A DNA stretch of 64,000 bases from Verrucomicrobiota bacterium (GTDB lineage: Bacteria > Verrucomicrobiota > Verrucomicrobiia > Chthoniobacterales > UBA10450), in the NCBI GenBank assembly GCA_003218375.1, contig QHNH01000016.1, positions 21,979-85,978 of the forward strand, written 5' to 3'. The position numbers and the translations under genes are program-made. This document shows positions 1 through 64,000 of the stretch, one piece after another (the first letter of the stretch is position 1; each line of letters begins with the position of its first letter). Below the pieces are notes generated by a model. It saw only the letters and a list, made by a program, of their open reading frames with translations. It was not told where the DNA came from and made no database searches.

Positions 1-2058
1 CATTCGATCGATGATTTGCGCGCGCAGACCGACTTCTGGCTTGGGCAACAGGGCCGGCTCACGCAGCTGATGGTGAAACGCGAGAGCGCCACGCATTACG
101 AGCCGATCTCATGGGAAGACGCCTTCAAGCTGATAGCTGACGAACTGAACGCGTTGCCGTCACCGAACGCCGCCGCCTTCTACACGAGCGGTCGGACCAG
201 CAACGAGGCCGCGTTTTTGTACCAGCTTTTCGCGCGGCAATTCGGAACGAACAATCTCCCGGACTGCTCGAACATGTGCCACGAATCGAGCGGCGCCGCG
301 ATGAGCGAGACGCTCGGCATCGGCAAAGGCTGCGTGAAGCTCGAAGACTTCGACCACGCCGACGCCATTTTCATCATCGGGCAAAATCCCGGCACGAATC
401 ATCCGCGGATGCTGACGAGTTTGAAGCGCGCGAAACAGGCGCGCGGAAATCATCTCGGCGCGAAGATCGTCTCGATCAATCCGTTGCCCGAAGTGGGCAA
501 TTTCCGGTTCAAGAATCCGCAGGACTTGAAGAATCCATTACGAGCCGCCGGGGTATTTTTCGGTGAGGGCACGAAGCTCAGCGATCTCTGGCTGCCGTTG
601 CGCATCAATGGCGACGTCGCCGTTCTCAAAGGCATCATGAAAGAGATGCTCGACGCCGAAGACAAACAGCCGGGCTCGGTTTTCGATCACGAATTTATCC
701 GCGAGTACACCGCCGGCTTCGAGGAATTCATCGCCGATCTGCGCGCGACAAGCTGGGACGATATCCTGGTGAGCAGCGGCGTGACGCGGGACCAGATCCG
801 CGCCGCCGCCGAGATCGCGATGCAATCGAAACGGATCATCTGTTGCTGGGCGATGGGTCTCACCCAGCACAAGAACGCGGTCGCGACCATCCAGGAGATC
901 ATCAACTTCCTGTTACTAGGCGGGAACATCGGACGTCCGGGCGCCGGTCCTTGTCCCGTACGCGGACATTCCAACGTCCAGGGCGATCGAACGATGGGGA
1001 TTTGGGAAAGGATGAGCGAGAAGTTCCTCGCCAAGCTCGGCGCGGAGTTTGGATTCGAGCCGCCCTGCGAACCCGGCACGGACACCGTCGAAACGATCAA
1101 GCAGATGCACGACGGCCGCATCCGCGTTTTCATCGGGCTGGGTGGTAATTTTCTTTCGGCAACGCCGGACACGGAATACACGGCGAAGGCGCTGCAAAAG
1201 TGCCGGCTCACCGCGCAGGTCTCGATCAAACTCAATCGCTCGCATCTCATCACGGGCGAAATCGCGCTCATGCTGCCGTGTCTAGGTCGCAGCGAGATCG
1301 ATCGGCAGGCCGGCGGCGAACAATTCGTCACGGTCGAAGATTCGATGGGGATCATCAATCCGTCGCGCGGCGTTCTCGAGCCCGCGAGCGAGCAATTGCG
1401 AAGCGAACCCGCCATCGTAGCAGGGCTGGCGCGAGCTACACTAGGCGAGCGTTCCAGGGTCGATTGGGAAGGTCTCGTCGCGGATTACAACCAAGTCCGC
1501 GATCACATCGAAAATGTCATTCCCGGCTTCGAGCGGTTCAATGAACGCATCACGAAAGACATTTTCTATCTGCCAAACGCCGCGCGAGACGAGCGCAAAT
1601 TCAATACTGATATCGACAAGGCGAAGTTCACGGTCCATCCCGTTCCGCGCAACGAACTCGGGCCCGGCCGATACATCATGATGACGATCCGTTCGCACGA
1701 CCAGTTCAACACCCACATCTACGGCCTGGACGATCGTTACCGCGGCATCTTCAATGGCCGGCGCGTCATTTTCATGAATCCGGAGGACGTGGCCGCCGCC
1801 GGGCTGAAACGCGGCGAGCTGGTTGACCTAACGAGTCATTACGAAGGAGAAGAACGGACCGCGAGAAAATTTCAGGTCGTGCCTTACGAGATCCCGCGCG
1901 GTTGCACCGCGACTTATTTCCCGGAGGGAAACGCGCTTGTCTCGATCAATAGCGTCGCCGAACGGTCGAACACGCCGACGAGCAAGTTCGTCATCATCTC
2001 GATCAAGCCCTCGGAGGGACGTGCTTCTGCACGTCCCACTTCTCCGCGCACACAATGA
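1..2058 (+). CDS. FdhF/YdeP-family molybdopterin oxidoreductase, 5' truncated
   Basis: The frame is open from base 1, so the true start lies upstream and perhaps 80 residues are missing. About 685 residues are visible. The segment DCSNMCHESSG (Cys at bases 277-279) matches the Mo-ligand region of formate-dehydrogenase-like enzymes, with Cys where FdhH has selenocysteine. Motifs such as GQNPGTNHPRML and GPCPVRGHSNVQGDRT are typical of the FdhF/YdeP branch (bis-MGD enzymes of unclear substrate, linked to acid resistance in E. coli). The neighbouring fdhD and mobA supply cofactor sulfuration and MGD synthesis, which supports a working molybdoenzyme. No iron-sulfur or cytochrome partner is visible. 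The last ~14 residues (SEGRASARPTSPRTQ) are encoded by a dispersed palindromic repeat. Family is secure; substrate unknown. Confidence 0.9.
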   Translation, partial: HSIDDLRAQTDFWLGQQGRLTQLMVKRESATHYEPISWEDAFKLIADELNALPSPNAAAFYTSGRTSNEAAFLYQLFARQFGTNNLPDCSNMCHESSGAAMSETLGIGKGCVKLEDFDHADAIFIIGQNPGTNHPRMLTSLKRAKQARGNHLGAKIVSINPLPEVGNFRFKNPQDLKNPLRAAGVFFGEGTKLSDLWLPLRINGDVAVLKGIMKEMLDAEDKQPGSVFDHEFIREYTAGFEEFIADLRATSWDDILVSSGVTRDQIRAAAEIAMQSKRIICCWAMGLTQHKNAVATIQEIINFLLLGGNIGRPGAGPCPVRGHSNVQGDRTMGIWERMSEKFLAKLGAEFGFEPPCEPGTDTVETIKQMHDGRIRVFIGLGGNFLSATPDTEYTAKALQKCRLTAQVSIKLNRSHLITGEIALMLPCLGRSEIDRQAGGEQFVTVEDSMGIINPSRGVLEPASEQLRSEPAIVAGLARATLGERSRVDWEGLVADYNQVRDHIENVIPGFERFNERITKDIFYLPNAARDERKFNTDIDKAKFTVHPVPRNELGPGRYIMMTIRSHDQFNTHIYGLDDRYRGIFNGRRVIFMNPEDVAAAGLKRGELVDLTSHYEGEERTARKFQVVPYEIPRGCTATYFPEGNALVSINSVAERSNTPTSKFVIISIKPSEGRASARPTSPRTQ

Positions 2059-2092
2059 AATATTTGGGACGTGCGGAAGCACGTCCCTCCGA
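2011..2092. repeat. Palindromic repeat, family A (REPIN-like), copy 1
   Basis: Two near-identical inverted arms, TCGGAGGGACGTGCTTCTGC... and its complement ending ...ACGTCCCTCCGA, are separated by about 25 nt. Each arm is itself a small hairpin (GACGTGC-ttct-GCACGTC). The left arm overlaps the 3' end of the oxidoreductase gene and carries its last codons; the right arm ends 6 nt before the convergent fdhD stop codon. Related copies are at 19390, 52580, 58309 and 60454. It may work as a bidirectional terminator between the convergent genes, but that is inference. Confidence 0.9.
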
Positions 2093-2097
2093 GAACG

Positions 2098-2916
2098 CTA
2101 ACTCTCGAACATGATTCGTTCGATGTGCGAATACAGATTGAACGTCGGCGGCCGCAGGAATCCGATCAGGGTCTGGCCGCATTCCCTGGCAAAATTCACC
2201 GCGAGCGATGAGGGCGCGGAAACCGCGGCCACAATCGGAATGCCGGCCGCGAGGGCTTTCTGCACGATCTCGAACGAGGAACGCCCGCTGACAACCAGGA
2301 CGTGATGATTGAGCGGGAGAAGCCCATCGAGAAACGCGCGGCCGATCGCCTTATCGACCGCGTTATGGCGTCCGATATCTTCCCGGACGACGAGCGGATT
2401 GCCGCTCAGGTCGAAGATGCCGGCAGCATGGATGCCACCGGTCCGAGCGAAATTTCCCTGGGCGGCGCGCAAACGCCCCGGCAATTCCAGCAAGATCGCT
2501 TCCGCGATTTGCGCTCGCGCTGCGGAATCGATGGCCGGAAATTGTTGCCGGATAAATTCGATGCTCGTTTTGCCACAGAGCCCGCAACTGCTGGAAATCG
2601 TGCCGAAACGCTGGGCCGCCGCGGACTCGAACTTCACGCCCGGCGCAAGCTCGACGTTGATCAGGTTCCCGAGCGAGGCCAGGACCGCGCCCGGCGCGAT
2701 CGTACGCAAATCGGCAAGCTTGCGCACGATCGCCTCGGAGAACAGAAAACCGGCGGCAAGCTCTTCGTCGTGGCCGGGCGTGCGCATGGTGGTTGCGATC
2801 GCCGCGCCGGCGATTCGAATTTCGAGCGGCTCCTCGATCGCGACTTCATCGGTCACGCATTCGTGGCGACCGTCTTGCGTCCGGCGAATGATGCTGCCCG
2901 GCCCGATCCCCTGCAT
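2098..2916 (-). CDS. fdhD: Formate dehydrogenase accessory sulfurtransferase FdhD
   Basis: The 272-residue protein has the family hallmarks: EEPLEIRI near the N terminus, TPGHDEELAAGFLFSEAI, the SSSCGLCGK loop with the CxxC pair that relays sulfur from IscS, and the C-terminal HNAVDKAIG and SGRSSFEIVQKA segments. FdhD transfers sulfur to bis-MGD before its insertion into formate-dehydrogenase-type enzymes in the cytoplasm. It is convergent with the oxidoreductase at 1-2058 and divergent from mobA 75 bp away, so the three form a molybdoenzyme maturation cluster. Length and motifs are complete. Confidence 0.95.
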   Translation of the reverse strand: MQGIGPGSIIRRTQDGRHECVTDEVAIEEPLEIRIAGAAIATTMRTPGHDEELAAGFLFSEAIVRKLADLRTIAPGAVLASLGNLINVELAPGVKFESAAAQRFGTISSSCGLCGKTSIEFIRQQFPAIDSAARAQIAEAILLELPGRLRAAQGNFARTGGIHAAGIFDLSGNPLVVREDIGRHNAVDKAIGRAFLDGLLPLNHHVLVVSGRSSFEIVQKALAAGIPIVAAVSAPSSLAVNFARECGQTLIGFLRPPTFNLYSHIERIMFES

Positions 2917-2991
2917 GGGAAATCATCGCACGAAAGGAGAAGGCGGCGAACACTGGTGCCGCAAAACTTCGCTTAGAATGACAGGAAAGAA

Positions 2992-3546
2992 GTGATAACG
3001 ATTACTGCAGTGCTGCTCGTCGGGGGTGAATCCCGGCGCATGGGCCGGGACAAGGCGACGGTCGAATTCGATGGGCAACCGTTATGGCAGCGTCAAATCG
3101 GAATTCTGCGAGAGCTCAGGCCGGAGAACATTTTCATCTCGGCTCGAACGAGACCGTCTTGGTTTTCCGATGACGCTGCGCTTCTGCTCGACGATCCGCC
3201 ATCACGCGGCCCGCTTAGCGGCCTAACGAAAGCGTTAGCGGCAATGCGGACGACGCACCTGATCGCGCTCGCCGTCGATATGCCGTTCATGACAAGTGAG
3301 CAGTTGGCCATTCTTCGCGAATTGGCTGCCGAGAGCCGTGGCGTTGTCCCTGTCATCGGCGAACGAGCAGAGCCGCTGGCTGCTATTTATCCGGCGGAGG
3401 CCGCAGTGGATTTTGCCACTGCTCTGGCAGGCACCGATTTTTCCTTGCAACCCGTTATCCGAAACCTTGCGGCTGAGGAGAAAGTCAGGCTTCTTGCTGT
3501 GCCGGCTCAGGACGAAGGTTTGTATCGCAGCGTGAACGAGCCTTGA
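2992..3546 (+). CDS. mobA: Molybdenum cofactor guanylyltransferase MobA
   Basis: The 184-residue protein starts at GTG after a purine-rich AGGAAAGA. The N-terminal LVGGESRRMGRDKA is the NTP-binding loop of MobA-type nucleotidyltransferases, and the DMPFMT segment supplies the metal-binding Asp. The DPPSRGPLSGL motif is also typical. The enzyme joins GMP to molybdopterin to make MGD, the cofactor form used by the FdhF/YdeP-like enzyme upstream. The promoter must lie in the 75-bp gap shared with divergent fdhD. A MoCo cytidylyltransferase is the alternative, but the short length and motif order favour MobA. Confidence 0.9.
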   Translation: MITITAVLLVGGESRRMGRDKATVEFDGQPLWQRQIGILRELRPENIFISARTRPSWFSDDAALLLDDPPSRGPLSGLTKALAAMRTTHLIALAVDMPFMTSEQLAILRELAAESRGVVPVIGERAEPLAAIYPAEAAVDFATALAGTDFSLQPVIRNLAAEEKVRLLAVPAQDEGLYRSVNEP

Positions 3547-3682
3547 GGTGTTCACAGAATTCGTTGCCTGAATTCCGTCGATGCGCGGCTCGGATGGGCG
3601 CGCTTATCGTTGGGCCATGACAACATCGAGCTTTCAGACCGTGCGCCAGTCGGCAATATTGCCCAACGAAGATTCCCTGCGC

Positions 3683-4756
3683 ATGAAAGTCCCCGAACTG
3701 CTGCCGCCCGCCGATATGATGTATCGGGCTCTCGTCAACCGCGACTCGAGCTTCGAAGGAATTTTCTTCGTCGGCGTACGCACGACCGGCATCTTTTGCC
3801 GGCCCACCTGCTCTGCAAAAAAACCGGCCCGCGAGAATGTCGATTTTTTTCCTACGCCGAGCGAGGCGCTCCACGGCGGCTATCGACCGTGTCTGCGTTG
3901 TCGCCCAATGGATCCCGACAAACGTCCGCCGGAGCTGATCGAGCGGTTGCGGGCGGAAGTCGAGCGCGCCCCCGGTGGTCGGCTTACCGACAAGGAACTG
4001 GCCGCGCTTTCGATCGATCCCTCGACGGCGCGCCGTCAATTCAAGCGGCATTACGGGATGACCTTCCAAGCCTATCATCGCGCGCGCCGAATGGGCCTTG
4101 CTTTGCGCGAGGTGCGCAAAGGGAGTCGCGTCGCTGCCGCGAAAAACGGGAGCGGCTTCGAATCGGCCAGCGGTTTTCGTGAAGCGTTCACGCGCGTCTT
4201 CGGCGATCCACCGACCGCCGCGAAGGCGCGCGACTGCATGTTTGCGGAACGGATCGAAACGCCGCTCGGCACGATGCTGGCCGTGGCTGACGACAAAGGT
4301 TTACGATTACTCGAATTCGCCGATCGCCGCGCGCTCGAAACGGAACTGGCCGCGTTACGAAAGCGCTTGAAAACAAACGTCGTCCCGGGCGAACACAAAT
4401 ATCTCGACGCGATCCGGACCCAGCTCGCCCGCTATTTTTCCGGCGAGAATCTCGAGTTCGATATTCCGCTGGCGCCAATCGGCTCCGACTTTCAAATGCG
4501 GACCTGGGAGCTATTGCGCAAGATCCCGACCGCGGAAACGCGTTCGTATTCCTGGATGGCCGAGCGTCTCGGGATCCCGAACGCGCGTCGCGCCGTCGGC
4601 CGCGCGAATGGCACGAACATGCTTTCCATCATCATCCCCTGCCACCGCGTCATCCGCGCCGACGGCTCTCTATGCGGTTACGGCGGCGGTGTGTGGAGAA
4701 AAAAGTGGCTACTGGATCACGAGCGGCGCTTCGTGCAGAAGCGAGAAAGTGAATAG
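3683..4756 (+). CDS. ada: Bifunctional Ada: methylphosphotriester sensor and O6-methylguanine methyltransferase
   Basis: I chose the ATG at 3683 (357 residues) because it gives the usual ~38 residues before the first Cys. In-frame ATG codons at 3617 and an upstream start at 3581 would add 22-34 residues without homology. Domain order is Ada-typical: N-terminal zinc domain with GIFCRPTC and CLRC (four Cys), an AraC-like helix-turn-helix region (FKRHYGMTFQAYHRARRMG), then the methyltransferase with the active-site IIPCHRV. It removes methyl groups from O6-methylguanine and phosphotriesters and activates its own regulon when methylated. It is monocistronic. The stop codon lies inside the heptamer-type inverted repeat that follows. 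Confidence 0.93.
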   Translation: MKVPELLPPADMMYRALVNRDSSFEGIFFVGVRTTGIFCRPTCSAKKPARENVDFFPTPSEALHGGYRPCLRCRPMDPDKRPPELIERLRAEVERAPGGRLTDKELAALSIDPSTARRQFKRHYGMTFQAYHRARRMGLALREVRKGSRVAAAKNGSGFESASGFREAFTRVFGDPPTAAKARDCMFAERIETPLGTMLAVADDKGLRLLEFADRRALETELAALRKRLKTNVVPGEHKYLDAIRTQLARYFSGENLEFDIPLAPIGSDFQMRTWELLRKIPTAETRSYSWMAERLGIPNARRAVGRANGTNMLSIIIPCHRVIRADGSLCGYGGGVWRKKWLLDHERRFVQKRESE

Positions 4757-4831
4757 TGACTGGTGATCGGTGAATGGAATTGGCGTCGCGGCGTCGCCTA
4801 CGATTCACCAGGCAACTGATCACCATTCACC
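4749..4831. repeat. Inverted repeat with 7-nt tandem arms (GTGAATA type)
   Basis: The left arm is four 7-nt units, GTGAATA GTGACTG GTGATCG GTGAATG. The right arm at about 4802-4831 is the degenerate complement (GATTCACC ... TGATCACCATTCACC). The left arm contains the ada stop codon. It belongs to the same architectural class as the elements at 6649, 21048, 55262 and 56497, and uses nearly the same unit as the copy at 21048. Confidence 0.8.
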
Positions 4832-4839
4832 TTCTTCAA

Positions 4840-4889
4840 AACCGCGCCCAGGAGGACTCGAACCTCCGGCCGTCGGATTAGAAATCCGA
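4840..4889 (-). repeat. Truncated tRNA-Arg 3' half (att-like direct repeat)
   Basis: These 50 bases match 6767-6816 with one mismatch (4869 versus 6796). They cover the acceptor 3' strand, T arm, variable loop and anticodon arm of tRNA-Arg(UCU), then the sequence diverges. A displaced tRNA 3' end downstream of an intact tRNA is the usual footprint of an element integrated into that tRNA gene. It cannot encode a functional tRNA because the D arm and 5' acceptor strand are missing. Confidence 0.85.
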
Positions 4890-4931
4890 ATTCTTAGCAG
4901 AGAGACTCCGTTGCTTGGTTCGGGAAGCGGA

Positions 4932-5471
4932 TTACCGGCGCGCCGTCGCCACTTGGCGTATTCGAGCCAGTTGAATGAGATAACCAGATGCCACAGACAT
5001 TTGGCTAATTGGATCGCCAATACAACGGCAAAGCTGGAGAACGGATCCTGCGATCGCAAAGTCCGCAAACGGCGATTCATCAGTCTGGTTTGCCAACAGC
5101 ACAGAGTCGTAGTGCTGCCATCTCGAATCGAGCAGAGTCATGTAATCGACATTTGAGATTTTGTCGAATTCCACGCCATATTCACTTGCCAACACAGCGC
5201 GGCCCAAAGTGTTGGAGAGGTTCACCAGCTCGTATGTCACCCGTTCGGCCACTTCTTTACGCGATGTGAAGACTCGAAATCCGAGATTTGTGACCCAAGC
5301 GCGAAACAGGTATAGTTCGGCAATTCGCGATCTGTTGGAGGAATCCGTGCTGTTCAATAGACTCGGGTAGGATTCTTTGTAATTGTCCGAGTAGAAGAAG
5401 CCGCCGAGATCGATGCCTTTGACGATGTCGGCAGCAGAGGCAACGCCAAAAAAAGTACGAAGCAGGCCCAT
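4932..5471 (-). CDS. Hypothetical protein
   Basis: A 179-residue open frame that I do not recognise. The N terminus (MGLLRTFFGVASAADIVKGIDLGGFFYSD) is mildly hydrophobic but not a convincing signal peptide. A later stretch, FADFAIAGSVLQLCRCIG, could be a weak membrane helix. It starts 23 bp after the stop of the secreted protein gene at 5495 and is probably co-transcribed with it and the toxin pair upstream. Base composition is lower in GC than the flanking core genes, in line with island origin. Confidence 0.6.
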   Translation of the reverse strand: MGLLRTFFGVASAADIVKGIDLGGFFYSDNYKESYPSLLNSTDSSNRSRIAELYLFRAWVTNLGFRVFTSRKEVAERVTYELVNLSNTLGRAVLASEYGVEFDKISNVDYMTLLDSRWQHYDSVLLANQTDESPFADFAIAGSVLQLCRCIGDPISQMSVASGYLIQLARIRQVATARR

Positions 5472-5494
5472 GATGGAAATCGTTGCTTGGTGCC

Positions 5495-5935
5495 TCAGAA
5501 CGGCTTTTCGTCCAAGGCTTTTTTCTGCGCGATATAATCAATGAACTGGGCTGAGCCAATGGAGAGACTTGGCGGAAACCCGAACCGGTCGAACACAGCG
5601 AGAAGCTGGCCCTGTTCGGCTGACCATGACGACTCGGATGCCTTCTGCCAAGTCAGCGAATTTGCATTGAGCAACGTCTGAATCTGCGAGGCCGAAAAGG
5701 CATCCCTTCTAAAAACTTCCGCTCGGCTTCGATCATCAAGGAACACAACGGAAATTTCAAATCCCTGATATTTGTAGCTGCGAGTTTTCTGGCGAGGATC
5801 TTTGTCTTGCGCCCTCGATATTGGATTCCCATATCGCTGTGTGATCTGCAGTTCTGTATCCCCAATTCTCGCCAAGAGAGGCGTAGACGGAACGATTAGG
5901 CAGGAGGCGACAAGGAGGAACGAAATTCTCTTCAC
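5495..5935 (-). CDS. Hypothetical exported protein
   Basis: I place the start at the GTG at 5935, giving 147 residues that begin with a clear signal peptide (VKRISFLLVASCLIVPSTPLLA). The same frame stays open upstream to a GTG at 6103 that overlaps the toxin stop codon; that longer version (202 residues) would be translationally coupled to the toxin but bury the signal peptide. After the signal come ITQRYGNP and YKYQGFEISVVFLDDRSRAEVF, which look like a compact beta-rich domain. I have no family assignment. It sits between the toxin gene and the hypothetical gene at 4932. Confidence 0.6.
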   Translation of the reverse strand: MKRISFLLVASCLIVPSTPLLARIGDTELQITQRYGNPISRAQDKDPRQKTRSYKYQGFEISVVFLDDRSRAEVFRRDAFSASQIQTLLNANSLTWQKASESSWSAEQGQLLAVFDRFGFPPSLSIGSAQFIDYIAQKKALDEKPF

Positions 5936-6099
5936 AAATTCCGTAAAGCAGGAACCAGACCCGGAACTAGCGACGATCGCGCCGACGACGCTATCGGTGT
6001 CTGGCTGAACTATGAGCGCAGCCGCACATAAAATCGCATAACGCGCTCGAGAGCGGCCTACAGGCAAGTTGGCGGAAGACGCCTCTCCAAACTCTAGAT

Positions 6100-6366
6100 T
6101 CACCCTCTACCAGCCAGCCGGTCATACTCCGCATGGGTGCCGATCCAGTCCCAAACGAAAGTGGCGCCGTCAGAAAAGCGACCCGTAGCGCGATAGTGCA
6201 AGCCGATTCGCGCCGACCATTCGCCTCTTCCAACAGGCTTAAATCGAAGCGAAGAGTGGCCTGGATCATCACGCCAAAGAGCATAATTCTTCCGCGCGAG
6301 GCTGCGAATTTCCTGCGGAAGTTTGCGGTAGCAGTCCCAGAAACGCGCCGTCGTCCGGCTCGTCAT
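6100..6366 (-). CDS. RelE/ParE-like toxin of a type II toxin-antitoxin pair
   Basis: The 88-residue protein starts at the ATG at 6366, inside the antitoxin stop codon (ATGA overlap). The sequence (FWDCYRKLPQEIRSLARKNYALWRDDP ... SLRFKPVG ... WSARIGLHYRATGRFSDGATFVWDWIGTHAEYDRLA) follows the RelE/ParE fold pattern: a helical hairpin rich in basic residues, then beta strands ending in 'W.WIGTH.EYD'. Such proteins are usually ribosome-dependent mRNA interferases or gyrase inhibitors; which applies here cannot be told. Position in the tRNA-bounded islet fits an addiction module that stabilises it. Confidence 0.75.
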   Translation of the reverse strand: MTSRTTARFWDCYRKLPQEIRSLARKNYALWRDDPGHSSLRFKPVGRGEWSARIGLHYRATGRFSDGATFVWDWIGTHAEYDRLAGRG

Positions 6367-6605
6367 TCCTCTTCCGCGAGAATTTTCTCCAGCGGGATCG
6401 TTTTCCCTTCGCGAATCGCGGCGTCGGTTTCCTTCGTCAGCCAGTCCATTTTTCCGGATGCGAAGTCGGCCTTCATCTGTTTGTCCCACTCGTCATCGGC
6501 GTGCGGAAAAAGCTCGGCTAACAACTCGCAGTATTCTTGGGGCGACAACCGGGCGATCGCTTCCTTGATTTCAGCCACCCTGCTCACCGGCAAATCGTCG
6601 CGCAT
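6363..6605 (-). CDS. Antitoxin partner of the RelE/ParE-like toxin
   Basis: An acidic 80-residue protein (AEIKEAIARLSPQEYCELLAEL ... DDEWDKQMKADFASGKMDWL ... AAIREGKTIPLEKILAEEE). The helical N terminus, central 'DDEWD.QM..D...GK...L' block and a C-terminal tail with 'GKTIPL' are features I associate with short RelE-family antitoxins. The stop codon overlaps the toxin ATG by 4 nt, so translation is coupled with antitoxin first, the usual order. Upstream is the heptamer-type repeat at 6649 and then tRNA-Arg; the promoter and any operator would have to lie in 6606-6769. Confidence 0.72.
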   Translation of the reverse strand: MRDDLPVSRVAEIKEAIARLSPQEYCELLAELFPHADDEWDKQMKADFASGKMDWLTKETDAAIREGKTIPLEKILAEEE

Positions 6606-6648
6606 TTCCGCGCAAACGGCAAGACGCGGAAGTGGTACGGGAAGAAGT

Positions 6649-6766
6649 GATACGGGATGCGAGATGCGAGATACGGGATACGGGATGCGAGATGATTAGC
6701 GAGGCAGAGTGTGTAGCAACGATTCCCTGACCCCAAACCCCGCATCTCGCATCACGTATCTCGCAT
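6649..6766. repeat. Inverted repeat with 7-nt tandem arms (GATGCGA/GATACGG type)
   Basis: The left arm (6649-6693) is six heptamers: GATACGG GATGCGA GATGCGA GATACGG GATACGG GATGCGA. The right arm (6741-6766, CGCATCTCGCATCACGTATC...) is the complementary counterpart with about 47 bp between them. It lies in the leader of the antitoxin gene and ends at the tRNA-Arg 3' end, so it could pair into a long imperfect hairpin between the two transcription units. Confidence 0.85.
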
Positions 6767-6769
6767 AAC

Positions 6770-6843
6770 CGCGCCCAGGAGGACTCGAACCTCCGACCGT
6801 CGGATTAGAAATCCGATGCTCTATCCGGCTGAGCTATGAGCGC
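6770..6843 (-). tRNA. tRNA-Arg (anticodon UCU)
   Basis: Read on the - strand, GCGCTCA pairs with TGGGCGC to form the acceptor stem, followed by a D arm (TAGCTCAGCCGGATAGAGC), an anticodon arm TCGGA-TTTCTAA-TCCGA with anticodon TCT, a short variable loop, and a T arm GGAGG-TTCGAGT-CCTCC. The discriminator is G and CCA is not encoded. Length is 74 nt. Its 3' half is duplicated at 4840-4889. Confidence 0.97.
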
Positions 6844-6878
6844 AGAACCGGGCGAGAATACTCGAAAGACTGGAGCAT

Positions 6879-7040
6879 GTCATCCCGAGGCTGGCGAAGC
6901 GGGCCGAGGGACCGCTCAGGCGATCTGTTCGCTACCGCGGAACGTTACGCGTGATACGTTAATGTGCGCCTAGCCTTTCGCGGAAGCGCAACTTTCAGCT
7001 GCGAGGTCCCTCGGCGCGCTTCGCCAGCCTCGGGATGACC
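6879..7040. repeat. Long inverted repeat, family D (GTCATCCCGAGGCTGG type)
   Basis: Arms of about 36 bp (GTCATCCCGAGGCTGGCGAA... at 6879-6914 and its complement ...TTCGCCAGCCTCGGGATGAC at 7001-7040) are separated by 86 bp. A single arm of the same family occurs at about 55220-55258. It occupies most of the intergenic stretch between tRNA-Arg and the sppA operon. I see no gene in the spacer. Confidence 0.85.
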
Positions 7041-7058
7041 GCGCTTCTAGCGCGAGCA

Positions 7059-7286
7059 CTAATCGCTGATCCGGTGCTTTAGCTCCCAGACACGGAGCGC
7101 GGCGAGGAGGAGGCTTTTCGTGCGAGTAAGCGTGCCGACGGCGGGCTGTTCTCTGGGGGCGGCATTTTGGACGTTGTTTTTCCGCGGACGACCACGGCGC
7201 GCTTTGGCTTTCCCGGCACGACGCGCGGTCTCGCTTATGGGGAGATGGCCAGCGTTGTTCATGCTCGCTGAAAAAGCAGCTTCCAA
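7059..7286 (-). CDS. Possible small basic protein (uncertain)
   Basis: A 75-residue open frame (or 67 from an internal ATG at 7262) with an Arg/Lys-rich centre, RRAGKAKARRGRPRKNN, that includes an AT-hook-like GRPRK core, and a helical C terminus (TLTRTKSLLLAALRVWELKHR). It lies divergently upstream of sppA. No ribosome-binding site stands out and no family is recognised, so it may be chance in high-GC DNA. Apart from this, the 6844-7351 interval holds only the inverted repeat. Confidence 0.3.
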   Translation of the reverse strand: MEAAFSASMNNAGHLPISETARRAGKAKARRGRPRKNNVQNAAPREQPAVGTLTRTKSLLLAALRVWELKHRISD

Positions 7287-7351
7287 GCCACTGCTCCATC
7301 GCCCCGTTTCCCTCTTGTGCGCGGCTCTGATCTCCGCAAGTTTGCCCGGTC

Positions 7352-8365
7352 ATGGCTGAGAATCGAAAGCTGGGGCTCGGGTGTCTCACCATCTTTCTCG
7401 CGGTGGCGCTTTGCGCCAGCGTGTTCATCAATCTCGTCCTGGCCGCAACCGCATTTCGCCGCTTCGGTGGAGGCCCGCAGTTCGAAGAGCCGACGCCGTC
7501 GTTTCGGGAAGTCATTGTGCAACGCGGCGCGCGCGGGAGCGGCGACAAGATCGCGGTGATCACAATGCGCGGCCTGATCAGCTCGTCCCTGCCGGGCAAC
7601 GTGGGGGACACGATGGTGGAAGACATGCGACTCGCGCTCCAGCAGGCGCGCGATGACGACCACGTCCGGGCGATCGTGCTGGAAATCGATTCGCCCGGCG
7701 GAGAAGTAACCGCGTCGGATGTTATCTACAACTGGGTGGTCAAGACGCGCGCGAAAAAGCCGGTGATTATCTACATGGATTCGCTCGCGGCTTCGGGCGG
7801 ATATTACGTCGCCTGCGGCGGGAAATACTTGATGGCGAACGAGACGACGATTACTGGCAGCATCGGCGTTATCATCCAAACGCTGAACTACGAACAGCTT
7901 TTCAACAAGGTCGGCCTCGCCTCGGTGGTCTTCAAAAGCGGGAAGTTCAAGGACATGCTGAGCGGGACGCGTCCGGTCACTCCAGAAGAACGCGAATACA
8001 TTCAGAACTTTGTGATGAAAACCTATGACAAATTTCTTGGGATCGTCGCGCGCGAACGGAATCTGCCCGCGGACGGGCTCCGTAATTCCGTGGCCGACGG
8101 CCGCATCCTCTCCGGGAAAGACGCGCTCGATAACAAGTTGATCGACGCGGTGGGCCAGATCGAAGACGCGTTCGTGAAGGCGAAGGAACTCGGTCACGCG
8201 CCTGGGGCGACGATCGTGAAATACGGGCCGCCGTTTAGCTTCGGTCGTTTATTGCGGGCCTTCGGCAGCACGGACAACAAGATCGAGCTGACGCTGCCGA
8301 AGCAGTTGATGCCGCAGCTGGAAACGGGGCGCGCTTACTTTTTGCCGAGCTTCTACGCTCCGTAG
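7352..8365 (+). CDS. sppA: Signal peptide peptidase SppA (S49 serine protease)
   Basis: A 337-residue protein with one N-terminal membrane helix (about residues 9-32) and a single S49 domain. The catalytic Ser is in MDSLAASGGYYVAC (Ser148) and the likely general-base Lys is in FKSGKFKDM (about Lys200), the spacing of the short Bacillus-type SppA. It cleaves remnant signal peptides and other membrane-held peptides, with the active site outside the cytoplasm. It opens the + strand operon that runs to 13737; the CPBP protease gene starts 15 bp later. Confidence 0.93.
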   Translation: MAENRKLGLGCLTIFLAVALCASVFINLVLAATAFRRFGGGPQFEEPTPSFREVIVQRGARGSGDKIAVITMRGLISSSLPGNVGDTMVEDMRLALQQARDDDHVRAIVLEIDSPGGEVTASDVIYNWVVKTRAKKPVIIYMDSLAASGGYYVACGGKYLMANETTITGSIGVIIQTLNYEQLFNKVGLASVVFKSGKFKDMLSGTRPVTPEEREYIQNFVMKTYDKFLGIVARERNLPADGLRNSVADGRILSGKDALDNKLIDAVGQIEDAFVKAKELGHAPGATIVKYGPPFSFGRLLRAFGSTDNKIELTLPKQLMPQLETGRAYFLPSFYAP

Positions 8366-8380
8366 GACGCGCCGCGCCGC

Positions 8381-9193
8381 ATGACCGTGGATGGTTTTTT
8401 CCCGGCGCTGAGCGCTGTTTTCTACGCGCTCTTTCTCGTGGCGGGCGTTTACATTTACGCCTCGCTCATCCGGCAAATCGCGGCGCGGCCGCCCTATTCC
8501 GAGCCGCCGCCGCTGCGCACGTTTGGCTGGCCCGAAGCGATCCTCGCGGTTTTTCTCGCTTTCTTTTTTCTGCTGAGTCTTTCGGGAGGCTCGACGCATA
8601 ATGCTTCGCGGATTGGAAATCGCGAGCTGATCGCGAGCGCGGCGTTTACGATTGGCCTGCTCCTGGCGCTCGCCGGGTTTCTTCGTCTGCGGCGCTTCGA
8701 TCTGGATTCGTTAGGCGGCTTTTCGAAAATCGGATTCTTCCGGACCGCGATCACGGCTGGAATTTTCATCCTGGCCTCCTACCCGCTCATTTTTTTGGCT
8801 GACGTTGCCACCCAGCGAATGCTGCGCGGGGCGCCGCCGCAACAGCCGATCGTCGAGATGTTCAACGAGTCGAGCACGCTGGAGCAACGCATTCTTATCA
8901 TCGTGCTCGCTGTTTCGCTCGCGCCGCTGGCCGAGGAATTTATCTTCCGCTTTTTCATCTACGGCGTCCTGAAGCGCTATCTCGGGAAAGTCGTCGCCGT
9001 CATGGCGAGTGCGCTGCTTTTCGCCGCGGTTCACGCGCATTTGCCCTCATTCGCGCCGTTGTTTGTCCTCGGAAGCTGCCTCGCCGTGGCCTATGAGTGG
9101 AGCGGTTCCATTCTCGTTCCGATGACGATGCATGCGCTCTTTAACGCCACCACCCTTACGGCTCTCGCCTTTCAGGAACACAGTCAGCCATGA
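8381..9193 (+). CDS. CPBP-family intramembrane metalloprotease
   Basis: A 270-residue polytopic membrane protein. The ABI/CAAX-protease signature is present: LAEEFIFRFFIYGVLKR (EExxxR), then FAAVHAHLPSFAP and a final MTMHALFN, which give the Glu/His residues expected to bind the metal. About eight hydrophobic segments are visible. Family members cleave within membranes or act in bacteriocin immunity and protein processing; the substrate here is unknown. The ATG of thiL overlaps its stop codon (ATGA at 9190-9193). Confidence 0.88.
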   Translation: MTVDGFFPALSAVFYALFLVAGVYIYASLIRQIAARPPYSEPPPLRTFGWPEAILAVFLAFFFLLSLSGGSTHNASRIGNRELIASAAFTIGLLLALAGFLRLRRFDLDSLGGFSKIGFFRTAITAGIFILASYPLIFLADVATQRMLRGAPPQQPIVEMFNESSTLEQRILIIVLAVSLAPLAEEFIFRFFIYGVLKRYLGKVVAVMASALLFAAVHAHLPSFAPLFVLGSCLAVAYEWSGSILVPMTMHALFNATTLTALAFQEHSQP

Positions 9194-10086
9194 ATCTGCG
9201 GGCCCTCGGCGAGGACCGGTTGCTCGATCGACTGTTGCCGGACCTTCCGCGCAATGCCGGGGTCGTGCTCGGGGCGGGTGACGATTGCGCGGTTGTGGAA
9301 TCGGGGAAACCCGGCCTGCTCCACCTGCTCAAGACCGATTGCCTCGTGGAAGGAATTCATTTTGCGAAAAGTAGTCCGCCGCAGCAGGTCGGATGGAAGG
9401 CGATGGCGCGGCCGCTCAGCGATTTCGCCGCGATGTCGGGCGTGCCCCAGTTCGCGCTCGTCACGCTGATCGTGCCCGCGCGCAGAACCATCTCCTGGGT
9501 GCGGCAGCTCTATCGCGGCATTGAAAAAGTGGCCCGCAAGTTTGAGGTCGCGGTCGTCGGCGGCGAGACCAGCAACATCAAGGGGCCGGCCGTGATTTCA
9601 ATCAGCATCACCGGCTTTGTGGAACGGAAACGCTGGGTCGGCCGCGCCGGTGGCAAAGCGGGCGACGAGCTTTTTGTCACCGGCCGGCTCGGGGGATCGC
9701 TCCGAGGGCACCATCTGAAGTTTGTCCCGCGGATCGACGAATCGCGCTGGCTCACAAAGAATTTTCCGATCCACGCCATGATGGATTTGAGTGACGGACT
9801 TGGAACGGATTTGCCGCGCCTCGCGCGGGCCAGCCGCGTCGGCTTCGAAGTGGACGAAACGGCGCTGCCGTTGAATCGCGGCTGCACCATTCGCGAGGCC
9901 ATCTCCGACGGAGAAGATTACGAATTGCTCTTCGCGATCTCACCGCGTCACAGCGCGCGGTTGCAAAAAAGCTGGCGCAAGAGATTCCTGAAAGTCGGGC
10001 TAACCCGCATCGGCCGGTTGAATCAAAAATCAAAAATCAAAAATCAAAAATTCCCCGTCGGTTATGTTCATTTCAAACAGCGTTGA
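9190..10086 (+). CDS. thiL: Thiamine-monophosphate kinase ThiL
   Basis: A 298-residue member of the PurM/ThiL ATP-binding superfamily. GAGDDCAVV near the N terminus, LLKTDCLVEGIHF, GGETSN, and MDLSDGLGTDLPRLAR are the metal/ATP and substrate loops. It phosphorylates thiamine phosphate to thiamine diphosphate. Near the C terminus a 7-nt tandem repeat (ATCAAAA x4, 10022-10049) adds QKSKIKNQK between the conserved IGRL and the terminal GYVHF. Its 3' end overlaps tsaE by 23 nt. Loss or gain of one unit would shift the frame of the last ~15 codons. Confidence 0.93.
   Translation: MNLRALGEDRLLDRLLPDLPRNAGVVLGAGDDCAVVESGKPGLLHLLKTDCLVEGIHFAKSSPPQQVGWKAMARPLSDFAAMSGVPQFALVTLIVPARRTISWVRQLYRGIEKVARKFEVAVVGGETSNIKGPAVISISITGFVERKRWVGRAGGKAGDELFVTGRLGGSLRGHHLKFVPRIDESRWLTKNFPIHAMMDLSDGLGTDLPRLARASRVGFEVDETALPLNRGCTIREAISDGEDYELLFAISPRHSARLQKSWRKRFLKVGLTRIGRLNQKSKIKNQKFPVGYVHFKQR
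10022..10049 (+). repeat. Heptamer tandem repeat (ATCAAAA)x4 in thiL
   Basis: Four perfect 7-nt units lie inside the thiL reading frame, just before the tsaE start at 10064. There is no inverted partner nearby, unlike the other heptamer arrays in this window. The repeat is AT-rich in a GC-rich gene and adds a short Lys/Gln/Asn stretch to the protein. Confidence 0.95.
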
Positions 10087-10480
10087 GCAAACAATCGCGG
10101 CTGGGCGGACTTACGGCGAGAAGGCGCGTCGGGGCGATGTGTTCGCGCTGCGCGGCGATCTGGGTGCGGGGAAAACGCAATTCGTGAAGGGATTCGTCGC
10201 GGGCCTGGGCAGCAACGCCGACGTTACGAGCCCCACGTTCGTCCTCCTCCACGAATACGGCGACGGCCGATTGCCGGTTTTTCATTTCGATTTTTACCGG
10301 GTCGAGAGCCGCGAAGCGTTGTCGCGCATCGGCTTCGACGATTACATTTTCGGTGACGGCGTTTCCCTGATCGAATGGGCCGATCGGTTTTCCGCTCTCA
10401 TTCCGAGCCGCGCGAAGTGGCTTTCGTTTGAGCTGAAGGATGAAAACACTCGCGTGATCACCGAGGGAGTGGCGCGATGA
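10064..10480 (+). CDS. tsaE: tRNA t6A biosynthesis ATPase TsaE
   Basis: A 138-residue P-loop protein. GDLGAGKTQFVKG is the Walker A motif, TSPTFVLLHEY the switch-like region and HFDFYRVES the motif typical of TsaE/YjeE. With TsaB, TsaC and TsaD it makes N6-threonylcarbamoyladenosine at position 37 of ANN-decoding tRNAs. The adjacent tsaB (4-nt ATGA overlap) is its functional partner. The start overlaps the end of thiL by 23 nt. Confidence 0.94.
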   Translation: MFISNSVEQTIAAGRTYGEKARRGDVFALRGDLGAGKTQFVKGFVAGLGSNADVTSPTFVLLHEYGDGRLPVFHFDFYRVESREALSRIGFDDYIFGDGVSLIEWADRFSALIPSRAKWLSFELKDENTRVITEGVAR

Positions 10481-11097
10481 AAACGCTGGCGCTGGAAGTG
10501 TCCACGGCCCAAGGGAGCATCGCCTGGCGCGAAGATGGCGAGGCGTTGTTCGATGCCCAGTTTGCCGCCGACCGCAAGCACTCCGGCGCATTTTTTGAAA
10601 ACGTGGAACAGTGCCTGGAACGGTTTGGCCGGCCGGAACAAATCATCGTGGGCCTCGGGCCGGGTTCTTACGCCGGCGTGCGCATCGCGATCGCTACTGC
10701 TCTCGGCTTGCGCTCAGCGGCGAAGGCGAAACTTACTGGAATTCCGTCGGTGTGCGCGCTCGATGTCGAAACCGCGGACTACTGCGTGATCGGCGACGCG
10801 CGGCGGCAATCGTTCTTCTTCGCCAAAATCGAAGGTGGAAGACTGACAGAAGGACCGGCTCTCAAAACGCCGGCGGAATTGGAGACGACGATCGAGGAAT
10901 TGAAGATCCCCGTCTACGCTTCCGAAGCCTTGCCGCAATTTTCGGTCGCGAAACTGGCTTATCCTGCCGCCGGCCGTCTGGCGGAAATTGCTCGCCTATA
11001 CTCTGGCAATATCGACGCCGCTCTGGAACCGATTTACCTTCGCGAGCCGCATATTACCGTCGCGAAAGCGACCCCCGGATTCGCGCCTACAAGATGA
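10477..11097 (+). CDS. tsaB: tRNA t6A biosynthesis protein TsaB
   Basis: A 206-residue ASKHA-fold protein. LALEVSTAQGSIAW at the N terminus and VGLGPGSYAGVRIAIATALGL are diagnostic of TsaB/YeaZ, the non-catalytic partner of TsaD. It overlaps tsaE by 4 nt at its start and alr by 4 nt at its end, so all three are translationally coupled. Slightly shorter than the usual ~230 residues but with the conserved N-terminal lobe intact. Confidence 0.93.
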   Translation: MKTLALEVSTAQGSIAWREDGEALFDAQFAADRKHSGAFFENVEQCLERFGRPEQIIVGLGPGSYAGVRIAIATALGLRSAAKAKLTGIPSVCALDVETADYCVIGDARRQSFFFAKIEGGRLTEGPALKTPAELETTIEELKIPVYASEALPQFSVAKLAYPAAGRLAEIARLYSGNIDAALEPIYLREPHITVAKATPGFAPTR

Positions 11098-12191
11098 ACT
11101 CGAAAGAAATTTATCGATGCTGGGCCGAAATCGATCGCAGTGCGCTGCTCCACAATCTCGGCGCCGTCCGCGAACGGATCGGCACGGCTGACGTCCTCGC
11201 GGTGGTCAAAGCAAACGCCTACGGGCACGGGTTGGTCGGCGTGTCCGAAACAGTCGCGAGCGAGGTCCAGCTCTACGGTGTCGCAAACCTGGAGGAAGCG
11301 ATCGCGCTTCGAACAGCGGGATTGCCGCATCCGGTCATCATCCTCGGACCTGCTCTGCCGGGCGAACGATCGGCCATCGTCGAGCGCGAATTCATTCCCA
11401 CCGTCTCAACGATCGAAGAAGCGCAGGCGTTCGATCGAATCGGGCCGGTTTCGATCAATTTCAAAGTCGACACCGGCATGGGTCGGATGGGCGTGCCCGA
11501 AATCGAAAGCCTTGCTGTGTTCAAGAAAGTGTCCGGGTTCGGCAATCTGCGCGTCCATAGCGTTTCGACTCACATGCCGGTTTCAAACGAGGATGCTGCC
11601 TACACTCGCGACCAGCTCGTCCGGTTTCGCAAGGTCCTGGAGCAATTTCGCGCCGAAGTTCCAGGCGATTACAAGGCGCACGTCTTGCAAAGCGCCGGGA
11701 CGCTCGCGTTCAACGAGACCCCGCACGAAATCGTGCGCGCGGGCGTGATGCTCTATGGAGTTTCCCCTTTGCCGGAATTCCAGAAGCTCCTGCGACCGGC
11801 GATGGTGTGGAAGACGCGCATCGCACTGATCCGCAATATGCCGGCCGGGCACGGCATCAGTTACGGCCGCAGTTTCATCACGCCGCGCGAGATGCGGGTG
11901 GCGACGTTATCGGCCGGTTACGCCGATGGTTATCCGCGCCACCTGTCGAATCGCGACGCGGCGGTGCTCGTGCGCGGAAAACGCTGCCCGCTGCTGGGCC
12001 GGGTGACGATGGACCTGATGATGATCGACGTTTCGCAGATCAAAGATGCGGCGGTCGGCGACGAGGTGGTCTTGATGGGCCGCCAAGGCGACGAGGAAAT
12101 TTCCACAACCGAACTAGCGGAGCGCGCGGACACGATCACGTGGGAAATCATCACGCGAATTGGCAGCCGGGTGCGGCGTGTGTATGTGTGA
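11094..12191 (+). CDS. alr: Alanine racemase
   Basis: I chose the ATG at 11094, which overlaps the tsaB stop; the frame is open far upstream but that part is tsaB coding sequence in another frame. The 365-residue protein has the PLP Lys39 in VVKANAYGHG and the opposing catalytic Tyr257 in GHGISYGRSF, plus the C-terminal beta domain (GRVTMDLMMIDVS). It interconverts L- and D-alanine for peptidoglycan. Linkage of alr to tsaE/tsaB is common in bacteria. Confidence 0.95.
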   Translation: MNSKEIYRCWAEIDRSALLHNLGAVRERIGTADVLAVVKANAYGHGLVGVSETVASEVQLYGVANLEEAIALRTAGLPHPVIILGPALPGERSAIVEREFIPTVSTIEEAQAFDRIGPVSINFKVDTGMGRMGVPEIESLAVFKKVSGFGNLRVHSVSTHMPVSNEDAAYTRDQLVRFRKVLEQFRAEVPGDYKAHVLQSAGTLAFNETPHEIVRAGVMLYGVSPLPEFQKLLRPAMVWKTRIALIRNMPAGHGISYGRSFITPREMRVATLSAGYADGYPRHLSNRDAAVLVRGKRCPLLGRVTMDLMMIDVSQIKDAAVGDEVVLMGRQGDEEISTTELAERADTITWEIITRIGSRVRRVYV

Positions 12192-12196
12192 GTGAG

Positions 12197-12562
12197 ATGT
12201 TCCAGATCATCTTCAACGAGCTGAGCGCCGCGGAAATGGCGGCGTTGCCGAAATCGTTGCAGCTCGATTTGCTGGCGGAATTCCAAATCCTTCCCGAGGA
12301 CCTCGACAATCTCGACACCAGCCGCTTCGGCGTAATCGAGCGCGAAGGGAAGAAGCTGCATCGTTATCGCGCGAAGGAATATCGAATCTATTTCGAGCGG
12401 ACGCCGGAGGGCATCCGGGTCCACCGCGTCCTGCACAAGAACACGTTTCGTGATTTCCTTTTCCGCAGCAAACTTCCGATGGCGGAAGACGACCAGCTCG
12501 GCAAGAACCGCGAATTTTGGAAGCTGATCGAGCAAGGCGAGCGGACCCGGAAGACATCGTGA
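12197..12562 (+). CDS. RelE-like protein without a visible antitoxin
   Basis: A 121-residue protein beginning MFQIIFNELSAAEMAALPKS. The middle (FGVIEREGKKLHRYRAKEYRIYFERTPEGIRVHRVLHK) follows the RelE/ParE-superfamily strand pattern 'RY R...YRIYFE...G I.VHRV'. It starts 5 nt after alr and its stop overlaps the GTG of the desulfurase-like gene, so it is embedded in a housekeeping operon. No antitoxin-like gene is adjacent, which argues for a domesticated regulator or RNA-binding role over an active toxin. Function is inference from fold resemblance. Confidence 0.65.
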   Translation: MFQIIFNELSAAEMAALPKSLQLDLLAEFQILPEDLDNLDTSRFGVIEREGKKLHRYRAKEYRIYFERTPEGIRVHRVLHKNTFRDFLFRSKLPMAEDDQLGKNREFWKLIEQGERTRKTS

Positions 12563-13737
12563 TCGCCCAGCTCGTCGCGGACGAAAAGCTGCGTCAGCGC
12601 GAGTTCCCCATCTGCACGCGCAAGATTTATTGCGCGCACGCCGCCGATGCGCCGCTGCCGCGACGGGTGGCCGAGGCGATGCGGGAATCGATCGAGCGCG
12701 CCTCGGTCGATGCGCGAAATTACGAGAACGAGCTGGCGCGCATTGAGGAAACGAGGGCGCTGGTGGCGCGGTTGCTGGGCTGTGAGACAGACGAGATCGC
12801 ATTCACGGGTCCGACGGCGAGCGGACTGAACACTGTCGCGAACGGACTCGACTGGAACCCGGGCGACGAGGTCGTCTGTTACCTCGATGATTATCCGGCA
12901 AACGTTTATCCCTGGCTCGCGCTCGAACGGCACGGGGTGAAGCCGGTGCTCCTCGAAACGGCGCGCATCGGGGAAATCACGCCGGAAATTGTCGAGCGCG
13001 CGCTGACAAAACGAACCAAACTCGTCGCGCTCGCCAGCGCGAATTATATCAGCGGCTATCGCATCGATCTCGACGCGATCGGGACGCTGTGCGCGGAGCG
13101 CGGCGTTTTGTTTTCCGTCGATGCCATCCAGACGATGGGCGTCTTTCCGGTTCCGTTGCAGCAGGTCGATTTCGCCAGCGCCGGCGCCCAGAAATGGATG
13201 CTCGGCCCTTCGGGCGCGGGAATCCTGTTTGTAAAGAAAAGCCGGCACGACCTGTTGCGCCCGCCGCTTATCGGCGGCTGGAACGTCGTGTCGCCGAACT
13301 TCATTTCCCAACGCGAGGTCGAATTCGAAACCGGCGGCCGGAAATTCGAACCGGGCGCCTACACCCACAGCGTCCTAGCTGGGTTAAGGGCGGCGGCGGA
13401 ACTTCTATTGGAAGCGGGACCGCAGGAAGTCTCGCAGCAAATCAGCGCGCTGCTCCAGGCATTGCAAGATGGAATCGCACCGGCCGGCTTCGAGTTTCTC
13501 ACCCCGATGGAAGAGAAGAATCGCTGCGGGATTTTAACGTTTCGTCATCCCCAAATCGCATCCGAGCGGTTCGCTGATGCGTTAACGGAAAACGATATCG
13601 TGGTCTCGCTGCGTTACGATCGTGCGAATCGCGGCTGGCTGCGAGTCAGCCCGCATTTTTACAATACGGACGCCGAGATGGCGAAGATCGCGGAGCTGTT
13701 ACTCGACGGTGTAGAGGCGGCTGTCTCCAGCCGGTAA
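12559..13737 (+). CDS. Cysteine desulfurase-like class V aminotransferase
   Basis: The GTG at 12559 (392 residues) overlaps the previous stop and follows GGAAGAC; a frame extension upstream to 12517 lacks homology. The PLP Lys212 is in SAGAQKWMLGPSG, with the cofactor Asp/Gln in SVDAIQTMGV. The fold and motifs match NifS/Csd-like enzymes that act on cysteine, or related lyases such as isopenicillin-N epimerase-type proteins. No catalytic Cys loop is obvious near the C terminus, so the exact reaction is uncertain. The last residues (EAAVSSR) are encoded by an inverted repeat that starts at 13708. Confidence 0.83.
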   Translation: MIAQLVADEKLRQREFPICTRKIYCAHAADAPLPRRVAEAMRESIERASVDARNYENELARIEETRALVARLLGCETDEIAFTGPTASGLNTVANGLDWNPGDEVVCYLDDYPANVYPWLALERHGVKPVLLETARIGEITPEIVERALTKRTKLVALASANYISGYRIDLDAIGTLCAERGVLFSVDAIQTMGVFPVPLQQVDFASAGAQKWMLGPSGAGILFVKKSRHDLLRPPLIGGWNVVSPNFISQREVEFETGGRKFEPGAYTHSVLAGLRAAAELLLEAGPQEVSQQISALLQALQDGIAPAGFEFLTPMEEKNRCGILTFRHPQIASERFADALTENDIVVSLRYDRANRGWLRVSPHFYNTDAEMAKIAELLLDGVEAAVSSR

Positions 13738-13776
13738 TCGCCAAATTCCGCGGGTGAGGACACCCGCCGCTACACC
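13708..13776. repeat. Inverted repeat, family F (GTGTAGAGGCGG type)
   Basis: The left arm GGTGTAGAGGCGGCTGTCTC pairs with GGACACCCGCCGCTACACC at 13758-13776. The left arm codes for the end of the desulfurase-like protein and the right arm touches the rpsR stop codon. The two genes converge here, so the element is placed where a bidirectional terminator would be useful. Confidence 0.8.
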
Positions 13777-14015
13777 TACTTCATCAGCAGCACGGAACGG
13801 CTGCGTTTGATTTCGCGCGTGATCTTGCGGTGCATGTGCGCGGGCATGCCGGTGACGCGGCGGGGCAAAATCTTGCCGCTCTCGGTCACGAATTTCTTCA
13901 GCAGGTCGGGATTTTTGTAATCGATCGCTTCCGTGGCGATATCGATGCGCCGGCGCGGCATGGTGCGGTTGGCGCGGCGAAAAGCGGAACGGCGCTTGGC
14001 GGTTTTCGGTTGCAT
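13776..14015 (-). CDS. rpsR: 30S ribosomal protein bS18
   Basis: A 79-residue basic protein with the S18 core: [43 protein letters not shown], in which the LPRRVTG and KI..EIKR.R elements are diagnostic. It binds S6 and 16S rRNA in the 30S platform. It follows rpmG by 6 nt on the - strand, so rpmG and rpsR form a ribosomal pair downstream of the DksA-like gene. Confidence 0.96.
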
Positions 14016-14021
14016 GGCTGG

Positions 14022-14195
14022 TTATCTCGTCTCGCGATGGAGCGTGTGCCGCTTCAAAAACGGATTGTATTTCTTTTTCTCGAGCCGGTTCGGTGTGCGC
14101 GGGCTCTTCTTGTTGCGCGTCGTCATGTAACGGGAAACCGGCTGGCCGAGCGCCTTCGCTTCCGTGCATTCGAGCGTGATGATTTCCTGCGCCAT
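14022..14195 (-). CDS. rpmG: 50S ribosomal protein bL33
   Basis: A 57-residue protein read from the ATG at 14195: [37 protein letters not shown] and [16 protein letters not shown]. The TTRNKK..P.RLE.KKYNP.L..H pattern is the L33 signature. The CxxC zinc pairs of the zinc-binding form are absent, so it is the C-minus variant. It lies 7 nt after the DksA-like gene and 6 nt before rpsR. Confidence 0.96.
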
Positions 14196-14202
14196 AAATT
14201 AT

Positions 14203-14949
14203 TTATTCCTTGCTCTCGTCCGGCTTGGCTTCTTCTTCCTCGCCCTCGGCGCCTTCCTCCTCGGTCAGGCCGAAGAGGGATGTGACCGATTGGCGGACGC
14301 GCGAAGCCTTGTTCTGCTTTTCGAGCTGCGATTGGCACTCGACGGTGAAGCGCGCGAACGGGATCGCTTCGAGCCGCGCGTGCGAGATTGGTTTGCCCGA
14401 CATCTCGCAAATGCCGTAGGTGCCGAGCTCGATCCGCTTCAACGCCTGGTCGATTTCATAAAGCGCGTCCTGTTCCTGCGAAAGCAGGCTGAGCGCGAAA
14501 TCGCGATCGTAAGCGTCGCTGCCGGCATCTGCCTGGTGCATGCCGAACGCGGAAGCTTCGCTACCCTCGGCGCGCGAGCGGAGATTGTCCTTCGCCACGC
14601 CGGCCATGGAATCCACCATCGCGTCGCGCAATTGGAGGAGCTTGTCCTTCTGTCCGCGCACGAACGGGTCGAGCTTGCGTTTCTTGTGATTCTTGGTCGC
14701 GAGAATTTCGTGCTTCGCGTTATTGGAACCGAAATGTTTCCGGGCCCCGTTCGCCTTGAGGGATTTTGCCGGCCGAGCTGCTACCTTCTTCGGCGCCTTG
14801 GCCGCAGGCCTCTTCGCCGCGCGGGCGGTTTTCTTCGCCGGCTTCGACGGCCTGGCCTGCGCCCTGGCTTTCGGGCGCGAGGCTTTCTTCGCCGGGCTTT
14901 TCGATTTCGCAGGCTTTCTCGAACTCTTTTTCTTCGCGGAACTGGCCAT
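14203..14949 (-). CDS. DksA/TraR-family protein with histone-H1-like N-terminal tail
   Basis: A 248-residue protein. Residues 1-75 are an Ala/Lys/Pro-rich tail (AKKKSSRKPAKSKSPAKKAS and similar) like the C-terminal tail of histone H1. Residues ~90-225 form the DksA/TraR module: a coiled-coil hairpin (SLLSQEQDALYEIDQALKRIELGTYG) and a zinc-finger region with only two of the four usual Cys (GICEMSGKPISHARLEAIPFARF, then VECQ). A Glu-rich tail closes it. DksA-like proteins bind RNA polymerase through the secondary channel; the basic tail suggests DNA or RNA binding as well. It heads the rpmG-rpsR unit. Confidence 0.85.
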   Translation of the reverse strand: MASSAKKKSSRKPAKSKSPAKKASRPKARAQARPSKPAKKTARAAKRPAAKAPKKVAARPAKSLKANGARKHFGSNNAKHEILATKNHKKRKLDPFVRGQKDKLLQLRDAMVDSMAGVAKDNLRSRAEGSEASAFGMHQADAGSDAYDRDFALSLLSQEQDALYEIDQALKRIELGTYGICEMSGKPISHARLEAIPFARFTVECQSQLEKQNKASRVRQSVTSLFGLTEEEGAEGEEEEAKPDESKE

Positions 14950-15072
14950 AATTTGGAAGACGCCCTTGTTAGCTGGACGCGAGCGGAGGCTTACTAAAGA
15001 ACATTTCCAGCGGGGCGCAAGGAGAGATTTCCCCGCTAAATGCGAGCGAAAAGAGGCCTTTTTCGAAGGGCG

Positions 15073-15867
15073 TTACGAGCTCGCGCTGGAATAATGGCGC
15101 AGGGCGAATCGCCAAAAAATCCGGGAGAGAAAAAACGCGACCGATCCTGCGATCATGAGATGCAACATCAGCCAGGCCGGTTGATCGAGCGGCTTGATCA
15201 AGAGCCGCGCGGGAATGTTCGCCACGATCACGACCGGAATGATCCAGCCGAAAATGAAGCGGAAAAGGCGCGGGAAAATCACGTCGGGATAGCGCGCGAT
15301 GTGGAGGAAATTGAAGTAGCCATAGACGAGCCCCTGCGCCCGGACGATCCAGAAACTGATCGCGGCCAGCGTGAGCATGATCGAGTAATGGACCGCCACG
15401 CCGAAGCAGAGGGCCACCAGATAAAGCGCGATCAGGCCGAGGCCCGGGACGACTTGCAGCTTCGTCAGCGCGACGATCACGACGATGCCGCCGAGGATCG
15501 CGTTCAACACGCTGTCGAGTCCGAATTGTTTCGTGGAAACGGCGAACTGGCTGTCGATCGGGAGGACGAGGAGCGAATCGAGCCGACCGGTGCGGACCAG
15601 CTCCGGGATGTTGGAGACATTGACGAAGAAAAACGCCTGGAACAATTGCGCGATCATCTGGTGGGTCCCGATGAGGAGGATGACTTCCCACTTCGACCAA
15701 TCACCGATGTGATCGACCTGCCCGAAGATGATCCCGAAGAAAACGATCTGGCCGCAGAACCAGAGCACTTCCACGACCATCCAAAGAATGAAGTTCACCT
15801 TGAAGCTCAGCTCGCGGATGAGCGAGTTGCGCAGCATGATTCCCCAGATCTCAAGGTAGCGGCGCAT
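15073..15867 (-). CDS. ABC-2 type transporter permease
   Basis: A 264-residue protein with six predicted membrane segments, of the ABC2_membrane_6-like (DUF990-type) family, recognisable from the MRRYLEIWGIMLRNSLIRELSFKVNFI start, 'IPELVRTGRLDSLLVLPID' cytoplasmic loop and the final 'R.ALRHYSSASS' tail. Such permeases work as heteromeric pairs with a NatA-like ATPase. The likely partner permease is at 21128-21928; no matching ATPase is visible in this window. Substrate unknown. Confidence 0.85.
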   Translation of the reverse strand: MRRYLEIWGIMLRNSLIRELSFKVNFILWMVVEVLWFCGQIVFFGIIFGQVDHIGDWSKWEVILLIGTHQMIAQLFQAFFFVNVSNIPELVRTGRLDSLLVLPIDSQFAVSTKQFGLDSVLNAILGGIVVIVALTKLQVVPGLGLIALYLVALCFGVAVHYSIMLTLAAISFWIVRAQGLVYGYFNFLHIARYPDVIFPRLFRFIFGWIIPVVIVANIPARLLIKPLDQPAWLMLHLMIAGSVAFFLSRIFWRFALRHYSSASS

Positions 15868-15954
15868 GGGGTGCCTTCTGGCAGAGTGGCGAATTAGTCA
15901 ATGGCGTAGAAATCGCGGCCATCCCGAGCCGCACAAACGGCGAGGGATGGCTCC

Positions 15955-16078
15955 AAAGTCCAAGCTCCAAGCTCCAAAGGAGCACCAAGCATCAAGCACC
16001 AAATCAGCGATTCCTGTCCTTGGAGCTTCGTTGTTTGGAGCTTCTCTGGAGCTTGGATGTTGGAGCTTGGAGCTTTCG
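15955..16078. repeat. Inverted repeat with 7-nt tandem arms (TTGGAGC type), copy 1
   Basis: The left half is built from CTCCAAG/CACCAAG-like heptamers and the right half from TTGGAGC/TTGGATG heptamers in the opposite sense, giving an imperfect palindrome of about 120 bp. Two further copies are at 55262 and 56497. It fills most of the 287-bp gap between the divergent ABC-2 permease and macA; I see no gene in that gap. Confidence 0.85.
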
Positions 16079-16154
16079 ACCGGGCGCAACTTCGCGCCAG
16101 ACCGGCGGTTGTATTAAATTCAGCCCCAGATCATCATTCTGCTTGCTCCTATCG

Positions 16155-17360
16155 ATGTTCAAACGACCCATCCCACTCATTGTCGCCGCGATTGTTCTGA
16201 TCGCCGTAGCGCTCCTGCTCCGCCGCTGCACGAGCGGGTCGAGCGCGACGTTTCAGACCGCGGCCGTGACGCGCGGACCGATCACCCAGGCGGTGACCGC
16301 GACCGGCACGTTGAACCCCGTCCAGAACGTCCAGGTTGGTAGCCAGGTCTCGGGCAACATCCAGAAACTCTTCGCCGATTTTAATTCGCTCGTGAAAGCC
16401 GGACAGGTGATTGCGCAGATCGATCCGGTTGTTTTCCAGGCAAACGTGAACCAGGCCGAAGGCGATCTCGCGAATGCGAAGGCCGCGCTCGAACTCGCGC
16501 GGCTGAACGAGACACGGATTCAAGCGCTGGTCGCGAAACAGAGTTCCGCGCAATCCGATCTCGATCAGGCCACAGCGACTCTGCATCAGGCGGAAGCCAA
16601 CGTGAAGATCAAGGAAGGCGCCTTGGAAAAGGCGAAGGCAGACCTCGACCATTGCACGATCACGTCGCCGATCGATGGCATCGTGATTTCGCGAAATGTC
16701 GACGTAGGACAAACAGTGGCGGCCAGCCTGCAGGCGCCCGTCATTTTCACGATCGCGAATGATCTCTCGAAAATGCAGATCGACGCGAACGTGGCGGAAG
16801 CGGATGTGGGCGGGGTGGCGGTCGATCAGGAAGTGGATTTCACCGTCGATGCGTTTCCGACGCGGACATTCCAGGGAAAGGTTGTGCAGGTGCGCAACGC
16901 CCCCATCACGGTGCAAAACGTCGTCACCTACGACACCGTGATTGGCGTCAGCAATCCCGACCAGAAATTGAAGCCCGGCATGACCGCGAACGTTTCCATC
17001 GTGGCCGCCCACCGCGATGACACGCTGAAGATTCCAAACAGCGCGCTTCGTTTTCGCATGCCCGACCAGACTCCGAGCGCGGCCCCGAAGCGCGACCCAG
17101 CGTCGAGCGGACGCGGACCGGGGAACAAGCCCGGAGGCAATCGCGCTGAGCGTCGCGTGGAACGCACTGTGTCCGTTCTGGCTTCCGGGGCTTCCAGACC
17201 GACGGCCGTGACGATCAAGACCGGGATCAGCGACGGCATGACGACCGAAGTTCTCGAAGGTTTAAAGGAAGGCGATCTTGTGGTCACCGGCATGACGGAA
17301 AGCGGCGCGGCAGTGACCCCTGCGAGCAATCCTTTCGGCAGCGGTCCGCGGCGTTTCTAG
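16155..17360 (+). CDS. macA: MacA-like periplasmic adaptor (membrane fusion protein)
   Basis: I start at the ATG at 16155 (401 residues), which puts a transmembrane anchor (IPLIVAAIVLIAVALLL) at the N terminus; the frame upstream runs through the repeat. The order is barrel/lipoyl half (VSGNIQKLFADFNSLVKAGQVIAQID), an alpha-helical hairpin (about 95-165), second lipoyl half (DHCTITSPIDGIVISRNVDVGQTV) and beta-barrel. It bridges the MacB-type transporter to an outer-membrane channel. macB ATPase and permease genes follow directly. Confidence 0.92.
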   Translation: MFKRPIPLIVAAIVLIAVALLLRRCTSGSSATFQTAAVTRGPITQAVTATGTLNPVQNVQVGSQVSGNIQKLFADFNSLVKAGQVIAQIDPVVFQANVNQAEGDLANAKAALELARLNETRIQALVAKQSSAQSDLDQATATLHQAEANVKIKEGALEKAKADLDHCTITSPIDGIVISRNVDVGQTVAASLQAPVIFTIANDLSKMQIDANVAEADVGGVAVDQEVDFTVDAFPTRTFQGKVVQVRNAPITVQNVVTYDTVIGVSNPDQKLKPGMTANVSIVAAHRDDTLKIPNSALRFRMPDQTPSAAPKRDPASSGRGPGNKPGGNRAERRVERTVSVLASGASRPTAVTIKTGISDGMTTEVLEGLKEGDLVVTGMTESGAAVTPASNPFGSGPRRF

Positions 17361-17364
17361 CGCC

Positions 17365-18138
17365 ATGAACAATTCTTCCGAGGCGGTCGCCGTTCGGCTC
17401 GATGATGTTCGCAAAACGTATCAGACCGGCGAAGTGGAAGTGCAGGCGGTTCGCGGCGTTTCGATCGAGATCGCCGCGGGCGAATTCGTCGCGCTGATGG
17501 GATCGAGCGGTTCCGGCAAATCGACCTTGATGAACATCGTCGGCTGTCTCGACCGGCCGACCTCCGGTCGCTATTTTCTCGACGGCGAAGATGTGTCGTC
17601 GTTGAGCCGGGACGAATTAGCGGACGTGCGGAACCGCAAGCTCGGGTTCGTTTTCCAGAACTTCAATTTGCTGGCGCGCACATCGGCGTTGGAAAACGTC
17701 GAGCTTCCCCTGCTTTATTCCGAGGTCGCGCTCACGAATGTGGAATTGCGCGAGAAAGCCGAGCAGGTCTTGGAAGCAGTCGGATTGCAGGGACGCGGCG
17801 ATCACACGCCGAGTCAGCTTTCCGGTGGCCAGCAGCAGCGCGTCGCGATCGCGCGCGCGCTCATCAACGATCCGGAAGTTCTGCTTGCGGACGAGCCGAC
17901 CGGGAATCTCGACAGCCGGACCAGCGTCGAGGTGATGGAGATTTTTCAGCGGCTGAACGAGAAAGGAATCACCATCATCATGGTCACGCACGAGCACGAC
18001 ATCGCCTCCTACGCCCGGCGCAATATCGTGATGAAAGATGGCCTGGTGCGCGACGACGTGGTGGTTCAGAATCGTTTGAAGGCCGCGGCGGAGCTGGAAA
18101 AGATGACCGCGGGTGAGGCCTTGGAGGCAGCCGTATGA
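17365..18138 (+). CDS. macB: MacB-type ABC transporter ATP-binding protein
   Basis: A 257-residue ATPase with Walker A (GSSGSGKST), Q-loop (FVFQNFNLL), signature [15 protein letters not shown], Walker B ([13 protein letters not shown]) and H-loop (MVTHEHD). It belongs to the LolD/MacB/FtsE branch that drives mechanotransmission-type export. It starts 4 nt after macA and its stop overlaps the permease ATG, so the three genes form one efflux or secretion unit. In E. coli the ATPase and permease are fused as one MacB chain; here they are separate. Confidence 0.93.
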
Positions 18139-19382
18139 CTTCGAAAAACTTTGCCCGCCGCCTGCGGCTCTTGTCGACCTTCAAGATCGCGGCGCGCGCC
18201 TTGCGACGAAACAAGTTGCGCTCGGCGCTGACCGCGCTGGGCATCATCATCGGCGTGGGCGCGGTGATCGCGATGGTGAGTATCGGCAATGGCGCGAAGG
18301 CGCAAGTCGAGGCGCAGATCGCCAGTCTCGGCGAAAATGTCATCCTGATTTTCTCCGGCAGCACCACCGCAAGCGGCATTCGCACTGGCTGGGGTGGCGC
18401 GGGCACACTCAAGATTGAAGATGCGGAAGCGATCCGTCGTGAAGTGCCCGCGGTGACGCTCGTGAGCGAAGAAGTTGTCTCCAACGCACAGGTCGCCGCA
18501 GGAAATCAGAACTGGTTCACACGAATCTATGGCGAGTCCGCGGACTACTTCGAAATACGGCAATGGGCCCTGGCCGACGGTGCGCCGTTTACGAGTCAGG
18601 ATGTGCGGAGCGCGAACAAGATTTGCGTGATTGGCCGCACCACGGCGACACAGATCTTCGGGAGCGAAGATGTGGTGGGGCAAGTTCTGCGGATCAAGAA
18701 CGTGCCTTTCCAGATAACGGGCGTCCTCACTTCCAAAGGGCTGAGTTCGCAGGGCACGGACCAGGACGACATCGTGATCATGCCCTACACCAGCGCGATG
18801 AAACGCGTCCTCGGCGGTGGAACCACCCTGCGCAACATCAACGCGCAGGTGGCCAGCCCGAAGGATCTGGCGCCAGCGCAGCAGCAGATCATCGCGCTGT
18901 TGCGCCAGCGCCATAACATTCGAGAAGGGCGCGACGATGACTTCACCGTCCGCAACCAGGAAGAAATCGCCGCGGCCCAGACCGCGACGACGGAAACGAT
19001 GACGGCGCTGCTCGCCGGCGTGGCTGTCATCTCGCTCATCGTTGGCGGGATCGGGATCATGAACATCATGCTGGTTAGCGTGACCGAGCGCACGCGCGAG
19101 ATCGGGACGCGCATGGCGGTGGGCGCGCACGGGCGCGATATCCTGACTCAATTCTTGATCGAAGCGATGACGCTCAGCGTGGTCGGCGGAATCATCGGCA
19201 TCGTCACGGGCATCGTGGCCTCGAAGGTCATTGCCATGATCAAGAATTGGTCGTCGCTTGTTTCGCCGACTTCAATCATTGTCGCGTTCATAGTCAGCGC
19301 CGGTGTCGGTATCTTCTTCGGTTTTTATCCTGCGCGAAAAGCCGCCCAGCTCGACCCAATCGACGCGCTTCGTTACGAGTAA
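18135..19382 (+). CDS. MacB-type ABC transporter permease
   Basis: A 415-residue protein with the MacB topology: one N-terminal helix (LTALGIIIGVGAVIAMVSIG), a large periplasmic MacB_PCD domain (about 50-285), and three C-terminal FtsX-domain helices starting near LLAGVAVISLIVGGIGIMNIM, followed by VTERTREIGTRMAVGAHGRDI. Substrates of such systems include macrolides, peptides and lipoproteins; none can be assigned here. A 4-nt overlap couples it to the ATPase. Confidence 0.93.
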   Translation: MTSKNFARRLRLLSTFKIAARALRRNKLRSALTALGIIIGVGAVIAMVSIGNGAKAQVEAQIASLGENVILIFSGSTTASGIRTGWGGAGTLKIEDAEAIRREVPAVTLVSEEVVSNAQVAAGNQNWFTRIYGESADYFEIRQWALADGAPFTSQDVRSANKICVIGRTTATQIFGSEDVVGQVLRIKNVPFQITGVLTSKGLSSQGTDQDDIVIMPYTSAMKRVLGGGTTLRNINAQVASPKDLAPAQQQIIALLRQRHNIREGRDDDFTVRNQEEIAAAQTATTETMTALLAGVAVISLIVGGIGIMNIMLVSVTERTREIGTRMAVGAHGRDILTQFLIEAMTLSVVGGIIGIVTGIVASKVIAMIKNWSSLVSPTSIIVAFIVSAGVGIFFGFYPARKAAQLDPIDALRYE

Positions 19383-19389
19383 CTCATCG

Positions 19390-19471
19390 TCGGAGGGACG
19401 TGCTTCCGCACGTCCGACTTTGCGGTGTGCACGATGGAAATTGTGGGACGTGCGGAAGCACATCCCTCCGA
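19390..19471. repeat. Palindromic repeat, family A (REPIN-like), copy 2
   Basis: Same architecture as 2011-2092: TCGGAGGGACGTGCTTCCGC... and its complement ending ...CATCCCTCCGA. It lies between the macB-type permease stop and the convergent metacaspase stop, 8 nt after the former and 2 nt before the latter, again the position of a shared terminator. Confidence 0.9.
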
Positions 19472-19472
19472 A

Positions 19473-20594
19473 CTACGACCTTGGCTCGCGGATCCGGCGC
19501 GATGGGACCCACTCGTCCCATTTCGATTCGTAGTCGGTGTAATGAATCAGGTGCACGCCATCCTTAGCCTGCAAGACGGTCGCGGCGTACCAGTGCTTCT
19601 TCCAAAGCACTTCCACTTTCGTGCCTTTCGCGTAACGGACCGCCTTGATCGCCTGGAGATCTTCCGGCGCGACCCAGAGGTCTTCATCGTCTTCGTAGCC
19701 GATGAAGTGAATCTTTAGCTTCTCACCGCGCGCGTCGATGACCCGGCAGGCGTACCAGTCGCCGTTGCTATCGCGTGCCTTTGCGCGTTCGCCGATTCTC
19801 GGGTTCGCCAAAGGTTTCGACTGGGCCAGGACCATTTCCGTATCGAATGTCTTGGTATGCGCAAAAGTGGAGCGCTGTTCTTCCGCCGCGTTCATGTCGG
19901 CTTCGACGTGGGCGGCGAATTCCGAGAGCGTGACCGCGCCATCGTGATTCAGATCGACGTAGGAAACGCCGCGAAGCGCGTCGAGCAGCGCCTCGGTAAA
20001 GGTCCAATGCTCGGTCGACGATTCGCTCGCGGCCGACGAGGTCACCGCGGCGTAGACGGGGCCCTTCGATTGTTTTGTGATAGCGAGCCCGGCCTGGCCG
20101 GAATAGCAGCAATCGATCAGCCAGAGAACGCGGCTGCAATTGCTTCCGTTGATTTTTCCCGGGATCGAATTGACCGACCAGCCATCGACGTCATCATCGC
20201 CGGCGTCGTAGGACGCGAGATAAACGTCGTTGCCATCATCGGATTTCGATCCGTGCCCGGCGTAGTAAACGATAAGGAAATCGTCGGCGCGCAGTTTCTT
20301 CAACTGCTCGGTGAACGCGCTGTCGATCTGCTGCTGGGTGGCTTGCTTGTCCTGGAGATAAACGATTTGCGATTCCGGGACGCCGCTCTGCTTGAAAAAA
20401 TCGACGAGCGCGTTGTCGCGCCGGTTCTTGACCGGGAACGAGCCGTACGTCTCCGAATGTTTCCAGCTGAGAACGCCGACGACGAAGACCCAGGTTTTCG
20501 TGGGCTGCCAGTCGGGGTCGTTGGCGGAGACAACCCTCGGAAAGAGTTGAACAAGAAAAAGAGCGAATAACAAACGCGCGATCAATGTTCTCAT
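19473..20594 (-). CDS. Secreted caspase-family (metacaspase-like) peptidase with EF-hand and two chromo-barrel/Tudor-like domains
   Basis: I use the ATG at 20594 (373 residues). Residues 1-24 are a signal peptide. Residues ~33-210 are a C14-type peptidase with catalytic His114 in YYAGHGSK and Cys163 in LIDCCYSG. Residues 214-226 (DLNHDGAVTLSEF) form a canonical EF-hand loop, suggesting Ca2+ control as in metacaspases. Residues ~266-313 and ~323-368 are two related modules (IHFIGYEDDEDLWV and IHYTDYESKWDEWV) that look like Tudor-knot/chromo-barrel folds. The protein should act in the periplasm or outside. Substrate unknown. It is monocistronic and divergent from a rhodanese gene. Confidence 0.85.
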   Translation of the reverse strand: MRTLIARLLFALFLVQLFPRVVSANDPDWQPTKTWVFVVGVLSWKHSETYGSFPVKNRRDNALVDFFKQSGVPESQIVYLQDKQATQQQIDSAFTEQLKKLRADDFLIVYYAGHGSKSDDGNDVYLASYDAGDDDVDGWSVNSIPGKINGSNCSRVLWLIDCCYSGQAGLAITKQSKGPVYAAVTSSAASESSTEHWTFTEALLDALRGVSYVDLNHDGAVTLSEFAAHVEADMNAAEEQRSTFAHTKTFDTEMVLAQSKPLANPRIGERAKARDSNGDWYACRVIDARGEKLKIHFIGYEDDEDLWVAPEDLQAIKAVRYAKGTKVEVLWKKHWYAATVLQAKDGVHLIHYTDYESKWDEWVPSRRIREPRS

Positions 20595-20618
20595 TTGCGG
20601 CGGCAATGTATTGCATGG

Positions 20619-20657
20619 GGAGCGCAGGCTGCCAGCCGGCAGTTTGCGCTCTCCAGA
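20619..20657. repeat. Short inverted repeat (GGAGCGCAGGCTGCC type)
   Basis: GGAGCGCAGGCTGCC pairs with GGCAGTTTGCGCTCTCC across a 5-6-nt loop. It lies in the 97-bp gap between the divergent metacaspase and rhodanese genes, so it is part of their shared 5' region. I see no other copy in this window. Confidence 0.75.
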
Positions 20658-20691
20658 TTGACGTTTCCCACCGACCGGTGACGTTCAAAGC

Positions 20692-21051
20692 ATGAACCGT
20701 TTTCAGAACCTCGTCACGGAAGCGAAGAAGAACATCACGGAGATTTCGCCCGGCGATGCCCAGCAGCAAACCGAACGCGGCGACGCGGTCCTGATCGATG
20801 TGCGCGAGGAGGAAGATTGGCGGGAGGATCACGCGAAAGGCGCGAAGCATCTCAGCCGCGGGATCATCGAGCTGGAAATCGAAGAGCAGGTGCCCGATCT
20901 GAAAACGCCGATCATTTGTTATTGCGGGGGCGGCAGCCGTTCGGCGCTCGTGGCGGAGAGTTTGCAGAAGATGGGATATGAGAATGTTCGTTCGCTCGCC
21001 GGCGGATTGCGCGCCTGGAAGGAAGCGGGTTTGTCGTCTTCGACAGAGTGA
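20692..21051 (+). CDS. Rhodanese-like domain protein
   Basis: A 119-residue single-domain rhodanese. The active-site Cys is in IICYCGGGSRSALVAESL, preceded by LIDVREEEDW and followed by LAGGLRAWKEAG, all standard elements. These proteins carry sulfur as a persulfide, but the donor and acceptor here are unknown. No signal peptide, so cytoplasmic. The stop codon lies in the first unit of the heptamer repeat at 21048. Confidence 0.92.
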   Translation: MNRFQNLVTEAKKNITEISPGDAQQQTERGDAVLIDVREEEDWREDHAKGAKHLSRGIIELEIEEQVPDLKTPIICYCGGGSRSALVAESLQKMGYENVRSLAGGLRAWKEAGLSSSTE

Positions 21052-21123
21052 ATCGTGGATGGTGAATCGTGAATCGAGTGGGTCGCTTTCCTTCGATTCA
21101 CAATTCACGGATCACGATTCATC
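21048..21123. repeat. Inverted repeat with 7-nt tandem arms (GTGAATC type)
   Basis: Left arm: GTGAATC GTGGATG GTGAATC GTGAATC. Right arm: GATTCAC AATTCAC GGATCAC GATTCAT. The spacer is about 19 bp. The first unit includes the rhodanese stop codon and the last unit lies 5 bp before the convergent ABC-2 permease stop. The unit is close to the one at 4749-4831. Confidence 0.9.
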
Positions 21124-21127
21124 TCTT

Positions 21128-21928
21128 CTACCCGCCCACCGCCTGGTAATGCCCGAGCCCGCGCTTCCACATGTAACGCGCGGCGGCCCACATTAAGAGC
21201 AGCCAGCCGCTTTGAATGGCGAGCGCCTGGATCATGTCGCCGCCGCGAAGGCGTTCCATGAAAATGGCGATGGGACAAAAGAGTTCGTAATAGAAGGGCA
21301 GCCACTTCAACGCGGCCTGGATACCCGCCGGCATGATGTCGACCGGGAACATCTGGCCGCCGAGAAAATATTCGAACGAGTAAACGATGAAAACGATCGT
21401 GGATATCTCCAGGATCCAGAAGGCGAAGAGCGCGATCGTATAGGTGATAAAAAACTGGATGAGCGCGGACATAACGAGGGAGAGGAACGCGCAGAAATAA
21501 GTCACCGCGTGCGACGGCAAGGTAAGATAATCGCGGAAGTGAAAAAGGATGAGCGCGACGGGCGGGATGGTGACAGCGCTGAAAACGAGACGGCCGCTCA
21601 AGAAAATGCTAAAACGATAGGCGAGGTAATTTACCGGCTTGGTCAGGAACGAATTGATCTGGCCTTCCCGGATATCGGAAGCGATCTGCCATTCGTCCTC
21701 AGTCGGCGTGACCAGGTTCGAGACTACGATGGTGAGCAGGTAATAGTAGATCATCGAGCCGTAGGTGTAGCCGTGCATGCCGCCGCCGGGTTCTTTGAAG
21801 ACGGCGCGCCAGAGAAAGACGGTCCCCGCGAGCGGGATCAGGCCAAAGACCGCGCGCAAAAAATAATTCCAGCGATAAACAAACGTGTTCTGCAACCCGA
21901 GATTGAAGACGGTGAGATACTTTTTCAC
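21128..21928 (-). CDS. ABC-2 type transporter permease (second)
   Basis: A 266-residue membrane protein of the same ABC2_membrane_6-like family as 15073-15867, with the MKKYLTVFNLGLQNTFVYRWNYFLRAVFG start, the 'SDIREGQINSFLTKPVNY' loop and 'MWKRGLGHYQAVGG' tail. The two permeases would form a heterodimer even though about 5 kb of unrelated genes separate them. It follows pdxA by 33 bp on the same strand and may share its transcript. The matching ATPase is not in the window. Confidence 0.85.
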   Translation of the reverse strand: MKKYLTVFNLGLQNTFVYRWNYFLRAVFGLIPLAGTVFLWRAVFKEPGGGMHGYTYGSMIYYYLLTIVVSNLVTPTEDEWQIASDIREGQINSFLTKPVNYLAYRFSIFLSGRLVFSAVTIPPVALILFHFRDYLTLPSHAVTYFCAFLSLVMSALIQFFITYTIALFAFWILEISTIVFIVYSFEYFLGGQMFPVDIMPAGIQAALKWLPFYYELFCPIAIFMERLRGGDMIQALAIQSGWLLLMWAAARYMWKRGLGHYQAVGG

Positions 21929-21961
21929 GCTGGGGTCTAATCGAGGTTTCGAATCGCGCGA

Positions 21962-22849
21962 TTATGGAAACGATCGTACGGCCGCCAGTTCGACCGCGAG
22001 ATTGATCGCGGCGATCATGCTGTCGGGGCGCGCGATATTTTTTCCAGCGATCTCGAAAGCGGTCCCGTGATCGGGACTCGTCCGAGGAAAAGGAAGGCCG
22101 AGCGTGACATTCACCCCTTCGTGAAACGCATGGAGCTTCAGCGGGATGAGCCCCTGGTCGTGATACATGCAGAGAACGCCGTCCCAATCGCCATTCACCG
22201 CGTGATGAAAAACAGTGTCGGGCGAGAAAGGACCGCGAAAAATTGCGGATGGCGGATGGCGGCTTGCGGATTGCAATTGTAGCACCGCCGGGGCGACGAC
22301 TTCGGTTTCTTCAAGTCCGATGCTTCCAGATTCGCCGGCGTGCGGATTCAAACCTGCGACGGCAATTCGCGGCCGATCGATTCCGCGGCGGCGAAGAAAG
22401 TCTTCCAGCAACAAACCGACGCGCACGATTTCCGCGGTCCTCAATGCGGCCGGCACTTCGCGGAGCGGAAGGTGCACGGTAACGAGCGCGACTGTCAGTT
22501 TCCCGCCCGTGAGCAGCATCGCGAAATTTTTGGTTCCGCAACGGTCTGCGAAAAATTCCGTCTGGCCCGGGAACTTGAAACCGATGTCGTACATCCGGGC
22601 TTTGTTTATCGGTCCCGTCACGGCGGCATCGAGTTCGCCCCGCAACGCGAGCCTCGCCGCCTCCTCGAGCGCGTCCCAGGCGGCGCGGGCGGTTTCCGCG
22701 GTGGGTTGGCCTAACGAGCAGTCAATCGCCGGGCCGATGACGGAATACTCCGCATCTGCTGGCAAGCGGCCGGAGGCAAGAGCAGCGTGAACAATCTCCG
22801 GCCCGATGCCGGCCTGGTCGCCGAGAGTGATGCCGACGCGACAACTCAT
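21962..22849 (-). CDS. pdxA: 4-hydroxythreonine-4-phosphate dehydrogenase PdxA
   Basis: A 295-residue protein with the PdxA motifs: MSCRVGITLGDQAGIGPEI at the start, VTGPINKARM, FPGQTEFFADRCGT, and the metal-binding His residues in TVHLPL, CMYHDQGLIPLK and the terminal SPDHGTAFEIAGK. It makes the 3-amino-2-oxopropyl phosphate precursor of pyridoxal phosphate. Around residues 192-206 a 7-nt tandem repeat (GCGGATG units, 22245-22274) changes the usual loop before GPFSPDTVF into QSASRHPPSAIF. It is downstream of surA and mfd. Confidence 0.93.
   Translation of the reverse strand: MSCRVGITLGDQAGIGPEIVHAALASGRLPADAEYSVIGPAIDCSLGQPTAETARAAWDALEEAARLALRGELDAAVTGPINKARMYDIGFKFPGQTEFFADRCGTKNFAMLLTGGKLTVALVTVHLPLREVPAALRTAEIVRVGLLLEDFLRRRGIDRPRIAVAGLNPHAGESGSIGLEETEVVAPAVLQLQSASRHPPSAIFRGPFSPDTVFHHAVNGDWDGVLCMYHDQGLIPLKLHAFHEGVNVTLGLPFPRTSPDHGTAFEIAGKNIARPDSMIAAINLAVELAAVRSFP
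22245..22274 (+). repeat. Heptamer tandem repeat (GCGGATG) inside pdxA
   Basis: Units read GCGGATG GCGGATG GCGGCTT GCGGATT GC on the + strand, antisense to pdxA. The array sits in frame in a surface loop of the predicted enzyme. It has the same unit length as the intergenic arrays in this window. Confidence 0.85.
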
Positions 22850-23029
22850 CGCGCATTGTCACCAACGACGCTGGGGCCCGCAAGGCGGATCAACGAGCGA
22901 ATGAAAGCCTGCGGCGAGCCTCGGCGAAATGCGTTCCAGGCAAGAAAGCGAATTCCTTCTTCCTGAGGGAGAAGGTTAGGATGAGGGTCGTTCTGGGAAC
23001 GAAGCAGCTGCCGCGAGAGCGAAGGCGAA

Positions 23030-24016
23030 CTAAAACTTTTGGATGTAGGCTTTCTGGCGAAGGCCGGCGAGCCAGATTTCCTGTTGTCGCTGGCTTTCTT
23101 CCTGCATCAATTTTTTCTCAATCTCCGGCCGCAGCTTGGCAAACGACGGGGTGTCGCCTCCGCGCTTCTCTTCGACTTTCATGATGTAGAAATTCGGGCC
23201 CAGCTCGATGACGTGGCTGACGCGGCCGGGCGGAAGATTGAAGGCGACTTTCTCCAGCGGCGGAGCCAGGGTTTTGCGCTCGACCCAGCCCCAGTCGCCG
23301 CCCGAATCCCGGGTGGCATCCTCCGAATACATCTGGGCCATGCGATCGAACGGCGCGCCGTCCGCAAGCTTGCCGAGAATTTCCTCCGCGATCGCTTTCT
23401 GCGCGGTGGTGTTCCCCTCCACGGCGCGGGTCGGGATCATGATGAGCCGCAATTTCACCTGCTCCTTGGCGGTGAATTCCGCCCGATGCTGTTTGTAGTA
23501 TTCGATCACCTTCGTTGGCGAAACGGTCGTGACCGGCTTCACGTTCTTACTCCGCATGGCCGAGACGATGATCTTGTCCATCTCCATCTTCTTGAATTCG
23601 GTGAGCGAATAATTCTGGGCCTGCAACGTTTTGATGAAGGTGTTGCGGTCGCCACCGAAATCCTCGCGAATGATGTCGTTGATCCGTTCTTCGACGAAAT
23701 GCTCGGGCAGCTCGAATTTCTCCTTGTGGAAAGATTGGACGATCAGCTGCCGATCGATCAGGTCCTGGAGCGCGGCGCTGCGGGCCGCCTGGATCTGCTT
23801 GTCGAGTTCCTCGCCGTGATATTGCGTCCGGAGCAACCGTTCGCGAGGCGCCGAGAGCCCGCGAACCTGAGAGTAGGTGATGATGTCGCCGTTCACGATC
23901 GCCGCGATGCCGTCGATGATGCGCGGCTCGTTGTCGGCCGCGAGCGCACCCTGGCAAAGCGGTGAAAGCACAACGGTCGCTGCCGCCGCGAGAGCTGCAA
24001 ATAAGGGTCGAATCAT
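23030..24016 (-). CDS. SurA-like periplasmic peptidyl-prolyl isomerase
   Basis: A 328-residue exported protein: signal peptide 1-26 (LFAALAAAATVVLSPLCQGALA), a SurA N-terminal helical chaperone domain (IDGIAAIVNGDIITYSQV ... LIDRQLIVQSF) and one parvulin domain (about 190-290; KLRLIMIPTR, FDRMAQMYSEDATRDSGGDWGWVERKTL). It would assist outer-membrane protein folding. It follows mfd by 5 nt, so the two are co-transcribed. The 180-bp gap before pdxA holds no gene; it contains a GGGAGAAGGTTAGGATGAG stretch typical of short dispersed repeats. Confidence 0.9.
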   Translation of the reverse strand: MIRPLFAALAAAATVVLSPLCQGALAADNEPRIIDGIAAIVNGDIITYSQVRGLSAPRERLLRTQYHGEELDKQIQAARSAALQDLIDRQLIVQSFHKEKFELPEHFVEERINDIIREDFGGDRNTFIKTLQAQNYSLTEFKKMEMDKIIVSAMRSKNVKPVTTVSPTKVIEYYKQHRAEFTAKEQVKLRLIMIPTRAVEGNTTAQKAIAEEILGKLADGAPFDRMAQMYSEDATRDSGGDWGWVERKTLAPPLEKVAFNLPPGRVSHVIELGPNFYIMKVEEKRGGDTPSFAKLRPEIEKKLMQEESQRQQEIWLAGLRQKAYIQKF

Positions 24017-24021
24017 GCGAT

Positions 24022-27000
24022 CTAGATTTTTCTGATTAATTCCAAAACCTCGGCGAGTTGGCGCTCGATTCTATCAGTACTTATGCGAGGGAATTTGCCT
24101 CCCACAAGTATAAAATCCCCGCGCCGGGTAAGCATCAATTTCACTTCGCGAACCTCGACTCGAGTGAGGCCGGCCCTGGCGGCGGAGAGCTTGATTTCGG
24201 TGAGAAGCAGCAGGTTGTCAACCGCGGCCGGGAATTTCCCGAAGCGATCGCGCCAATCCTTGCGCAGGCGATCGAGCTGCTCTCGCGTGGTCACCTCGGC
24301 CAGATGGCGGTAGGCCTGGATGCGGAGCGTGGGATCGGTGACGTAGCTCGTGGGAATGAACGCCGGCACGCGTGTCTCCGGTCCGGTCTTCACAAATTCG
24401 GCCTCGTTCGCCGCCACGAAATCAAGCCGCAGCTCGACTTCGAGCCGCGCCCTGGTTTTTTCGCCTTTCAACTGCGCCACCGCTTGTTTCAGGAGCTGGC
24501 AGTAGAGATCGAACCCGACCGCCATGATGTGCCCGCTCTGGGCGGTGCCGAGAATGCTGCCCGCGCCGCGAATCTCGAGGTCGCGCATTGCGATGCGGAA
24601 CCCGGCGCCTAACGAGCTGTATTGCTTGATTGCGTTGATCCGTTTCCGGGCCGCGCCCACCGTCATCATTTCGCGCGGCAACATCAGGTACGCGTAAGCC
24701 TTATGCTCGGCCCGGCCGACGCGTCCGCGCAATTGATACAAATCGGCCAGGCCGAATCGGTCCGCGCGGTCGATGACGATCGTGTTCGCGTTTGGAATAT
24801 CGAGGCCGCTCTCGATGATCGTCGTGCAAACCAGGACATCGATTTTTCCGGCCACGAAGCGCGCCATGACGGATTCGAGTTCGTCCGCGCTCATCTGGCC
24901 GTGCCCGAACTCGACCCGGGCCCGCGGACAAAGCTCCGCGATCTTGTCGCGCATTTTCTCGATCGATTGGACGCGGTTGTGCAGAAAATAAACCTGGCCC
25001 TGCCGGTCCAGCTCGCGGTTGATGGCGTCGCGAATGATGCGCTCGTCGTACCCGCACACGACGGTCTCGACCGGCAAGCGATTGAGCGGCGGCGTCTCGA
25101 TCGTCGACATGTCTTTCACGCCGACGAGCGACAGATACAGCGTGCGCGGGATCGGCGTGGCCGAAAGCGTGAGGACATCCACGAGTTTGAACAGCTCCTT
25201 GAACCTCTCCTTGTGCAGGACGCCGAAGCGCTGTTCTTCATCGATCACGACGAGGCCGAGATCTTTGAAGACGACGTCGCCCGAGATGAGGCGATGCGTG
25301 CCGATGACGATGTCGACGCCGCCCTCGCGCAAGAGCTGCAGCACCTTTCGCTGTTCGCCCTGCGAACGAAAACGGCTGAGCATTTCGATCCGTACCGGAT
25401 AATCGAGCATCCGTTGCCGGAAGGTTTCGAAATGCTGTTGCGCCAGGACCGTCGTCGGCGCGAGCACGGCGACTTGTTTCCCTTCCATGACCGACTTGAA
25501 CGCGGCCCGAATCGCGACTTCGGTTTTGCCGAAACCGACGTCGCCGCAGATGAGGCGGTCCATCGAGCGCCCGCGCTCCATGTCGTTTTTCGTTGCGGCG
25601 ATCGCGGTAAGCTGGTCCGGCGTTTCGCGGAATGGAAACGAATGCTCGAATTCGCGCTGCCATTTCGTGTCCGGGCCAAAGGCATGGCCGAGTTGCGTCT
25701 CGCGCTCGGCCTGGACGGCGAGCATGTTGCCGGCGTAATCGAAGATGGAAGCGGTGGCGGTTTTTTTCGCGCGCGCCCATTTGGCGTCGGCGAGAGAACT
25801 CAGTGGCGGCGATTTTTTACCGACGCCGACGTAGCGCGAAACGAGATAGGCCTGTTCGAGCGGAACGTAGAGCCGGGCATCGTTCGCGAACTCAAGGGCG
25901 AGCGCTTCCTGCATTTCGCCGGCCGGTGAGGGGACGCGCGTCAGTTGGAGGAAACGGCCGACGCCGTGTTCGAGATGGACGACGAGGTCGCCTTCGTTCA
26001 GTTCGCTGAAATCGATCTGGGCGCGGTTGCGGCTGAGCTGCTCGGCCCGTTGCAGACGACGGCGACCGTGCGTCGTGTAGCGGCCGAAAAGTTCTGCGCC
26101 GGAAAGAACGACCAGCTTGCCCTCCGGAAAAACGAAGCCGCGCGGCAGCGTGCCTTCGAGCAGCTCGATCCCGGCGATGGCGTCGCCCATGATTTCGCGG
26201 AAGCGCTCGATCTCGCCTTCGGTCTGGAAGTAAATCACGATTCGAAACTCGCCGGCGCGCCAGTCCCGCAGCCGCGCCGCGAACTGGGCGCGCTTCGCCT
26301 CGACCAGCATGAAATCGCCGACCGCGAAATCCCCGATGTCGCAGTGGTCGAACGCGCCGCGAAAATCCTCTGTTGGAGGGACGCCCGCTGGGCGTCCTCT
26401 TTTTTGGGGACGGGCATCGCCCATCCCTCCAAGCCAACCTTCGCCAACCAGAATGTCGGCGTCGCTGCCCGCCTCCTCGGGTTCGATCTCGATGCGCAGA
26501 TGATCGGTCGCGACGTAATCGCGGACGAAAGCAGTTTGGTTTTCCGCGGCCTCGAGCAGGACCTCGACGTTTTGCAGGTTGCGAACGGAGGTCTGGGTAT
26601 CGACGTCGAATTCACGGAGCGATTCGATGTCGTCGCCGAAATATTCGATGCGGATCGGTCGCGACGCCTGCCACGAAAAAATGTCGAGAATGCCGCCGCG
26701 GACGGCGAACTGTCCGCGGGTCGTTACCTGGGCGACGCGTTCATAGCCGGCAGAGACAAGCGCTTCAATCGTGCCTTCGAGCGGCGCCTGTTTGCCTCGG
26801 CGCAAAGCGAGGACAGCGGCATTCAGCGCCGTCGGATCTGGCGCCGGCTGATCGAGCGCGGCGCGAGTCGCGACAATGAGGTGCGGCCCTTTCTCGCGCT
26901 GGACCCGATTAAGGAGCGCGAGCCGTTCCGCCGCGATCTCGGGATCGGGCAGAATATTTTCGACGGCCGCCAATTCCGCTTCCGGAAGAAAGAGCGCGTT

Positions 27001-27240
27001 CGGCTGCCAGTTCAGCAAACTTTCGTAGAGCAATTCCTGGGAGCGGACATTCGGGCACAACACCCAAAGCGTTTTCCGGATTTCAGTCGTGAGCGCGGCG
27101 ACTAGGAACGCCTGCGCCGGCTCGGCGACGTGGGAAAAGGCGACCGGGCGCACTCTTCCCGCGACCTCGCGTAATTTCTGCGAGATCGATTCGGTGCGCG
27201 TAACGATGGAGGGAAGTTGATCGCCGGACGATTCTTCCAC
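24022..27240 (-). CDS. mfd: Transcription-repair coupling factor Mfd
   Basis: A 1072-residue protein from a GTG start. Order: UvrB-like N-terminal modules (1-400), RNA polymerase interaction domain (FSELNEGDLVVHLEHGVGRF region), translocase motor with ICGDVGFGKTEVAIRAAF (Walker A), VIDEEQRFG (motif II) and LLRGRVGRAEHKAY, and the C-terminal TRCF domain. It removes stalled RNA polymerase and recruits UvrA. Residues about 269-290 (LGGMGDARPQKRGRPAGVPP) are encoded by a 60-bp palindromic insert in the N-terminal region. It heads the mfd-surA-pdxA transcript. Confidence 0.96.
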   Translation of the reverse strand: MEESSGDQLPSIVTRTESISQKLREVAGRVRPVAFSHVAEPAQAFLVAALTTEIRKTLWVLCPNVRSQELLYESLLNWQPNALFLPEAELAAVENILPDPEIAAERLALLNRVQREKGPHLIVATRAALDQPAPDPTALNAAVLALRRGKQAPLEGTIEALVSAGYERVAQVTTRGQFAVRGGILDIFSWQASRPIRIEYFGDDIESLREFDVDTQTSVRNLQNVEVLLEAAENQTAFVRDYVATDHLRIEIEPEEAGSDADILVGEGWLGGMGDARPQKRGRPAGVPPTEDFRGAFDHCDIGDFAVGDFMLVEAKRAQFAARLRDWRAGEFRIVIYFQTEGEIERFREIMGDAIAGIELLEGTLPRGFVFPEGKLVVLSGAELFGRYTTHGRRRLQRAEQLSRNRAQIDFSELNEGDLVVHLEHGVGRFLQLTRVPSPAGEMQEALALEFANDARLYVPLEQAYLVSRYVGVGKKSPPLSSLADAKWARAKKTATASIFDYAGNMLAVQAERETQLGHAFGPDTKWQREFEHSFPFRETPDQLTAIAATKNDMERGRSMDRLICGDVGFGKTEVAIRAAFKSVMEGKQVAVLAPTTVLAQQHFETFRQRMLDYPVRIEMLSRFRSQGEQRKVLQLLREGGVDIVIGTHRLISGDVVFKDLGLVVIDEEQRFGVLHKERFKELFKLVDVLTLSATPIPRTLYLSLVGVKDMSTIETPPLNRLPVETVVCGYDERIIRDAINRELDRQGQVYFLHNRVQSIEKMRDKIAELCPRARVEFGHGQMSADELESVMARFVAGKIDVLVCTTIIESGLDIPNANTIVIDRADRFGLADLYQLRGRVGRAEHKAYAYLMLPREMMTVGAARKRINAIKQYSSLGAGFRIAMRDLEIRGAGSILGTAQSGHIMAVGFDLYCQLLKQAVAQLKGEKTRARLEVELRLDFVAANEAEFVKTGPETRVPAFIPTSYVTDPTLRIQAYRHLAEVTTREQLDRLRKDWRDRFGKFPAAVDNLLLLTEIKLSAARAGLTRVEVREVKLMLTRRGDFILVGGKFPRISTDRIERQLAEVLELIRKI
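26373..26432. repeat. 60-bp palindromic insert within mfd
   Basis: TTGGAGGGACGCCCGCTGGG... on the left and ...GGGCATCGCCCATCCCTCCAA on the right form an inverted pair, each arm being a smaller hairpin itself (GACGCCCgctGGGCGTC; GACGGGCatcGCCCATC). Architecture and the GGAGGGACG end match family A, with a different core. The length is a multiple of three, so mfd stays open and gains about 20 residues. Confidence 0.88.
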
Positions 27241-27367
27241 CGCCCATGGTTCGCCGGATCGGGGCGAACTTCAAACGGGCGTCGAATAATCCTAATCAAA
27301 GAACGCAACAAAACGTCCCGATCACCGCCGCGTGCCCTTGCCGCCGCTTCGCGTCCGGCATGTCGCG

Positions 27368-27955
27368 TTAAGGCGTCCCACGCTTGATAAAGCCTTCGAT
27401 GTCGATGCTGTCCTTCTCGTCGCGGGCTGTTTGCATGAAAAAGCTCGATTCTCGCAATACAGTTTCGTTCTCCTTCGCAATATTAGAATTTTGACTGCTT
27501 AAATCCGCCGCTGCCCGATTGGTATTCCATTGCTTCAGTTTCCCGTCAACAAAATAGTACCTGTCTTCAAGACTGTTTGCTATTTTGCGAGGATCAAGCT
27601 CGTGCGCATCCTTGTCCCAAAGGAAGAAAGACTGCTTGGACGCAACAAAGATTAACTGGCCATTTTCATAGTAGTAGTTCTCCTCGATCCACCGGTTGGA
27701 CATACCAATGGTAACCTTCACATGGCGGATTTGGCCCTCGTGCCAAAACGCGGATAGCGTGCCACCTCTATCTGTACCCGTCAGTAAGGATTTTTTGACT
27801 TCGCGAGTTGGAAGTCGATCAATCTGCGTCGTCTTTTTGTCCATCGTCGCAACGTAATCTGCCAAATCTGAGCCATGCGAATGCGAAAGACCGAAAAGTA
27901 CGAGCGGCGAGATCCAGACCGCAAGCCTGAATTGTGTCCGCAAGTTTGTTTTCAT
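27368..27955 (-). CDS. Exported hypothetical protein, candidate immunity to the M15 RHS tip
   Basis: A 195-residue protein with a signal peptide (LAVWISPLVLFGLSHSHGS) and no family I recognise. The mature part is rich in aromatic and charged residues (RWIEENYYYENGQLIFVASKQSFFLWDK, LEDRYYFVDGKLKQWNTN), suggesting an antiparallel beta sheet of the MORN-like 'YYENGQL' type. It starts 6 nt after the RHS/M15 gene on the same strand. Location in the cell envelope and gene order fit an immunity protein against a peptidoglycan-cutting tip, but that is inference from context only. Confidence 0.65.
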   Translation of the reverse strand: MKTNLRTQFRLAVWISPLVLFGLSHSHGSDLADYVATMDKKTTQIDRLPTREVKKSLLTGTDRGGTLSAFWHEGQIRHVKVTIGMSNRWIEENYYYENGQLIFVASKQSFFLWDKDAHELDPRKIANSLEDRYYFVDGKLKQWNTNRAAADLSSQNSNIAKENETVLRESSFFMQTARDEKDSIDIEGFIKRGTP

Positions 27956-27961
27956 CTTTTT

Positions 27962-29083
27962 TTATTGACCGCCGGGATATTGAAAATGCGGACGATCAAC
28001 ACGTCTGATAAAGTTGCCGCCCCATTCGAGACCGACCTCAACACCGATTCGACCGGCGACATCATATTCAGGTCCTTCCCATATGGGGGTTGGCCCGTTA
28101 AAGAATGTGACGTCATAGGCGGTGCCGAAATTGTGATTACTCTCGCCTCCATGTGCGTTCGTTACTATGGGGCCGGGTCTCCCTCCCGGTCGGCCCTGTG
28201 CGAATAAGTCTTCTTGCTGCGCGAAGGTGCGCGATCCATCGGTGATTCGCATATCCAGACCTAATTGTCGCACCCGATATACATGTTCGCGAGCTAGATG
28301 CTGAACGTGAGGTAAAAGCGTTGCAATGTTGCCCTCGGTTCTCGGATCGAAAATCGGAATAAATAGTCTCTTTAGAGGTGGCAGATCTTGGCTTGGAAGC
28401 ATTGGAAGCGCTGACCCCATCGAGCCGGGATCGTCCAACCTAGCGGGCTTATCATCGAGAAGCGAAATGTTGTTGAAGTAGTCGAACAAGGGAGGCGTAT
28501 CGGTCGTATCGGTCCAAAGTACTTGCCGTTCATCGGCAAAGGGATTGGGAGTATCTTCAATTGCAGTGGTGTCGACAATGACGCGTCCATCATAGTCGAC
28601 GATTTGTTCCCCGAGCCCAAAAGGATCGCTCCCATTAATGGGGTCGCCTCCACAGTAGCGAAAGAGGTTAGCATCGCCGGCATCGAAGCCCGTTGGATCG
28701 CTCTGGAGAAAGCGGCCGAGGGCTGGATAATAGAACCGGTTTCGGAACTCGTAGAGGCCTAGCTCGGGGAAGTATTCTCTTCCGGTAAACATGAAGCGAT
28801 TGCCATAGGCGCTCCAGGTGCGCGGGTTGTCGCCATTCCAGTCGGTTACCGTTGGATGGCCAAAGGCGTCGTAGGTATATCTCTCGATTACGTCGCCATC
28901 CGAATCGAGGAGGAAAGCGACATTGCCCATCCGATCCAGGTGATAGCGCAGATCGCCGCGCGCTGCATCGTGACGGTAGAGGATTTCGTCCGGACCATCG
29001 CCATAGACGTTCCACGCTTTCAGGTTATTCCATTCATCCCATTCCACGATCGGCTGCCAGCCGTCGTAGGACGCCGGTTGCAT
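27962..29083 (-). CDS. Orphan RHS module with C-terminal M15 peptidase tip
   Basis: A 373-residue protein. Residues ~1-157 are the last YD repeats and the RHS-associated core (LYEFRNRFYYPALGRFLQSD, then GDPINGSDPFGL, the border after which tips vary). Residues ~250-373 form an M15 peptidase: DGSRTFAQQEDLFAQGR, His317 and Asp324 in SNHNFGTAYDV, and WGG...DRPHFQ with His366, giving the zinc ligands of VanY/L-Ala-D-Glu endopeptidases. It has no signal peptide and no shell, so it is a spare tip and not a stand-alone RHS. It starts directly after the stop codon of the Sel1-like gene. Confidence 0.85.
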   Translation of the reverse strand: MQPASYDGWQPIVEWDEWNNLKAWNVYGDGPDEILYRHDAARGDLRYHLDRMGNVAFLLDSDGDVIERYTYDAFGHPTVTDWNGDNPRTWSAYGNRFMFTGREYFPELGLYEFRNRFYYPALGRFLQSDPTGFDAGDANLFRYCGGDPINGSDPFGLGEQIVDYDGRVIVDTTAIEDTPNPFADERQVLWTDTTDTPPLFDYFNNISLLDDKPARLDDPGSMGSALPMLPSQDLPPLKRLFIPIFDPRTEGNIATLLPHVQHLAREHVYRVRQLGLDMRITDGSRTFAQQEDLFAQGRPGGRPGPIVTNAHGGESNHNFGTAYDVTFFNGPTPIWEGPEYDVAGRIGVEVGLEWGGNFIRRVDRPHFQYPGGQ

Positions 29084-29617
29084 TCACTGGATTCCAAAAG
29101 TTTCGTTCAACTCCTGGCGCGCTTTTTCCGAACCGTGTTTGGCTGCGTATTTAAGAAAAAACAGGCCGCGATCTTTGTCGCCCAAATGGTTGAGATATAA
29201 ATCGTAGCCCCATTCGCCGTCTGAATCGATCGCAATATTTTTTCTGCGAGCCAAGTCCTTCAAACGTTGCCGCCACAAAAGCGCCTTACGAAAATCGAAT
29301 AGCTCCGAATCATTGCCGTAGATGGTAATTAAATTCCTAACTGCAACATCCGAGTCATTCCTTGCCGCCAGCTTCAGATAGTACAGCTCCGTCTTCTTTT
29401 CACTCAGGTAGACGCCGTAATACGTGGCTAGCTTGAGCGCCGCTTCACCATCGCCCCGTTTTGCTTTTTTCTTAAGGACAGGCAGTTCATTAGCCGAGAT
29501 TCGCAATCCGTCGTTCATGCTAACGATCTGCAACTTTTCCTCCGCCCTACTGCTCACCGAAAGAGCGGCAGTCACAACAACGACGATGACTCCGATGACA
29601 AAAAACCGTCTCATCAT
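29084..29617 (-). CDS. Exported Sel1-like repeat protein, candidate immunity to the first RHS tip
   Basis: A 177-residue protein with an N-terminal signal peptide (FFVIGVIVVVVTAALSVSSRA). The mature part has Sel1/TPR-type helical repeats (GDGEAALKLATYYGVYLSEKK, GLFFLKYAAKHGSEKARQEL). Its ATG overlaps the stop codon of the large RHS gene by 4 nt and the orphan RHS/M15 gene follows its stop with no gap. Sel1-like proteins serve as immunity proteins in several effector systems, so gene order suggests it neutralises the caspase-like RHS tip. That pairing is inferred. Confidence 0.75.
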   Translation of the reverse strand: MMRRFFVIGVIVVVVTAALSVSSRAEEKLQIVSMNDGLRISANELPVLKKKAKRGDGEAALKLATYYGVYLSEKKTELYYLKLAARNDSDVAVRNLITIYGNDSELFDFRKALLWRQRLKDLARRKNIAIDSDGEWGYDLYLNHLGDKDRGLFFLKYAAKHGSEKARQELNETFGIQ

Positions 29618-32600
29618 TCGTTCTTCTTAAGTTTTTTCTCTGGCGGCGTTCCAGTAAATGTCTTCAATTCCCCTGCCTTACCCGTTTTTTCGTTGTTTTG
29701 CACAGTGGGTTCGGCTCCCTTGGCACTGCCGCTTCCGATCTTGGTCGTTGGAGCTTGGACCTTCGCTTCTTTACCGGTGAGCTTAGCGAGCGAATTCGCT
29801 AACTTGCTGGCGAAAGACCCTTCGCCTTTGCCCGTTTCACAAGCGACAAGCAACGCTGGTTTGTCAGGCGTGTAACCTTTCGCGATCATGTCCTTGGCTA
29901 CCTGCATTGGCGTCAACTTGTTGCCGTTTTGATCAGCTATAAATTGTGAGTTGGCGTGTCCGGCAACCGTGAATCGGTCGCTCGGATTAAAACTGTTCTC
30001 CCAAACGTGCGCCGTATCGCTCGAAGGCGTATAACTGAGATCGACTAAACCATCGGGATCAGTCTTGTTAACTGGATCATTGTGGCAATAGCGGTAGAGA
30101 TTGTAGTCGCCGGCCGCGAAGTGCTTCGGGTCGGGCTGGAGGAAACGGCCTAATTCAGGCTGGTACATCCGAGCGCGAAAATCGAACAATCGTAGGTCAC
30201 TCAGCCATTCCCGTCCAGTGAAAAGAAAGCGGTTGCCGTGGGCCGAGTAACCAAGCCAATTCCCTGACCCGTCGTAGAAGTACGGATAGCCAAAGGCATC
30301 GTAGTAGTATTGCTCGAGGATGGTGCCATTCCAGTGGGTCAGGAGCGTGCAGTGCCCCGAGGCGTCGTAGTAATGATAGGCCTTCACGTCGGTCGCCGCG
30401 TTCCAACTCGCCACGACTTCGTCCACCCGCGCCCCGTGGATGTAGAGTCGGCTCGTCGAAGCAGCGCCGGGCCCTTCCTGCACCAGGTTCCAGCCGTCGT
30501 AGTAGAAATAAATCGCCGGATTCGTGGCCGGATCGCTGGCCCCGCCGTTCCATCGTTTTACACAACGCCCCAGCGGGTCATACCCGAGCGACACAAATCC
30601 TCCGGCCACGTTGCCACTCCAGAACCACCTCGGCTGGTTCAAGGCGTTGTAGTCCGCGCTGAAGGAACCTTCTTGCATCATCACGCCATTTCCAGCCGTC
30701 CCGGTCATGTCATCGTCATAGTTGATAATCGATGGGCTCCAGCTGCGGTATTCATTTAGGCCATTGTTCTTGCGGGTGAAGGTTATCCACCCCTTGGTCG
30801 CCACCAGGTTGTCCACGCCAGTGGATGGGTTGCGTTGTCGATTGCCCAGCTCATCGTATTCGAAATGTTCCTGGCGGGCTTGCCCATGCGGGTTGTTCAC
30901 CGGATCGAGCGCGCCGTAGTAGGCATCGGTCAGCTGGCCTTCGGCGTCGTACCAGTAATGATCGCCCCGGCCGTCCTCCATCGGGTTCACGGAAGGATTG
31001 TTGCCCTTCTGGAACGAGGTAATTCGGTCGCGCTCGTCGCGAGTGTAGGTGCGCTTCGCCAACTCCTGTCCGGCGCGGGTGTGGGTGATAGAACTGATAA
31101 AGCCCCGCCCATCATAGCTCCAAGCGGTGTGAATGCCGGGCCACGAATCCTGGTAATCCACCTTGCCATCCAGGCGATAGCTGTAGCTCACCGCCACCTT
31201 CCAATAACCGCCCGTGTTATCGTAAACCGTCTGGAGCTGCCCGCGCGCCGTGTAGTCGTGCCGAACCCAGGCGCCACCTGGGTAACCCACGTGGGCCATC
31301 GCGCCATCCGGGTAACGGTAATAGGTTAATTGGGCCGTCCCGTTTGCTCCGTTGATAGTATCTCGTTCGGTCCGGACCTGCGCCGCGTCGTCATAGGTGT
31401 AACCGATCGTCGAGACTGAATTCGCAATGCGGCTCAGCCGGCTGGCAGCGTCCCATACCCGGTCAATCCGCGGCGCCGCTTCAGCATCCCAGGTGTGGTA
31501 ATCTTCCCGGCCGCGGGCATCGTAATGCAGTCGCTTGATCTGGCCTTTGCGGGTCTTCCAAGTCTTGAGCTGTCCGAACTCATAGGTGCCTTCTTCGGTA
31601 CTGGCATCGGGGAAAAGCACCTGTCTTGGCCGGCCTATCCCATCATAGTAAAAAACTGTTTGCTGGTCCTCCGTGCCCCCGTCATCGCGGTGGCGGTGCG
31701 TCACGACATCTGCCAGCTTCTTCATCGGACCCCAGGGCCAATAATCCATGTTCGTCGTGTTGCCGCGCTCGTCAATGAAGCGCCCGGGCTGCCCGAAGGC
31801 ATCGTAATCAAGCCACTGTTGAAAGCGCTGGCCGGCAGCTTCGACGGGAAAGTTTACCCGGGTTTTGTTCCCGGCAAAATCGTAGAGCGTTTCTGTCGTG
31901 CGCGGAATGGTGTTGACCGTCTCGTTCGTTTTCCAGAGGCGATTCCGCAAGTCGTAGTCGTAGGTCGTGAGCCGGCTTAGCGGATCGGTGTAACTGCTCT
32001 TCTGGCCATTCTCGTTGTAGCTGAAGTAATGCGTTTCAGTATCCGGACCTGAATACCAGTTTCCGATTGGGAGATTGCCGGCCTGAATATATCCGGTCGC
32101 CTCAAGGACAATGCGGTTATTAACGTCGTGCCATCGGGCTGTCATTCGCCTCTCTCCCGCGCTGTTGAAAGCAGGCTCGATCTGGATATGCCATTCGTTG
32201 GAGGTGTGCGCGGACGCATCTCGCGGCCCAACACCCTGAATGTAGCGGTCGTAGAGCCAATCCCAGCGGCGCGAGGCGACGTTCGGGCCGCCGTTCCAAT
32301 CCGGAGCGTTCAGTGGTTCAATGTACGACGTGCAGCGACGGTAGGAATCGTAAGTGTAGGCGCTGGGGTGGCCCAACTCGTCGGTGATGGAAATGCAATT
32401 GCCGTAAGGATCGTAACCGTAGTGCCCGATCGGGTTATCAGGCGCGTTATTCATCCCTGCATATTCCACCGTAAGAATCTGATGACGCCCGTTATAGGTC
32501 ATTCGAGTGCTAAAATCCTTGCCCGCACTGCGGGAGCGGCCATCGGAAACTGTCTTGACCAAGTCTGGTGTGCCCCCTGGCTCGCCGGGAAGATAATAGG

Positions 32601-34476
32601 TGTATTCTTTTCGGGCCCCGTAATCATCGATCGAGTTGTATTCGCTTAGAAGCAGGCCGCGGCTGTCATACGTCCGGATGATGATCGCGCCGCTAGGAAG
32701 GCGATGGCTTGTCACTTGGTTAAAGCCGTCGTGCGCACCGTTATCATAACCAAAAGTTTCGTAGCTGCCATCGGGGTAATCGATCCGCTTTACTCGCCTG
32801 CGATAATCACGCGTAAAGGTCGTTGTTTGGTTTCGCTCATCCGTCTGGCTAAAGAGCCAGTGATTATAATCATTATGCATTCGCGTAGCGTCGAGCGGCT
32901 CCGAGGCGCCAGGGTTGACGCGGTCATAATAATGCACGCTTCCATCGACGTGATGGACTTCCGCCGGCTCGCCGCTGTCATCCTGGCCGTTAGCGATCGC
33001 TTCGGTCATGATGCCGCGCCCATCCCAGATATGGCGTGGGTCGCCAAAGCTGAAATTCTGCTTTTCACTCGGTAGATTTGCCGGCAACCCGCCTTCCCGG
33101 GTGAAATCAGTCAGCTTGCCGAGTTGATAGCCGCGGCAACCGAAAGAAAAGGTGGTTCCGGATTCGGTGGTTTCAGCGGACCTGCCGAAATAGAACATTC
33201 GCCAGCCGCCCAGGCCATCGTCTTCCCGGCGCAGACCGCCATAGCAGTTGAGCTGGAAGGTTGAGACCGCGATGCCGGTGTCGCTCTTCTCCGCGAGGAT
33301 GGCGTAGGGCTGGCCCTGAACGTATTCAGGACTACGCTCAGGGTAAATGAGCGGGGGGTCACAGCCGATGCCTCTGTAGAGGTAGCGGATGGTTGTCATC
33401 GCGCCGGCATAGTGCGGATCGTCCGCCCGTTTCAGCAAAGGGTCTGGGGCGGCGTTACTGCCACTGCATGGCTCCTGGTTGTCGCCCCAACAATTCCCGT
33501 AGGTGTAGCCGGCAGTGACCTTTTGACCGGGCGCGCCACCGGGCAGCGCCTCATTTTCGTAGATCACTTGTTGCAGCGCAAAGGAGCCCGGCCCGGGCAC
33601 CTGCGAGTAGTAATAGCTCACGGTCTGGTTCACGCCGGCCCCGCTTTGGCCGGTGCCGCTTTGGACTCGCGTGATCATGTAACCAGCTCCGGGAAAATTT
33701 TCCCAGGTAATATTGAGATAACGCCCTCCCTCCTGCTCGACGTGTGTCAGAAAACCAATCGTATAGCTGAGATCCGTTCTGAATCCGTGCGGATCGTAGA
33801 CTTCCCGCGCCAGGAAGCCATAAGTCGAGTCCCAGACAAAATGAACGGAGCCTCCATCCGCCCGGCAAAGCCAGAATTCCGAGCCGTCCGCCGCCATATT
33901 GCACAGATGATCGTGGACGCCCATGCCGCCGTAGGAAAACACCTCCATCTCAGACTGCGTGAACGGCGGACCAAACTGGGGGTAGCTCGCCGGGACCATC
34001 CACTGCCCATGACCAAGGCGGACGATCTTGTATTGGGTGGTGTGGCCATCGGGAAAAGTGATATTAATGGCGGTGGTATATTTGTTGGTGTCGAAATCGG
34101 AGCTAGGAATCTCGTCCGGATACTTGAACTCATAAGAGGCGGCCCAATGCCATGAGTGTGACCAGCCCGATCTGCCGAAGTCGGCGGGCCATTCCATTTC
34201 CGAATCTTCATAATCGTTGTGGGTCGAGTTCCAGTAGCGCGTGAACTCGAGTCCATAAGCACCTAGCGCCCCCGGAACATGCAAATCGTTCACGATCCGG
34301 GTGCCGTTGCCGCTGTGCGCATCGTAACTGCCACCCGTCTGGATTTGCGGTTTCAGCGCGCCGGCATTCCCGGTGGGATTGGTGATGTCCGGGGTGGAAC
34401 CCGGCGATTGCGCTGCGAGGTTGGTCAGCCCAGCCGCGAGCGCGAAAAAGAGGACGAAGAGCTGTCGGCTTCTCAT
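29614..34476 (-). CDS. Sec-exported RHS/YD-repeat protein with a caspase-like C-terminal tip
   Basis: I start at the ATG at 34476 (1620 residues), because MRSRQLFVLFFALAAGLTNLAAQ is a clear signal peptide; the frame upstream overlaps the preceding gene. Residues ~100-1440 are YD repeats forming the RHS shell. The core ends at LGRFLQPDPKHF ... NDPVNKTDPDGL (about 1477). The 143-residue tip has His1507 in FTVAGHANSQF and Cys1546 in LLVACETGKGEGSFASKLAN, then VQAPT, the spacing and context of caspase-like/C80-type cysteine proteases. No T6SS parts (VgrG, PAAR) are present, so export is by Sec. It overlaps genes on both sides by 4 nt. Confidence 0.88.
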   Translation of the reverse strand: MRSRQLFVLFFALAAGLTNLAAQSPGSTPDITNPTGNAGALKPQIQTGGSYDAHSGNGTRIVNDLHVPGALGAYGLEFTRYWNSTHNDYEDSEMEWPADFGRSGWSHSWHWAASYEFKYPDEIPSSDFDTNKYTTAINITFPDGHTTQYKIVRLGHGQWMVPASYPQFGPPFTQSEMEVFSYGGMGVHDHLCNMAADGSEFWLCRADGGSVHFVWDSTYGFLAREVYDPHGFRTDLSYTIGFLTHVEQEGGRYLNITWENFPGAGYMITRVQSGTGQSGAGVNQTVSYYYSQVPGPGSFALQQVIYENEALPGGAPGQKVTAGYTYGNCWGDNQEPCSGSNAAPDPLLKRADDPHYAGAMTTIRYLYRGIGCDPPLIYPERSPEYVQGQPYAILAEKSDTGIAVSTFQLNCYGGLRREDDGLGGWRMFYFGRSAETTESGTTFSFGCRGYQLGKLTDFTREGGLPANLPSEKQNFSFGDPRHIWDGRGIMTEAIANGQDDSGEPAEVHHVDGSVHYYDRVNPGASEPLDATRMHNDYNHWLFSQTDERNQTTTFTRDYRRRVKRIDYPDGSYETFGYDNGAHDGFNQVTSHRLPSGAIIIRTYDSRGLLLSEYNSIDDYGARKEYTYYLPGEPGGTPDLVKTVSDGRSRSAGKDFSTRMTYNGRHQILTVEYAGMNNAPDNPIGHYGYDPYGNCISITDELGHPSAYTYDSYRRCTSYIEPLNAPDWNGGPNVASRRWDWLYDRYIQGVGPRDASAHTSNEWHIQIEPAFNSAGERRMTARWHDVNNRIVLEATGYIQAGNLPIGNWYSGPDTETHYFSYNENGQKSSYTDPLSRLTTYDYDLRNRLWKTNETVNTIPRTTETLYDFAGNKTRVNFPVEAAGQRFQQWLDYDAFGQPGRFIDERGNTTNMDYWPWGPMKKLADVVTHRHRDDGGTEDQQTVFYYDGIGRPRQVLFPDASTEEGTYEFGQLKTWKTRKGQIKRLHYDARGREDYHTWDAEAAPRIDRVWDAASRLSRIANSVSTIGYTYDDAAQVRTERDTINGANGTAQLTYYRYPDGAMAHVGYPGGAWVRHDYTARGQLQTVYDNTGGYWKVAVSYSYRLDGKVDYQDSWPGIHTAWSYDGRGFISSITHTRAGQELAKRTYTRDERDRITSFQKGNNPSVNPMEDGRGDHYWYDAEGQLTDAYYGALDPVNNPHGQARQEHFEYDELGNRQRNPSTGVDNLVATKGWITFTRKNNGLNEYRSWSPSIINYDDDMTGTAGNGVMMQEGSFSADYNALNQPRWFWSGNVAGGFVSLGYDPLGRCVKRWNGGASDPATNPAIYFYYDGWNLVQEGPGAASTSRLYIHGARVDEVVASWNAATDVKAYHYYDASGHCTLLTHWNGTILEQYYYDAFGYPYFYDGSGNWLGYSAHGNRFLFTGREWLSDLRLFDFRARMYQPELGRFLQPDPKHFAAGDYNLYRYCHNDPVNKTDPDGLVDLSYTPSSDTAHVWENSFNPSDRFTVAGHANSQFIADQNGNKLTPMQVAKDMIAKGYTPDKPALLVACETGKGEGSFASKLANSLAKLTGKEAKVQAPTTKIGSGSAKGAEPTVQNNEKTGKAGELKTFTGTPPEKKLKKNE

Positions 34477-35135
34477 GGCCGGCCTCCGGTTCGCGCTTCT
34501 TCCGCCTGAACCGTCGCGAGCGACGCGCGCGTCAGCGGCACCACGGTCCTGAGCATTTTGCAGTAAACAAGCAAATGGCCCCGCGGCGCGCCATCGGCCA
34601 GCTGCGCCGAGACGGTGCATTCGCCGCGTGAGGAAACGGTGAGCACCTGTTCTGGCGGGTTGAGCGAAATTCCGCGCGCGCCGATAACCGTGACGCGCTC
34701 CCCGGCGACGCGTGGATCAAACTTCAATCGCACCGTCACAGGCTCCGCACCCGTGACGAAGATATGATCCATTGTTTCCCGATGACGCGCTGGAACCTGG
34801 GGCAGCTGAGCGCCTGGGCGCCAGACTTCCACGCGAGGAGTGAGCTGTTGGATTTCAGCAACATCGCGCCGGGCCAGAGGTCGAACGATGGTTTGGGCGG
34901 GAGGTGGCGGCAGCGCCGGCGCAGGGATCGGCGGCGGCGGCACGGGAACTGGAGCACTCGCACTGGATGGCGGAGTGCCGGAAGCATACGGGACCAGGGA
35001 GGCCGGCAACGGTGGCGGAACCGGCGCTACTGAGGGAGATGGCAAAGACGATGGCGCTTCTGCGATGACAAGCCGCGTTTGAAGAAGCACAAGGCTGATC
35101 GCCAGGATCAGCGCCCTGGGGAGGGGGGATTTCAC
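34473..35135 (-). CDS. Exported proline-rich protein upstream of the RHS gene
   Basis: A 220-residue protein with a signal peptide (ALILAISLVLLQTRLVIA) followed by a Pro/Ser/Ala-rich spacer (about 27-82) and a beta-rich C-terminal domain (FVTGAEPVTVRLKFDPRVAGERVTVIGARG, ECTVSAQLADGAPRGHLLVYCKML). Its stop codon overlaps the RHS start (ATGA at 34473-34476), so both are translated together. An adaptor or surface-anchoring role for the RHS protein is plausible but I recognise no family. The promoter of the RHS operon should lie upstream of 35135. Confidence 0.75.
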   Translation of the reverse strand: MKSPLPRALILAISLVLLQTRLVIAEAPSSLPSPSVAPVPPPLPASLVPYASGTPPSSASAPVPVPPPPIPAPALPPPPAQTIVRPLARRDVAEIQQLTPRVEVWRPGAQLPQVPARHRETMDHIFVTGAEPVTVRLKFDPRVAGERVTVIGARGISLNPPEQVLTVSSRGECTVSAQLADGAPRGHLLVYCKMLRTVVPLTRASLATVQAEEARTGGRP

Positions 35136-35339
35136 GGTCTGAATTAAAATGAAATGTGGGCTTTATTGGCAAGAACTTTTTCACCAACCGAGAATGTGGT
35201 GACAAAGGACGCGTTGCGTGCGTTGTCCGTGGGAGGAATCATCGCGCGCTCCTTTTCTCAGGCACGGAAGTCCGGCGCAAGCCTATTCGGTCCCGAAGAT
35301 TATGAGCAGCGATCATGATCATGAGCAGGAAAGAGAGAA

Positions 35340-36291
35340 TTACATCCTGCGGCCGACTGCTTCGGCGACGGCGCGAAGGCGCGGAACGAGATCGGCGAAA
35401 ACTTCGGGCACGATGGCTTGTTCGCCATCGCTCTTGGCGAACTGCGGAGAATCGTGGACTTCGATCATGACGGCATCGGCGCCGGCTGCGACGGCGGCGA
35501 GGGCCATTTGCGGAACGAAATCGCGCAGGCCGATTCCATGAGTCGGATCGACCACGACGGGGAGGTGCGTCTTCGATTTCAACAGCGGGACGGCGTTGAG
35601 ATCGAGGGTGTAACGGGTGGCGTTTTCGAAGGTGCGGATGCCGCGCTCGCACAGGAGCACGTTCATGTTGCCCTCGCTCAAAATGTATTCCGCGCTCATG
35701 ATCAAATCGCTGATCCGGGCGCTGTAGCCGCGTTTGAGCAAAACAGGAAGATGACTGCGGCCAACTTCTTTCAGCAGGGAAAAGTTTTGCATGTTGCGGG
35801 TGCCGATCTGGAGGCAATCGGCGTATTTTTCGACTAGGGCGAGGTCGCGCGCGTCCATGATCTCGGTGATAACCGGCAAACCGGTCTGGCGCCGGGCTTC
35901 GCGCGCCGCCGCGAAGAATATCCGCGCCCAGTTCTTTCACAATGCCGGCAATCGAAGAGATCTGCTCCTGGCTTTCCACGGCGCAGGGGCCACAGATCAA
36001 CGCGACATTTTCGTCGCCGCCAATCTTAACTCCGCCGATGGAAACGGGAGAGGCGGTGCCGCGAAACTCAAAGGAGGCGAGTTTGTACGGTTTCTCGACC
36101 GGCACGATCGCTTCGACCCCCGGCATCGCCGCGAGCGGTTTCTCGCGAATCCGATCTTCCGCGCCGATTACACCGATGATCACGCGGGAAGCGCCCCGGC
36201 TGATTTGGGCGTCGAGCCCGAATTCCCGGACGCGGGCGACCACGCGCTCGATCTGGTCTTCGGTCGCGTTGGGTTGAGTGATGATAAGCAT
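35340..36291 (-). pseudogene. aroF: DAHP synthase (AroF/AroG, ACT-domain type), internally deleted and frameshifted
   Basis: The N-terminal part (36291 to about 35902) is a ferredoxin-like/ACT regulatory domain (MLIITQPNATEDQIERVVAR) plus the start of the barrel (VALICGPCAVES ... [10 protein letters not shown]). The rest ([22 protein letters not shown] ... VDPTHGIG ... [13 protein letters not shown]) resumes in another frame from about 35906 to 35340. The conserved block that should lie between, with the substrate-binding KPRTSPYSFQG, is missing, about 60-65 nt. As written the gene cannot make active enzyme for the first step of the shikimate pathway. A real deletion or a consensus error are both possible. 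Confidence 0.85.
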
Positions 36292-36375
36292 GGCGCCTCG
36301 AGTCGGAGTGCGATCATGTCGCCGGGAACGGCGAAGTGCAAGCCGCGAGCGGAGGGGGTTTCGCAGGACGGATCG

Positions 36376-36993
36376 TCAGCGACTAATGGTAACGGGCGTG
36401 CCCACGGAGACCGACCGGAAAAAGTTTTCGGCCATGAACTCCGGCATCCGGATGCAGCCGTGCGAAGCCGGATAACCCGGCAGATAGCCGGCGTGCATTC
36501 CAGTCCCACCGACAATGCGCATGAAATAGGGCATCGGCGCGCCTTTGAAGTGCGTCCCCGGCGGCTTCGGATCCTTGCTCACATCGACGTTCGCGACGAC
36601 GACGTTGTCTGCCGAATCGACGTAATCGCCGTACAGGCTCGAGACATGGTTTTGATCTTTCTGGATGATCGAGAACGAGCCGGTCGACGTGCCCATGCCT
36701 TCACGGCCGGTCGAAAGCTGAGAAATGCCGACCAACTGTCCGCCCTTGTAAAAATATGCCCTCTGCTCGGCCAGCTTGATTTTCACCGAAGGCTTGCCGG
36801 GCATTCCGTCGCCGTCCCAATAGGAAACACTGTCGCGCGGAGCGGAAGTGGAAACCGGGGTGTTGCCGTAGACCCCGCCGAGATATTGCGACTGGGCCGT
36901 CCGCGAATCGTCGCCGCCGTCGCAACCGACGAGAAAAAGGGCGGCGGAGACGGCGAGGAGAAGCGATGAACGGCGAAAAATTAAGTGCGACAT
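36376..36993 (-). CDS. L,D-transpeptidase (YkuD) lipoprotein
   Basis: The ATG at 36993 gives 205 residues with a lipoprotein signal (LLLAVSAALFLVGC). The YkuD domain runs from about residue 68 (PSVKIKLAEQRAYFYKGGQLV) to the catalytic MHAGYLPGYPASHGCIRM, where the HxxG...SHGC(I/V)R motif supplies the active-site Cys. It would form 3-3 crosslinks or attach proteins to peptidoglycan in the periplasm. It is divergent from the fmdB-like gene at 37147, with the shared promoter region between. Confidence 0.92.
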   Translation of the reverse strand: MSHLIFRRSSLLLAVSAALFLVGCDGGDDSRTAQSQYLGGVYGNTPVSTSAPRDSVSYWDGDGMPGKPSVKIKLAEQRAYFYKGGQLVGISQLSTGREGMGTSTGSFSIIQKDQNHVSSLYGDYVDSADNVVVANVDVSKDPKPPGTHFKGAPMPYFMRIVGGTGMHAGYLPGYPASHGCIRMPEFMAENFFRSVSVGTPVTISR

Positions 36994-37146
36994 AAACGGA
37001 ATTAGAACGAGGCCTTTACGGTGCGCAAACTTGAAAGTCAAGATGACCGCAGACGTGGCGCACCTCGAACTTTGACGGGAGGCGCTGGCTTGTATTCTGC
37101 TTTTTCTGGCAGAGAATTGCGACCGTTCGCCGCCTGCCACTCTGTC

Positions 37147-37500
37147 ATGCCGACCTACGAATATTCCTGTGAGAAGTGCGCCGGCATTTTCGAGATCGTG
37201 CAATCGATGCGCGACGCGCCCCTGAAGGAATGTCCCAGGGAGCTTTGCCGGCAAAAAAAATGGGGACACGGCAAGGTGAAACGGTTGATCGGGACGGGCG
37301 CGGGATTGATCTTTAAAGGCTCCGGGTTCTACATCACGGATTATCGCAGCGACTCGTATCGCGAAGCGGCGAAAAAAGACGCGCCCGCCGCGCCAGCGAC
37401 TGCCGATAAGCCTGCGACGGCAAAAGAAGGCAAAGCCCCGACCGCCGCGGCGGCGCCGGCAAAGGCTGAACCGAAACCGAAGAAACAAACTGCGGAATGA
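37147..37500 (+). CDS. FmdB-family zinc-ribbon protein
   Basis: The ATG at 37147 gives 117 residues; MPTYEYSCEKCAGIFEIVQSM is the diagnostic start, with CxxC then a second pair (CPRELC) completing the zinc ribbon. A glycine-rich GTGAGLIFKGSGFYITDY follows, and an Ala/Lys/Pro tail (about 75-117) that is common in verrucomicrobial copies. The family is called regulatory but its role is not established. Its stop overlaps the next start (ATGA). Confidence 0.9.
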   Translation: MPTYEYSCEKCAGIFEIVQSMRDAPLKECPRELCRQKKWGHGKVKRLIGTGAGLIFKGSGFYITDYRSDSYREAAKKDAPAAPATADKPATAKEGKAPTAAAAPAKAEPKPKKQTAE

Positions 37501-38234
37501 TCACGCTCATTTGTCCGGAGTGCCGGCGCGAAAACGAGGCCGAGCGAATTTATTGTCACGATTGCGGCGCGCGGCTCGATCGAACGGCGCTGGCGAAGAT
37601 CGCGCCGAAAGGCGAAGACGTGAAGGATACGCAGCGACGCCTGCGGACCATGCTCAATCCGCAACGCGCGAAAATGCGGCTCCTGTTTTTCAAAGTGAGC
37701 AAGCTGATCCTTGGCGCATTGGCGATGGCGGCCGTGGTCCAGATGATTCTCCCGCCGGATGTGCCGCCGCGTCCAAAGACCGGCGAGTTCCCGCCCCAAA
37801 TCAATCTCGACCTGGAAAACGCCGCGATAAGCCATGGCGCGGCTCCGTTGCAGTACACGGAAGCGCAGGCGAACGCGTACCTCGGCAGCGCGCTCAAAAG
37901 CAAGCAGGCCGCGCTCAGCAAGCTGATGCAGTTCGAGCGCGCGATCGTGACCTTCGACGAAAACGTGTGCCGCATCACCGCGGAGCGGTCGCTCTTCGGC
38001 TATTCCTTCTTCACCACCACGGCCGCACGCGTGACCTTGGAAAACGGGACGCTGATTTCTTCCAATAACGGTGGCAGCATCGGACGCCTGCCGATTCATC
38101 CGCTCCTCATGAAGTACGCCGACCCACTTTTCGGCGATCTCTGGACGGCGCTGGATCGGGAGCGAAAAGCGATCGCGAAGATGAACGCGATCGAGTTTCA
38201 TCCCCAAGCCGTGGTCTTCACCCCGAAGCCCTAA
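37497..38234 (+). CDS. Zinc-ribbon membrane protein, unknown function
   Basis: A 245-residue protein: a zinc ribbon at the N terminus (LICPECRRENEAERIYCHDCGARLD, four Cys in two CxxC pairs), a basic linker, one membrane helix (KLILGALAMAAVVQMIL, about residues 68-84) and an extracytoplasmic domain (about 95-245) without recognisable family. The start overlaps the fmdB-like gene by 4 nt, so the two zinc-ribbon proteins are co-expressed. Function unknown. Confidence 0.8.
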   Translation: MITLICPECRRENEAERIYCHDCGARLDRTALAKIAPKGEDVKDTQRRLRTMLNPQRAKMRLLFFKVSKLILGALAMAAVVQMILPPDVPPRPKTGEFPPQINLDLENAAISHGAAPLQYTEAQANAYLGSALKSKQAALSKLMQFERAIVTFDENVCRITAERSLFGYSFFTTTAARVTLENGTLISSNNGGSIGRLPIHPLLMKYADPLFGDLWTALDRERKAIAKMNAIEFHPQAVVFTPKP

Positions 38235-38243
38235 AAGAACGCT

Positions 38244-38270
38244 GGCCGGGCCGCTACGCACGACCCGGCC
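38244..38270. terminator. Possible bidirectional hairpin
   Basis: GGCCGGG at 38244-38250 pairs with CCCGGCC at 38264-38270 over a 13-nt loop, between the convergent genes ending at 38234 and 38299. There is no T-run on either side, so it is not a canonical intrinsic terminator. Confidence 0.35.
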
Positions 38271-38298
38271 AAACGCCAACCCAACAAGTGTTGTCGCC

Positions 38299-38781
38299 TT
38301 AGGCGAGACCCATCGTCCTCAGCAACTGGCGATCGATGACACCGTCAACCGGCAGGCCGTTGTTCCGCTCGAAGGCACGGATCGCGTTGCGAGTTCCGGG
38401 CCCGATCACGCCGTCAATCGAGCCGTGATAATAACCACCACGGGCGAGCCGACGCTGAACGGCGGCGACGGTCGCATCGTCATTGATGCCGCTCGTGGCA
38501 TAAACTGTTGTGCGAGGTGTGTAGTAACCGTAGTCATACGGATAGCCGCCGTAGTAAGGATAGCCGTAGCCGTAACCGTAGTACGGATAGCCCAAGCCGA
38601 TGCCGAAACTGAAGTTCGACCGCGACCGGTAATAGCGATGATGATTCCAATTACTCGCCACGGGCCGCGAGCTGTTGATCGAGGTCCGGGCGCTAGTTCT
38701 CGTCACGGTCTGGGCCATCGCGGACGAAGCCGCCATCGCGCCGAACACGAGAGCAATGATAAGAAGTTTGGTTGTTTTCAT
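38299..38781 (-). CDS. Exported peptidoglycan-binding domain protein
   Basis: The ATG at 38781 is preceded by GAGGAGGGAAATAAA, a strong ribosome-binding site, and gives 160 residues. A signal peptide (KLLIIALVFGAMAASSAMAQ) is followed by a Tyr/Gly-rich stretch (GLGYPYYGYGYGYPYYGG) and a C-terminal PG_binding_1 domain (VAAVQRRLARGGYYHGSIDG ... GTRNAIRAFERNNGLPVDG). It probably sits in the envelope bound to peptidoglycan. Monocistronic. Confidence 0.9.
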   Translation of the reverse strand: MKTTKLLIIALVFGAMAASSAMAQTVTRTSARTSINSSRPVASNWNHHRYYRSRSNFSFGIGLGYPYYGYGYGYPYYGGYPYDYGYYTPRTTVYATSGINDDATVAAVQRRLARGGYYHGSIDGVIGPGTRNAIRAFERNNGLPVDGVIDRQLLRTMGLA

Positions 38782-38910
38782 TTTATTTCCCTCCTCTTGA
38801 TTAGACGCCATCAGGCCGAAAAAGTTTCAATTTAATTACGTCGAAAAAGAAAGATTTTTCGGCCTGTTTCGGCTCGCTTCGAGGATAGTAGTTTTGAGAC
38901 ACTCACAAGC

Positions 38911-40212
38911 ATGGGCCCGCACAGTGTTTGCCGCTTCTTCGTGGCGGGAATATTCGCCTTGGAGGTAGCCGCCGCGGCGGAACCGGTCGAGCAAAGTATT
39001 AGCGCGTCACGGCAATTTATCGTCTACGGAACGGACGTGGCGGGACGCGGCGCGATTTGCGATTTCGCCGAGCGCACGAAACGCGAGCTGCTCACCCTGC
39101 TGGGGCAGCGGGACAACTGGACCGCTGCGATCGTCATCAATGCGCAGTATCCGCGCGCGAACCTGCCCGAGGCCCCGCGACTCAGTGTCGATCTCGCTCA
39201 AACGGGTTTCGGCCTGAAACTGCAGCTCGATCTCGTGATCGATTCCGGGGTGAGCCGGCCGGAAATACGACGAGAGTTTCTCCGCGCCCTGGTCCTCGAA
39301 ATGATCTATAGGGCTCAACCAAACATTCCCGCCGGCGCCGCCTATTTCTCGCCGCCCGATTGGTTTTTGGAAGGAGTGCCGGCCCAGCAATCGGACCTGC
39401 CACGCGACCGGGTAACGGCCATCCTGACGGTGCCAGTGGCGGCGAAGAATGTCTTGCCGCTGGAAAAATTTCTGGCGCAACGGCCCGAGCTGCTCGATGC
39501 GCCCGGCCGCAATATCTATCGCGCGTATTCCTTTGCGCTGGTTGATTTGCTAAGCCACGCGCCGGACGGGTCGCATCGTTTAGCGCAATTCCTTTTAGAT
39601 CTGCCGGCTTCCTCGAACGATCCAATGGCGGAGCTGCGCAGTCATTTTCCGGGATTGTTCGAGTCGGACAGTGCGGAAAAGACGTGGGAAAAACAGGTCG
39701 CGCGTCTGGCTACGGATCAGCCGTATCACTTGATGAGCAGCGCGGAAACCGAGCGGCGGCTCGACGAAACGCTCCGATTGAAAATCGCCGATGGTAACGG
39801 GGAGAAAACCTATGAGCTGATGCAGTTCCCGATTTTCCTGAAAGAAAAATCGGCGAAGACCAGGCTTGAGTCGCTCGCGCATGAGCTGCGAGTCCTTGCG
39901 ACGCGGGCCCATCCTGTTTATGCGCCGATCATCACGGATTATTCTGAAATTTCCAGGCTGCTGCTCCGCGGAAGAACCCTGGATGTTCCGAGGCGTCTTG
40001 AGCGGCTCCAGAATTCGCGGAAGGCGATTGCCGCACAAATGCGCGGGATCGACGATTACCTGAACTGGTACGAGGCCACGAGTCTGGCCGGGCCAAGCGG
40101 CGAGTTCGCCGATTACCTGAAGGCGGCGAAGCGAGCGGCCCAGCCGGAGCGAACGAAGCGGGACCCCATTTCGGTTTATCTCGATGTGCTCGAAACGCAG
40201 TTCGAGCAGTGA
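38911..40212 (+). CDS. Exported hypothetical protein
   Basis: A 433-residue protein with a signal peptide ending near FALEVAAAAEP. No recognised domain. Segments such as RREFLRALVLEMIYRAQPNIPAGA, PPDWFLEGVPAQQ and FALVDLLSHAPDGSHRLAQFLLDLP recall peptidase-MA-like or gluzincin-type scaffolds ('E...W..EG' spacing), but no HExxH is present. Mostly helical after residue 250. It is monocistronic between the peptidoglycan-binding gene and a small membrane protein gene. Function unknown. Confidence 0.72.
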   Translation: MGPHSVCRFFVAGIFALEVAAAAEPVEQSISASRQFIVYGTDVAGRGAICDFAERTKRELLTLLGQRDNWTAAIVINAQYPRANLPEAPRLSVDLAQTGFGLKLQLDLVIDSGVSRPEIRREFLRALVLEMIYRAQPNIPAGAAYFSPPDWFLEGVPAQQSDLPRDRVTAILTVPVAAKNVLPLEKFLAQRPELLDAPGRNIYRAYSFALVDLLSHAPDGSHRLAQFLLDLPASSNDPMAELRSHFPGLFESDSAEKTWEKQVARLATDQPYHLMSSAETERRLDETLRLKIADGNGEKTYELMQFPIFLKEKSAKTRLESLAHELRVLATRAHPVYAPIITDYSEISRLLLRGRTLDVPRRLERLQNSRKAIAAQMRGIDDYLNWYEATSLAGPSGEFADYLKAAKRAAQPERTKRDPISVYLDVLETQFEQ

Positions 40213-40324
40213 GGGCGAGCTACTCGTTAGGTAGGGGCAGCGAGGAAGCAAAATCGCAGTCGCAGACACTCGTTCGCGGCGCGGCTTACGAAATTAAGAC
40301 GAAACAGAAAGGGTAAAAAGGGGT

Positions 40325-40552
40325 ATGAAACTAAAAGAGAAAATCGAGCAGTGGGGAGCGGCGGGTTACATTTTGCTCTGGCTTCTCGGGGTGCCAATTC
40401 CAGTTTTGCTTTTGTTTTTTTCTGCTGCGCAGTTGCACATAGGAGCAAGGGGAACGGGCCCATCCGGTTTTCGCTCGTTGCCCTGCCGCGTGAAGTCGGT
40501 TAGGGAAACCGGCGATGGGGTCAACCGAGCGTTTCGAATTCGCCAGCGATAA
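40325..40552 (+). CDS. Small membrane protein, probably frameshifted near its end
   Basis: The start MKLKEKIEQWGAAGYILLWLLGVPIPVLLLF is a short helix-forming membrane protein. A run of seven T (40415-40421) follows. With six T the frame would give FFLLRSCT and stop at 40438, the kind of ending expected for such ~38-residue proteins. With seven T it reads on through non-protein-like sequence to 40552 and overlaps the threonine-aldolase-like start. I think the short form is the true product. Function unknown. Confidence 0.5.
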   Translation: MKLKEKIEQWGAAGYILLWLLGVPIPVLLLFFSAAQLHIGARGTGPSGFRSLPCRVKSVRETGDGVNRAFRIRQR

Positions 40553-41585
40553 CACCGCGGCGATCTGTCCACCGGCCTGGGCGGCCCTCGCGGAAGCGAA
40601 CGCCGAGGCCGAAATTTCCTACGGCGACGATAAATGGTCCCGGCGTGTCGTTAGGCGCGTGCGCGAAATCTTCGAGACAGACTGCGAGGTCTTCCTGATT
40701 TTCAATGGCACGGCCGCCAACGCCCTCGCGCTGGCCCAGCTTTGCCGGTCTTACCACGGTGTGCTCTGCCATGAGAACGCGCATAGCCAGACCGACGAGT
40801 GCGGCGCGCCGGAATTTTTCTCGGGCGGCGCCAAGCTGATCCCGACGCCGGGCAAAAACGGGAAGCTCGACCTGGGGAACATCCAGTCTGCTTTGCAGCG
40901 CTACCGCGATGTGCATTCGCCCAAGCCGCGCGTCCTGAGCCTCACACAGGCCACGGAGTTAGGGACCGTCTATCGGCGCGACGAAATCGAAACGATCTGC
41001 GAGTTCGCCCGGGAACAATCGATGTTCGTGCACATGGACGGCGCGCGGTTTGCGAATGCGATCGCTGCGCTCGAGTGCGCCCCGAAATCGATCACCTGGG
41101 AAGCCGGGGTCGATGTCCTTTGCTTTGGCGGAACCAAGAATGGAACGGCTGCCGGCGAACTCGTGGTCTTTTTCAAAAAAGAACTCGCGTACGAGTTCGA
41201 CTATCGCGCCAAACAAGGCGGACAGCTTGCGTCGAAAATGCGGTTCCTGGCGGCGCCCTGGGTGGGGTTGCTCACGGACGATGGCTGGATCGACAACGCC
41301 CGTCACTCAAACCGCTGCGCCCAATTGTTGGCCCAAAAAATTGCCGCCGTCTTGGGGACCGAGCCCGTCTTCCCGTGCGAAGCGAACGCCGTGTTCCTGC
41401 GTCTGCCGGAGCAACTCGTCGGCCGGCTGCAGGAGGGCGGCTGGCGCTTCTACAAGTTCATCGAACCGGACGTTTATCGATTGATGTGCGCCTGGTCCAC
41501 GACTGAACAACAGATCGATGAGTTTGTCGCCGACCTAGCGAAATCTCTGGCGGCGAACAAGAATGGCGATAAATATACGGCGTGA
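40515..41585 (+). CDS. Low-specificity threonine aldolase-like PLP enzyme
   Basis: A 356-residue member of the beta-eliminating-lyase/aromatic fold family. FASDNTAAICP at the start, FNGTAANALAL, LCHENAHSQTDECGAPEF, VHMDGARFANA and the PLP-binding Lys in LCFGGTKNGTAAGE match L-threonine aldolase (glycine plus acetaldehyde from threonine). L-allo-threonine or phenylserine specificity cannot be told. The next gene starts at the GTG overlapping its stop codon. Confidence 0.9.
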   Translation: MGSTERFEFASDNTAAICPPAWAALAEANAEAEISYGDDKWSRRVVRRVREIFETDCEVFLIFNGTAANALALAQLCRSYHGVLCHENAHSQTDECGAPEFFSGGAKLIPTPGKNGKLDLGNIQSALQRYRDVHSPKPRVLSLTQATELGTVYRRDEIETICEFAREQSMFVHMDGARFANAIAALECAPKSITWEAGVDVLCFGGTKNGTAAGELVVFFKKELAYEFDYRAKQGGQLASKMRFLAAPWVGLLTDDGWIDNARHSNRCAQLLAQKIAAVLGTEPVFPCEANAVFLRLPEQLVGRLQEGGWRFYKFIEPDVYRLMCAWSTTEQQIDEFVADLAKSLAANKNGDKYTA

Positions 41586-42082
41586 AACCGGCTGGACTTC
41601 TCCTCCTCGGACTTCTTGTGTTCAGCGGTTGTCGCACCGCCCACAATGTCGCCGTGACTTCATTCCGAGTCCTCGACGCGCCGGCGAATTACGTTCGCAA
41701 ACACATCGACGGCCGGACTGAAACCACGACCACTACCACCACGGCTTCTTCCGATGCCGTCACCAACCCCGGCAGAACAGTGACGCCATCGACGGCCAAT
41801 ACGCAGCGGACGACGACCACGCAGAATCCGCCGCGAACCACCGTCAACCCCAGCCCGAAATCTTCGCCGGCGACGGTGACGGAAAAATCGAAGCCTTCCC
41901 CGAGCCCATCGCGCACCACCACCACGCAAACCCAAATTCCCACCGCCAAGCCCGTCCCCGGAAAGCCCGGCTACGTTTTCAGCCCGTTCGACCCGAGCGG
42001 CGGCTATGTCGATGTGACCGGTTACACCTCCGGCCAGAAAGTGAAGGACCCGTATTCGGGAAAGATCTTTCTCGTCCCCTGA
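41582..42082 (+). CDS. Thr/Pro-rich lipoprotein
   Basis: A 166-residue protein from a GTG that overlaps the previous stop. MKPAGLLLLGLLVFSGC is a lipoprotein signal with Cys17. Residues ~45-125 are a low-complexity Thr/Ser/Pro/Asn linker (TTTTTTTASS and similar), and the C-terminal ~40 residues (PGKPGYVFSPFDPSGGYVDV TGYTSGQKVKDPYSGKIF) form a small conserved-looking domain. Probably outer-membrane-anchored; function unknown. Confidence 0.75.
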   Translation: MKPAGLLLLGLLVFSGCRTAHNVAVTSFRVLDAPANYVRKHIDGRTETTTTTTTASSDAVTNPGRTVTPSTANTQRTTTTQNPPRTTVNPSPKSSPATVTEKSKPSPSPSRTTTTQTQIPTAKPVPGKPGYVFSPFDPSGGYVDVTGYTSGQKVKDPYSGKIFLVP

Positions 42083-42245
42083 TTCCGCATCGTTTGACCC
42101 GGCCCTGTTATCCGGTATGGGAGCGCGCCTTTTTACGGACGATTGCGAAAATAATTCCGCAACTTTCCCCCACGCGTACGGTATTTGCTCCCTAACCTTC
42201 ATGAGCCGAGTCGGCCCTCTCCTTCGCCCATTTTTTTTCCAAGTC

Positions 42246-43711
42246 ATGCCCCGCCGTTCGACATCGCGAATCCTTAGAGCCGCAGCCCTCGGAATCGCCC
42301 TGGCATTCAGCGGGATTCTCACTCCAGCCCAGGCCTACGTTCTAGAAGGCAAAAGCTGGCCGACGGGAAGCACGGTCCTGATGCAGTTGAATCTCGGCAG
42401 CGCGGGTCGCACCCTTCAGGACGGCAATACTTCGTGGGACGATGCCGTGCTGCCTGTCGCCGGCATGTGGAACCAGACCATCCAGCGCGTGAACGTCAGC
42501 ACGATCGTGAATCCCGCGGTACCGGTTGTCTCGGGCGACCGCATCAATTCCGTCGTCTTCGCCAATTCGATTTTCGGCCAATCCTTTGGCTCGGGCACGC
42601 TCGCGGTGACCTATTACACCAGCTCCGGCGGGGGTATGATTGAATCTGATACGCTCTTTAATCGCGCCGCCATTTTCGACTCCTATCGCGGCCCGTTGCA
42701 ATTCATACCGCATGGCACCGCGATCGCGGATATTCGCCGCGTCTTTCTGCATGAGATGGGTCACACCCTCGGTCTCGGACATCCTGACACCGGCGGGCAG
42801 CACGTAACGGCAGTGATGAACTCGATCGTCAGCGACCAGGAAGTGCTTGCCCCCGATGACATCGCGGGCGGCCAATATCTTTACGGCGCCGGGACTGGTT
42901 CAACCCCGACGCCGACTCCGACCCCAACGGCAACGCCCACGGCGACACCTACCGCCACACCGACCGCGACCCCCGGATCGGGCCCGAGTCGTCTCGTGAA
43001 TATTTCCACGCGCATGAAGGTGGGCACCGGCCAGAACGTCCTCATCGGCGGGTTCATCATCAAGGGCTCGCAATCGAAGACGCTGGTCCTGCGCGCGATC
43101 GGTCCTTCGCTCACTGCGAGCGGCGTGACTAACGTCCTGGCTGATCCGGTCCTCGAAGTGCACGACTCCGCCGGCGGCGTGATCGCTTCCAACGACGATT
43201 GGCGCGACGGCCAGCAGGCCTCCCAGAGCTGGCGCCCGGCAACTACACGGCCATCGTGAGCGGTTATGGCAACACTTCCGGCAACGGTTTGGTCGAGGCT
43301 TACGAGATGGATTCCACCGCTACCCGCCTGGTCAATATTTCGACTCGCGGCCGGGTCGGCACGGTGAACGAGCCGATGATCGGCGGTTTGATCGCCCAGG
43401 GCGGGGCCAAGAAAGTCATCATCCGCGCTCTCGGTCCGTCGCTCGGGACCGGCGTGAACGCAATCACTGGCGCGCTGCCGGATCCCGTTCTCGAATTGCG
43501 CGACGCGTCCGGGACTCTGCTCGCGGTCAATGACGACTGGGGCAACAGCTCACAGGTTTCCGAAATTTTGGAGAGCACTATCCCGCCCGTGAATCCATTA
43601 GAATCCGCGATTGTGGCGACGCTCAGCGCCGGCAATTACACGGCGATCGTGCGCGGCGTGAACGGCGCGTCCGGCGTGGCCCTGGTCGAGGTGTTCGATC
43701 TCGATCCGTGA
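42246..43711 (+). pseudogene. Matrixin-like metalloprotease with repeated C-terminal domains, frameshifted by an internal deletion
   Basis: Starting at the ATG at 42246 there is a signal peptide (ALGIALAFSGILTPAQA), a protease domain with HEMGHTLGLGH (His169 of the trimmed protein) and a Thr-Pro linker of TPTPTPTATP type. Then come two related beta domains beginning LVNISTR. The first domain breaks after DDWRDGQQASQ at about 43225 and resumes as LAPGNYTAIVSGYG in another frame, with about 20 residues missing by comparison with the intact second domain (IPPVNPLESAIVATLSAGNYT). The second frame ends at 43711. It may be a decayed gene or a consensus error. Confidence 0.82.
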
Positions 43712-43815
43712 TCTTTATGTGCGAGCGAGTAGATGCCGCGAGAAAACCGTGCGAACTTTACGGTGTTCCGGCGACCGCTAGGCTCGTTCGAATCGATAAC
43801 TAGACATCCCCGTTT

Positions 43816-44388
43816 ATGAAAATGCTGCGCGCTCCTTTGTTGCTCACCTGCGTGATCCTCGCCTTCCCCGCGGCGCGCGCGACCACTGTCATTCCGCCTA
43901 CGTTCGATCAGCTCGTCACCAATGCAGAGATGATTTTCGAGGGCACGGTGACAACGATGCGATCGGACTGGGCCGGGCAGGGGTCGGATCGGCACATCGT
44001 GACTTACGTGACGTTCAAGATCGAGGACGCCATCAAAGGCGCGCTCGGCGCCGATTACACGATCCGGATGTTTGGCGGCACCGTCGACGGCCAGACCATG
44101 GAAGTGACCGATGCGCCGCGGTTCAAGTTGGGCGATCGCGATATCCTTTTCGTCGAGCATAACGGGACGCAGTTCATCCCGCTGGTGGGCATCATGCACG
44201 GTCGTTTCCATGTTCAGCCCGATCCGAACGGCGCGAATGAAAAGATCGCCAAAGACAATGGCGCGACTGTCGCGGATGTGACGAAGCTGGGTCAGGACGA
44301 ACGAGCGGCCGTTACGGGCACGGCCCTTTCGAAAGCGGAATTCAAGGCCGCGATCCGCCAGAAAATGGCGGAGAACGCGGCGAAGTAG
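43816..44388 (+). CDS. Exported hypothetical protein
   Basis: A 190-residue protein with a signal peptide (LLLTCVILAFPAARA). The mature part (TTVIPPTFDQLVTNAEMIFEGTVTTMRSDW ... VTYVTFKIEDAIKGALG ... DRDILFVEHNGTQFIPLVGIMHGRFHV) is a compact beta-rich domain I have no name for. It follows the matrixin-like gene by 104 bp in the same direction; the pairing suggests a processing partner or inhibitor, but this is inference. Confidence 0.8.
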   Translation: MKMLRAPLLLTCVILAFPAARATTVIPPTFDQLVTNAEMIFEGTVTTMRSDWAGQGSDRHIVTYVTFKIEDAIKGALGADYTIRMFGGTVDGQTMEVTDAPRFKLGDRDILFVEHNGTQFIPLVGIMHGRFHVQPDPNGANEKIAKDNGATVADVTKLGQDERAAVTGTALSKAEFKAAIRQKMAENAAK

Positions 44389-44394
44389 CGGACG

Positions 44395-44622
44395 CTATCG
44401 CGTTCCGTCTTCCTTGCGCTGCTGCGCCACCTGGCGCTTCACTTCGTCCGTTCGGTCGAGCGAGCGCTTCATCCAGTTATGCTCGCTAACGGGACGCGGC
44501 GAAGTCGTCGCAGTCTGCGCGACCACTTTTCCAGGAGCGGTTTTCTGGGGCTCGCTCCGCTCTTGCACGACGAATAGCCAGGCCAATCCGGCCAGGACGG
44601 CGATTACCAGGAACTTTCGCAT
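44395..44622 (-). CDS. Small single-span membrane protein
   Basis: From the ATG at 44622, 75 residues: MRKFLVIAVLAGLAWLFVVQ is a membrane anchor, then a Ser/Thr/Pro spacer and a charged helix (SLDRTDEVKRQVAQQRKEDG). It is convergent with the gene at 43816 and divergent from dsbD, 75 bp away. The frame extends upstream on paper but overlaps dsbD. No family recognised. Confidence 0.6.
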   Translation of the reverse strand: MRKFLVIAVLAGLAWLFVVQERSEPQKTAPGKVVAQTATTSPRPVSEHNWMKRSLDRTDEVKRQVAQQRKEDGTR

Positions 44623-44697
44623 GCGCAGAACAAGAGCAGGGCGCGAGCCATGGGATCGCCGCGTTGCCGTCCGTAATCCTCGATGGTAAGTAACGCC

Positions 44698-46836
44698 ATG
44701 AATCCGGGAGCGAATGTGGGCCGGGCCTTTATGTCCCGACTCTTCGGAGCATTGTTGTTGCTGCTGGCCATGCTTTCTCCGGCCCGGGCCCAGATCTACG
44801 AAGGCCGCGAACTCGTCCAGGCAAAACTTCTCGCCGAGGTTACCGCGGTCGTTCCCGGAAAACCGTTCACCGTCGGCCTGCTCCTGCACATGGTTCCGAA
44901 CTGGCACACCTACTGGAGATTTCCGGGCGATGCCGGCATTCCCACCGAGATCAAATGGAAGCTGCCCGATGGCTGGAAGGCGGGCGAAATCCAGTGGCCC
45001 ATTCCGCTGAAGCTGAACGAGCCCGGCGATATCCAGATTTACGGTTACCACGATGAAGTCCTGCTCCTGCAGGAAATCACGCCGCCCGCGTCGCTGAAGG
45101 AATCCACTGTGCAGCTCGCTGCGGAAACGACCTGGCTGGTTTGCGAAAAGATCTGCATCCCAGGCGGCGCGAACTTGAAACTGGATCTCCCGGTCGCCGC
45201 GCAGACCGCGACAGCGAACGAAGAAATTTTCTCGCGCTACCGGCGGTCGCTTCCGCAAAACTGGCCGGACCCAAAGGTCGCGCGCGCGAGTTGGCAACGC
45301 CACGGCACAGAGCTTCAACTGACCGTTGAAAGCGCTGCCCTGGCGAGTTATCCGGCCGCGGATTTCTTTCCGCTGCCGGAAGCCAGCGTCGTCATCGCCC
45401 ATCCGAAAACCGAACGCGCCGCCGACGGCAGGATTATTTTTCGCGTTCCGATCGAAACCGCGGACAAGAATCTCACCGGGCTCGATGGAATCGTGGTCTT
45501 CGGCCAAAGCGAAAATGGAGCGGGCCGCAATGCCTGGTCGCTGACCGCGCCCGCCGTCACGACATCGGTCCCGGCGTTTTCTGAAGGCCTGGCCAGGTTC
45601 CTCCTCTTCGGTTTTCTCGGCGGCTTGATCCTTAATCTGATGCCGTGCGTGTTGCCGGTGATCTCGCTTAAGATTTTCGGCTTCATTCAACACGCCGGTC
45701 AGGATCGTCGGCGGATTTTGCGGAGCGGCCTCGCGTTCGTCGCCGGCATCTTCGCGTGGTTCATCGGACTGGCGCTTCTTCTCATCGCCCTGAAATCAGC
45801 GGGCCGCGAAATCACCTGGGCGTTTCAATTTACGAATCCTTACTTCGTGGTGCTGATGAGCGCGATCGTTCTCGTCTTCGCACTGAATCTCTTCGGCGTC
45901 TTCGAGATTTCGCTGCCGCAATTTGCCAGCCGCGGCGTGCTCGGCTGGACCGCGAAAGAAGGTGATGCCGGATCGTTTTTCCAAGGGGTCTTCGCGACTG
46001 TGCTCGCCACGCCCTGCACCGCGCCGTTCCTCGGCACCGCGCTCGGATTCGCGTTCACTCAATCAGGCTGGACGATTCTCCTAATGTTCTTCGCCGTCGC
46101 GGCGGGAATGGCGTCCCCTTATTTCTTGCTCGCCGCGCAACCGGCCTGGCTGCGCCTCCTGCCCAAGCCGGGACCGTGGATGCTGCGGGTGAAACAGCTC
46201 ATGGGTTTCCTGCTGCTGGCCACACTCCTTTTCCTGCTCGCTGTCCTCGGCGCCGAACGCGGCGTCGAAGCAATCGTTTGGACTTCCTGCTTCTTGCTCG
46301 TGCTTAGCATCGCATGCTGGGTGAAGGGGGCCTTCATCGTCCCCACCGCTTCGACAGGATCTCGTCTTGTCTCGCTCGTGCTCGTGCTCGCGCTCGTGCT
46401 CGGGGGCGCCTGGTATTTCATCGGCGAAAAATTTGCCGCAGCAAAAACCGTCTCGGCTGAGACCCTGACGCAAGGTGGCTGGCAACCATTCACCCCGCGG
46501 TTGCTTGAGGTTGAGCTCAAACAAGGCCACGCCGTCTTCATCGATTTCACGGCGGCCTGGTGCCTCACCTGCAAATTCAACGAAGCCAACGTCCTCGAAG
46601 CCGGCGCCGTCCGCGATGCCTTCCAACGCCTCGGTGTTACCAGGATCAAAGCCGATTGGACCAACGCCGATCCCGCGATCACAAAAATTTTAAAACAATT
46701 TGGCCGGCCTGGTGTCCCAATGTATGTGCTTTACCCGGGCAACCACGCGGAACCGATTTTGTTTCCCGAAGTGCTCACTCAAAACATGATTCTCGAGAAA
46801 CTCGAAACCGTCTCACCCCACGTCGCTGCTGAATAA
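44698..46836 (+). CDS. DsbD-family thiol:disulfide interchange protein
   Basis: The ATG at 44698 gives 712 residues; the ATG at 44731 would trim 11 residues from the signal peptide. Order: signal peptide, periplasmic N-terminal domain with Cys149/Cys153 (CEKIC), an eight-helix DsbD core (about 300-575) with the redox Cys in LMPCVLPVISLK and ATPCTAPFLGTAL, and a C-terminal thioredoxin domain with WCLTC (Cys622/Cys625). It carries electrons from cytoplasmic thioredoxin to the periplasm. The redoxin gene follows 3 nt later. Confidence 0.92.
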   Translation: MNPGANVGRAFMSRLFGALLLLLAMLSPARAQIYEGRELVQAKLLAEVTAVVPGKPFTVGLLLHMVPNWHTYWRFPGDAGIPTEIKWKLPDGWKAGEIQWPIPLKLNEPGDIQIYGYHDEVLLLQEITPPASLKESTVQLAAETTWLVCEKICIPGGANLKLDLPVAAQTATANEEIFSRYRRSLPQNWPDPKVARASWQRHGTELQLTVESAALASYPAADFFPLPEASVVIAHPKTERAADGRIIFRVPIETADKNLTGLDGIVVFGQSENGAGRNAWSLTAPAVTTSVPAFSEGLARFLLFGFLGGLILNLMPCVLPVISLKIFGFIQHAGQDRRRILRSGLAFVAGIFAWFIGLALLLIALKSAGREITWAFQFTNPYFVVLMSAIVLVFALNLFGVFEISLPQFASRGVLGWTAKEGDAGSFFQGVFATVLATPCTAPFLGTALGFAFTQSGWTILLMFFAVAAGMASPYFLLAAQPAWLRLLPKPGPWMLRVKQLMGFLLLATLLFLLAVLGAERGVEAIVWTSCFLLVLSIACWVKGAFIVPTASTGSRLVSLVLVLALVLGGAWYFIGEKFAAAKTVSAETLTQGGWQPFTPRLLEVELKQGHAVFIDFTAAWCLTCKFNEANVLEAGAVRDAFQRLGVTRIKADWTNADPAITKILKQFGRPGVPMYVLYPGNHAEPILFPEVLTQNMILEKLETVSPHVAAE

Positions 46837-46839
46837 AAT

Positions 46840-47448
46840 ATGAAAACAAAACTGCTCACTGCCCTTTTCACTCTCGCCGCTTCCACCGCGCTCTTCGCCG
46901 CCGATTCGCCCGCCGTCGGCACGGCCGCGCCGGATTTTTCGCTGACCGATTCGAAAGGCAAGACCCAGACCGTCTCGCAATACAAAGGAAAATACGTCGT
47001 GCTCGAATGGTTCAATCCGGAGTGTCCGTTCGTGAAAAAGCATTACGGCAGCGGCAACATGCAGAAGCTCCAGGAAGAATTTACCGGCAAAGGCGTTATC
47101 TGGCTCTCGATCGATTCTTCCGCGCCGGGACTTGAAGGTAATCTCACCGCCGAGCAGGCGAACGCGAAAATGACGGATTGGAAAACGAAGCAGACCGCGC
47201 TCGTGCTCGATCCCGATGGAAAAGCCGGCCGCACCTATGGCGCGAAGAACACGCCTCACATGTTTGTCATCAACCCCGAGGGCAAGATCGTTTACGAAGG
47301 CGCCATCGACAGCAAAGCCAGCCCGAACCCGTCCGACATCGCCAGCTCCACGAACTACGTGAAAGTCGCGCTCGACGAATCCCTCGCCGGCAAGACAGTC
47401 TCGAACGCGAACACGAAGCCCTACGGTTGCTCGGTGAAGTACAAGTGA
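46840..47448 (+). CDS. Exported thioredoxin-like/redoxin protein
   Basis: A 202-residue protein with a signal peptide (LLTALFTLAASTALFA) and an AhpC/TSA-redoxin fold: APDFSLTDSKGKTQTVSQYK, then WFNPECPFVKKHYGSGNM with the peroxidatic-type Cys, TPHMFVINPEGKIVY, and a C-terminal Cys in KPYGCSVKY. There is no CxxC. It is likely a periplasmic peroxidase or thiol carrier reduced by the DsbD encoded 3 nt upstream. Confidence 0.9.
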   Translation: MKTKLLTALFTLAASTALFAADSPAVGTAAPDFSLTDSKGKTQTVSQYKGKYVVLEWFNPECPFVKKHYGSGNMQKLQEEFTGKGVIWLSIDSSAPGLEGNLTAEQANAKMTDWKTKQTALVLDPDGKAGRTYGAKNTPHMFVINPEGKIVYEGAIDSKASPNPSDIASSTNYVKVALDESLAGKTVSNANTKPYGCSVKYK

Positions 47449-47634
47449 GGTAGCGGTCGCGGCCCGCTTGCGTCTTCTGTAGCCGCTTCGCTGTGCGAAG
47501 CGTGAGGAAACGGCAACGTCTACTCTCGACGTCGCCCACCGGGCGACGGCAACACATTCTGAAATCTCTTCGAGCCGGCGCCTCTGCCGCCGCTCTTGTC
47601 GCCATTCGCCCAACCAGTTAAAAAGGAGGCGAGC

Positions 47635-48354
47635 ATGACAACATTTGTGCTGGTGCATGGGGCATGGGTTGGGGGCTGGTGCTGGCAGAAGGTCATCCCC
47701 TTCCTAGAAGCCGCCGGCCATGAGGTGTATGCACCCACCCTCACTGGTCTGGCTCAGCGTGCATCCGAGCTTTCACCCGATGTCGGATTAGATACCCATA
47801 TCCAGGATATCGTCGGGTTGCTGGAGGAAAAGAATCTGCATGGTGTCATCCTGGTGGGTCACAGTTATGGCGCGATGGTCATCACCGGCGTGGTTGATCA
47901 GGTGCCGGAGCGCATTGCTCACCTTGTCTATCTGGATACCTTCGTGCCACGTGATGGCGAATCGCTGGCCGATAGCTCGCCGATTGTTATCTGGCTGCTC
48001 CGCAAACAAGCACAGGCCCACGGGGATGGCTGGAGAGTCGATCCTCGAGGTACCTACGGGGTGACTACAGAGCCAGATCTAAGCTGGGTGCGCTCGAAGG
48101 TGACGCCACAACCCCTGAAGACGTTAGAGCAACCTCTTCATCTGAAGAATCCAGCTATCGTGTCAGCGAAACCCCGTACGCACATTGCCTGCACCGGCGG
48201 TAGTTTCTTCCGCTCACTCATGCGGCGCCTATTGGCGCCGAGAGCACTTCCTCCAACGGAAGCGGGATGGCGTCTGCGACAGCTGCCAACAAGCCATTGT
48301 GCGATGATCACTATGCCGCGAGAACTGGCCGATTTACTTCTGGAAGTTGTTTGA
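47635..48354 (+). CDS. Alpha/beta hydrolase (esterase/hydroxynitrile-lyase-like)
   Basis: The ATG at 47635 follows AAAGGAGGCGAGC, a strong ribosome-binding site, giving 239 residues. FVLVHGAWVGGWCWQKV contains the oxyanion loop, LVGHSYGAMV the nucleophile Ser, and SHCAMITMPRELADLLLEV the catalytic His. This is the short plant-esterase-like branch. Between about residues 140 and 200 the cap region is unusual (LEQPLHLKNPAIVSAKPRTH) but in frame. Codon use is less GC-biased than in neighbours, which hints at acquisition. Upstream, 47460-47530 contains small hairpins only. Confidence 0.85.
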   Translation: MTTFVLVHGAWVGGWCWQKVIPFLEAAGHEVYAPTLTGLAQRASELSPDVGLDTHIQDIVGLLEEKNLHGVILVGHSYGAMVITGVVDQVPERIAHLVYLDTFVPRDGESLADSSPIVIWLLRKQAQAHGDGWRVDPRGTYGVTTEPDLSWVRSKVTPQPLKTLEQPLHLKNPAIVSAKPRTHIACTGGSFFRSLMRRLLAPRALPPTEAGWRLRQLPTSHCAMITMPRELADLLLEVV

Positions 48355-48372
48355 CAAAGGACTGCTGGGCTT

Positions 48373-48666
48373 TCAAGCCCTCGTTCCCAAACTCTGTTTG
48401 GTAACGCCGTTGGCCCGGCAACTCGGTTGCCACGCCGGCGAAACAGAGTTGGAAAGCCCGGCCTCGCCGCCCTCTGGCGGCTGCGTTACGGCGAAGACAA
48501 GTACGTTCCCAAACAGAGTTTGGGAGCGAGGAGCCCATCGACGCTCTCCATTTTCAAGATTGTGCAATTCGATCCACCCCTCTACAATCCCCGTTATGCC
48601 GCCCTTCCAGACCTCTTCCCTCGAGCCGTGATAGATATAAAAATCTTCGCCTTTAAAGACGAACAT
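48373..48666 (-). CDS. Possible hypothetical protein running into a repeat
   Basis: From the ATG at 48666, 97 residues. The first ~45 (MFVFKGEDFYIYHGSREEVW ... IVEGWIELHNLENGERRW) look protein-like; the remainder is encoded by the family C repeats at 48382-48528 (RSQTLFGN, LSNSVSPAWQ) and is unlikely to be native. It may be a gene whose 3' end was replaced by repeat insertion. Divergent from the gene at 48710. Confidence 0.35.
   Translation of the reverse strand: MFVFKGEDFYIYHGSREEVWKGGITGIVEGWIELHNLENGERRWAPRSQTLFGNVLVFAVTQPPEGGEAGLSNSVSPAWQPSCRANGVTKQSLGTRA
48382..48528. repeat. Inverted repeat pair, family C (CCCAAACTCTGTTTGG type)
   Basis: CGTTCCCAAACTCTGTTTGG at 48382 and its complement (TTCCCAAACAGAGTTTGGG) at 48504-48528 flank about 97 bp that contains a third partial copy (GCGAAACAGAGTTGG). 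A single copy is at 50316-50340. Translated, the element gives the FPNSVWERG/VPKQSLG stretches I have seen inside many annotated proteins of this type of genome. Confidence 0.85.
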
Positions 48667-48709
48667 TCGTCTAATTCTCGTTAAGCGATTTTCCCTCGTA
48701 TTAACTTCA

Positions 48710-49354
48710 ATGCAACTCTCCGAGAAAGACAAGATGCGTATACGAAGCGAGGAGCTCTATCGTGAGGAAGTGCGGCGTGAGCTTGCAAATAACACTCTGC
48801 CCAAGTCCTTTCCGAAGAGGTTTCTTCGTTGGCTGGGCACGCCGCTGGGATTATGGTTTCTGTCAGCCATTCTTCTTGGAAGTATCACAGAGGCCTACAA
48901 GACATTCCAAACTAAGCAAGTCCAAGAGCGCGCCAGGGCTGACGCCGAGCAAGCAGAAGAACGAATGCGACGCGAACTCATCCGCAAGCTCGATGCAGAG
49001 ATTGCACTGCGCTTAAATCGAGTGAACGACAGGGTTCTAGCATTCGCGAAGGATAAGCTCACCACGCTCGATGTAGAAGAGGCGGGACGTATCGTTCACT
49101 ACCCCGAGTTTCGCGATAGATCGATGACCTCACTAATGTTTGAGTTACAGGGTTCACTCGAAAAAGCAGAGCAGAAGGCAGTGCGCGTTGCTATGGGCAA
49201 ATGGTTTATTCTTCAGCACTGGGAAGCGCATAAGGGCTTTGCGCAACAACACGGGGGATGGGACGCTTTAAGCTTCTTCGAGCCACTCCTCTATGATATC
49301 TACATTGAACGGTGGCGGAAAGACGTTGATGCAATTATTGAAGCCCGGAAATAA
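48710..49354 (+). CDS. Hypothetical membrane protein with coiled coil
   Basis: A 214-residue protein: charged N terminus (about 1-40), one membrane helix (GTPLGLWFLSAILLGSITEAY), a Gln/Arg/Glu-rich coiled coil (about 63-105) and a helical C-terminal domain (ALSFFEPLLYDIYIERWRKDVDAI). No family recognised. GC content is lower than in the core genes and it stands alone in a gene-poor stretch, which suggests acquired DNA. Confidence 0.7.
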   Translation: MQLSEKDKMRIRSEELYREEVRRELANNTLPKSFPKRFLRWLGTPLGLWFLSAILLGSITEAYKTFQTKQVQERARADAEQAEERMRRELIRKLDAEIALRLNRVNDRVLAFAKDKLTTLDVEEAGRIVHYPEFRDRSMTSLMFELQGSLEKAEQKAVRVAMGKWFILQHWEAHKGFAQQHGGWDALSFFEPLLYDIYIERWRKDVDAIIEARK

Positions 49355-49699
49355 GAGGCCGACTGCCTCTAAGCTAATCCGCCTAACCCCTATGTAGAGA
49401 GTCAAGCGTAGATGCAGATGTGGGTTAGGTTTTAGTTCATTGGTTTGGAGTGATCGTTAGTGGGTTATTGGTTCTTCGGAGCGCTTCCTCTTCCCTTTTG
49501 GCTCGTTGGGTTTGTTGTCCAGCGGCTCGTACTCCTATCCGTGCTTCTCGCCGAGGCGAGAGCAGCAATTTGATCAATGCGATCTGTTGGAAGAGGACTA
49601 GAGGCGGCCCAATCTAAGGCGTCGAACTAGCAAGTGTAGCCGATCAGATTAGGCAACGGGCACACGCCACGTTCCAAAGCGCAAAGGCGCCTGCCCGTT
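49355..49699. other. Intergenic stretch without a recognisable gene
   Basis: 345 bp with no intact reading frame. On the - strand around 49460-49560 there is a Lys/Glu/Pro-rich reading (EPLDNKPNEPKGKRKRSEEP) preceded by a stop, which may be the remnant of a gene. I see no RNA gene or clear repeat. Confidence 0.4.
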
Positions 49700-49834
49700 C
49701 TAGGGATGAGGGTCTTTCGCGAAACGACGCAACTGCGGCCGTTCGTTCTCCGTCAGAGGGCGTCCGCCGTGTTCTTTTACGATGGCATCGAACCGCTTTG
49801 GTGTGAGCGTTCCCCCGCAAGGGTGGATCGTCAC
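49700..49834 (-). CDS. Possible 44-residue protein
   Basis: From a GTG at 49834 preceded by GGAGGACTGAGGTC. The sequence VTIHPCGGTLTPKRFDAIVK, then EHGGRPLTENERPQLRRFAK and DPHP, is helix-turn-helix-sized and basic. It lies 28 nt after the stop of the interrupted gene at 49863-50214 on the same strand, so the two may have been an operon. No family recognised. Confidence 0.45.
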   Translation of the reverse strand: MTIHPCGGTLTPKRFDAIVKEHGGRPLTENERPQLRRFAKDPHP

Positions 49835-49862
49835 GACCTCAGTCCTCCGCGCATTAGCGCTT

Positions 49863-50214
49863 CTAATGCGCTTGGAAAAAGCGGATGTGCCTTTCGTAGT
49901 TTTTCTGGCAGTCGTGGATGGCATAACGGAAAACCTGTTCCAGAGTTAAGCGCCGGAACGTCTGCTTGTAAAGCAAGCCGGATTCTTGGTAGTGTCCTAA
50001 TTTGAGTTCAAATTAGGACACTACCGGATTCTTTCCCGATGACATCGCGGTGCGGAAAGCCATGCACACAATCATAACGCGTAACGCATTCCCATTCGTC
50101 ACCAAAACACACGAGCAGGATCACGGCGAATGACACCAGTTCGCCTTTATCGGTAGAACGCCAGATGTAAACACGGGCATCGCCGAGATCGATTGTCCAT
50201 TCCTTAAACGGCAT
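49863..50214 (-). pseudogene. DUF7718-like gene interrupted by a 38-bp palindrome
   Basis: The gene starts MPFKEWTIDLGDARVYIWRS and runs to GFPHRDVIGKESG, then hits a stop inside an inserted palindrome. If 46 bp (the palindrome plus one copy of the flanking duplication) are removed, the frame continues LLYKQTFRRLTLEQVFRYAI, HDCQKNYERHIRFFQAH and stops at 49863, giving an intact 101-residue protein. I associate the sequence with the DUF7718 family of unknown function. The insertion truncates the product to 68 residues. Confidence 0.8.
49978..50033. mobile_element. 38-bp perfect palindrome with target-site duplication
   Basis: The element (49988-50025) has 18-bp perfect arms, GGTAGTGTCCTAATTTGA and its complement, around a 2-nt centre. 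It is flanked by direct repeats GGATTCTT (10 bp, CCGGATTCTT, if the shared CC is counted). This is the structure of a miniature inverted-repeat element or the closed ends of an insertion sequence that lost its inside. It interrupts the gene at 49863-50214. Confidence 0.85.
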
Positions 50215-50315
50215 CGCCTGGTTTTAACGATTGCAGTCCCTTGGATCAATAGTTCCTGTCGTTGCGATGGCTGCGCTTAGAGAGATGGCATCCCGGCCTC
50301 GCCGAGTAACGGTTT

Positions 50316-50340
50316 CGTTCCTAAACTCTGTTTGGGAACG
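50316..50340. repeat. Family C repeat, single copy
   Basis: CGTTCCTAAACTCTGTTTGGGAACG, nearly the same as the arms at 48382 and 48504, is itself an imperfect palindrome. It lies in the 199-bp gap between the interrupted gene and the short-chain dehydrogenase. Confidence 0.85.
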
Positions 50341-50352
50341 AGGAATTTTGAT

Positions 50353-50413
50353 TTGTAGGGCGGCGGTGTCAGCCGCTGGATCGCGGTCGGCGTTTCTCAG
50401 AAACGCCCTACAA
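50353..50413. repeat. Inverted repeat, family G (TTGTAGGGCGGCGG type)
   Basis: TTGTAGGGCGGCGGTGTCAG at the left and GGCGTTTCTCAGAAACGCCC-TACAA at the right end in complementary TTGTAGGGCG/CGCCCTACAA tips; each half has its own hairpin. It ends exactly at the stop codon of the dehydrogenase gene, a likely transcription end. Confidence 0.8.
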
Positions 50414-51217
50414 TTATTTCGACGACAAGCGCGACGTCCACCGCAGCAGCGGCATAGGCGTCAGCCGCACCATGAGCATCGCGATCTTCATGATTAGGCC
50501 GGGAACAACGAGCGGTTTATCACGCTCGATCGCCCGAAGGCCTGCGCGCACCACCTCTTCGACGGAGAGGTGCGCAAGCGTTGGACTAGATTTCTCCCGC
50601 TTCGCCGAATTGCGTTGGGCGACCTGCTCGAATTCCGTCTGCACCGGTCCGGGACAGAGTGCCGACACCGTCACACCTGTGCCGCGCAGCTCGCCTCGGG
50701 TCGCTTCGGAAAAACTGGTGACGTACGCTTTGGTCGCCGCATACACGGCTAATTTTGCGATGGGCAGAAAGCCTGCGGACGAGCTGACGTTCAGGATCGC
50801 GCCGCGCTTTTTCTGAATCATTGCGGGCAGCAGGGCATGCGTCAGCGTCGTTAGTGCCACGATGTTCACTTCTAACATTTCCCGGACGCGTTCTGGTTCG
50901 GAGGTGACGAACGATCCGCGATCGCCGAGACCGGCGTTGTTGATCAGGAAATCGATCGCGATTTTTTCGCGCGCCAGCCAGTCGCATAACTCGTCCACTT
51001 CATTCGACTGCGAGAGATCCACGGCGCGGCAATGCACATTCAAATTCGGATCTTTCTTGGTCAGTTCGGCGCGAAGCTCCTCGAGCCGGTCGAGTCGGCG
51101 CGCGACGAGCACAAGCGAACCGGCGCGGCCGGCGAGCTGCCGCGCAAACTCCCGGCCGATCCCTGACGATGCGCCGGTGATGAGCGCGCAACAACCGGCC
51201 AAATCGAAACCGCTCAT
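50414..51217 (-). CDS. Short-chain dehydrogenase/reductase
   Basis: The ATG at 51217 overlaps the tesA stop (ATGA) and gives 267 residues. Classical SDR motifs: CCALITGASSGIGREFARQL (cofactor loop), FLINNAGLGD, and the catalytic Ser in VSSSAGFLP with VYAATKAYV (YxxxK). Family SDR_c, of the type often annotated DltE/YqjQ-like. The basic residues after strand 2 (ARRLDRL) favour NADP. Substrate unknown. Co-translated with tesA. Confidence 0.9.
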   Translation of the reverse strand: MSGFDLAGCCALITGASSGIGREFARQLAGRAGSLVLVARRLDRLEELRAELTKKDPNLNVHCRAVDLSQSNEVDELCDWLAREKIAIDFLINNAGLGDRGSFVTSEPERVREMLEVNIVALTTLTHALLPAMIQKKRGAILNVSSSAGFLPIAKLAVYAATKAYVTSFSEATRGELRGTGVTVSALCPGPVQTEFEQVAQRNSAKREKSSPTLAHLSVEEVVRAGLRAIERDKPLVVPGLIMKIAMLMVRLTPMPLLRWTSRLSSK

Positions 51218-51888
51218 GACTGGCGCAGGATTGGTTCGAGCGTACGCCACACCAGGTCGGCGATGATCCGGTGTCCTGCGGGGCTCGGATGAATCAAGTC
51301 TTGCTGGTTCAATTCGCGGTGGCCGCCAACGCCTTCGAGCAGGAACGGAATCAACGTTGCGTTGTTTTCGCGCGCGAGCTCGTTGTAAACGCGCTGGAAC
51401 CCGCTCACGTATTCGGCGCCGAGATTCGGCGGCACTTGCATTCCGGCGAGCACGATTTTCACCTGCGGATTCTTCGCTTTCGTCTTGTCGATGATCGCCT
51501 GCAGGTTTGCCTTCATCGATTTCAGGTCCAGGCCGCGCAAGCCGTCATTGGCGCCCAACTCGACGACGAGCAGATCGATTCGCCGCTGCAACAGCCAGTC
51601 GATCCGGCGCAATCCACCCGCGCTCGTGTCGCCGCTCAAACCCGCATTTTCCACTTCGTAGGGCAACCCCGCCACGCGAATTTTCTCCGCGATCAGCGCC
51701 GGGAACGCTTCCGTTGGCTGAACTCCCAACCCAGCCGTCAGGCTATCGCCGAGGAACACAACAGTTTTTCGGAGGGTTGTTGCCGGCGTCTCCGCGCCCT
51801 GCGTCGGCGAAAAAATAGAAACGCCGAGAGCAATTGCGAAAATTGCTGGCATTGTCTGCTTCATCCTGGGCCTGAAAAAATATTTCAT
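51214..51888 (-). CDS. tesA: TesA-like GDSL esterase/lysophospholipase
   Basis: A 224-residue protein with a signal peptide (PAIFAIALGVSIFSPTQGAE). SGNH blocks: VVFLGDSLTAGLGV (Ser), NAGLSGDTSAGG, ELGANDGLRG and DLIHPSPAGHRIIA (Asp/His). It acts in the periplasm on acyl or aryl esters. The divergent ABC genes at 51894 and 52663 are the ybbA/ybbP type that neighbour tesA in E. coli too, so the arrangement is conserved across phyla. Confidence 0.92.
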   Translation of the reverse strand: MKYFFRPRMKQTMPAIFAIALGVSIFSPTQGAETPATTLRKTVVFLGDSLTAGLGVQPTEAFPALIAEKIRVAGLPYEVENAGLSGDTSAGGLRRIDWLLQRRIDLLVVELGANDGLRGLDLKSMKANLQAIIDKTKAKNPQVKIVLAGMQVPPNLGAEYVSGFQRVYNELARENNATLIPFLLEGVGGHRELNQQDLIHPSPAGHRIIADLVWRTLEPILRQS

Positions 51889-51893
51889 CGTTA

Positions 51894-52565
51894 ATGAGCG
51901 CTCTCTCGATCCTCGACGTCCAACATCTCACAAAAACGTACGACACCGGTGCGGGCAAGTTGACCGTCCTCAAGGACATTTCGTTCACTCTTCCCGCCGG
52001 CAGCACCTGTTCGATCCTCGGCCCCTCGGGTAGCGGCAAGACAACCTTGCTCGGTCTCTGCGCCGGACTCGACCGGCCAACCTCCGGCTCGGTTCTGCTG
52101 AATGGCATCACCCTCGGGGAAGAAAGTGAAGACGAGCGCGCCCGGATTCGCAACGACCACGTCGGTTTTGTTTTCCAAAATTTTCAACTGATTCCGACGC
52201 TGACAGCGCTCGAGAATGTCACTGTGCCGATGGAACTGCGCGGCGACCGCAGTGCGCGCCAACTGGGTCTCGACTTGTTGGGCCGGGTCGGCCTCGCCGA
52301 ACGGGTGGATCATTATCCCGCCCAGCTTTCCGGCGGCGAACAGCAGCGGGTGGCTCTCGCCCGCGCTTTCATTAATCGTCCCAAAGTTCTTTTCGCCGAC
52401 GAGCCGACGGGAAATCTCGATGCCGAGACGAGCGGCTCCGTCATCGAGGTCATGCTCGAATTGAATCGCGGCGCCGGAACCGCGCTCGTCCTGGTAACGC
52501 ACGATCCCGATGTCGCGCGGCTCACGGAACGGACGATCCGCCTCCGGAACGGAGAGATGGCATGA
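51894..52565 (+). CDS. YbbA/LolD-type ABC transporter ATP-binding protein
   Basis: A 223-residue ATPase: GPSGSGKTTLLGL (Walker A), [45 protein letters not shown] and LVTHDPDVA. It is divergent from tesA with only 5 bp between the start codons, so the promoters must overlap the coding regions or lie inside them. It pairs with the FtsX-like permease downstream, but a family A palindrome separates the two. Confidence 0.93.
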   Translation: MSALSILDVQHLTKTYDTGAGKLTVLKDISFTLPAGSTCSILGPSGSGKTTLLGLCAGLDRPTSGSVLLNGITLGEESEDERARIRNDHVGFVFQNFQLIPTLTALENVTVPMELRGDRSARQLGLDLLGRVGLAERVDHYPAQLSGGEQQRVALARAFINRPKVLFADEPTGNLDAETSGSVIEVMLELNRGAGTALVLVTHDPDVARLTERTIRLRNGEMA

Positions 52566-52579
52566 GCGGAGACTTCAAC

Positions 52580-52660
52580 TCGGAGGGACGTGCTTCTGCA
52601 CGTCCCAAACATTTCCGAGCCGCGCAAAAAAGTGGGACGTGCAGAAGCACGTCCCTCCGA
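52580..52660. repeat. Palindromic repeat, family A (REPIN-like), copy 3
   Basis: Full inverted pair (TCGGAGGGACGTGCTTCTGC ... ACGTCCCTCCGA) inside an operon, between the ATPase and permease of one transporter. It ends 2 nt before the permease ATG and so takes the place where the ribosome-binding site should be. Confidence 0.92.
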
Positions 52661-52662
52661 GC

Positions 52663-55203
52663 ATGATCTCTTCCTTCATTTGGAAAATGGCGTGGCGGGA
52701 TAGCCGGTCGAGCAGGCGCCGGTTGCTGCTCTTTTCGATCTCGATCACGCTCGGGATCGCGGCGCTGGTCAGCATCGGTTCGTTTCGCCACAGCCTGGCA
52801 CGGGCGATCGACGATCAGGCGCGGAGTTTGATCGGCGCTGATCTCGTGATCAGTTCGACCCGCGCGTTTCGCCCGGAAGACGAAGAGTTGCTCCATTCGT
52901 TAGGCGAACCGCAGGCGCGCGAAGTCCGCTTCTCGACGATGGCTTCGTTTCCGAAGAGTAACGGGACCCGGCTCGCCAATGTCCGCGCCCTCGGCGGCGA
53001 CTTCCCGTTTTACGGCCCGATGGAGACGGTCCCGTCCGCTGCCGCCAAAGAATTCCGCGAAGGTGGACGAGCCATTGTCGAAGAAAGTCTGCTCCTGCAG
53101 TTCCACGCTGAAGTCGGCGATCCAATCAAGATCGGCGAATTTCAGTTCACGATCGCGGGAGCGCTCAAGAAAATGCCGGGCGAAGCGTCCGCGGCGGGAT
53201 CGTTCGCACCGCGCGTTTACATTCCGCTCCAGAACCTGGCCGAGACGCAGCTCTTGAAGACCGGGAGCATCGCCCGCTACCGCGCTTACGTGAAGTTCCC
53301 CGAGAACACCGACGTGGAAGCGCGCATCGAAATGCTGGGACCGCAGATCAAACGGCTGGGGATGGATTACGACACGGTCGCGAAACGAAAGCGCGACCTC
53401 GGCACGGCGCTCGAAAATCTTTACCGCTTCCTGAACCTCGTTGGTTTCGTTTCGCTGCTGCTCGGCGCCGTCGGGGTCGCGAGCGCGATCCAGGCGCACT
53501 TGCAGCAGAAAACGAAAACCGGCGCGATACTCCGCTGTCTGGGATTGTCCGCCGCGGGGACGGTCGCCATCTATTTAGTGCAAACCGCGGCGATGGGACT
53601 CTTCGGCGCCGGGTTCGGCGCGCTTCTCGGCGTGGCCTTGCAGCGCGTCTTTCCACGCATCCTGATGTCGTTCCTACCGTTGACCATCTCCACTTCGATC
53701 GCCTGGGGCCCGATCATCGCCGGCGTTTTCATCGGGTTCTTCATTTGCATTTTGTTCGCGCTGCCGCCGCTCCTGAGATTTCGCCGGCTCTCGCCGCTGC
53801 GTGTTTTTCGCGCGGCCATGGAAGTGGAATCGCCGTTCCGCAAGCGGGACCCAATCATCTGGCTAGTCTACTTCGCGATCGTGGCGGGCATCACCGGCTT
53901 TTCGATTGCGCAGACCGACACCGTAGCGCGCGGTCTCGTTTTTGCGGCGGCGCTTTTTCTGGCGGTCGGCATTTTCGCCGCAGTCGCCAAACTCCTGATT
54001 ATCGGCATTCGGAAATTCTTCCCGCACGGCTGGAGTTTTGTCCTGCGGCAGGGACTCGCGAATCTTTATCGTCCGAATAACCGGACCCTGTTGCTGACGC
54101 TGTCGTTAGGCCTGGGCACATTCCTGCTCCTGGATCTTTATCTGACGCGCGAAGTCCTGCTCGCGCAGTTCACCTCGGTAGGCACAAAGAACCAGCCGAA
54201 CATTTTTTTCTTCGACATCCAGCCGGACCAAAAAGCGGGCGTGGCCGAGATCGTTCGTTCCACCGGTATGGAGGTCATCCAGGAAGCGCCGATCGTGACG
54301 ATGCGCCTGGCGGAAGTGAAAGGCCGGAAAACGACCGAGCTCCTCTTGGACCCGCAACGGAAAACTCCGGAGTGGGAACTCGAACGCGAATACCGGACGA
54401 CTTATCGCGAGCAACTCACCGACACCGAAAAGATCAGCGCGGGGAAATGGATTGGGCGCGTCGATTATCATCCGGGCGAGACCGTCCCGATCTCGCTCGA
54501 TGGCGATATCGCAAAAGATCTCGGCACCAAGATCGGCGACGAGCTGGTCTTCGACGTCCAGGGCATCATGATTAAAACGAAACTCGCCAGCACGCGCACC
54601 GTGGATTGGAAACGGTTCCAGACGAATTTCTTCGTGGTGTTTCCTGCGGGCGTTTTGGAAAATGCGCCGACGTTCCATGTTTTGGTGAGCCGCGTCCCGA
54701 CGCCGGCCGACTCGGCGAAATTGCAGAATGCGATTGTCGCAAAATTCCCGAACGTCTCTGCGATCGACCTGACTTCCGTGATCCAGACCGTCGACTCGAT
54801 CCTGAGCAAAGTCGCTCTCGTCATCCGCGTGATGTCTCTCTTCACGGTGGGCGCCGGCGTGATTGTGCTCGCGAGCACGATCTGGAGCGGACGTTATCAA
54901 CGGCTCCAGGAAAGCATTCTCTTGCGCACGTTAGGCGCGTCGCGCGCTCAAATCTGGAAGATTCTTTGCGCCGAATATTTTTTGCTCGGTCTTTTTGCCA
55001 GCCTGACAGGGATCGTGCTTGCGGTCGGAGCAAGCTGGGGATTGGCGAAATTTGTTTTCAAGCTCGGCTACGCCCCGTCGTTGTGGCCGCTGTTCGTGGC
55101 GGCCGGCGCCGTCAGTCTTTTCACGGTTGCGGTTGGGTTGATCGCGAGCCGCGGAGTGGGCAGCGCGCCACCGCTGGAAATTCTGCGCGCGGAAGCGGAA
55201 TGA
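52663..55203 (+). CDS. YbbP-type ABC transporter permease (FtsX family)
   Basis: I start at the ATG at 52663 (846 residues), where MISSFIWKMAWRDSRSSRRRLL matches the family; an upstream in-frame start at 52510 would translate the repeat. Two FtsX-like halves are visible: helices at about 20-40 and 262-420, then a second set at 425-475 and 755-845, with large extracytoplasmic domains between. ABC transporters of this type extract lipids or hydrophobic compounds from the membrane. No Shine-Dalgarno is seen because the palindromic repeat ends just upstream. Confidence 0.9.
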   Translation: MISSFIWKMAWRDSRSSRRRLLLFSISITLGIAALVSIGSFRHSLARAIDDQARSLIGADLVISSTRAFRPEDEELLHSLGEPQAREVRFSTMASFPKSNGTRLANVRALGGDFPFYGPMETVPSAAAKEFREGGRAIVEESLLLQFHAEVGDPIKIGEFQFTIAGALKKMPGEASAAGSFAPRVYIPLQNLAETQLLKTGSIARYRAYVKFPENTDVEARIEMLGPQIKRLGMDYDTVAKRKRDLGTALENLYRFLNLVGFVSLLLGAVGVASAIQAHLQQKTKTGAILRCLGLSAAGTVAIYLVQTAAMGLFGAGFGALLGVALQRVFPRILMSFLPLTISTSIAWGPIIAGVFIGFFICILFALPPLLRFRRLSPLRVFRAAMEVESPFRKRDPIIWLVYFAIVAGITGFSIAQTDTVARGLVFAAALFLAVGIFAAVAKLLIIGIRKFFPHGWSFVLRQGLANLYRPNNRTLLLTLSLGLGTFLLLDLYLTREVLLAQFTSVGTKNQPNIFFFDIQPDQKAGVAEIVRSTGMEVIQEAPIVTMRLAEVKGRKTTELLLDPQRKTPEWELEREYRTTYREQLTDTEKISAGKWIGRVDYHPGETVPISLDGDIAKDLGTKIGDELVFDVQGIMIKTKLASTRTVDWKRFQTNFFVVFPAGVLENAPTFHVLVSRVPTPADSAKLQNAIVAKFPNVSAIDLTSVIQTVDSILSKVALVIRVMSLFTVGAGVIVLASTIWSGRYQRLQESILLRTLGASRAQIWKILCAEYFLLGLFASLTGIVLAVGASWGLAKFVFKLGYAPSLWPLFVAAGAVSLFTVAVGLIASRGVGSAPPLEILRAEAE

Positions 55204-55219
55204 ACTCGCGCTCGATGCG

Positions 55220-55258
55220 TGTCATCCCGAGGCTGGCGCGAGCGCGCCGAGGAACCGA
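55220..55258. repeat. Single arm of family D repeat
   Basis: GTCATCCCGAGGCTGGCGCG and the following GCCGAGGAACCG match the arms at 6879 and 7001, here without the inverted partner. It lies just after the permease stop. Confidence 0.75.
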
Positions 55259-55261
55259 TCG

Positions 55262-55412
55262 AAGCTCCAAATCCCAAGCACCAAGCTCCAGAGAAACACC
55301 AAACATGAAGCTCCAAATGAATCGCACGACGAACCGTGATTTTTGGAGCTTGGAATTTGGAGCTTCCCTGGAGCTTGGTGCTTGGAGCTTGGTGCTTGGT
55401 GCTTGGTGCTTT
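55262..55412. repeat. Inverted repeat with 7-nt tandem arms (TTGGAGC type), copy 2
   Basis: The left half has CAAGCACCAAGCTCC-like units and the right half a long run of TTGGAGC/TTGGTGC heptamers (CTTGGTGCTTGGAGCTTGG). About 150 bp between the convergent permease and rluB-type genes. Copies 1 and 3 are at 15955 and 56497. Confidence 0.88.
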
Positions 55413-56127
55413 ACGAGTGCCGCGGTGTTAACCTGGCAGCGCGTGGTTGAATGGATTTCAGCTCGCTGCTGCTTAACGGACGCCAATGGCCGCGGGGGAG
55501 ATCGCCGAGTCGCAGCCGGCCGATGCGAATGCGAACCAGCTTTTTCACTTCGTAGCCGAACTCGTAAAACATCCGGCGAATCTGCCGGTTGATTCCCTGG
55601 CGCAGGACAACGCGCAGACGTGTCGGTTTGATCAGATGCACCGAGTCGATGCGCGCGCGCTGGCCATCGAGCATCACGCCCTTGTGCAATTTCGGCGCGA
55701 GTGTCGGGTCCCAAGGTCGATCGAGTGTGACCTCGTATTCCTTTTCGATTTTGTAGCGAGGATGGGTGAGACGCTGTGCAAGATCGCCATCATTGGTGAG
55801 GAGAAGCAGCCCTTCGGTTTGGGCGTCGAGCCGGCCGATGTTGAAGAGGCGCGGCAAGTGTGGCGGGAGAAGATCGAAGATGGTGTCGCGCGCGTTGGGA
55901 TCGGATCGTGTCGAAACGAAACCGGCCGGTTTATGCAGCATGATGTCAAGCCGGCGCTCGCTGTGGACAAGTTTGCCGTCGACTTTTACATGGTCGCGTT
56001 CCGTGGGTTGCGCGCTGAAATCGGTGCAAACGCGGCCGTTGATGGTCACGCGCCCCGCGGCAATCAACTCATCACAATGCCGGCGCGAACCGAGCCCGGC
56101 CGCGGCGAGAAAACGGTTCAGGCGCAT
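55411..56127 (-). CDS. Pseudouridine synthase, RluB/RsuA family
   Basis: The ATG at 56127 gives 238 residues; the extension to 56199 is repeat sequence. Residues 1-60 are an S4 RNA-binding domain (MRLNRFLAAAGLGSRRHCDEL). The catalytic Asp is in FNIGRLDAQTEGLLLLTNDG, with KEYEVTLDRP and LRQGINRQIRRMF downstream. It modifies rRNA (23S U2605-type for RluB, 16S U516 for RsuA); the exact site is not decidable here. The 5' flank is an 8-nt-period inverted repeat. Confidence 0.93.
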   Translation of the reverse strand: MRLNRFLAAAGLGSRRHCDELIAAGRVTINGRVCTDFSAQPTERDHVKVDGKLVHSERRLDIMLHKPAGFVSTRSDPNARDTIFDLLPPHLPRLFNIGRLDAQTEGLLLLTNDGDLAQRLTHPRYKIEKEYEVTLDRPWDPTLAPKLHKGVMLDGQRARIDSVHLIKPTRLRVVLRQGINRQIRRMFYEFGYEVKKLVRIRIGRLRLGDLPRGHWRPLSSSELKSIQPRAARLTPRHS

Positions 56128-56131
56128 GAAC

Positions 56132-56225
56132 GAGGTTGAGAGGTTGAGTGGTTGAGATGTTGAGATGTTGAGAGGAGGCGGAGGATTGGATCCTCTCAAC
56201 CACTCAACTCCTCAACCTCTCAACT
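56132..56225. repeat. Inverted repeat with 8-nt tandem arms (GTTGAGNN type)
   Basis: The left arm repeats GTTGAG every 8 nt (GTTGAGAG GTTGAGTG GTTGAGAT GTTGAGAT GTTGAGAG); the right arm is CCTCTCAACCACTCAACTCC and TCAACCTCTCAAC. It fills the whole gap between the small basic protein stop (56226) and the rluB-type start (56127). Confidence 0.9.
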
Positions 56226-56381
56226 TTAAACATCCGGCTTGGTCTTCGGGAGGCCGACGACTTTCTGGCCTTCCTTGAACTGGCCGCGCTTTTTCAAAAG
56301 CTCGACGCGCTCGAAACGTTTCAGGACGTTCCGCTTCGCGGTGATGGTGCTGGCTCCTTTAAGACTGCGATGTTGCGACAT
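56226..56381 (-). CDS. Small basic ribosome-associated protein (Chlamydia/Verrucomicrobia type)
   Basis: The ATG at 56381 gives 51 residues: MSQHRSLKGASTITAKRNVL, KRFERVELLKKRGQFKEGQK, VVGLPKTKPDV. The HRSLK.AS...KRNVLKRFERVELLK..G...EG..V.GLPK pattern matches the small basic protein family described from Chlamydiae and Verrucomicrobia as a putative ribosomal protein. It is the best phylum marker in the window. It lies upstream of the rluB-type gene on the same strand. Confidence 0.88.
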   Translation of the reverse strand: MSQHRSLKGASTITAKRNVLKRFERVELLKKRGQFKEGQKVVGLPKTKPDV

Positions 56382-56496
56382 AAAAAATGGTCCAGTTTTT
56401 TCAGGAATTGAGAGCCGGGAGGTTACAACAAGGGACCGAGATTTCAACCTCTTCTCTGGCCCTTTCGTTGTGTGAGCAGGCAGGCCGCCGCCCCCG

Positions 56497-56621
56497 AAAT
56501 CCCAAGCACCAAGCACCAAGCTCCAAAGAAACACCAAGCTCCAAACAGCCAACTGCGGACTTGGAGCTTGGGATTTGGAGCTTCTCTGGAGCTTGGTGCT
56601 TGGAGCTTGGTGCTTTCTGAT
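56497..56621. repeat. Inverted repeat with 7-nt tandem arms (TTGGAGC type), copy 3
   Basis: ATCCCAAGCACCAAGCACCA units on the left and CTTGGAGCTTGGTGCTTTCT on the right, about 125 bp in total. It fills most of the 239-bp gap between mtnA and the small basic protein gene and touches the mtnA stop codon (56621). Confidence 0.88.
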
Positions 56622-57706
56622 CAGCTGCGATGCTCTGGAAAAAGTTCGAGAATGCTTTCCTCTTTCGCTTCGCAAATGCCGCGCTCGGTGATCAGTCGGG
56701 TTACCAGTTCCCGGGGCGTGACATCGAACCCGAAATTTGCCGCGGGGCTGCCCTCCGGAGCCACCCGCACTTCGACGTGATGGCCCGCATGCCAGCCATC
56801 CGCGCAATTCACTTCCTCGGAACCGCGCTCTTCGATCGGGATCTCGTTCACGCCATCGCGAATGTTCCAATCGAACGACGATGACGGCAGCGCGACGTAG
56901 AACGGCACCGCGTTGTCCTTCGCGGCGAGCGCCTTGAGGTAAGTGCCGATCTTGTTCGCGACGTCGCCCGTATAAGTAGTGCGATCGGTGCCCACCATCA
57001 CGGCGTCGACGTTTCCGCGCTGCATCAAATGGCCGCCGGCGTTGTCCGCGATGACGGTGTGCGGCACGCCGTGCTCGCCGAGTTCCCACGCCGTGAGCTT
57101 CGACCCCTGGCTGCGCGGTCGCGTTTCGTCCACCCAGACGTGGACGGGAATTCCAGCGTCGTGCGCGGCGTAGATGGGCGAGGTCGCCGAACCGTAATCG
57201 ACAAAGGCGAGCCAGCCGGCATTGCAATGGGTGAGGATATTGACCGGCGCGCCCGCCTTTTTCTCGCTCAGGCTGCGGATCAATTCGAGGCCGTGTGCGC
57301 CGATGCGCCGGCAATGTTCCGCATCTTCATCCGCAATTTCGCGGGCGGTTTGGAATGCGACGTGTTGTTTTTCCGCAGCCGATTTGACCGCACTGATATT
57401 TTTCAATTGCCGGTCGATGGCCCACGAGAGGTTTACCGCAGTGGGCCGCGTGGCTTTCAATTGCCCCGCCGCCGCCATGAGATCCGGTTCGAAGGTGGCG
57501 AGATACATCCCGTAGCCCGCCGCCGCGCCGATCAAGCCCGCCCCCCGCACGTGCATCTCACGAATAGCCGCCGCCATTTCCGCGACGGTGCACACTTCCT
57601 CGATCACGAACTGGTGCGGCAAGAACCGTTGATCGATCAGTTGGATAACGCGGTCGTCGCCCGGCTTGGGCCAGATGGTCCGGTAATGTTGGCCACGCAC
57701 GTTCAC
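56621..57706 (-). CDS. mtnA: Methylthioribose-1-phosphate isomerase MtnA
   Basis: A 361-residue protein from a GTG start. VRGAGLIGAAAGYGMYLA, ILTHCNAGWLAFVDYGSA with the catalytic Cys, DETRPRSQGSKLTAWELGE and VGTDRTTYTGDVANKIGTY with the catalytic Asp match MtnA of the methionine salvage pathway and not the related eIF2B-type regulatory subunits. It isomerises 5-methylthioribose 1-phosphate to the ribulose form. No other salvage gene is in the window. Confidence 0.93.
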   Translation of the reverse strand: MNVRGQHYRTIWPKPGDDRVIQLIDQRFLPHQFVIEEVCTVAEMAAAIREMHVRGAGLIGAAAGYGMYLATFEPDLMAAAGQLKATRPTAVNLSWAIDRQLKNISAVKSAAEKQHVAFQTAREIADEDAEHCRRIGAHGLELIRSLSEKKAGAPVNILTHCNAGWLAFVDYGSATSPIYAAHDAGIPVHVWVDETRPRSQGSKLTAWELGEHGVPHTVIADNAGGHLMQRGNVDAVMVGTDRTTYTGDVANKIGTYLKALAAKDNAVPFYVALPSSSFDWNIRDGVNEIPIEERGSEEVNCADGWHAGHHVEVRVAPEGSPAANFGFDVTPRELVTRLITERGICEAKEESILELFPEHRS

Positions 57707-57768
57707 GCGCCGTTAGAATGCGATCAACATCCGTGCAAAGCTAGAGCGGAAATCTGGAGTGCTCCCCA

Positions 57769-58308
57769 ATGGAAATTATCAGTCGAAATGCGCGGCGTGG
57801 ATTGATCGTCCTCGGTTTGATCATGGCCGCTTTTGCGCTGCTCGGTCTGCGGAGCGTTGACTGGTTTCTGCTCAAGCAATCGCTCCGGCACAAGTTCACG
57901 AAGATCGAATGGATTTCCACGAGCGAATTGGCGGATTGGCTGGCGAACGCGCGCCGGCCCGCGCCTGTGCTTCTCGATGTCAGGACGCCGGAGGAATGGA
58001 GCGTGAGCCATTTGCCCGGGGCGCGTCGCGTCGAGCCGAATGCCTCAGCCGAAGCGGCCGCCGGAGCTTTGCCCAAGGAGACGGCGATCGTGACTTACTG
58101 CGCGGTCGGTTATCGCTCGGGCGAAATGGCGGACCGGTTGCGTGCTGCCGGGTTCACCAACGTGCGCAACCTCGAGGGCTCGATTTTCCAATGGGCCAAC
58201 GAGCATCGCCCGCTCGTGCGGGAAAAGGAACGCGTCAGCCAGGTTCATCCTTACAACACGTTTTGGGGCCGATTGCTGAACGACGACGTGCGCGCGCCGC
58301 TCAAATAA
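57769..58308 (+). CDS. Membrane-anchored rhodanese-like protein
   Basis: A 179-residue protein: membrane helix at about 10-30 (GLIVLGLIMAAFALLGLRSV), then a rhodanese domain with PVLLDVRTPEEWSVSHLPGA and the active-site Cys in TYCAVGYRSGEMADRL, ending in a tail HPYNTFWGRLLNDDVRAPLK. Its last ~22 codons and the repeat that follows are duplicated at 60387-60576. Sulfur-transfer partner unknown. It was probably convergent with the glycosyltransferase at 60543 before the insertion described below. Confidence 0.9.
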   Translation: MEIISRNARRGLIVLGLIMAAFALLGLRSVDWFLLKQSLRHKFTKIEWISTSELADWLANARRPAPVLLDVRTPEEWSVSHLPGARRVEPNASAEAAAGALPKETAIVTYCAVGYRSGEMADRLRAAGFTNVRNLEGSIFQWANEHRPLVREKERVSQVHPYNTFWGRLLNDDVRAPLK

Positions 58309-58429
58309 TCGGAGGGACGTGCTTCCGCACGTCCGATTTCCATTGCTGGAAACGCGACGGGAAAGAATGGGACATGCAGAAGCATGTCCCTCCGATCACA
58401 GCTGATCGCTCAGGACCACCCGCGAACCG
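58242..58429. repeat. Direct duplication, copy A (rhodanese 3' end, family A repeat, glycosyltransferase 3' end)
   Basis: This 188-bp stretch contains the last codons of the rhodanese gene, the family A palindrome at 58309-58395, and on the - strand a remnant of the C terminus of the glycosyltransferase (SRVVLSDQL then stop). It matches 60387-60576 at about 85% identity by eye. The two copies are in direct orientation. Confidence 0.9.
58309..58395. repeat. Palindromic repeat, family A (REPIN-like), copy 4
   Basis: TCGGAGGGACGTGCTTCCGC on the left and GACATGCAGAAGCATGTCCC-TCCGA on the right, 1 nt after the rhodanese stop. Part of duplication copy A. Confidence 0.9.
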
Positions 58430-58459
58430 ACTTACCTCTTGGAAGAAGAAACAGGCGCT

Positions 58460-59770
58460 TCAGTTGCGTCCACCGAGCAAACGCGATTTCTCCGCCGGTG
58501 AAAGGTCACTCGTTTCAATCCATTGGCGCGCGGCCTGAGGTTGGCGTGCGAGCCAGCCTGTGGCGAGCGGGATAGCTGTCCTGGTGCGCATTCGTTCGTT
58601 CTCAATACTGAGCGCCCATGCGAGGGCGTCCGCAGGATTGCTGAGAGCAACAACTGAACTATAGCCGGCAATTGCGGAATCCCTTATTTCGCCGTTGAGC
58701 GAAGAAATCCACCGTGCCGCACCAGCGGGATCGTTGCGCGCCCAAGAACTCGAAAGGGTTCCCGCAATCGCAGCGCCGTCAGCTGGCGGAAGCGTTTCAA
58801 CCCACCGGCTTGCAGCGACGGGATCCCGGTAAGCCCAAGCGACGCTGATGGTCAGTTCGCTCATTGCGCGAGCGTCAGGATTCGATAATTGAGCAGCCCA
58901 GGCAGCAGCCTTCTCGGGATTGCTGACTGCCATCCGATTAGCAAGCATACTTGCGGCTTGCTGTCCGACAACCGTATCTGAATTTGCCCGAGCGTACGCC
59001 TCGGCTGCAGCGGGATCCTTTTGCCACCATCCGCTGATCAATCCTTGCGTGGCAGCAGAGACGCTTTCTGGGTCGCCGTTTTTCTGTACCCAGTCAAGTG
59101 CAGTTGCTGGATCATGCGCGGCAAGACTTTCGGCTACCTGAAGCCACGCTTGTCGTGTTATCTCAGACTTAGGAAAACTCGCGAGAGCCTCTGCAGCCGC
59201 TACCGGATCACCCTGCGCCCACCTGATAATCCCTTTTTCGATTAGGCGCTGCCTGAGTGAACTTGACACAAGTTCAGGCGAAACCTGCCGCATCGAAGCA
59301 ACAAATGCGCTAGCTCCTGCCGGTTCGACACCATCAGCAACAGCCTCCAAAGCGACCCCTTGAATCCAACCATCAAAACCCATTGCAGTCTGGAGCGCCG
59401 ATGCCGGATCGATTTGTCCCCAAGCCTTAAAGAACAGCGAGATCTTGGCGTTCGAGAGGGCGCCGGGCTGCAGCTCGCGAAGTTGTTGCGCTAAGCGAAT
59501 AATAGCCTCGCGCGACCGGCTCGTTAACAGGTCGTGAACCTGCTGGAAGGAGGCGCCGGCGATTTGATCCAAGGTGGCAGCATCGTTAGTGCCAGCAAAT
59601 GCCGAAGCATCTCGGCTTCGATCCGCTTCTAACGGGGGCGGAGAATGAGCTCGCGCAAACGGGTTGTCAGGACGTGGGTGGGCACGGTCGGCGCGCCAAA
59701 AGCTATAGCCAAGCACTAATAATAGAGCAAGAACAGCGACAACCGCGGCGTACACTGGTCTAACTTTCAT
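58460..59770 (-). CDS. Membrane-anchored protein with tandem DPxxAxxW helical repeats
   Basis: A 436-residue protein: membrane helix at about 7-26 (AAVVAVLALLLVLGYSFW), a low-complexity linker to ~60, then helical repeats about 30-37 residues long whose core is DP.AA..W, for example QKDPAAAEAYA, SNPEKAAAWAAQL, YRDPVAASRWVETLP, ARNDPAGAARWISSL, SNPADALAWALSI. This is a solenoid of HEAT/TPR size, of a kind I associate with Verrucomicrobia. Probable protein-protein scaffold outside the cytoplasm. It lies in the inserted segment. Confidence 0.8.
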   Translation of the reverse strand: MKVRPVYAAVVAVLALLLVLGYSFWRADRAHPRPDNPFARAHSPPPLEADRSRDASAFAGTNDAATLDQIAGASFQQVHDLLTSRSREAIIRLAQQLRELQPGALSNAKISLFFKAWGQIDPASALQTAMGFDGWIQGVALEAVADGVEPAGASAFVASMRQVSPELVSSSLRQRLIEKGIIRWAQGDPVAAAEALASFPKSEITRQAWLQVAESLAAHDPATALDWVQKNGDPESVSAATQGLISGWWQKDPAAAEAYARANSDTVVGQQAASMLANRMAVSNPEKAAAWAAQLSNPDARAMSELTISVAWAYRDPVAASRWVETLPPADGAAIAGTLSSSWARNDPAGAARWISSLNGEIRDSAIAGYSSVVALSNPADALAWALSIENERMRTRTAIPLATGWLARQPQAARQWIETSDLSPAEKSRLLGGRN

Positions 59771-59806
59771 GTCCTTTACTAATGTCAGGCCGACCGCGCT
59801 ACCTTC

Positions 59807-60022
59807 TTACGGCTCGTTGCAGTTAGAACAGCGGTAAAGACCGTTATACACAAGGTTGCCATTATTGAAGTAAATTTCTCCTCCGGTAGTCGAGCTGTAA
59901 ACCCACGTTGCAAAGTAACCTCCGCTGGTGTTGTCGTAGTTCCATTGCATGTAACCGGCGAAGGCTACAAGGGTGAAGAACAAACCGATGGCGAACGCGA
60001 TGATCGATTTTTTATTGAGCAT
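59807..60022 (-). CDS. Small exported Tyr/Asn/Gly-rich protein
   Basis: A 71-residue protein: KKSIIAFAIGLFFTLVAFAG is a signal peptide or anchor, followed by YMQWNYDNTSGGYFATWVYS, NNGNLVYNGLYRCSNCNEP with a terminal CxxC. AT-rich codon use relative to flanking genes. It is 36 bp upstream of the repeat protein gene on the same strand. No family recognised. The following 60023-60386 interval has GT-rich sequence and no gene that I can see. Confidence 0.6.
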   Translation of the reverse strand: MLNKKSIIAFAIGLFFTLVAFAGYMQWNYDNTSGGYFATWVYSSTTGGEIYFNNGNLVYNGLYRCSNCNEP

Positions 60023-60386
60023 AACTTATTATCTTTCTACTTTGGTTTTTTGTTTTGTCCTAGGGAGGTTACAGGAAGGGAAGTTTAGGGGTAAGAGCGT
60101 ATTGAGGGGGATATCTTGGGGTAGTCTGAGGGGGTTTGGGGTTATTTCAGTTGCAGTCGGTTCTCTTATCCTCCGCCAAGGGAGCAAGGGTCAACACATT
60201 TTTCGAAGTTTCTTTGTAGCCCCGGATACCTGGTGTCCCATCCTCAAGCGGGGTGTAGGAATTCTCCTGCACTCTTAAGACAAGACACATGACCAGTAGA
60301 CTTCGATTGTTTTACTTGGAAGGACCCACTCTTGATTAACTCGGCTGAGGGGCGTCAGCGCTTTAATGGCTTAAGGGACCTTACGT

Positions 60387-60576
60387 GGTTCATCCCTACA
60401 GCACGTTTTGGGGCCGGTTGTTGAACGACGACGTACGGGTGCCGCTTAAATAATCGGAGGGACGTGCTTCTGCACGTCCGACTTCCATCACCTCAAACGC
60501 GACGGGAAAGAGTGGGACATGCAGAAGCATGTCCCTCCGGCTTCATAACTGATTGCTCAGGACCACGCGCGAACCG
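60387..60576. repeat. Direct duplication, copy B
   Basis: 190 bp matching 58242-58429. Here the glycosyltransferase end is the functional one (stop at 60543), while the rhodanese end (HPYSTFWGRLLNDDVRVPLK in translation) is the remnant. The palindrome at 60454-60540 is included. Confidence 0.9.
60454..60540. repeat. Palindromic repeat, family A (REPIN-like), copy 5
   Basis: TCGGAGGGACGTGCTTCTGC ... GACATGCAGAAGCATGTCCC-TCCG, 2 nt before the glycosyltransferase stop. Part of duplication copy B; the arms share the GACATGC variant with copy 4. Confidence 0.9.
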
Positions 60577-62252
60577 CAGGTGGTGACCTGGTGATAAATG
60601 TGGACGCGGTTGGTAATCAGCTTTCGCCAATACGAGACGCGCTCCTCGTCGACGATGAGATAGATTGGATTCGACCCGTCCCAGGCCTCGAGGAGAAAAT
60701 GCTCATCGAGGTATTTGTTCTGCGCTGCCGGGTCTCGCTCGAAAGCCGTGGGCATTTGATTGACCAGGAAAAATTTCTTGTCGAGATAGAAGCTCAGGCT
60801 GCTTCCGCTGCGTAACGATCCTTCGTAAACGACTTCACCATGTTGGTCGAGCCGCGGGTTCAGGTAATCCGCGGCGTCGGCCAGGGAAAAAAATGGGGCG
60901 AGTCGTGACGCGCTTTCGACCAGGCAAAACCCGATCGGTACCATCGAACCGAGGATGATGGTCAGGGCGATTTCGGCCCTGGATTTTCGGACAAAAAATA
61001 CAGCCACGACCGAGAAGACGAAGAGCAAGCAGACTGCAAGCTGCGCCATGGGTCGCATGAGGAGCCAGGGCGCATCCGGGAAGGGGCGTTCCGATTTCAA
61101 CCCGAGAATGGCCGGGGAAAGAATCGCGCTCGTGACTACGGCGACGCCGGCGAAAAGACAAACGCCGAGACCGGCCTTTCGAAGCGGACGGGAGGTTCGC
61201 TCCCACGCGCAGGCCGCGAAGAGCGCGAAGCCGGGGAGGGCGACGATGGAAGAATAAGCGTGGCCTCCTCCGATGAGAAGGGCCGCAAGAAGCGCGACGA
61301 CCGTCCAGGAGAGGGGGAGCGCGTCGGCAAAAGTGAATTCGTCAGGCCGGAAAATTTTTCGCGGCGCGAAAATCAGGCCGGGCAGAACCAGGAATATCGC
61401 TGGAAAGCACCAGGCGAATTGGAAAAGCAAGAACCGCCGGCGCGGCAGATCGGTGGTGGAGTGGATCCAGTTCGAGGAAGGAGAAAGAAACCCGGGGAAA
61501 TGCTGGTGCGCCCAAACGAACCACGGAGCGACCAGCAGAACGAAGAGCGCGACGTTTCTCCAATGCAGTAAAAGGCGAAAGCGCAGCCGGGCTTCGCGGA
61601 AAAGAATCGCGAGCAGACCGCAAATCGCGGCGAGATAAATGAGAGCGCCGGGACCTTTCGTCAGGCTGGCGAAGCTGGCGGCAAACCAAAAACCGGCGAA
61701 CCACGCCTGGCGAAACTTCTGTTTTTGATAGCCGCGAACGGCGCAGTAGATCGCGGCCGCGATGAAGAGTGAGAAAATCGCGTCCGGCGTCACCATTCGC
61801 CCGGGCAAAAATGCGCCGGCGGAACAAACATGGATAAGACCGGCCGCGAAACCTCGCCAATAACCGGCGAGCCGTTCGCCGATGAGGAACGTGAGCGCGA
61901 CCGATCCGAGCATGGCGAGCGCGATCGGCAAGCGCGCCGCGGCCGCGCTTAGCCCGAAAACTTTAAAGGAAATCGCAATGGCCCAGTAGGCCAGGGGCGG
62001 TGTTTGCAGAAGTGGGGCGCCGTCGTTGGTGGGGAGCAGCCATTGTTTCGAGTCGAGCATCTCGCGCGCGCCGCCGGCGAGCTGACCTTCGGCGCCGTCG
62101 TAGAGATCGCCCCACGCTGCCGTGCCGATGTGGAGCATGGCGGTCAGGGCCAGAAGAAAAGCGAGGAGCGCGTGCCGGGTCGGCGGCGGGTGCAGGATTT
62201 GGGGAGCGAGGAAAGTATCGTCGAGCGAAAGAGTCTGGGCGCCGGCGACCAT
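60543..62252 (-). CDS. ArnT-like GT39/GT83 membrane glycosyltransferase
   Basis: A 569-residue protein with about 11 membrane helices. The first extracytoplasmic loop has GDLYDGAEGQLAGGAREMLDS, the acidic motif of ArnT/PMT-type GT-C enzymes, followed by LLQTPPLAYW (the 'KPPL.YW'-like motif). The C-terminal third is an extracytoplasmic domain. It would use a polyprenyl-linked sugar to modify lipid A or another envelope glycan. It follows the thioesterase gene by 6 nt, in a cluster with a heptosyltransferase. Confidence 0.87.
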   Translation of the reverse strand: MVAGAQTLSLDDTFLAPQILHPPPTRHALLAFLLALTAMLHIGTAAWGDLYDGAEGQLAGGAREMLDSKQWLLPTNDGAPLLQTPPLAYWAIAISFKVFGLSAAAARLPIALAMLGSVALTFLIGERLAGYWRGFAAGLIHVCSAGAFLPGRMVTPDAIFSLFIAAAIYCAVRGYQKQKFRQAWFAGFWFAASFASLTKGPGALIYLAAICGLLAILFREARLRFRLLLHWRNVALFVLLVAPWFVWAHQHFPGFLSPSSNWIHSTTDLPRRRFLLFQFAWCFPAIFLVLPGLIFAPRKIFRPDEFTFADALPLSWTVVALLAALLIGGGHAYSSIVALPGFALFAACAWERTSRPLRKAGLGVCLFAGVAVVTSAILSPAILGLKSERPFPDAPWLLMRPMAQLAVCLLFVFSVVAVFFVRKSRAEIALTIILGSMVPIGFCLVESASRLAPFFSLADAADYLNPRLDQHGEVVYEGSLRSGSSLSFYLDKKFFLVNQMPTAFERDPAAQNKYLDEHFLLEAWDGSNPIYLIVDEERVSYWRKLITNRVHIYHQVTTCGSRVVLSNQL

Positions 62253-62258
62253 GTTTCC

Positions 62259-62681
62259 TCAGGCAACATCGACGCGGTAGCGGTCCCAATCATCGGGGAC
62301 GCGCAGCAGTTTCGCTTCCGGCATTTGGATAATCGCGAGCATCTGCCGGCATTCCGCGATCAGCGTTTCGTCGGCGGGACGAACAATTCTGAAAGCGCAC
62401 CAGAAACGGACCCGCTCGAGACGATCGAGCCGGCCCTCGATCACAAGTTTGTCTCCCAGTTTCGCCGCGCGGCGATAATCGATCTCGGTGCGGACAACGA
62501 CGGGATACCTTTTCGTTTCCGCCATTGCCGCAAGCCCGAGGCCGAGTTCTTCAGCGAGCAACGTGCGCGCGACTTCGATGAAACGCAGGTAAGCGATGTT
62601 ATGGACGACGGCCGCGCAGTCCGTATCGAAAAACATCACCTGCACTTCGGTGCGGATCCGCGGCGCGTTTTCATTCAACAT
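62259..62681 (-). CDS. YbgC/4HBT-family acyl-CoA thioesterase
   Basis: A 140-residue hot-dog-fold protein. VQVMFFDTDCAAVVHNIAYLRFIEVART is the active-site region, with the catalytic Asp in the FxDTDxxxxVxN motif (the usual G is C here), and YRRAAKLGDKLVIEGRL is a family strand. Acts on short acyl-CoA or acyl-ACP esters, often linked to the Tol-Pal system; no tol genes are present here. Confidence 0.88.
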   Translation of the reverse strand: MLNENAPRIRTEVQVMFFDTDCAAVVHNIAYLRFIEVARTLLAEELGLGLAAMAETKRYPVVVRTEIDYRRAAKLGDKLVIEGRLDRLERVRFWCAFRIVRPADETLIAECRQMLAIIQMPEAKLLRVPDDWDRYRVDVA

Positions 62682-62699
62682 CAGGAGGCAACTTAGCAG

Positions 62700-63045
62700 C
62701 CGAGGATGGAGGATGGAAGATAGAGAATAGTGGCACGGGCATCTTGCCTATGGGGCCAGTGGGCGTCTCGCTCGTTTTCTTTTCCAACTTTTGGCGCTGA
62801 GAGCGCGCTCTCATCCGAGCCTGGGGCATCGCCCCAGGAATTTGATTGTTTGATGAAGAAGCGCTGAAAGCGCGATTCAACGCATGGTTCGTCGTCGAGC
62901 TCACAGCGTTGGGCGCTTGGATGAATCGCGCCTTCAGCGCTGATGGGTTTTGGTTGCTCGAATCCTGGGGCGTTGCCCCAGGCTGGCGATGAACGACGCG
63001 CCTTTGGCGCTAATAAGAACCGGGCAAGTTGCCTGTGCGAGGAGA
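62700..63045. repeat. Composite palindromic repeat cluster, family E
   Basis: The 366-bp gap between the thioesterase and the glycosyltransferase genes is filled with hairpins. CCTGGGGCATCGCCCCAGG (62820-62838) and CCTGGGGCGTTGCCCCAGG (62964-62982) are palindromes. GCGCTGAAAGCGCGATTCA (62861) and TGAATCGCGCCTTCAGCGC (62922) form an inverted pair, and GGCGCTGAGAGCGCGC and GCGCCTTTGGCGC are further small hairpins. I see no gene here. Confidence 0.85.
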
Positions 63046-63047
63046 TG

Positions 63048-64000
63048 TTAGTTCTCGGACGTGGCCGGATTGGAATGCGCGCGGGAAGTTTGCCACCGGT
63101 CGAGCTGCGCGGAAACAGCGGCGACAACTTCTTCGACGCTGACGGCTTTCATGCAGCGGAAATCGATGGGGCATTCGCGCAAGAAACAGGGACTGCATTC
63201 GACCTGATGCCGAAGAATGTCGTGACCAAGTCCCAGCGGCCCTGTTAGGCGCGGCTCGGTCGATCCGAAAACGGCGACAACCGGAACTCCGATGAGCGTG
63301 GCCAGGTGCATCGTGCCGGTGTCGTTCGTCAACAACAGCGCGCATTCACCGAGCTCGGCGGCGAGCTGGTCGAGAGTGGTTTGGCCGATTCGATTCAGGC
63401 AATGCGCGCCGAGGGTTGATTCAATGGCAGCACCTCGCTCCAAGTCGGCTGCTGTCCCGAAAAGGATCCATTGGATGGGGCGCTCCTCGGCGATCTTGAG
63501 CGCGACTTGCGCAAAGCGCTCGGGCAGCCAGCGCTTGGCCGGGCCGTATTCCGCACCGGGGCACAAACCCAGTTTCGCCGGCGCGCCGTTTGTTTTGATG
63601 CGCGGCAGAAACTTCCTGATTTCCGGCGCGGCGTCCGGCCCGCCGAGCTCGCGAGCCATGCGCAGATATCGGTAAACCTGATGCTGGATCGGGCCGCGCA
63701 CCGGTTCTTCGGTGACGATTTGATTCAGCAACCAGCGGCGGTGATGCCCGCGAAAACCGACGCGCCGTGGAATGCCGGCGAACCAGACTTCGAGGGCGGC
63801 GCGGAGCGAATTCGGAAAAAGGATCGCGACGTCGAACGGCTTCTCGCGCCGAATCGTCTGGACGACCGAAAAGAGCGAGCCCGGTTTCAGGGAAAGTACT
63901 TCATCGATATCAGGCACGAGCTTCCAGACGGAAGCGATTTTCTCCGGGGCCGCGATCGTGAGGTGGGCATCGGGCCGGCCCGCTTTGATCGCGCGCACCG
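63048..64000 (-). CDS. Heptosyltransferase (glycosyltransferase family 9), 5' truncated
   Basis: The frame is open to the window edge, so the N terminus is missing; about 317 residues are visible. LAGIPRRVGFRGHHRRWLLN, LGLCPGAEYGPAKRWLPERF, LLLTNDTGTMHLATLIGVPVVAVFGSTEPRLTGP and CSPCFLRECPIDFRCMKAV are the ADP-heptose:LPS heptosyltransferase II (WaaF) signature. It adds heptose to the lipopolysaccharide inner core at the cytoplasmic face of the inner membrane. With the ArnT-like enzyme it marks an envelope glycan cluster. Confidence 0.9.
   Translation of the reverse strand, partial: VRAIKAGRPDAHLTIAAPEKIASVWKLVPDIDEVLSLKPGSLFSVVQTIRREKPFDVAILFPNSLRAALEVWFAGIPRRVGFRGHHRRWLLNQIVTEEPVRGPIQHQVYRYLRMARELGGPDAAPEIRKFLPRIKTNGAPAKLGLCPGAEYGPAKRWLPERFAQVALKIAEERPIQWILFGTAADLERGAAIESTLGAHCLNRIGQTTLDQLAAELGECALLLTNDTGTMHLATLIGVPVVAVFGSTEPRLTGPLGLGHDILRHQVECSPCFLRECPIDFRCMKAVSVEEVVAAVSAQLDRWQTSRAHSNPATSEN

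What the first reader, a model, noticed from the sequence alone, without database searches (positions are those of the whole stretch)
27368..34476. Two stacked RHS tip/immunity cassettes in a Sec-exported RHS locus
A full RHS gene is followed by an overlapping exported Sel1-like gene, then by a shell-less RHS fragment with a different tip, then by another exported gene. Spare tip plus immunity modules downstream of an rhs gene are known from enterobacterial Rhs loci, where recombination swaps tips. Here the main protein has a Sec signal and both presumed immunity proteins are exported, implying envelope-directed competition without a T6SS.
Basis: partly seen in the sequence, partly recalled or inferred. 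Interest (0 to 1): 0.7.

Follow-up and report, generated by a model that had tools for sequence, protein, structure and literature searches.

The report
Stacked exported-toxin cassettes behind an Rhs gene
A bacterium of the phylum Verrucomicrobiota carries a secreted, interchangeable-tip toxin gene with its likely antidote, followed by a second, cut-off toxin tip that looks like a cell-wall-cutting phage enzyme with its own exported partner; it is a real example of a known kind of bacterial weapon system, with a few unusual twists.

Summary
The anatomy is real. On the minus strand lie an exported Pro-rich gene (34473-35135), a Sec-signal RHS gene (29614-34476), an overlapping exported Sel1-like gene, a 373-aa RHS fragment, and an exported 195-aa gene. 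The block (about 27278-35339) is absent from all seven congeners, where aroF abuts mfd. Tip 1 has a conserved His/Cys pair and a weak clan-CD (caspase-like) fold match. RHS proteins with this tip are followed by an exported Sel1-like gene in four genomes, so this is a credible toxin/immunity pair; in a congener the same pair sits in the orphan slot. Tip 2 is a phage-endolysin-like M15 L-Ala-D-Glu peptidase with intact motifs; its 195-aa partner is a weaker immunity candidate. No T6SS was detected (TssC and PAAR absent), though an eCIS is present. Similar arrays occur across the bacterial family. Tip exchange with this main gene is not supported: the fragment's shell belongs to another RHS clade (44% aa; longest DNA match 65 nt at 71%), unlike enterobacterial dissociated tips. 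Displaced tips and signal-bearing Rhs proteins are already described, so this is a new member of a known kind. Toxicity, neutralisation and outer-membrane passage are untested.

The parts
34473..35135 (-). 220-aa Pro-rich exported protein, upstream partner of this RHS clade; overlaps the RHS1 start by 4 nt
   Evidence: homologues directly upstream of the same RHS clade in own L020/L021 and in L085, L095, L105, L113
29614..34476 (-). RHS1, 1620 aa, Sec signal, YD/RHS repeats, Rhs core
34411..34476 (-). Sec-type signal sequence of RHS1 (MRSRQLFVLFFALAAGLTNLAA)
   Evidence: direct reading; crude signal heuristic
30046..30267 (-). Rhs-associated core of RHS1 ending in DPDGL
   Evidence: TIGR03696 70.1 bits
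29617..30045 (-). tip 1, 143 aa, clan CD (caspase/C80)-like domain with conserved His (GHANS) and Cys (LLVACETG)
   Evidence: alignment A2; AlphaFold model pLDDT 65; structural neighbours mostly clan CD, best Z 7.1
29084..29617 (-). 177-aa exported Sel1-like protein, probable immunity partner of tip 1
   Evidence: same pairing in L095, L049, L080
27962..29083 (-). RHS fragment, 373 aa, no signal peptide; last YD repeat and core of a different RHS clade plus tip 2
28613..28873 (-). Rhs-associated core of the fragment ending in DPFGL
   Evidence: TIGR03696 68.4 bits
27965..28612 (-). tip 2, 216 aa; its C-terminal part (about 27965-28351) is an M15 L-Ala-D-Glu peptidase domain with SNHNFGTAYD and DRPHF motifs
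   Evidence: PF13539 2.6e-9; LysB4 9.7e-17 and 2vo9 L-alanyl-D-glutamate peptidase 1.4e-15
27368..27955 (-). 195-aa exported protein, candidate immunity partner of tip 2
27278..35339 (.). lineage-specific island between aroF and mfd; absent from 7 of 7 congeners

Best explanation
This is a Sec-dependent Rhs polymorphic-toxin island with one deliverable and one silent cassette. The upstream exported protein and RHS1 form the delivery unit; RHS1 enters the envelope by Sec and carries tip 1, a clan-CD-like cysteine-peptidase toxin. The exported Sel1-like protein protects the producer from tip 1 in its own envelope. The downstream fragment is the displaced 3' end of a different RHS gene: it carries an endolysin-derived M15 peptidoglycan endopeptidase tip and the exported 195-aa protein that probably protects against it, but it has no signal, so it cannot be delivered unless it becomes fused to an RHS shell again. 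Shown here: anatomy, export signals by sequence, tip-2 enzyme family with intact motifs, conserved tip-1/Sel1-like pairing, island gain, no T6SS markers. Inferred: toxicity, neutralisation, the target of tip 1, the immunity role of the 195-aa protein, and how RHS1 crosses the outer membrane and reaches a competitor.
For: RHS cores above cut-off. Tips are polymorphic behind a conserved border: RHS1 is 80% identical to own paralogue L021 over the last 150 shell residues, with no convincing tip similarity. The tip-1 family is followed by an exported Sel1-like gene in four RHS loci: window, G026:C17, G298, G065:C13. In G026:C17 the pair sits on the second, shell-poor fragment behind a main RHS that carries a GIY-YIG tip, so the pair moves as a unit. 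Across 70 cassettes, related tips have related next genes in 4 of 8 pairs against 0.06 expected, 0 of 20000 shuffles. The Sel1-like relatives in 83 family genomes occur only behind RHS genes, one of them fused inside a 524-aa exported protein that also holds another partner-gene domain. Tip 2 matches phage L-Ala-D-Glu peptidases. Other tips in the family include Tlde1, YkuD and M91 domains. Empty sites in 7 of 7 congeners. Tip and partner genes have lower GC (0.48-0.52) than shells (0.57-0.58) and flanks (0.61). No TssC or PAAR.
Against: No toxicity or neutralisation data exist. The tip-1 fold match is moderate (Z 7.1, model pLDDT 65, Foldseek E above 0.02) and no PDB sequence match was found. 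A tip-1-like domain outside RHS (G268, L142) is followed by a different, apparently cytosolic protein, so the pairing is not universal. Relatives of the 195-aa protein stand alone, and no second RHS-M15 case was found. Some family tips (for example GIY-YIG) are not envelope-directed. The signal-peptide heuristic is crude (26 of 85 background ORFs score positive).
Confidence: 0.68

Rival explanations
1. The fragment plus 195-aa gene is a dead remnant: the 3' end of an older RHS gene overwritten by the incoming RHS1 unit, with no present function, and the 195-aa protein is an ordinary exported protein carried along.
For: No signal on the fragment, abrupt start inside the shell, shell of a different clade; relatives of the 195-aa protein stand alone.
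Against: Both ORFs are fully open, the M15 motifs are intact, the two genes are 6 nt apart, and intact cassettes of this form recur in the family.
Confidence: 0.25
2. Tip 1 is not a toxin but an autoprocessing caspase-like domain, and the Sel1-like protein is a processing or assembly factor.
For: Most caspase-like domains in polymorphic toxins are releasing peptidases (PMC3482391).
Against: It is the C-terminal-most domain with nothing to release; the same paper lists C-terminal versions as likely toxins; it occupies the slot that other tips occupy in paralogues.
Confidence: 0.12
3. Enterobacterial-type silent cassette: tip 2 is exchanged onto RHS1 by homologous recombination through the shared core.
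For: Other family arrays have 89-99% identical parent and fragment shells (G027, G026, G019); the process is described for enterobacteria (PMC2935791).
Against: Here the two shells share only a 65-nt stretch at 71% and one of 34 nt at 79%, and 44% aa.
Confidence: 0.07
4. The fragment is made and exported by readthrough of the Sel1-like stop codon (TGA-ATG, same frame), giving a signal-Sel1-RHS core-M15 fusion.
For: Same frame and zero gap.
Against: A one-in-three coincidence of frame; no readthrough signal was looked for or is known here; nothing similar was noted in the other arrays.
Confidence: 0.03

Closest known systems
Rhs dissociated tips by C-terminal displacement (Enterobacteriaceae; Jackson 2009, PMC2935791)
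   Same: Full rhs gene followed by core fragments with other tips; conserved border, variable tip
   Different: There the dissociated tips always carry a core of the same clade; here the fragment's core is of another clade and no recombination-grade identity exists
Signal-peptide Rhs proteins delivered without a T6SS (Myxococcus xanthus Rhs4/Rhs5, Bacillus WapA; PMC10433427)
   Same: Large Rhs protein with a signal peptide; no T6SS markers in this genome
   Different: Different phylum; a conserved exported upstream partner gene; exported neighbours; delivery not tested
Salmonella Typhimurium main/orphan rhs locus (PMC7043789)
   Same: One delivery gene plus an adjacent orphan toxin with its immunity gene
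   Different: That locus is T6SS-linked and carries no export signals on its immunity genes as far as described; here there are export signals and a peptidoglycan peptidase tip
Tox-Caspase C-terminal toxins of polymorphic toxin systems (PMC3482391)
   Same: C-terminal caspase-like His/Cys domain in a polymorphic toxin, Sec/T2SS route
   Different: Partner listed there for Tox-Caspase is Imm57; here an exported Sel1-like protein
M15 endopeptidases: phage endolysins LysB4/Ply500; M15 phage-endolysin domain in polymorphic T6SS toxin loci of Neisseria (PMC10210955)
   Same: Same peptidase family and metal-ligand motifs; used as a toxin domain
   Different: Fused to an RHS core fragment in a genome without detected T6SS

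Membership tests
Rhs polymorphic toxin | Rhs-associated core domain | tested here: met
   TIGR03696 63.8 and 65.1 bits against a cut-off of 32.5
Rhs polymorphic toxin | Conserved shell with non-homologous tips after DPxGL | tested here: met
   80%, 63% and 70% shell identity to L021, L020 and G022:C6 with no convincing tip match
Rhs polymorphic toxin | Cognate immunity gene directly downstream, inherited with the tip (tip 1 / Sel1-like gene) | tested here: met
   four RHS loci and shuffle test
Rhs polymorphic toxin | Cognate immunity gene directly downstream, inherited with the tip (tip 2 / 195-aa gene) | tested here: inconclusive
   no second RHS-M15 locus found; relatives of the 195-aa protein stand alone
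Rhs polymorphic toxin | Toxic tip neutralised by the partner | not testable with these tools
   needs expression assays
T6SS-delivered Rhs effector | T6SS sheath and PAAR genes in the genome | tested here: not met
   no VipB/TssC, no PAAR; controls rang in E. coli
Enterobacterial-type dissociated tip | Fragment core of the same clade and near-identical to the main core | tested here: not met
   44% aa over the last 150 residues; longest DNA match 65 nt at 71%
Clan CD (caspase/C80-like) peptidase, tip 1 | Ordered catalytic His then Cys after successive strands | tested here: met
   His kept in all four homologues that cover it, Cys invariant in five; placed after strands 26-29 and 65-68
Clan CD (caspase/C80-like) peptidase, tip 1 | Fold | tested here: inconclusive
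   top VIA-align rows mostly clan CD but Z at most 7.1; Foldseek E above 0.02
M15 L-Ala-D-Glu peptidase, tip 2 | Family profile and metal-ligand motifs | tested here: met
   PF13539 above cut-off; SNHNFGTAYD and DRPHF aligned with LysB4 and 2vo9
M15 L-Ala-D-Glu peptidase, tip 2 | Peptidoglycan cleavage | not testable with these tools
   needs enzyme assay
Sel1-repeat protein | Pfam Sel1 (PF08238) match | tested here: inconclusive
   none for the window protein; below cut-off in relative L049

The most novel reading that the evidence does not exclude
A T6SS-independent, Sec-exported Rhs system of Verrucomicrobiota in which both toxins and immunity proteins work in the cell envelope, and in which displaced cassettes can be stacked across RHS clades by a process other than homologous core recombination.
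Probability: 0.22. Interest if true: 0.65.

Novelty: new member of a known kind. Interest (0 to 1): 0.46.

Why it matters
It gives a compact, testable pair of exported toxin/immunity candidates in a little-studied phylum without T6SS markers, including a recurrent clan-CD-like tip paired with an exported Sel1-like partner, and an endolysin-type enzyme reused as an Rhs tip. It also shows a dissociated tip that breaks the same-clade rule reported for enterobacteria, and poses the open question of how signal-bearing Rhs proteins cross a Gram-negative outer membrane.

Tried and rejected
Homologous tip swap between RHS1 and the fragment: rejected on DNA identity. Conservation of the downstream genes independent of RHS: not seen for the Sel1-like gene; the 195-aa family does stand alone elsewhere. 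A second RHS-M15 locus to test the 195-aa pairing: none found. Fold of the 195-aa protein (helix plus beta-meander): no convincing PDB match. Close relatives of tip 1 in GTDB contigs by peptide patterns: none. PDB sequence match for tip 1: none. Rfam: no match at gathering score in the island. Promoter-like sites at chance level and terminator-like sites below chance level.

Full report
What is there. All genes lie on the minus strand and are read from high to low coordinates. An exported Pro-rich 220-aa gene (35135-34473) overlaps the start of RHS1 (34476-29614, 1620 aa) by 4 nt. RHS1 begins with a clear Sec-type signal, has RHS repeats (PF05593) and an Rhs core (TIGR03696), and ends in a 143-aa tip after DPDGL. 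Its stop overlaps the start of a 177-aa exported Sel1-like gene (ATGA). The next codon after that gene's stop starts a 373-aa RHS fragment in the same frame; it keeps about 157 residues of shell, then a 216-aa tip. A 195-aa exported gene follows after 6 nt. The phylum is taken to be Verrucomicrobiota because G315, drawn from the same phylum and class, matches contig JAEUHM010000054.1 (same length, 368021) named Verrucomicrobiaceae.

An island. I located mfd in all eight genomes of the genus and took the DNA upstream. In all seven congeners aroF and mfd are neighbours with only a short spacer and no RHS genes. Homology stops at the aroF stop (35340) and resumes at about 27277, so about 8 kb are specific to this lineage. 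Tip and partner genes have GC 0.48-0.52 against 0.57-0.58 for the shells and 0.61 for the flanking genes.

Tip 1 and the Sel1-like gene. Tip 1 has relatives with a conserved His and an invariant Cys. An AlphaFold model (mean pLDDT 65, core about 75-90) has clan CD proteins as most of its top structural neighbours (RTX and clostridial cysteine protease domains, CHAT, gingipain, legumain), best Z 7.1. This is suggestive, not proof; Foldseek E-values were above 0.02 and there is no PDB sequence match. Four RHS loci with this tip are each followed by an exported Sel1-like gene: the window, G026:C17 (tip 50% and partner 40% identical), G298 (L049) and G065:C13 (L080). In G026:C17 the upstream partner and a main RHS (disrupted in that assembly) with a GIY-YIG tip and a small partner come first, and the tip-1/Sel1-like pair occupies the second, shell-poor position. 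So the same cassette is attached in one genome and displaced in another. In G022:C6 a Sel1-like domain (54% identical) is fused into a 524-aa exported protein that also holds a domain related to other partner genes, as expected of a poly-immunity protein. In 83 family genomes the Sel1-like gene is found only behind RHS genes. Outside RHS, one tip-1-like protein (G268, L142) has a different neighbour.

Tip 2 and the 195-aa gene. Tip 2 matches Peptidase_M15_4 above the Pfam cut-off and the solved enzymes LysB4 and an L-alanyl-D-glutamate peptidase (2vo9), with the metal-ligand motifs intact. Its nearest sequence relatives in the phylum are endolysin-sized genes, at least two of them beside phage terminase-like genes. 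The target would be peptidoglycan, which fits an exported partner. The 195-aa protein is a weaker case: its relatives are exported but stand alone, in Verrucomicrobiota and in two proteobacterial contigs, and I found no second RHS-M15 locus.

Family-wide picture. Twenty-five of 83 genomes in the bacterial family have Rhs cores, 79 in all, with arrays of up to five. Full-length RHS genes often carry a signal (21 of 31), downstream genes more often than background (42 of 70 against 26 of 85), and fragments almost never (2 of 29), by a crude rule. Related tips have related next genes in 4 of 8 pairs against 0.06 expected by shuffling. Tips in the family include Tlde1, YkuD and M91 domains, but also GIY-YIG, so an envelope target is common, not universal.

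How the stack arose. In enterobacteria dissociated tips always carry a core of the same clade, and displacement is thought to need near-identical cores (PMC2935791). Many arrays in this family fit: parent and fragment shells are 99% identical in G027, 94% and 92% in G026, 89% in G019. The window does not: the two shells are 44% identical in protein over the last 150 residues and share only a 65-nt stretch at 71% and a 34-nt stretch at 79%. The fragment's shell is closest to G021:C4 (78% over 433 nt). I infer that an RHS1 unit landed on, or replaced the 5' part of, another RHS gene. Exchange of tip 2 onto RHS1 by homologous recombination is unlikely.

Secretion. VipB/TssC and PAAR are not detected in this 97.8%-complete genome. 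There is an eCIS locus with sheath, tube, AAA ATPase, baseplate and an eCIS_core cargo, but a Sec signal on RHS1 argues against it as cargo. Signal-bearing Rhs proteins that work without T6SS are described in Myxococcus (PMC10433427). How RHS1 crosses the outer membrane is unknown.

Verdict. A genuine Rhs polymorphic-toxin island with a strong first toxin/immunity pair, a probably silent second cassette with a weaker pair, and an unusual cross-clade junction. Systems of this sort are known (PMC3482391, PMC2935791, PMC7043789).

Noticed in passing
L134/L135 (own genome C27, about 154-182 kb): An extracellular contractile injection system locus: sheath, gp19 tube, AAA ATPase, baseplate J, Phage_base_V and an eCIS_core protein; that last protein also has a sub-threshold match to a lethal-factor-type domain.
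   Followed up: partly
window 35239-36291: aroF (DAHP synthase) appears split by a frameshift here, whereas several congeners have one intact 338-aa frame; mutation or assembly error.
   Followed up: no
L020:10025-10382, L021:6005-6358, L025:8362-8683: A near-identical (97-98%) element of about 350 nt lies next to RHS fragments at three own RHS loci and in no other fetched sequence; not in the window. Genome-wide count not checked.
   Followed up: partly
L113 (G022:C6), next gene after the RHS stop: A 524-aa exported protein that seems to fuse several partner-gene domains, the last Sel1-like.
   Followed up: partly
L123 (G007:C44), cores at contig positions 8246 and 10266: Two short RHS fragments (225 and 236 aa) that carry their own signal peptides, unlike other fragments.
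   Followed up: no
window 19473-20606, minus strand: Exported caspase-family-like ORF with GHGS and DCCYSG motifs, unrelated to the island.
   Followed up: no
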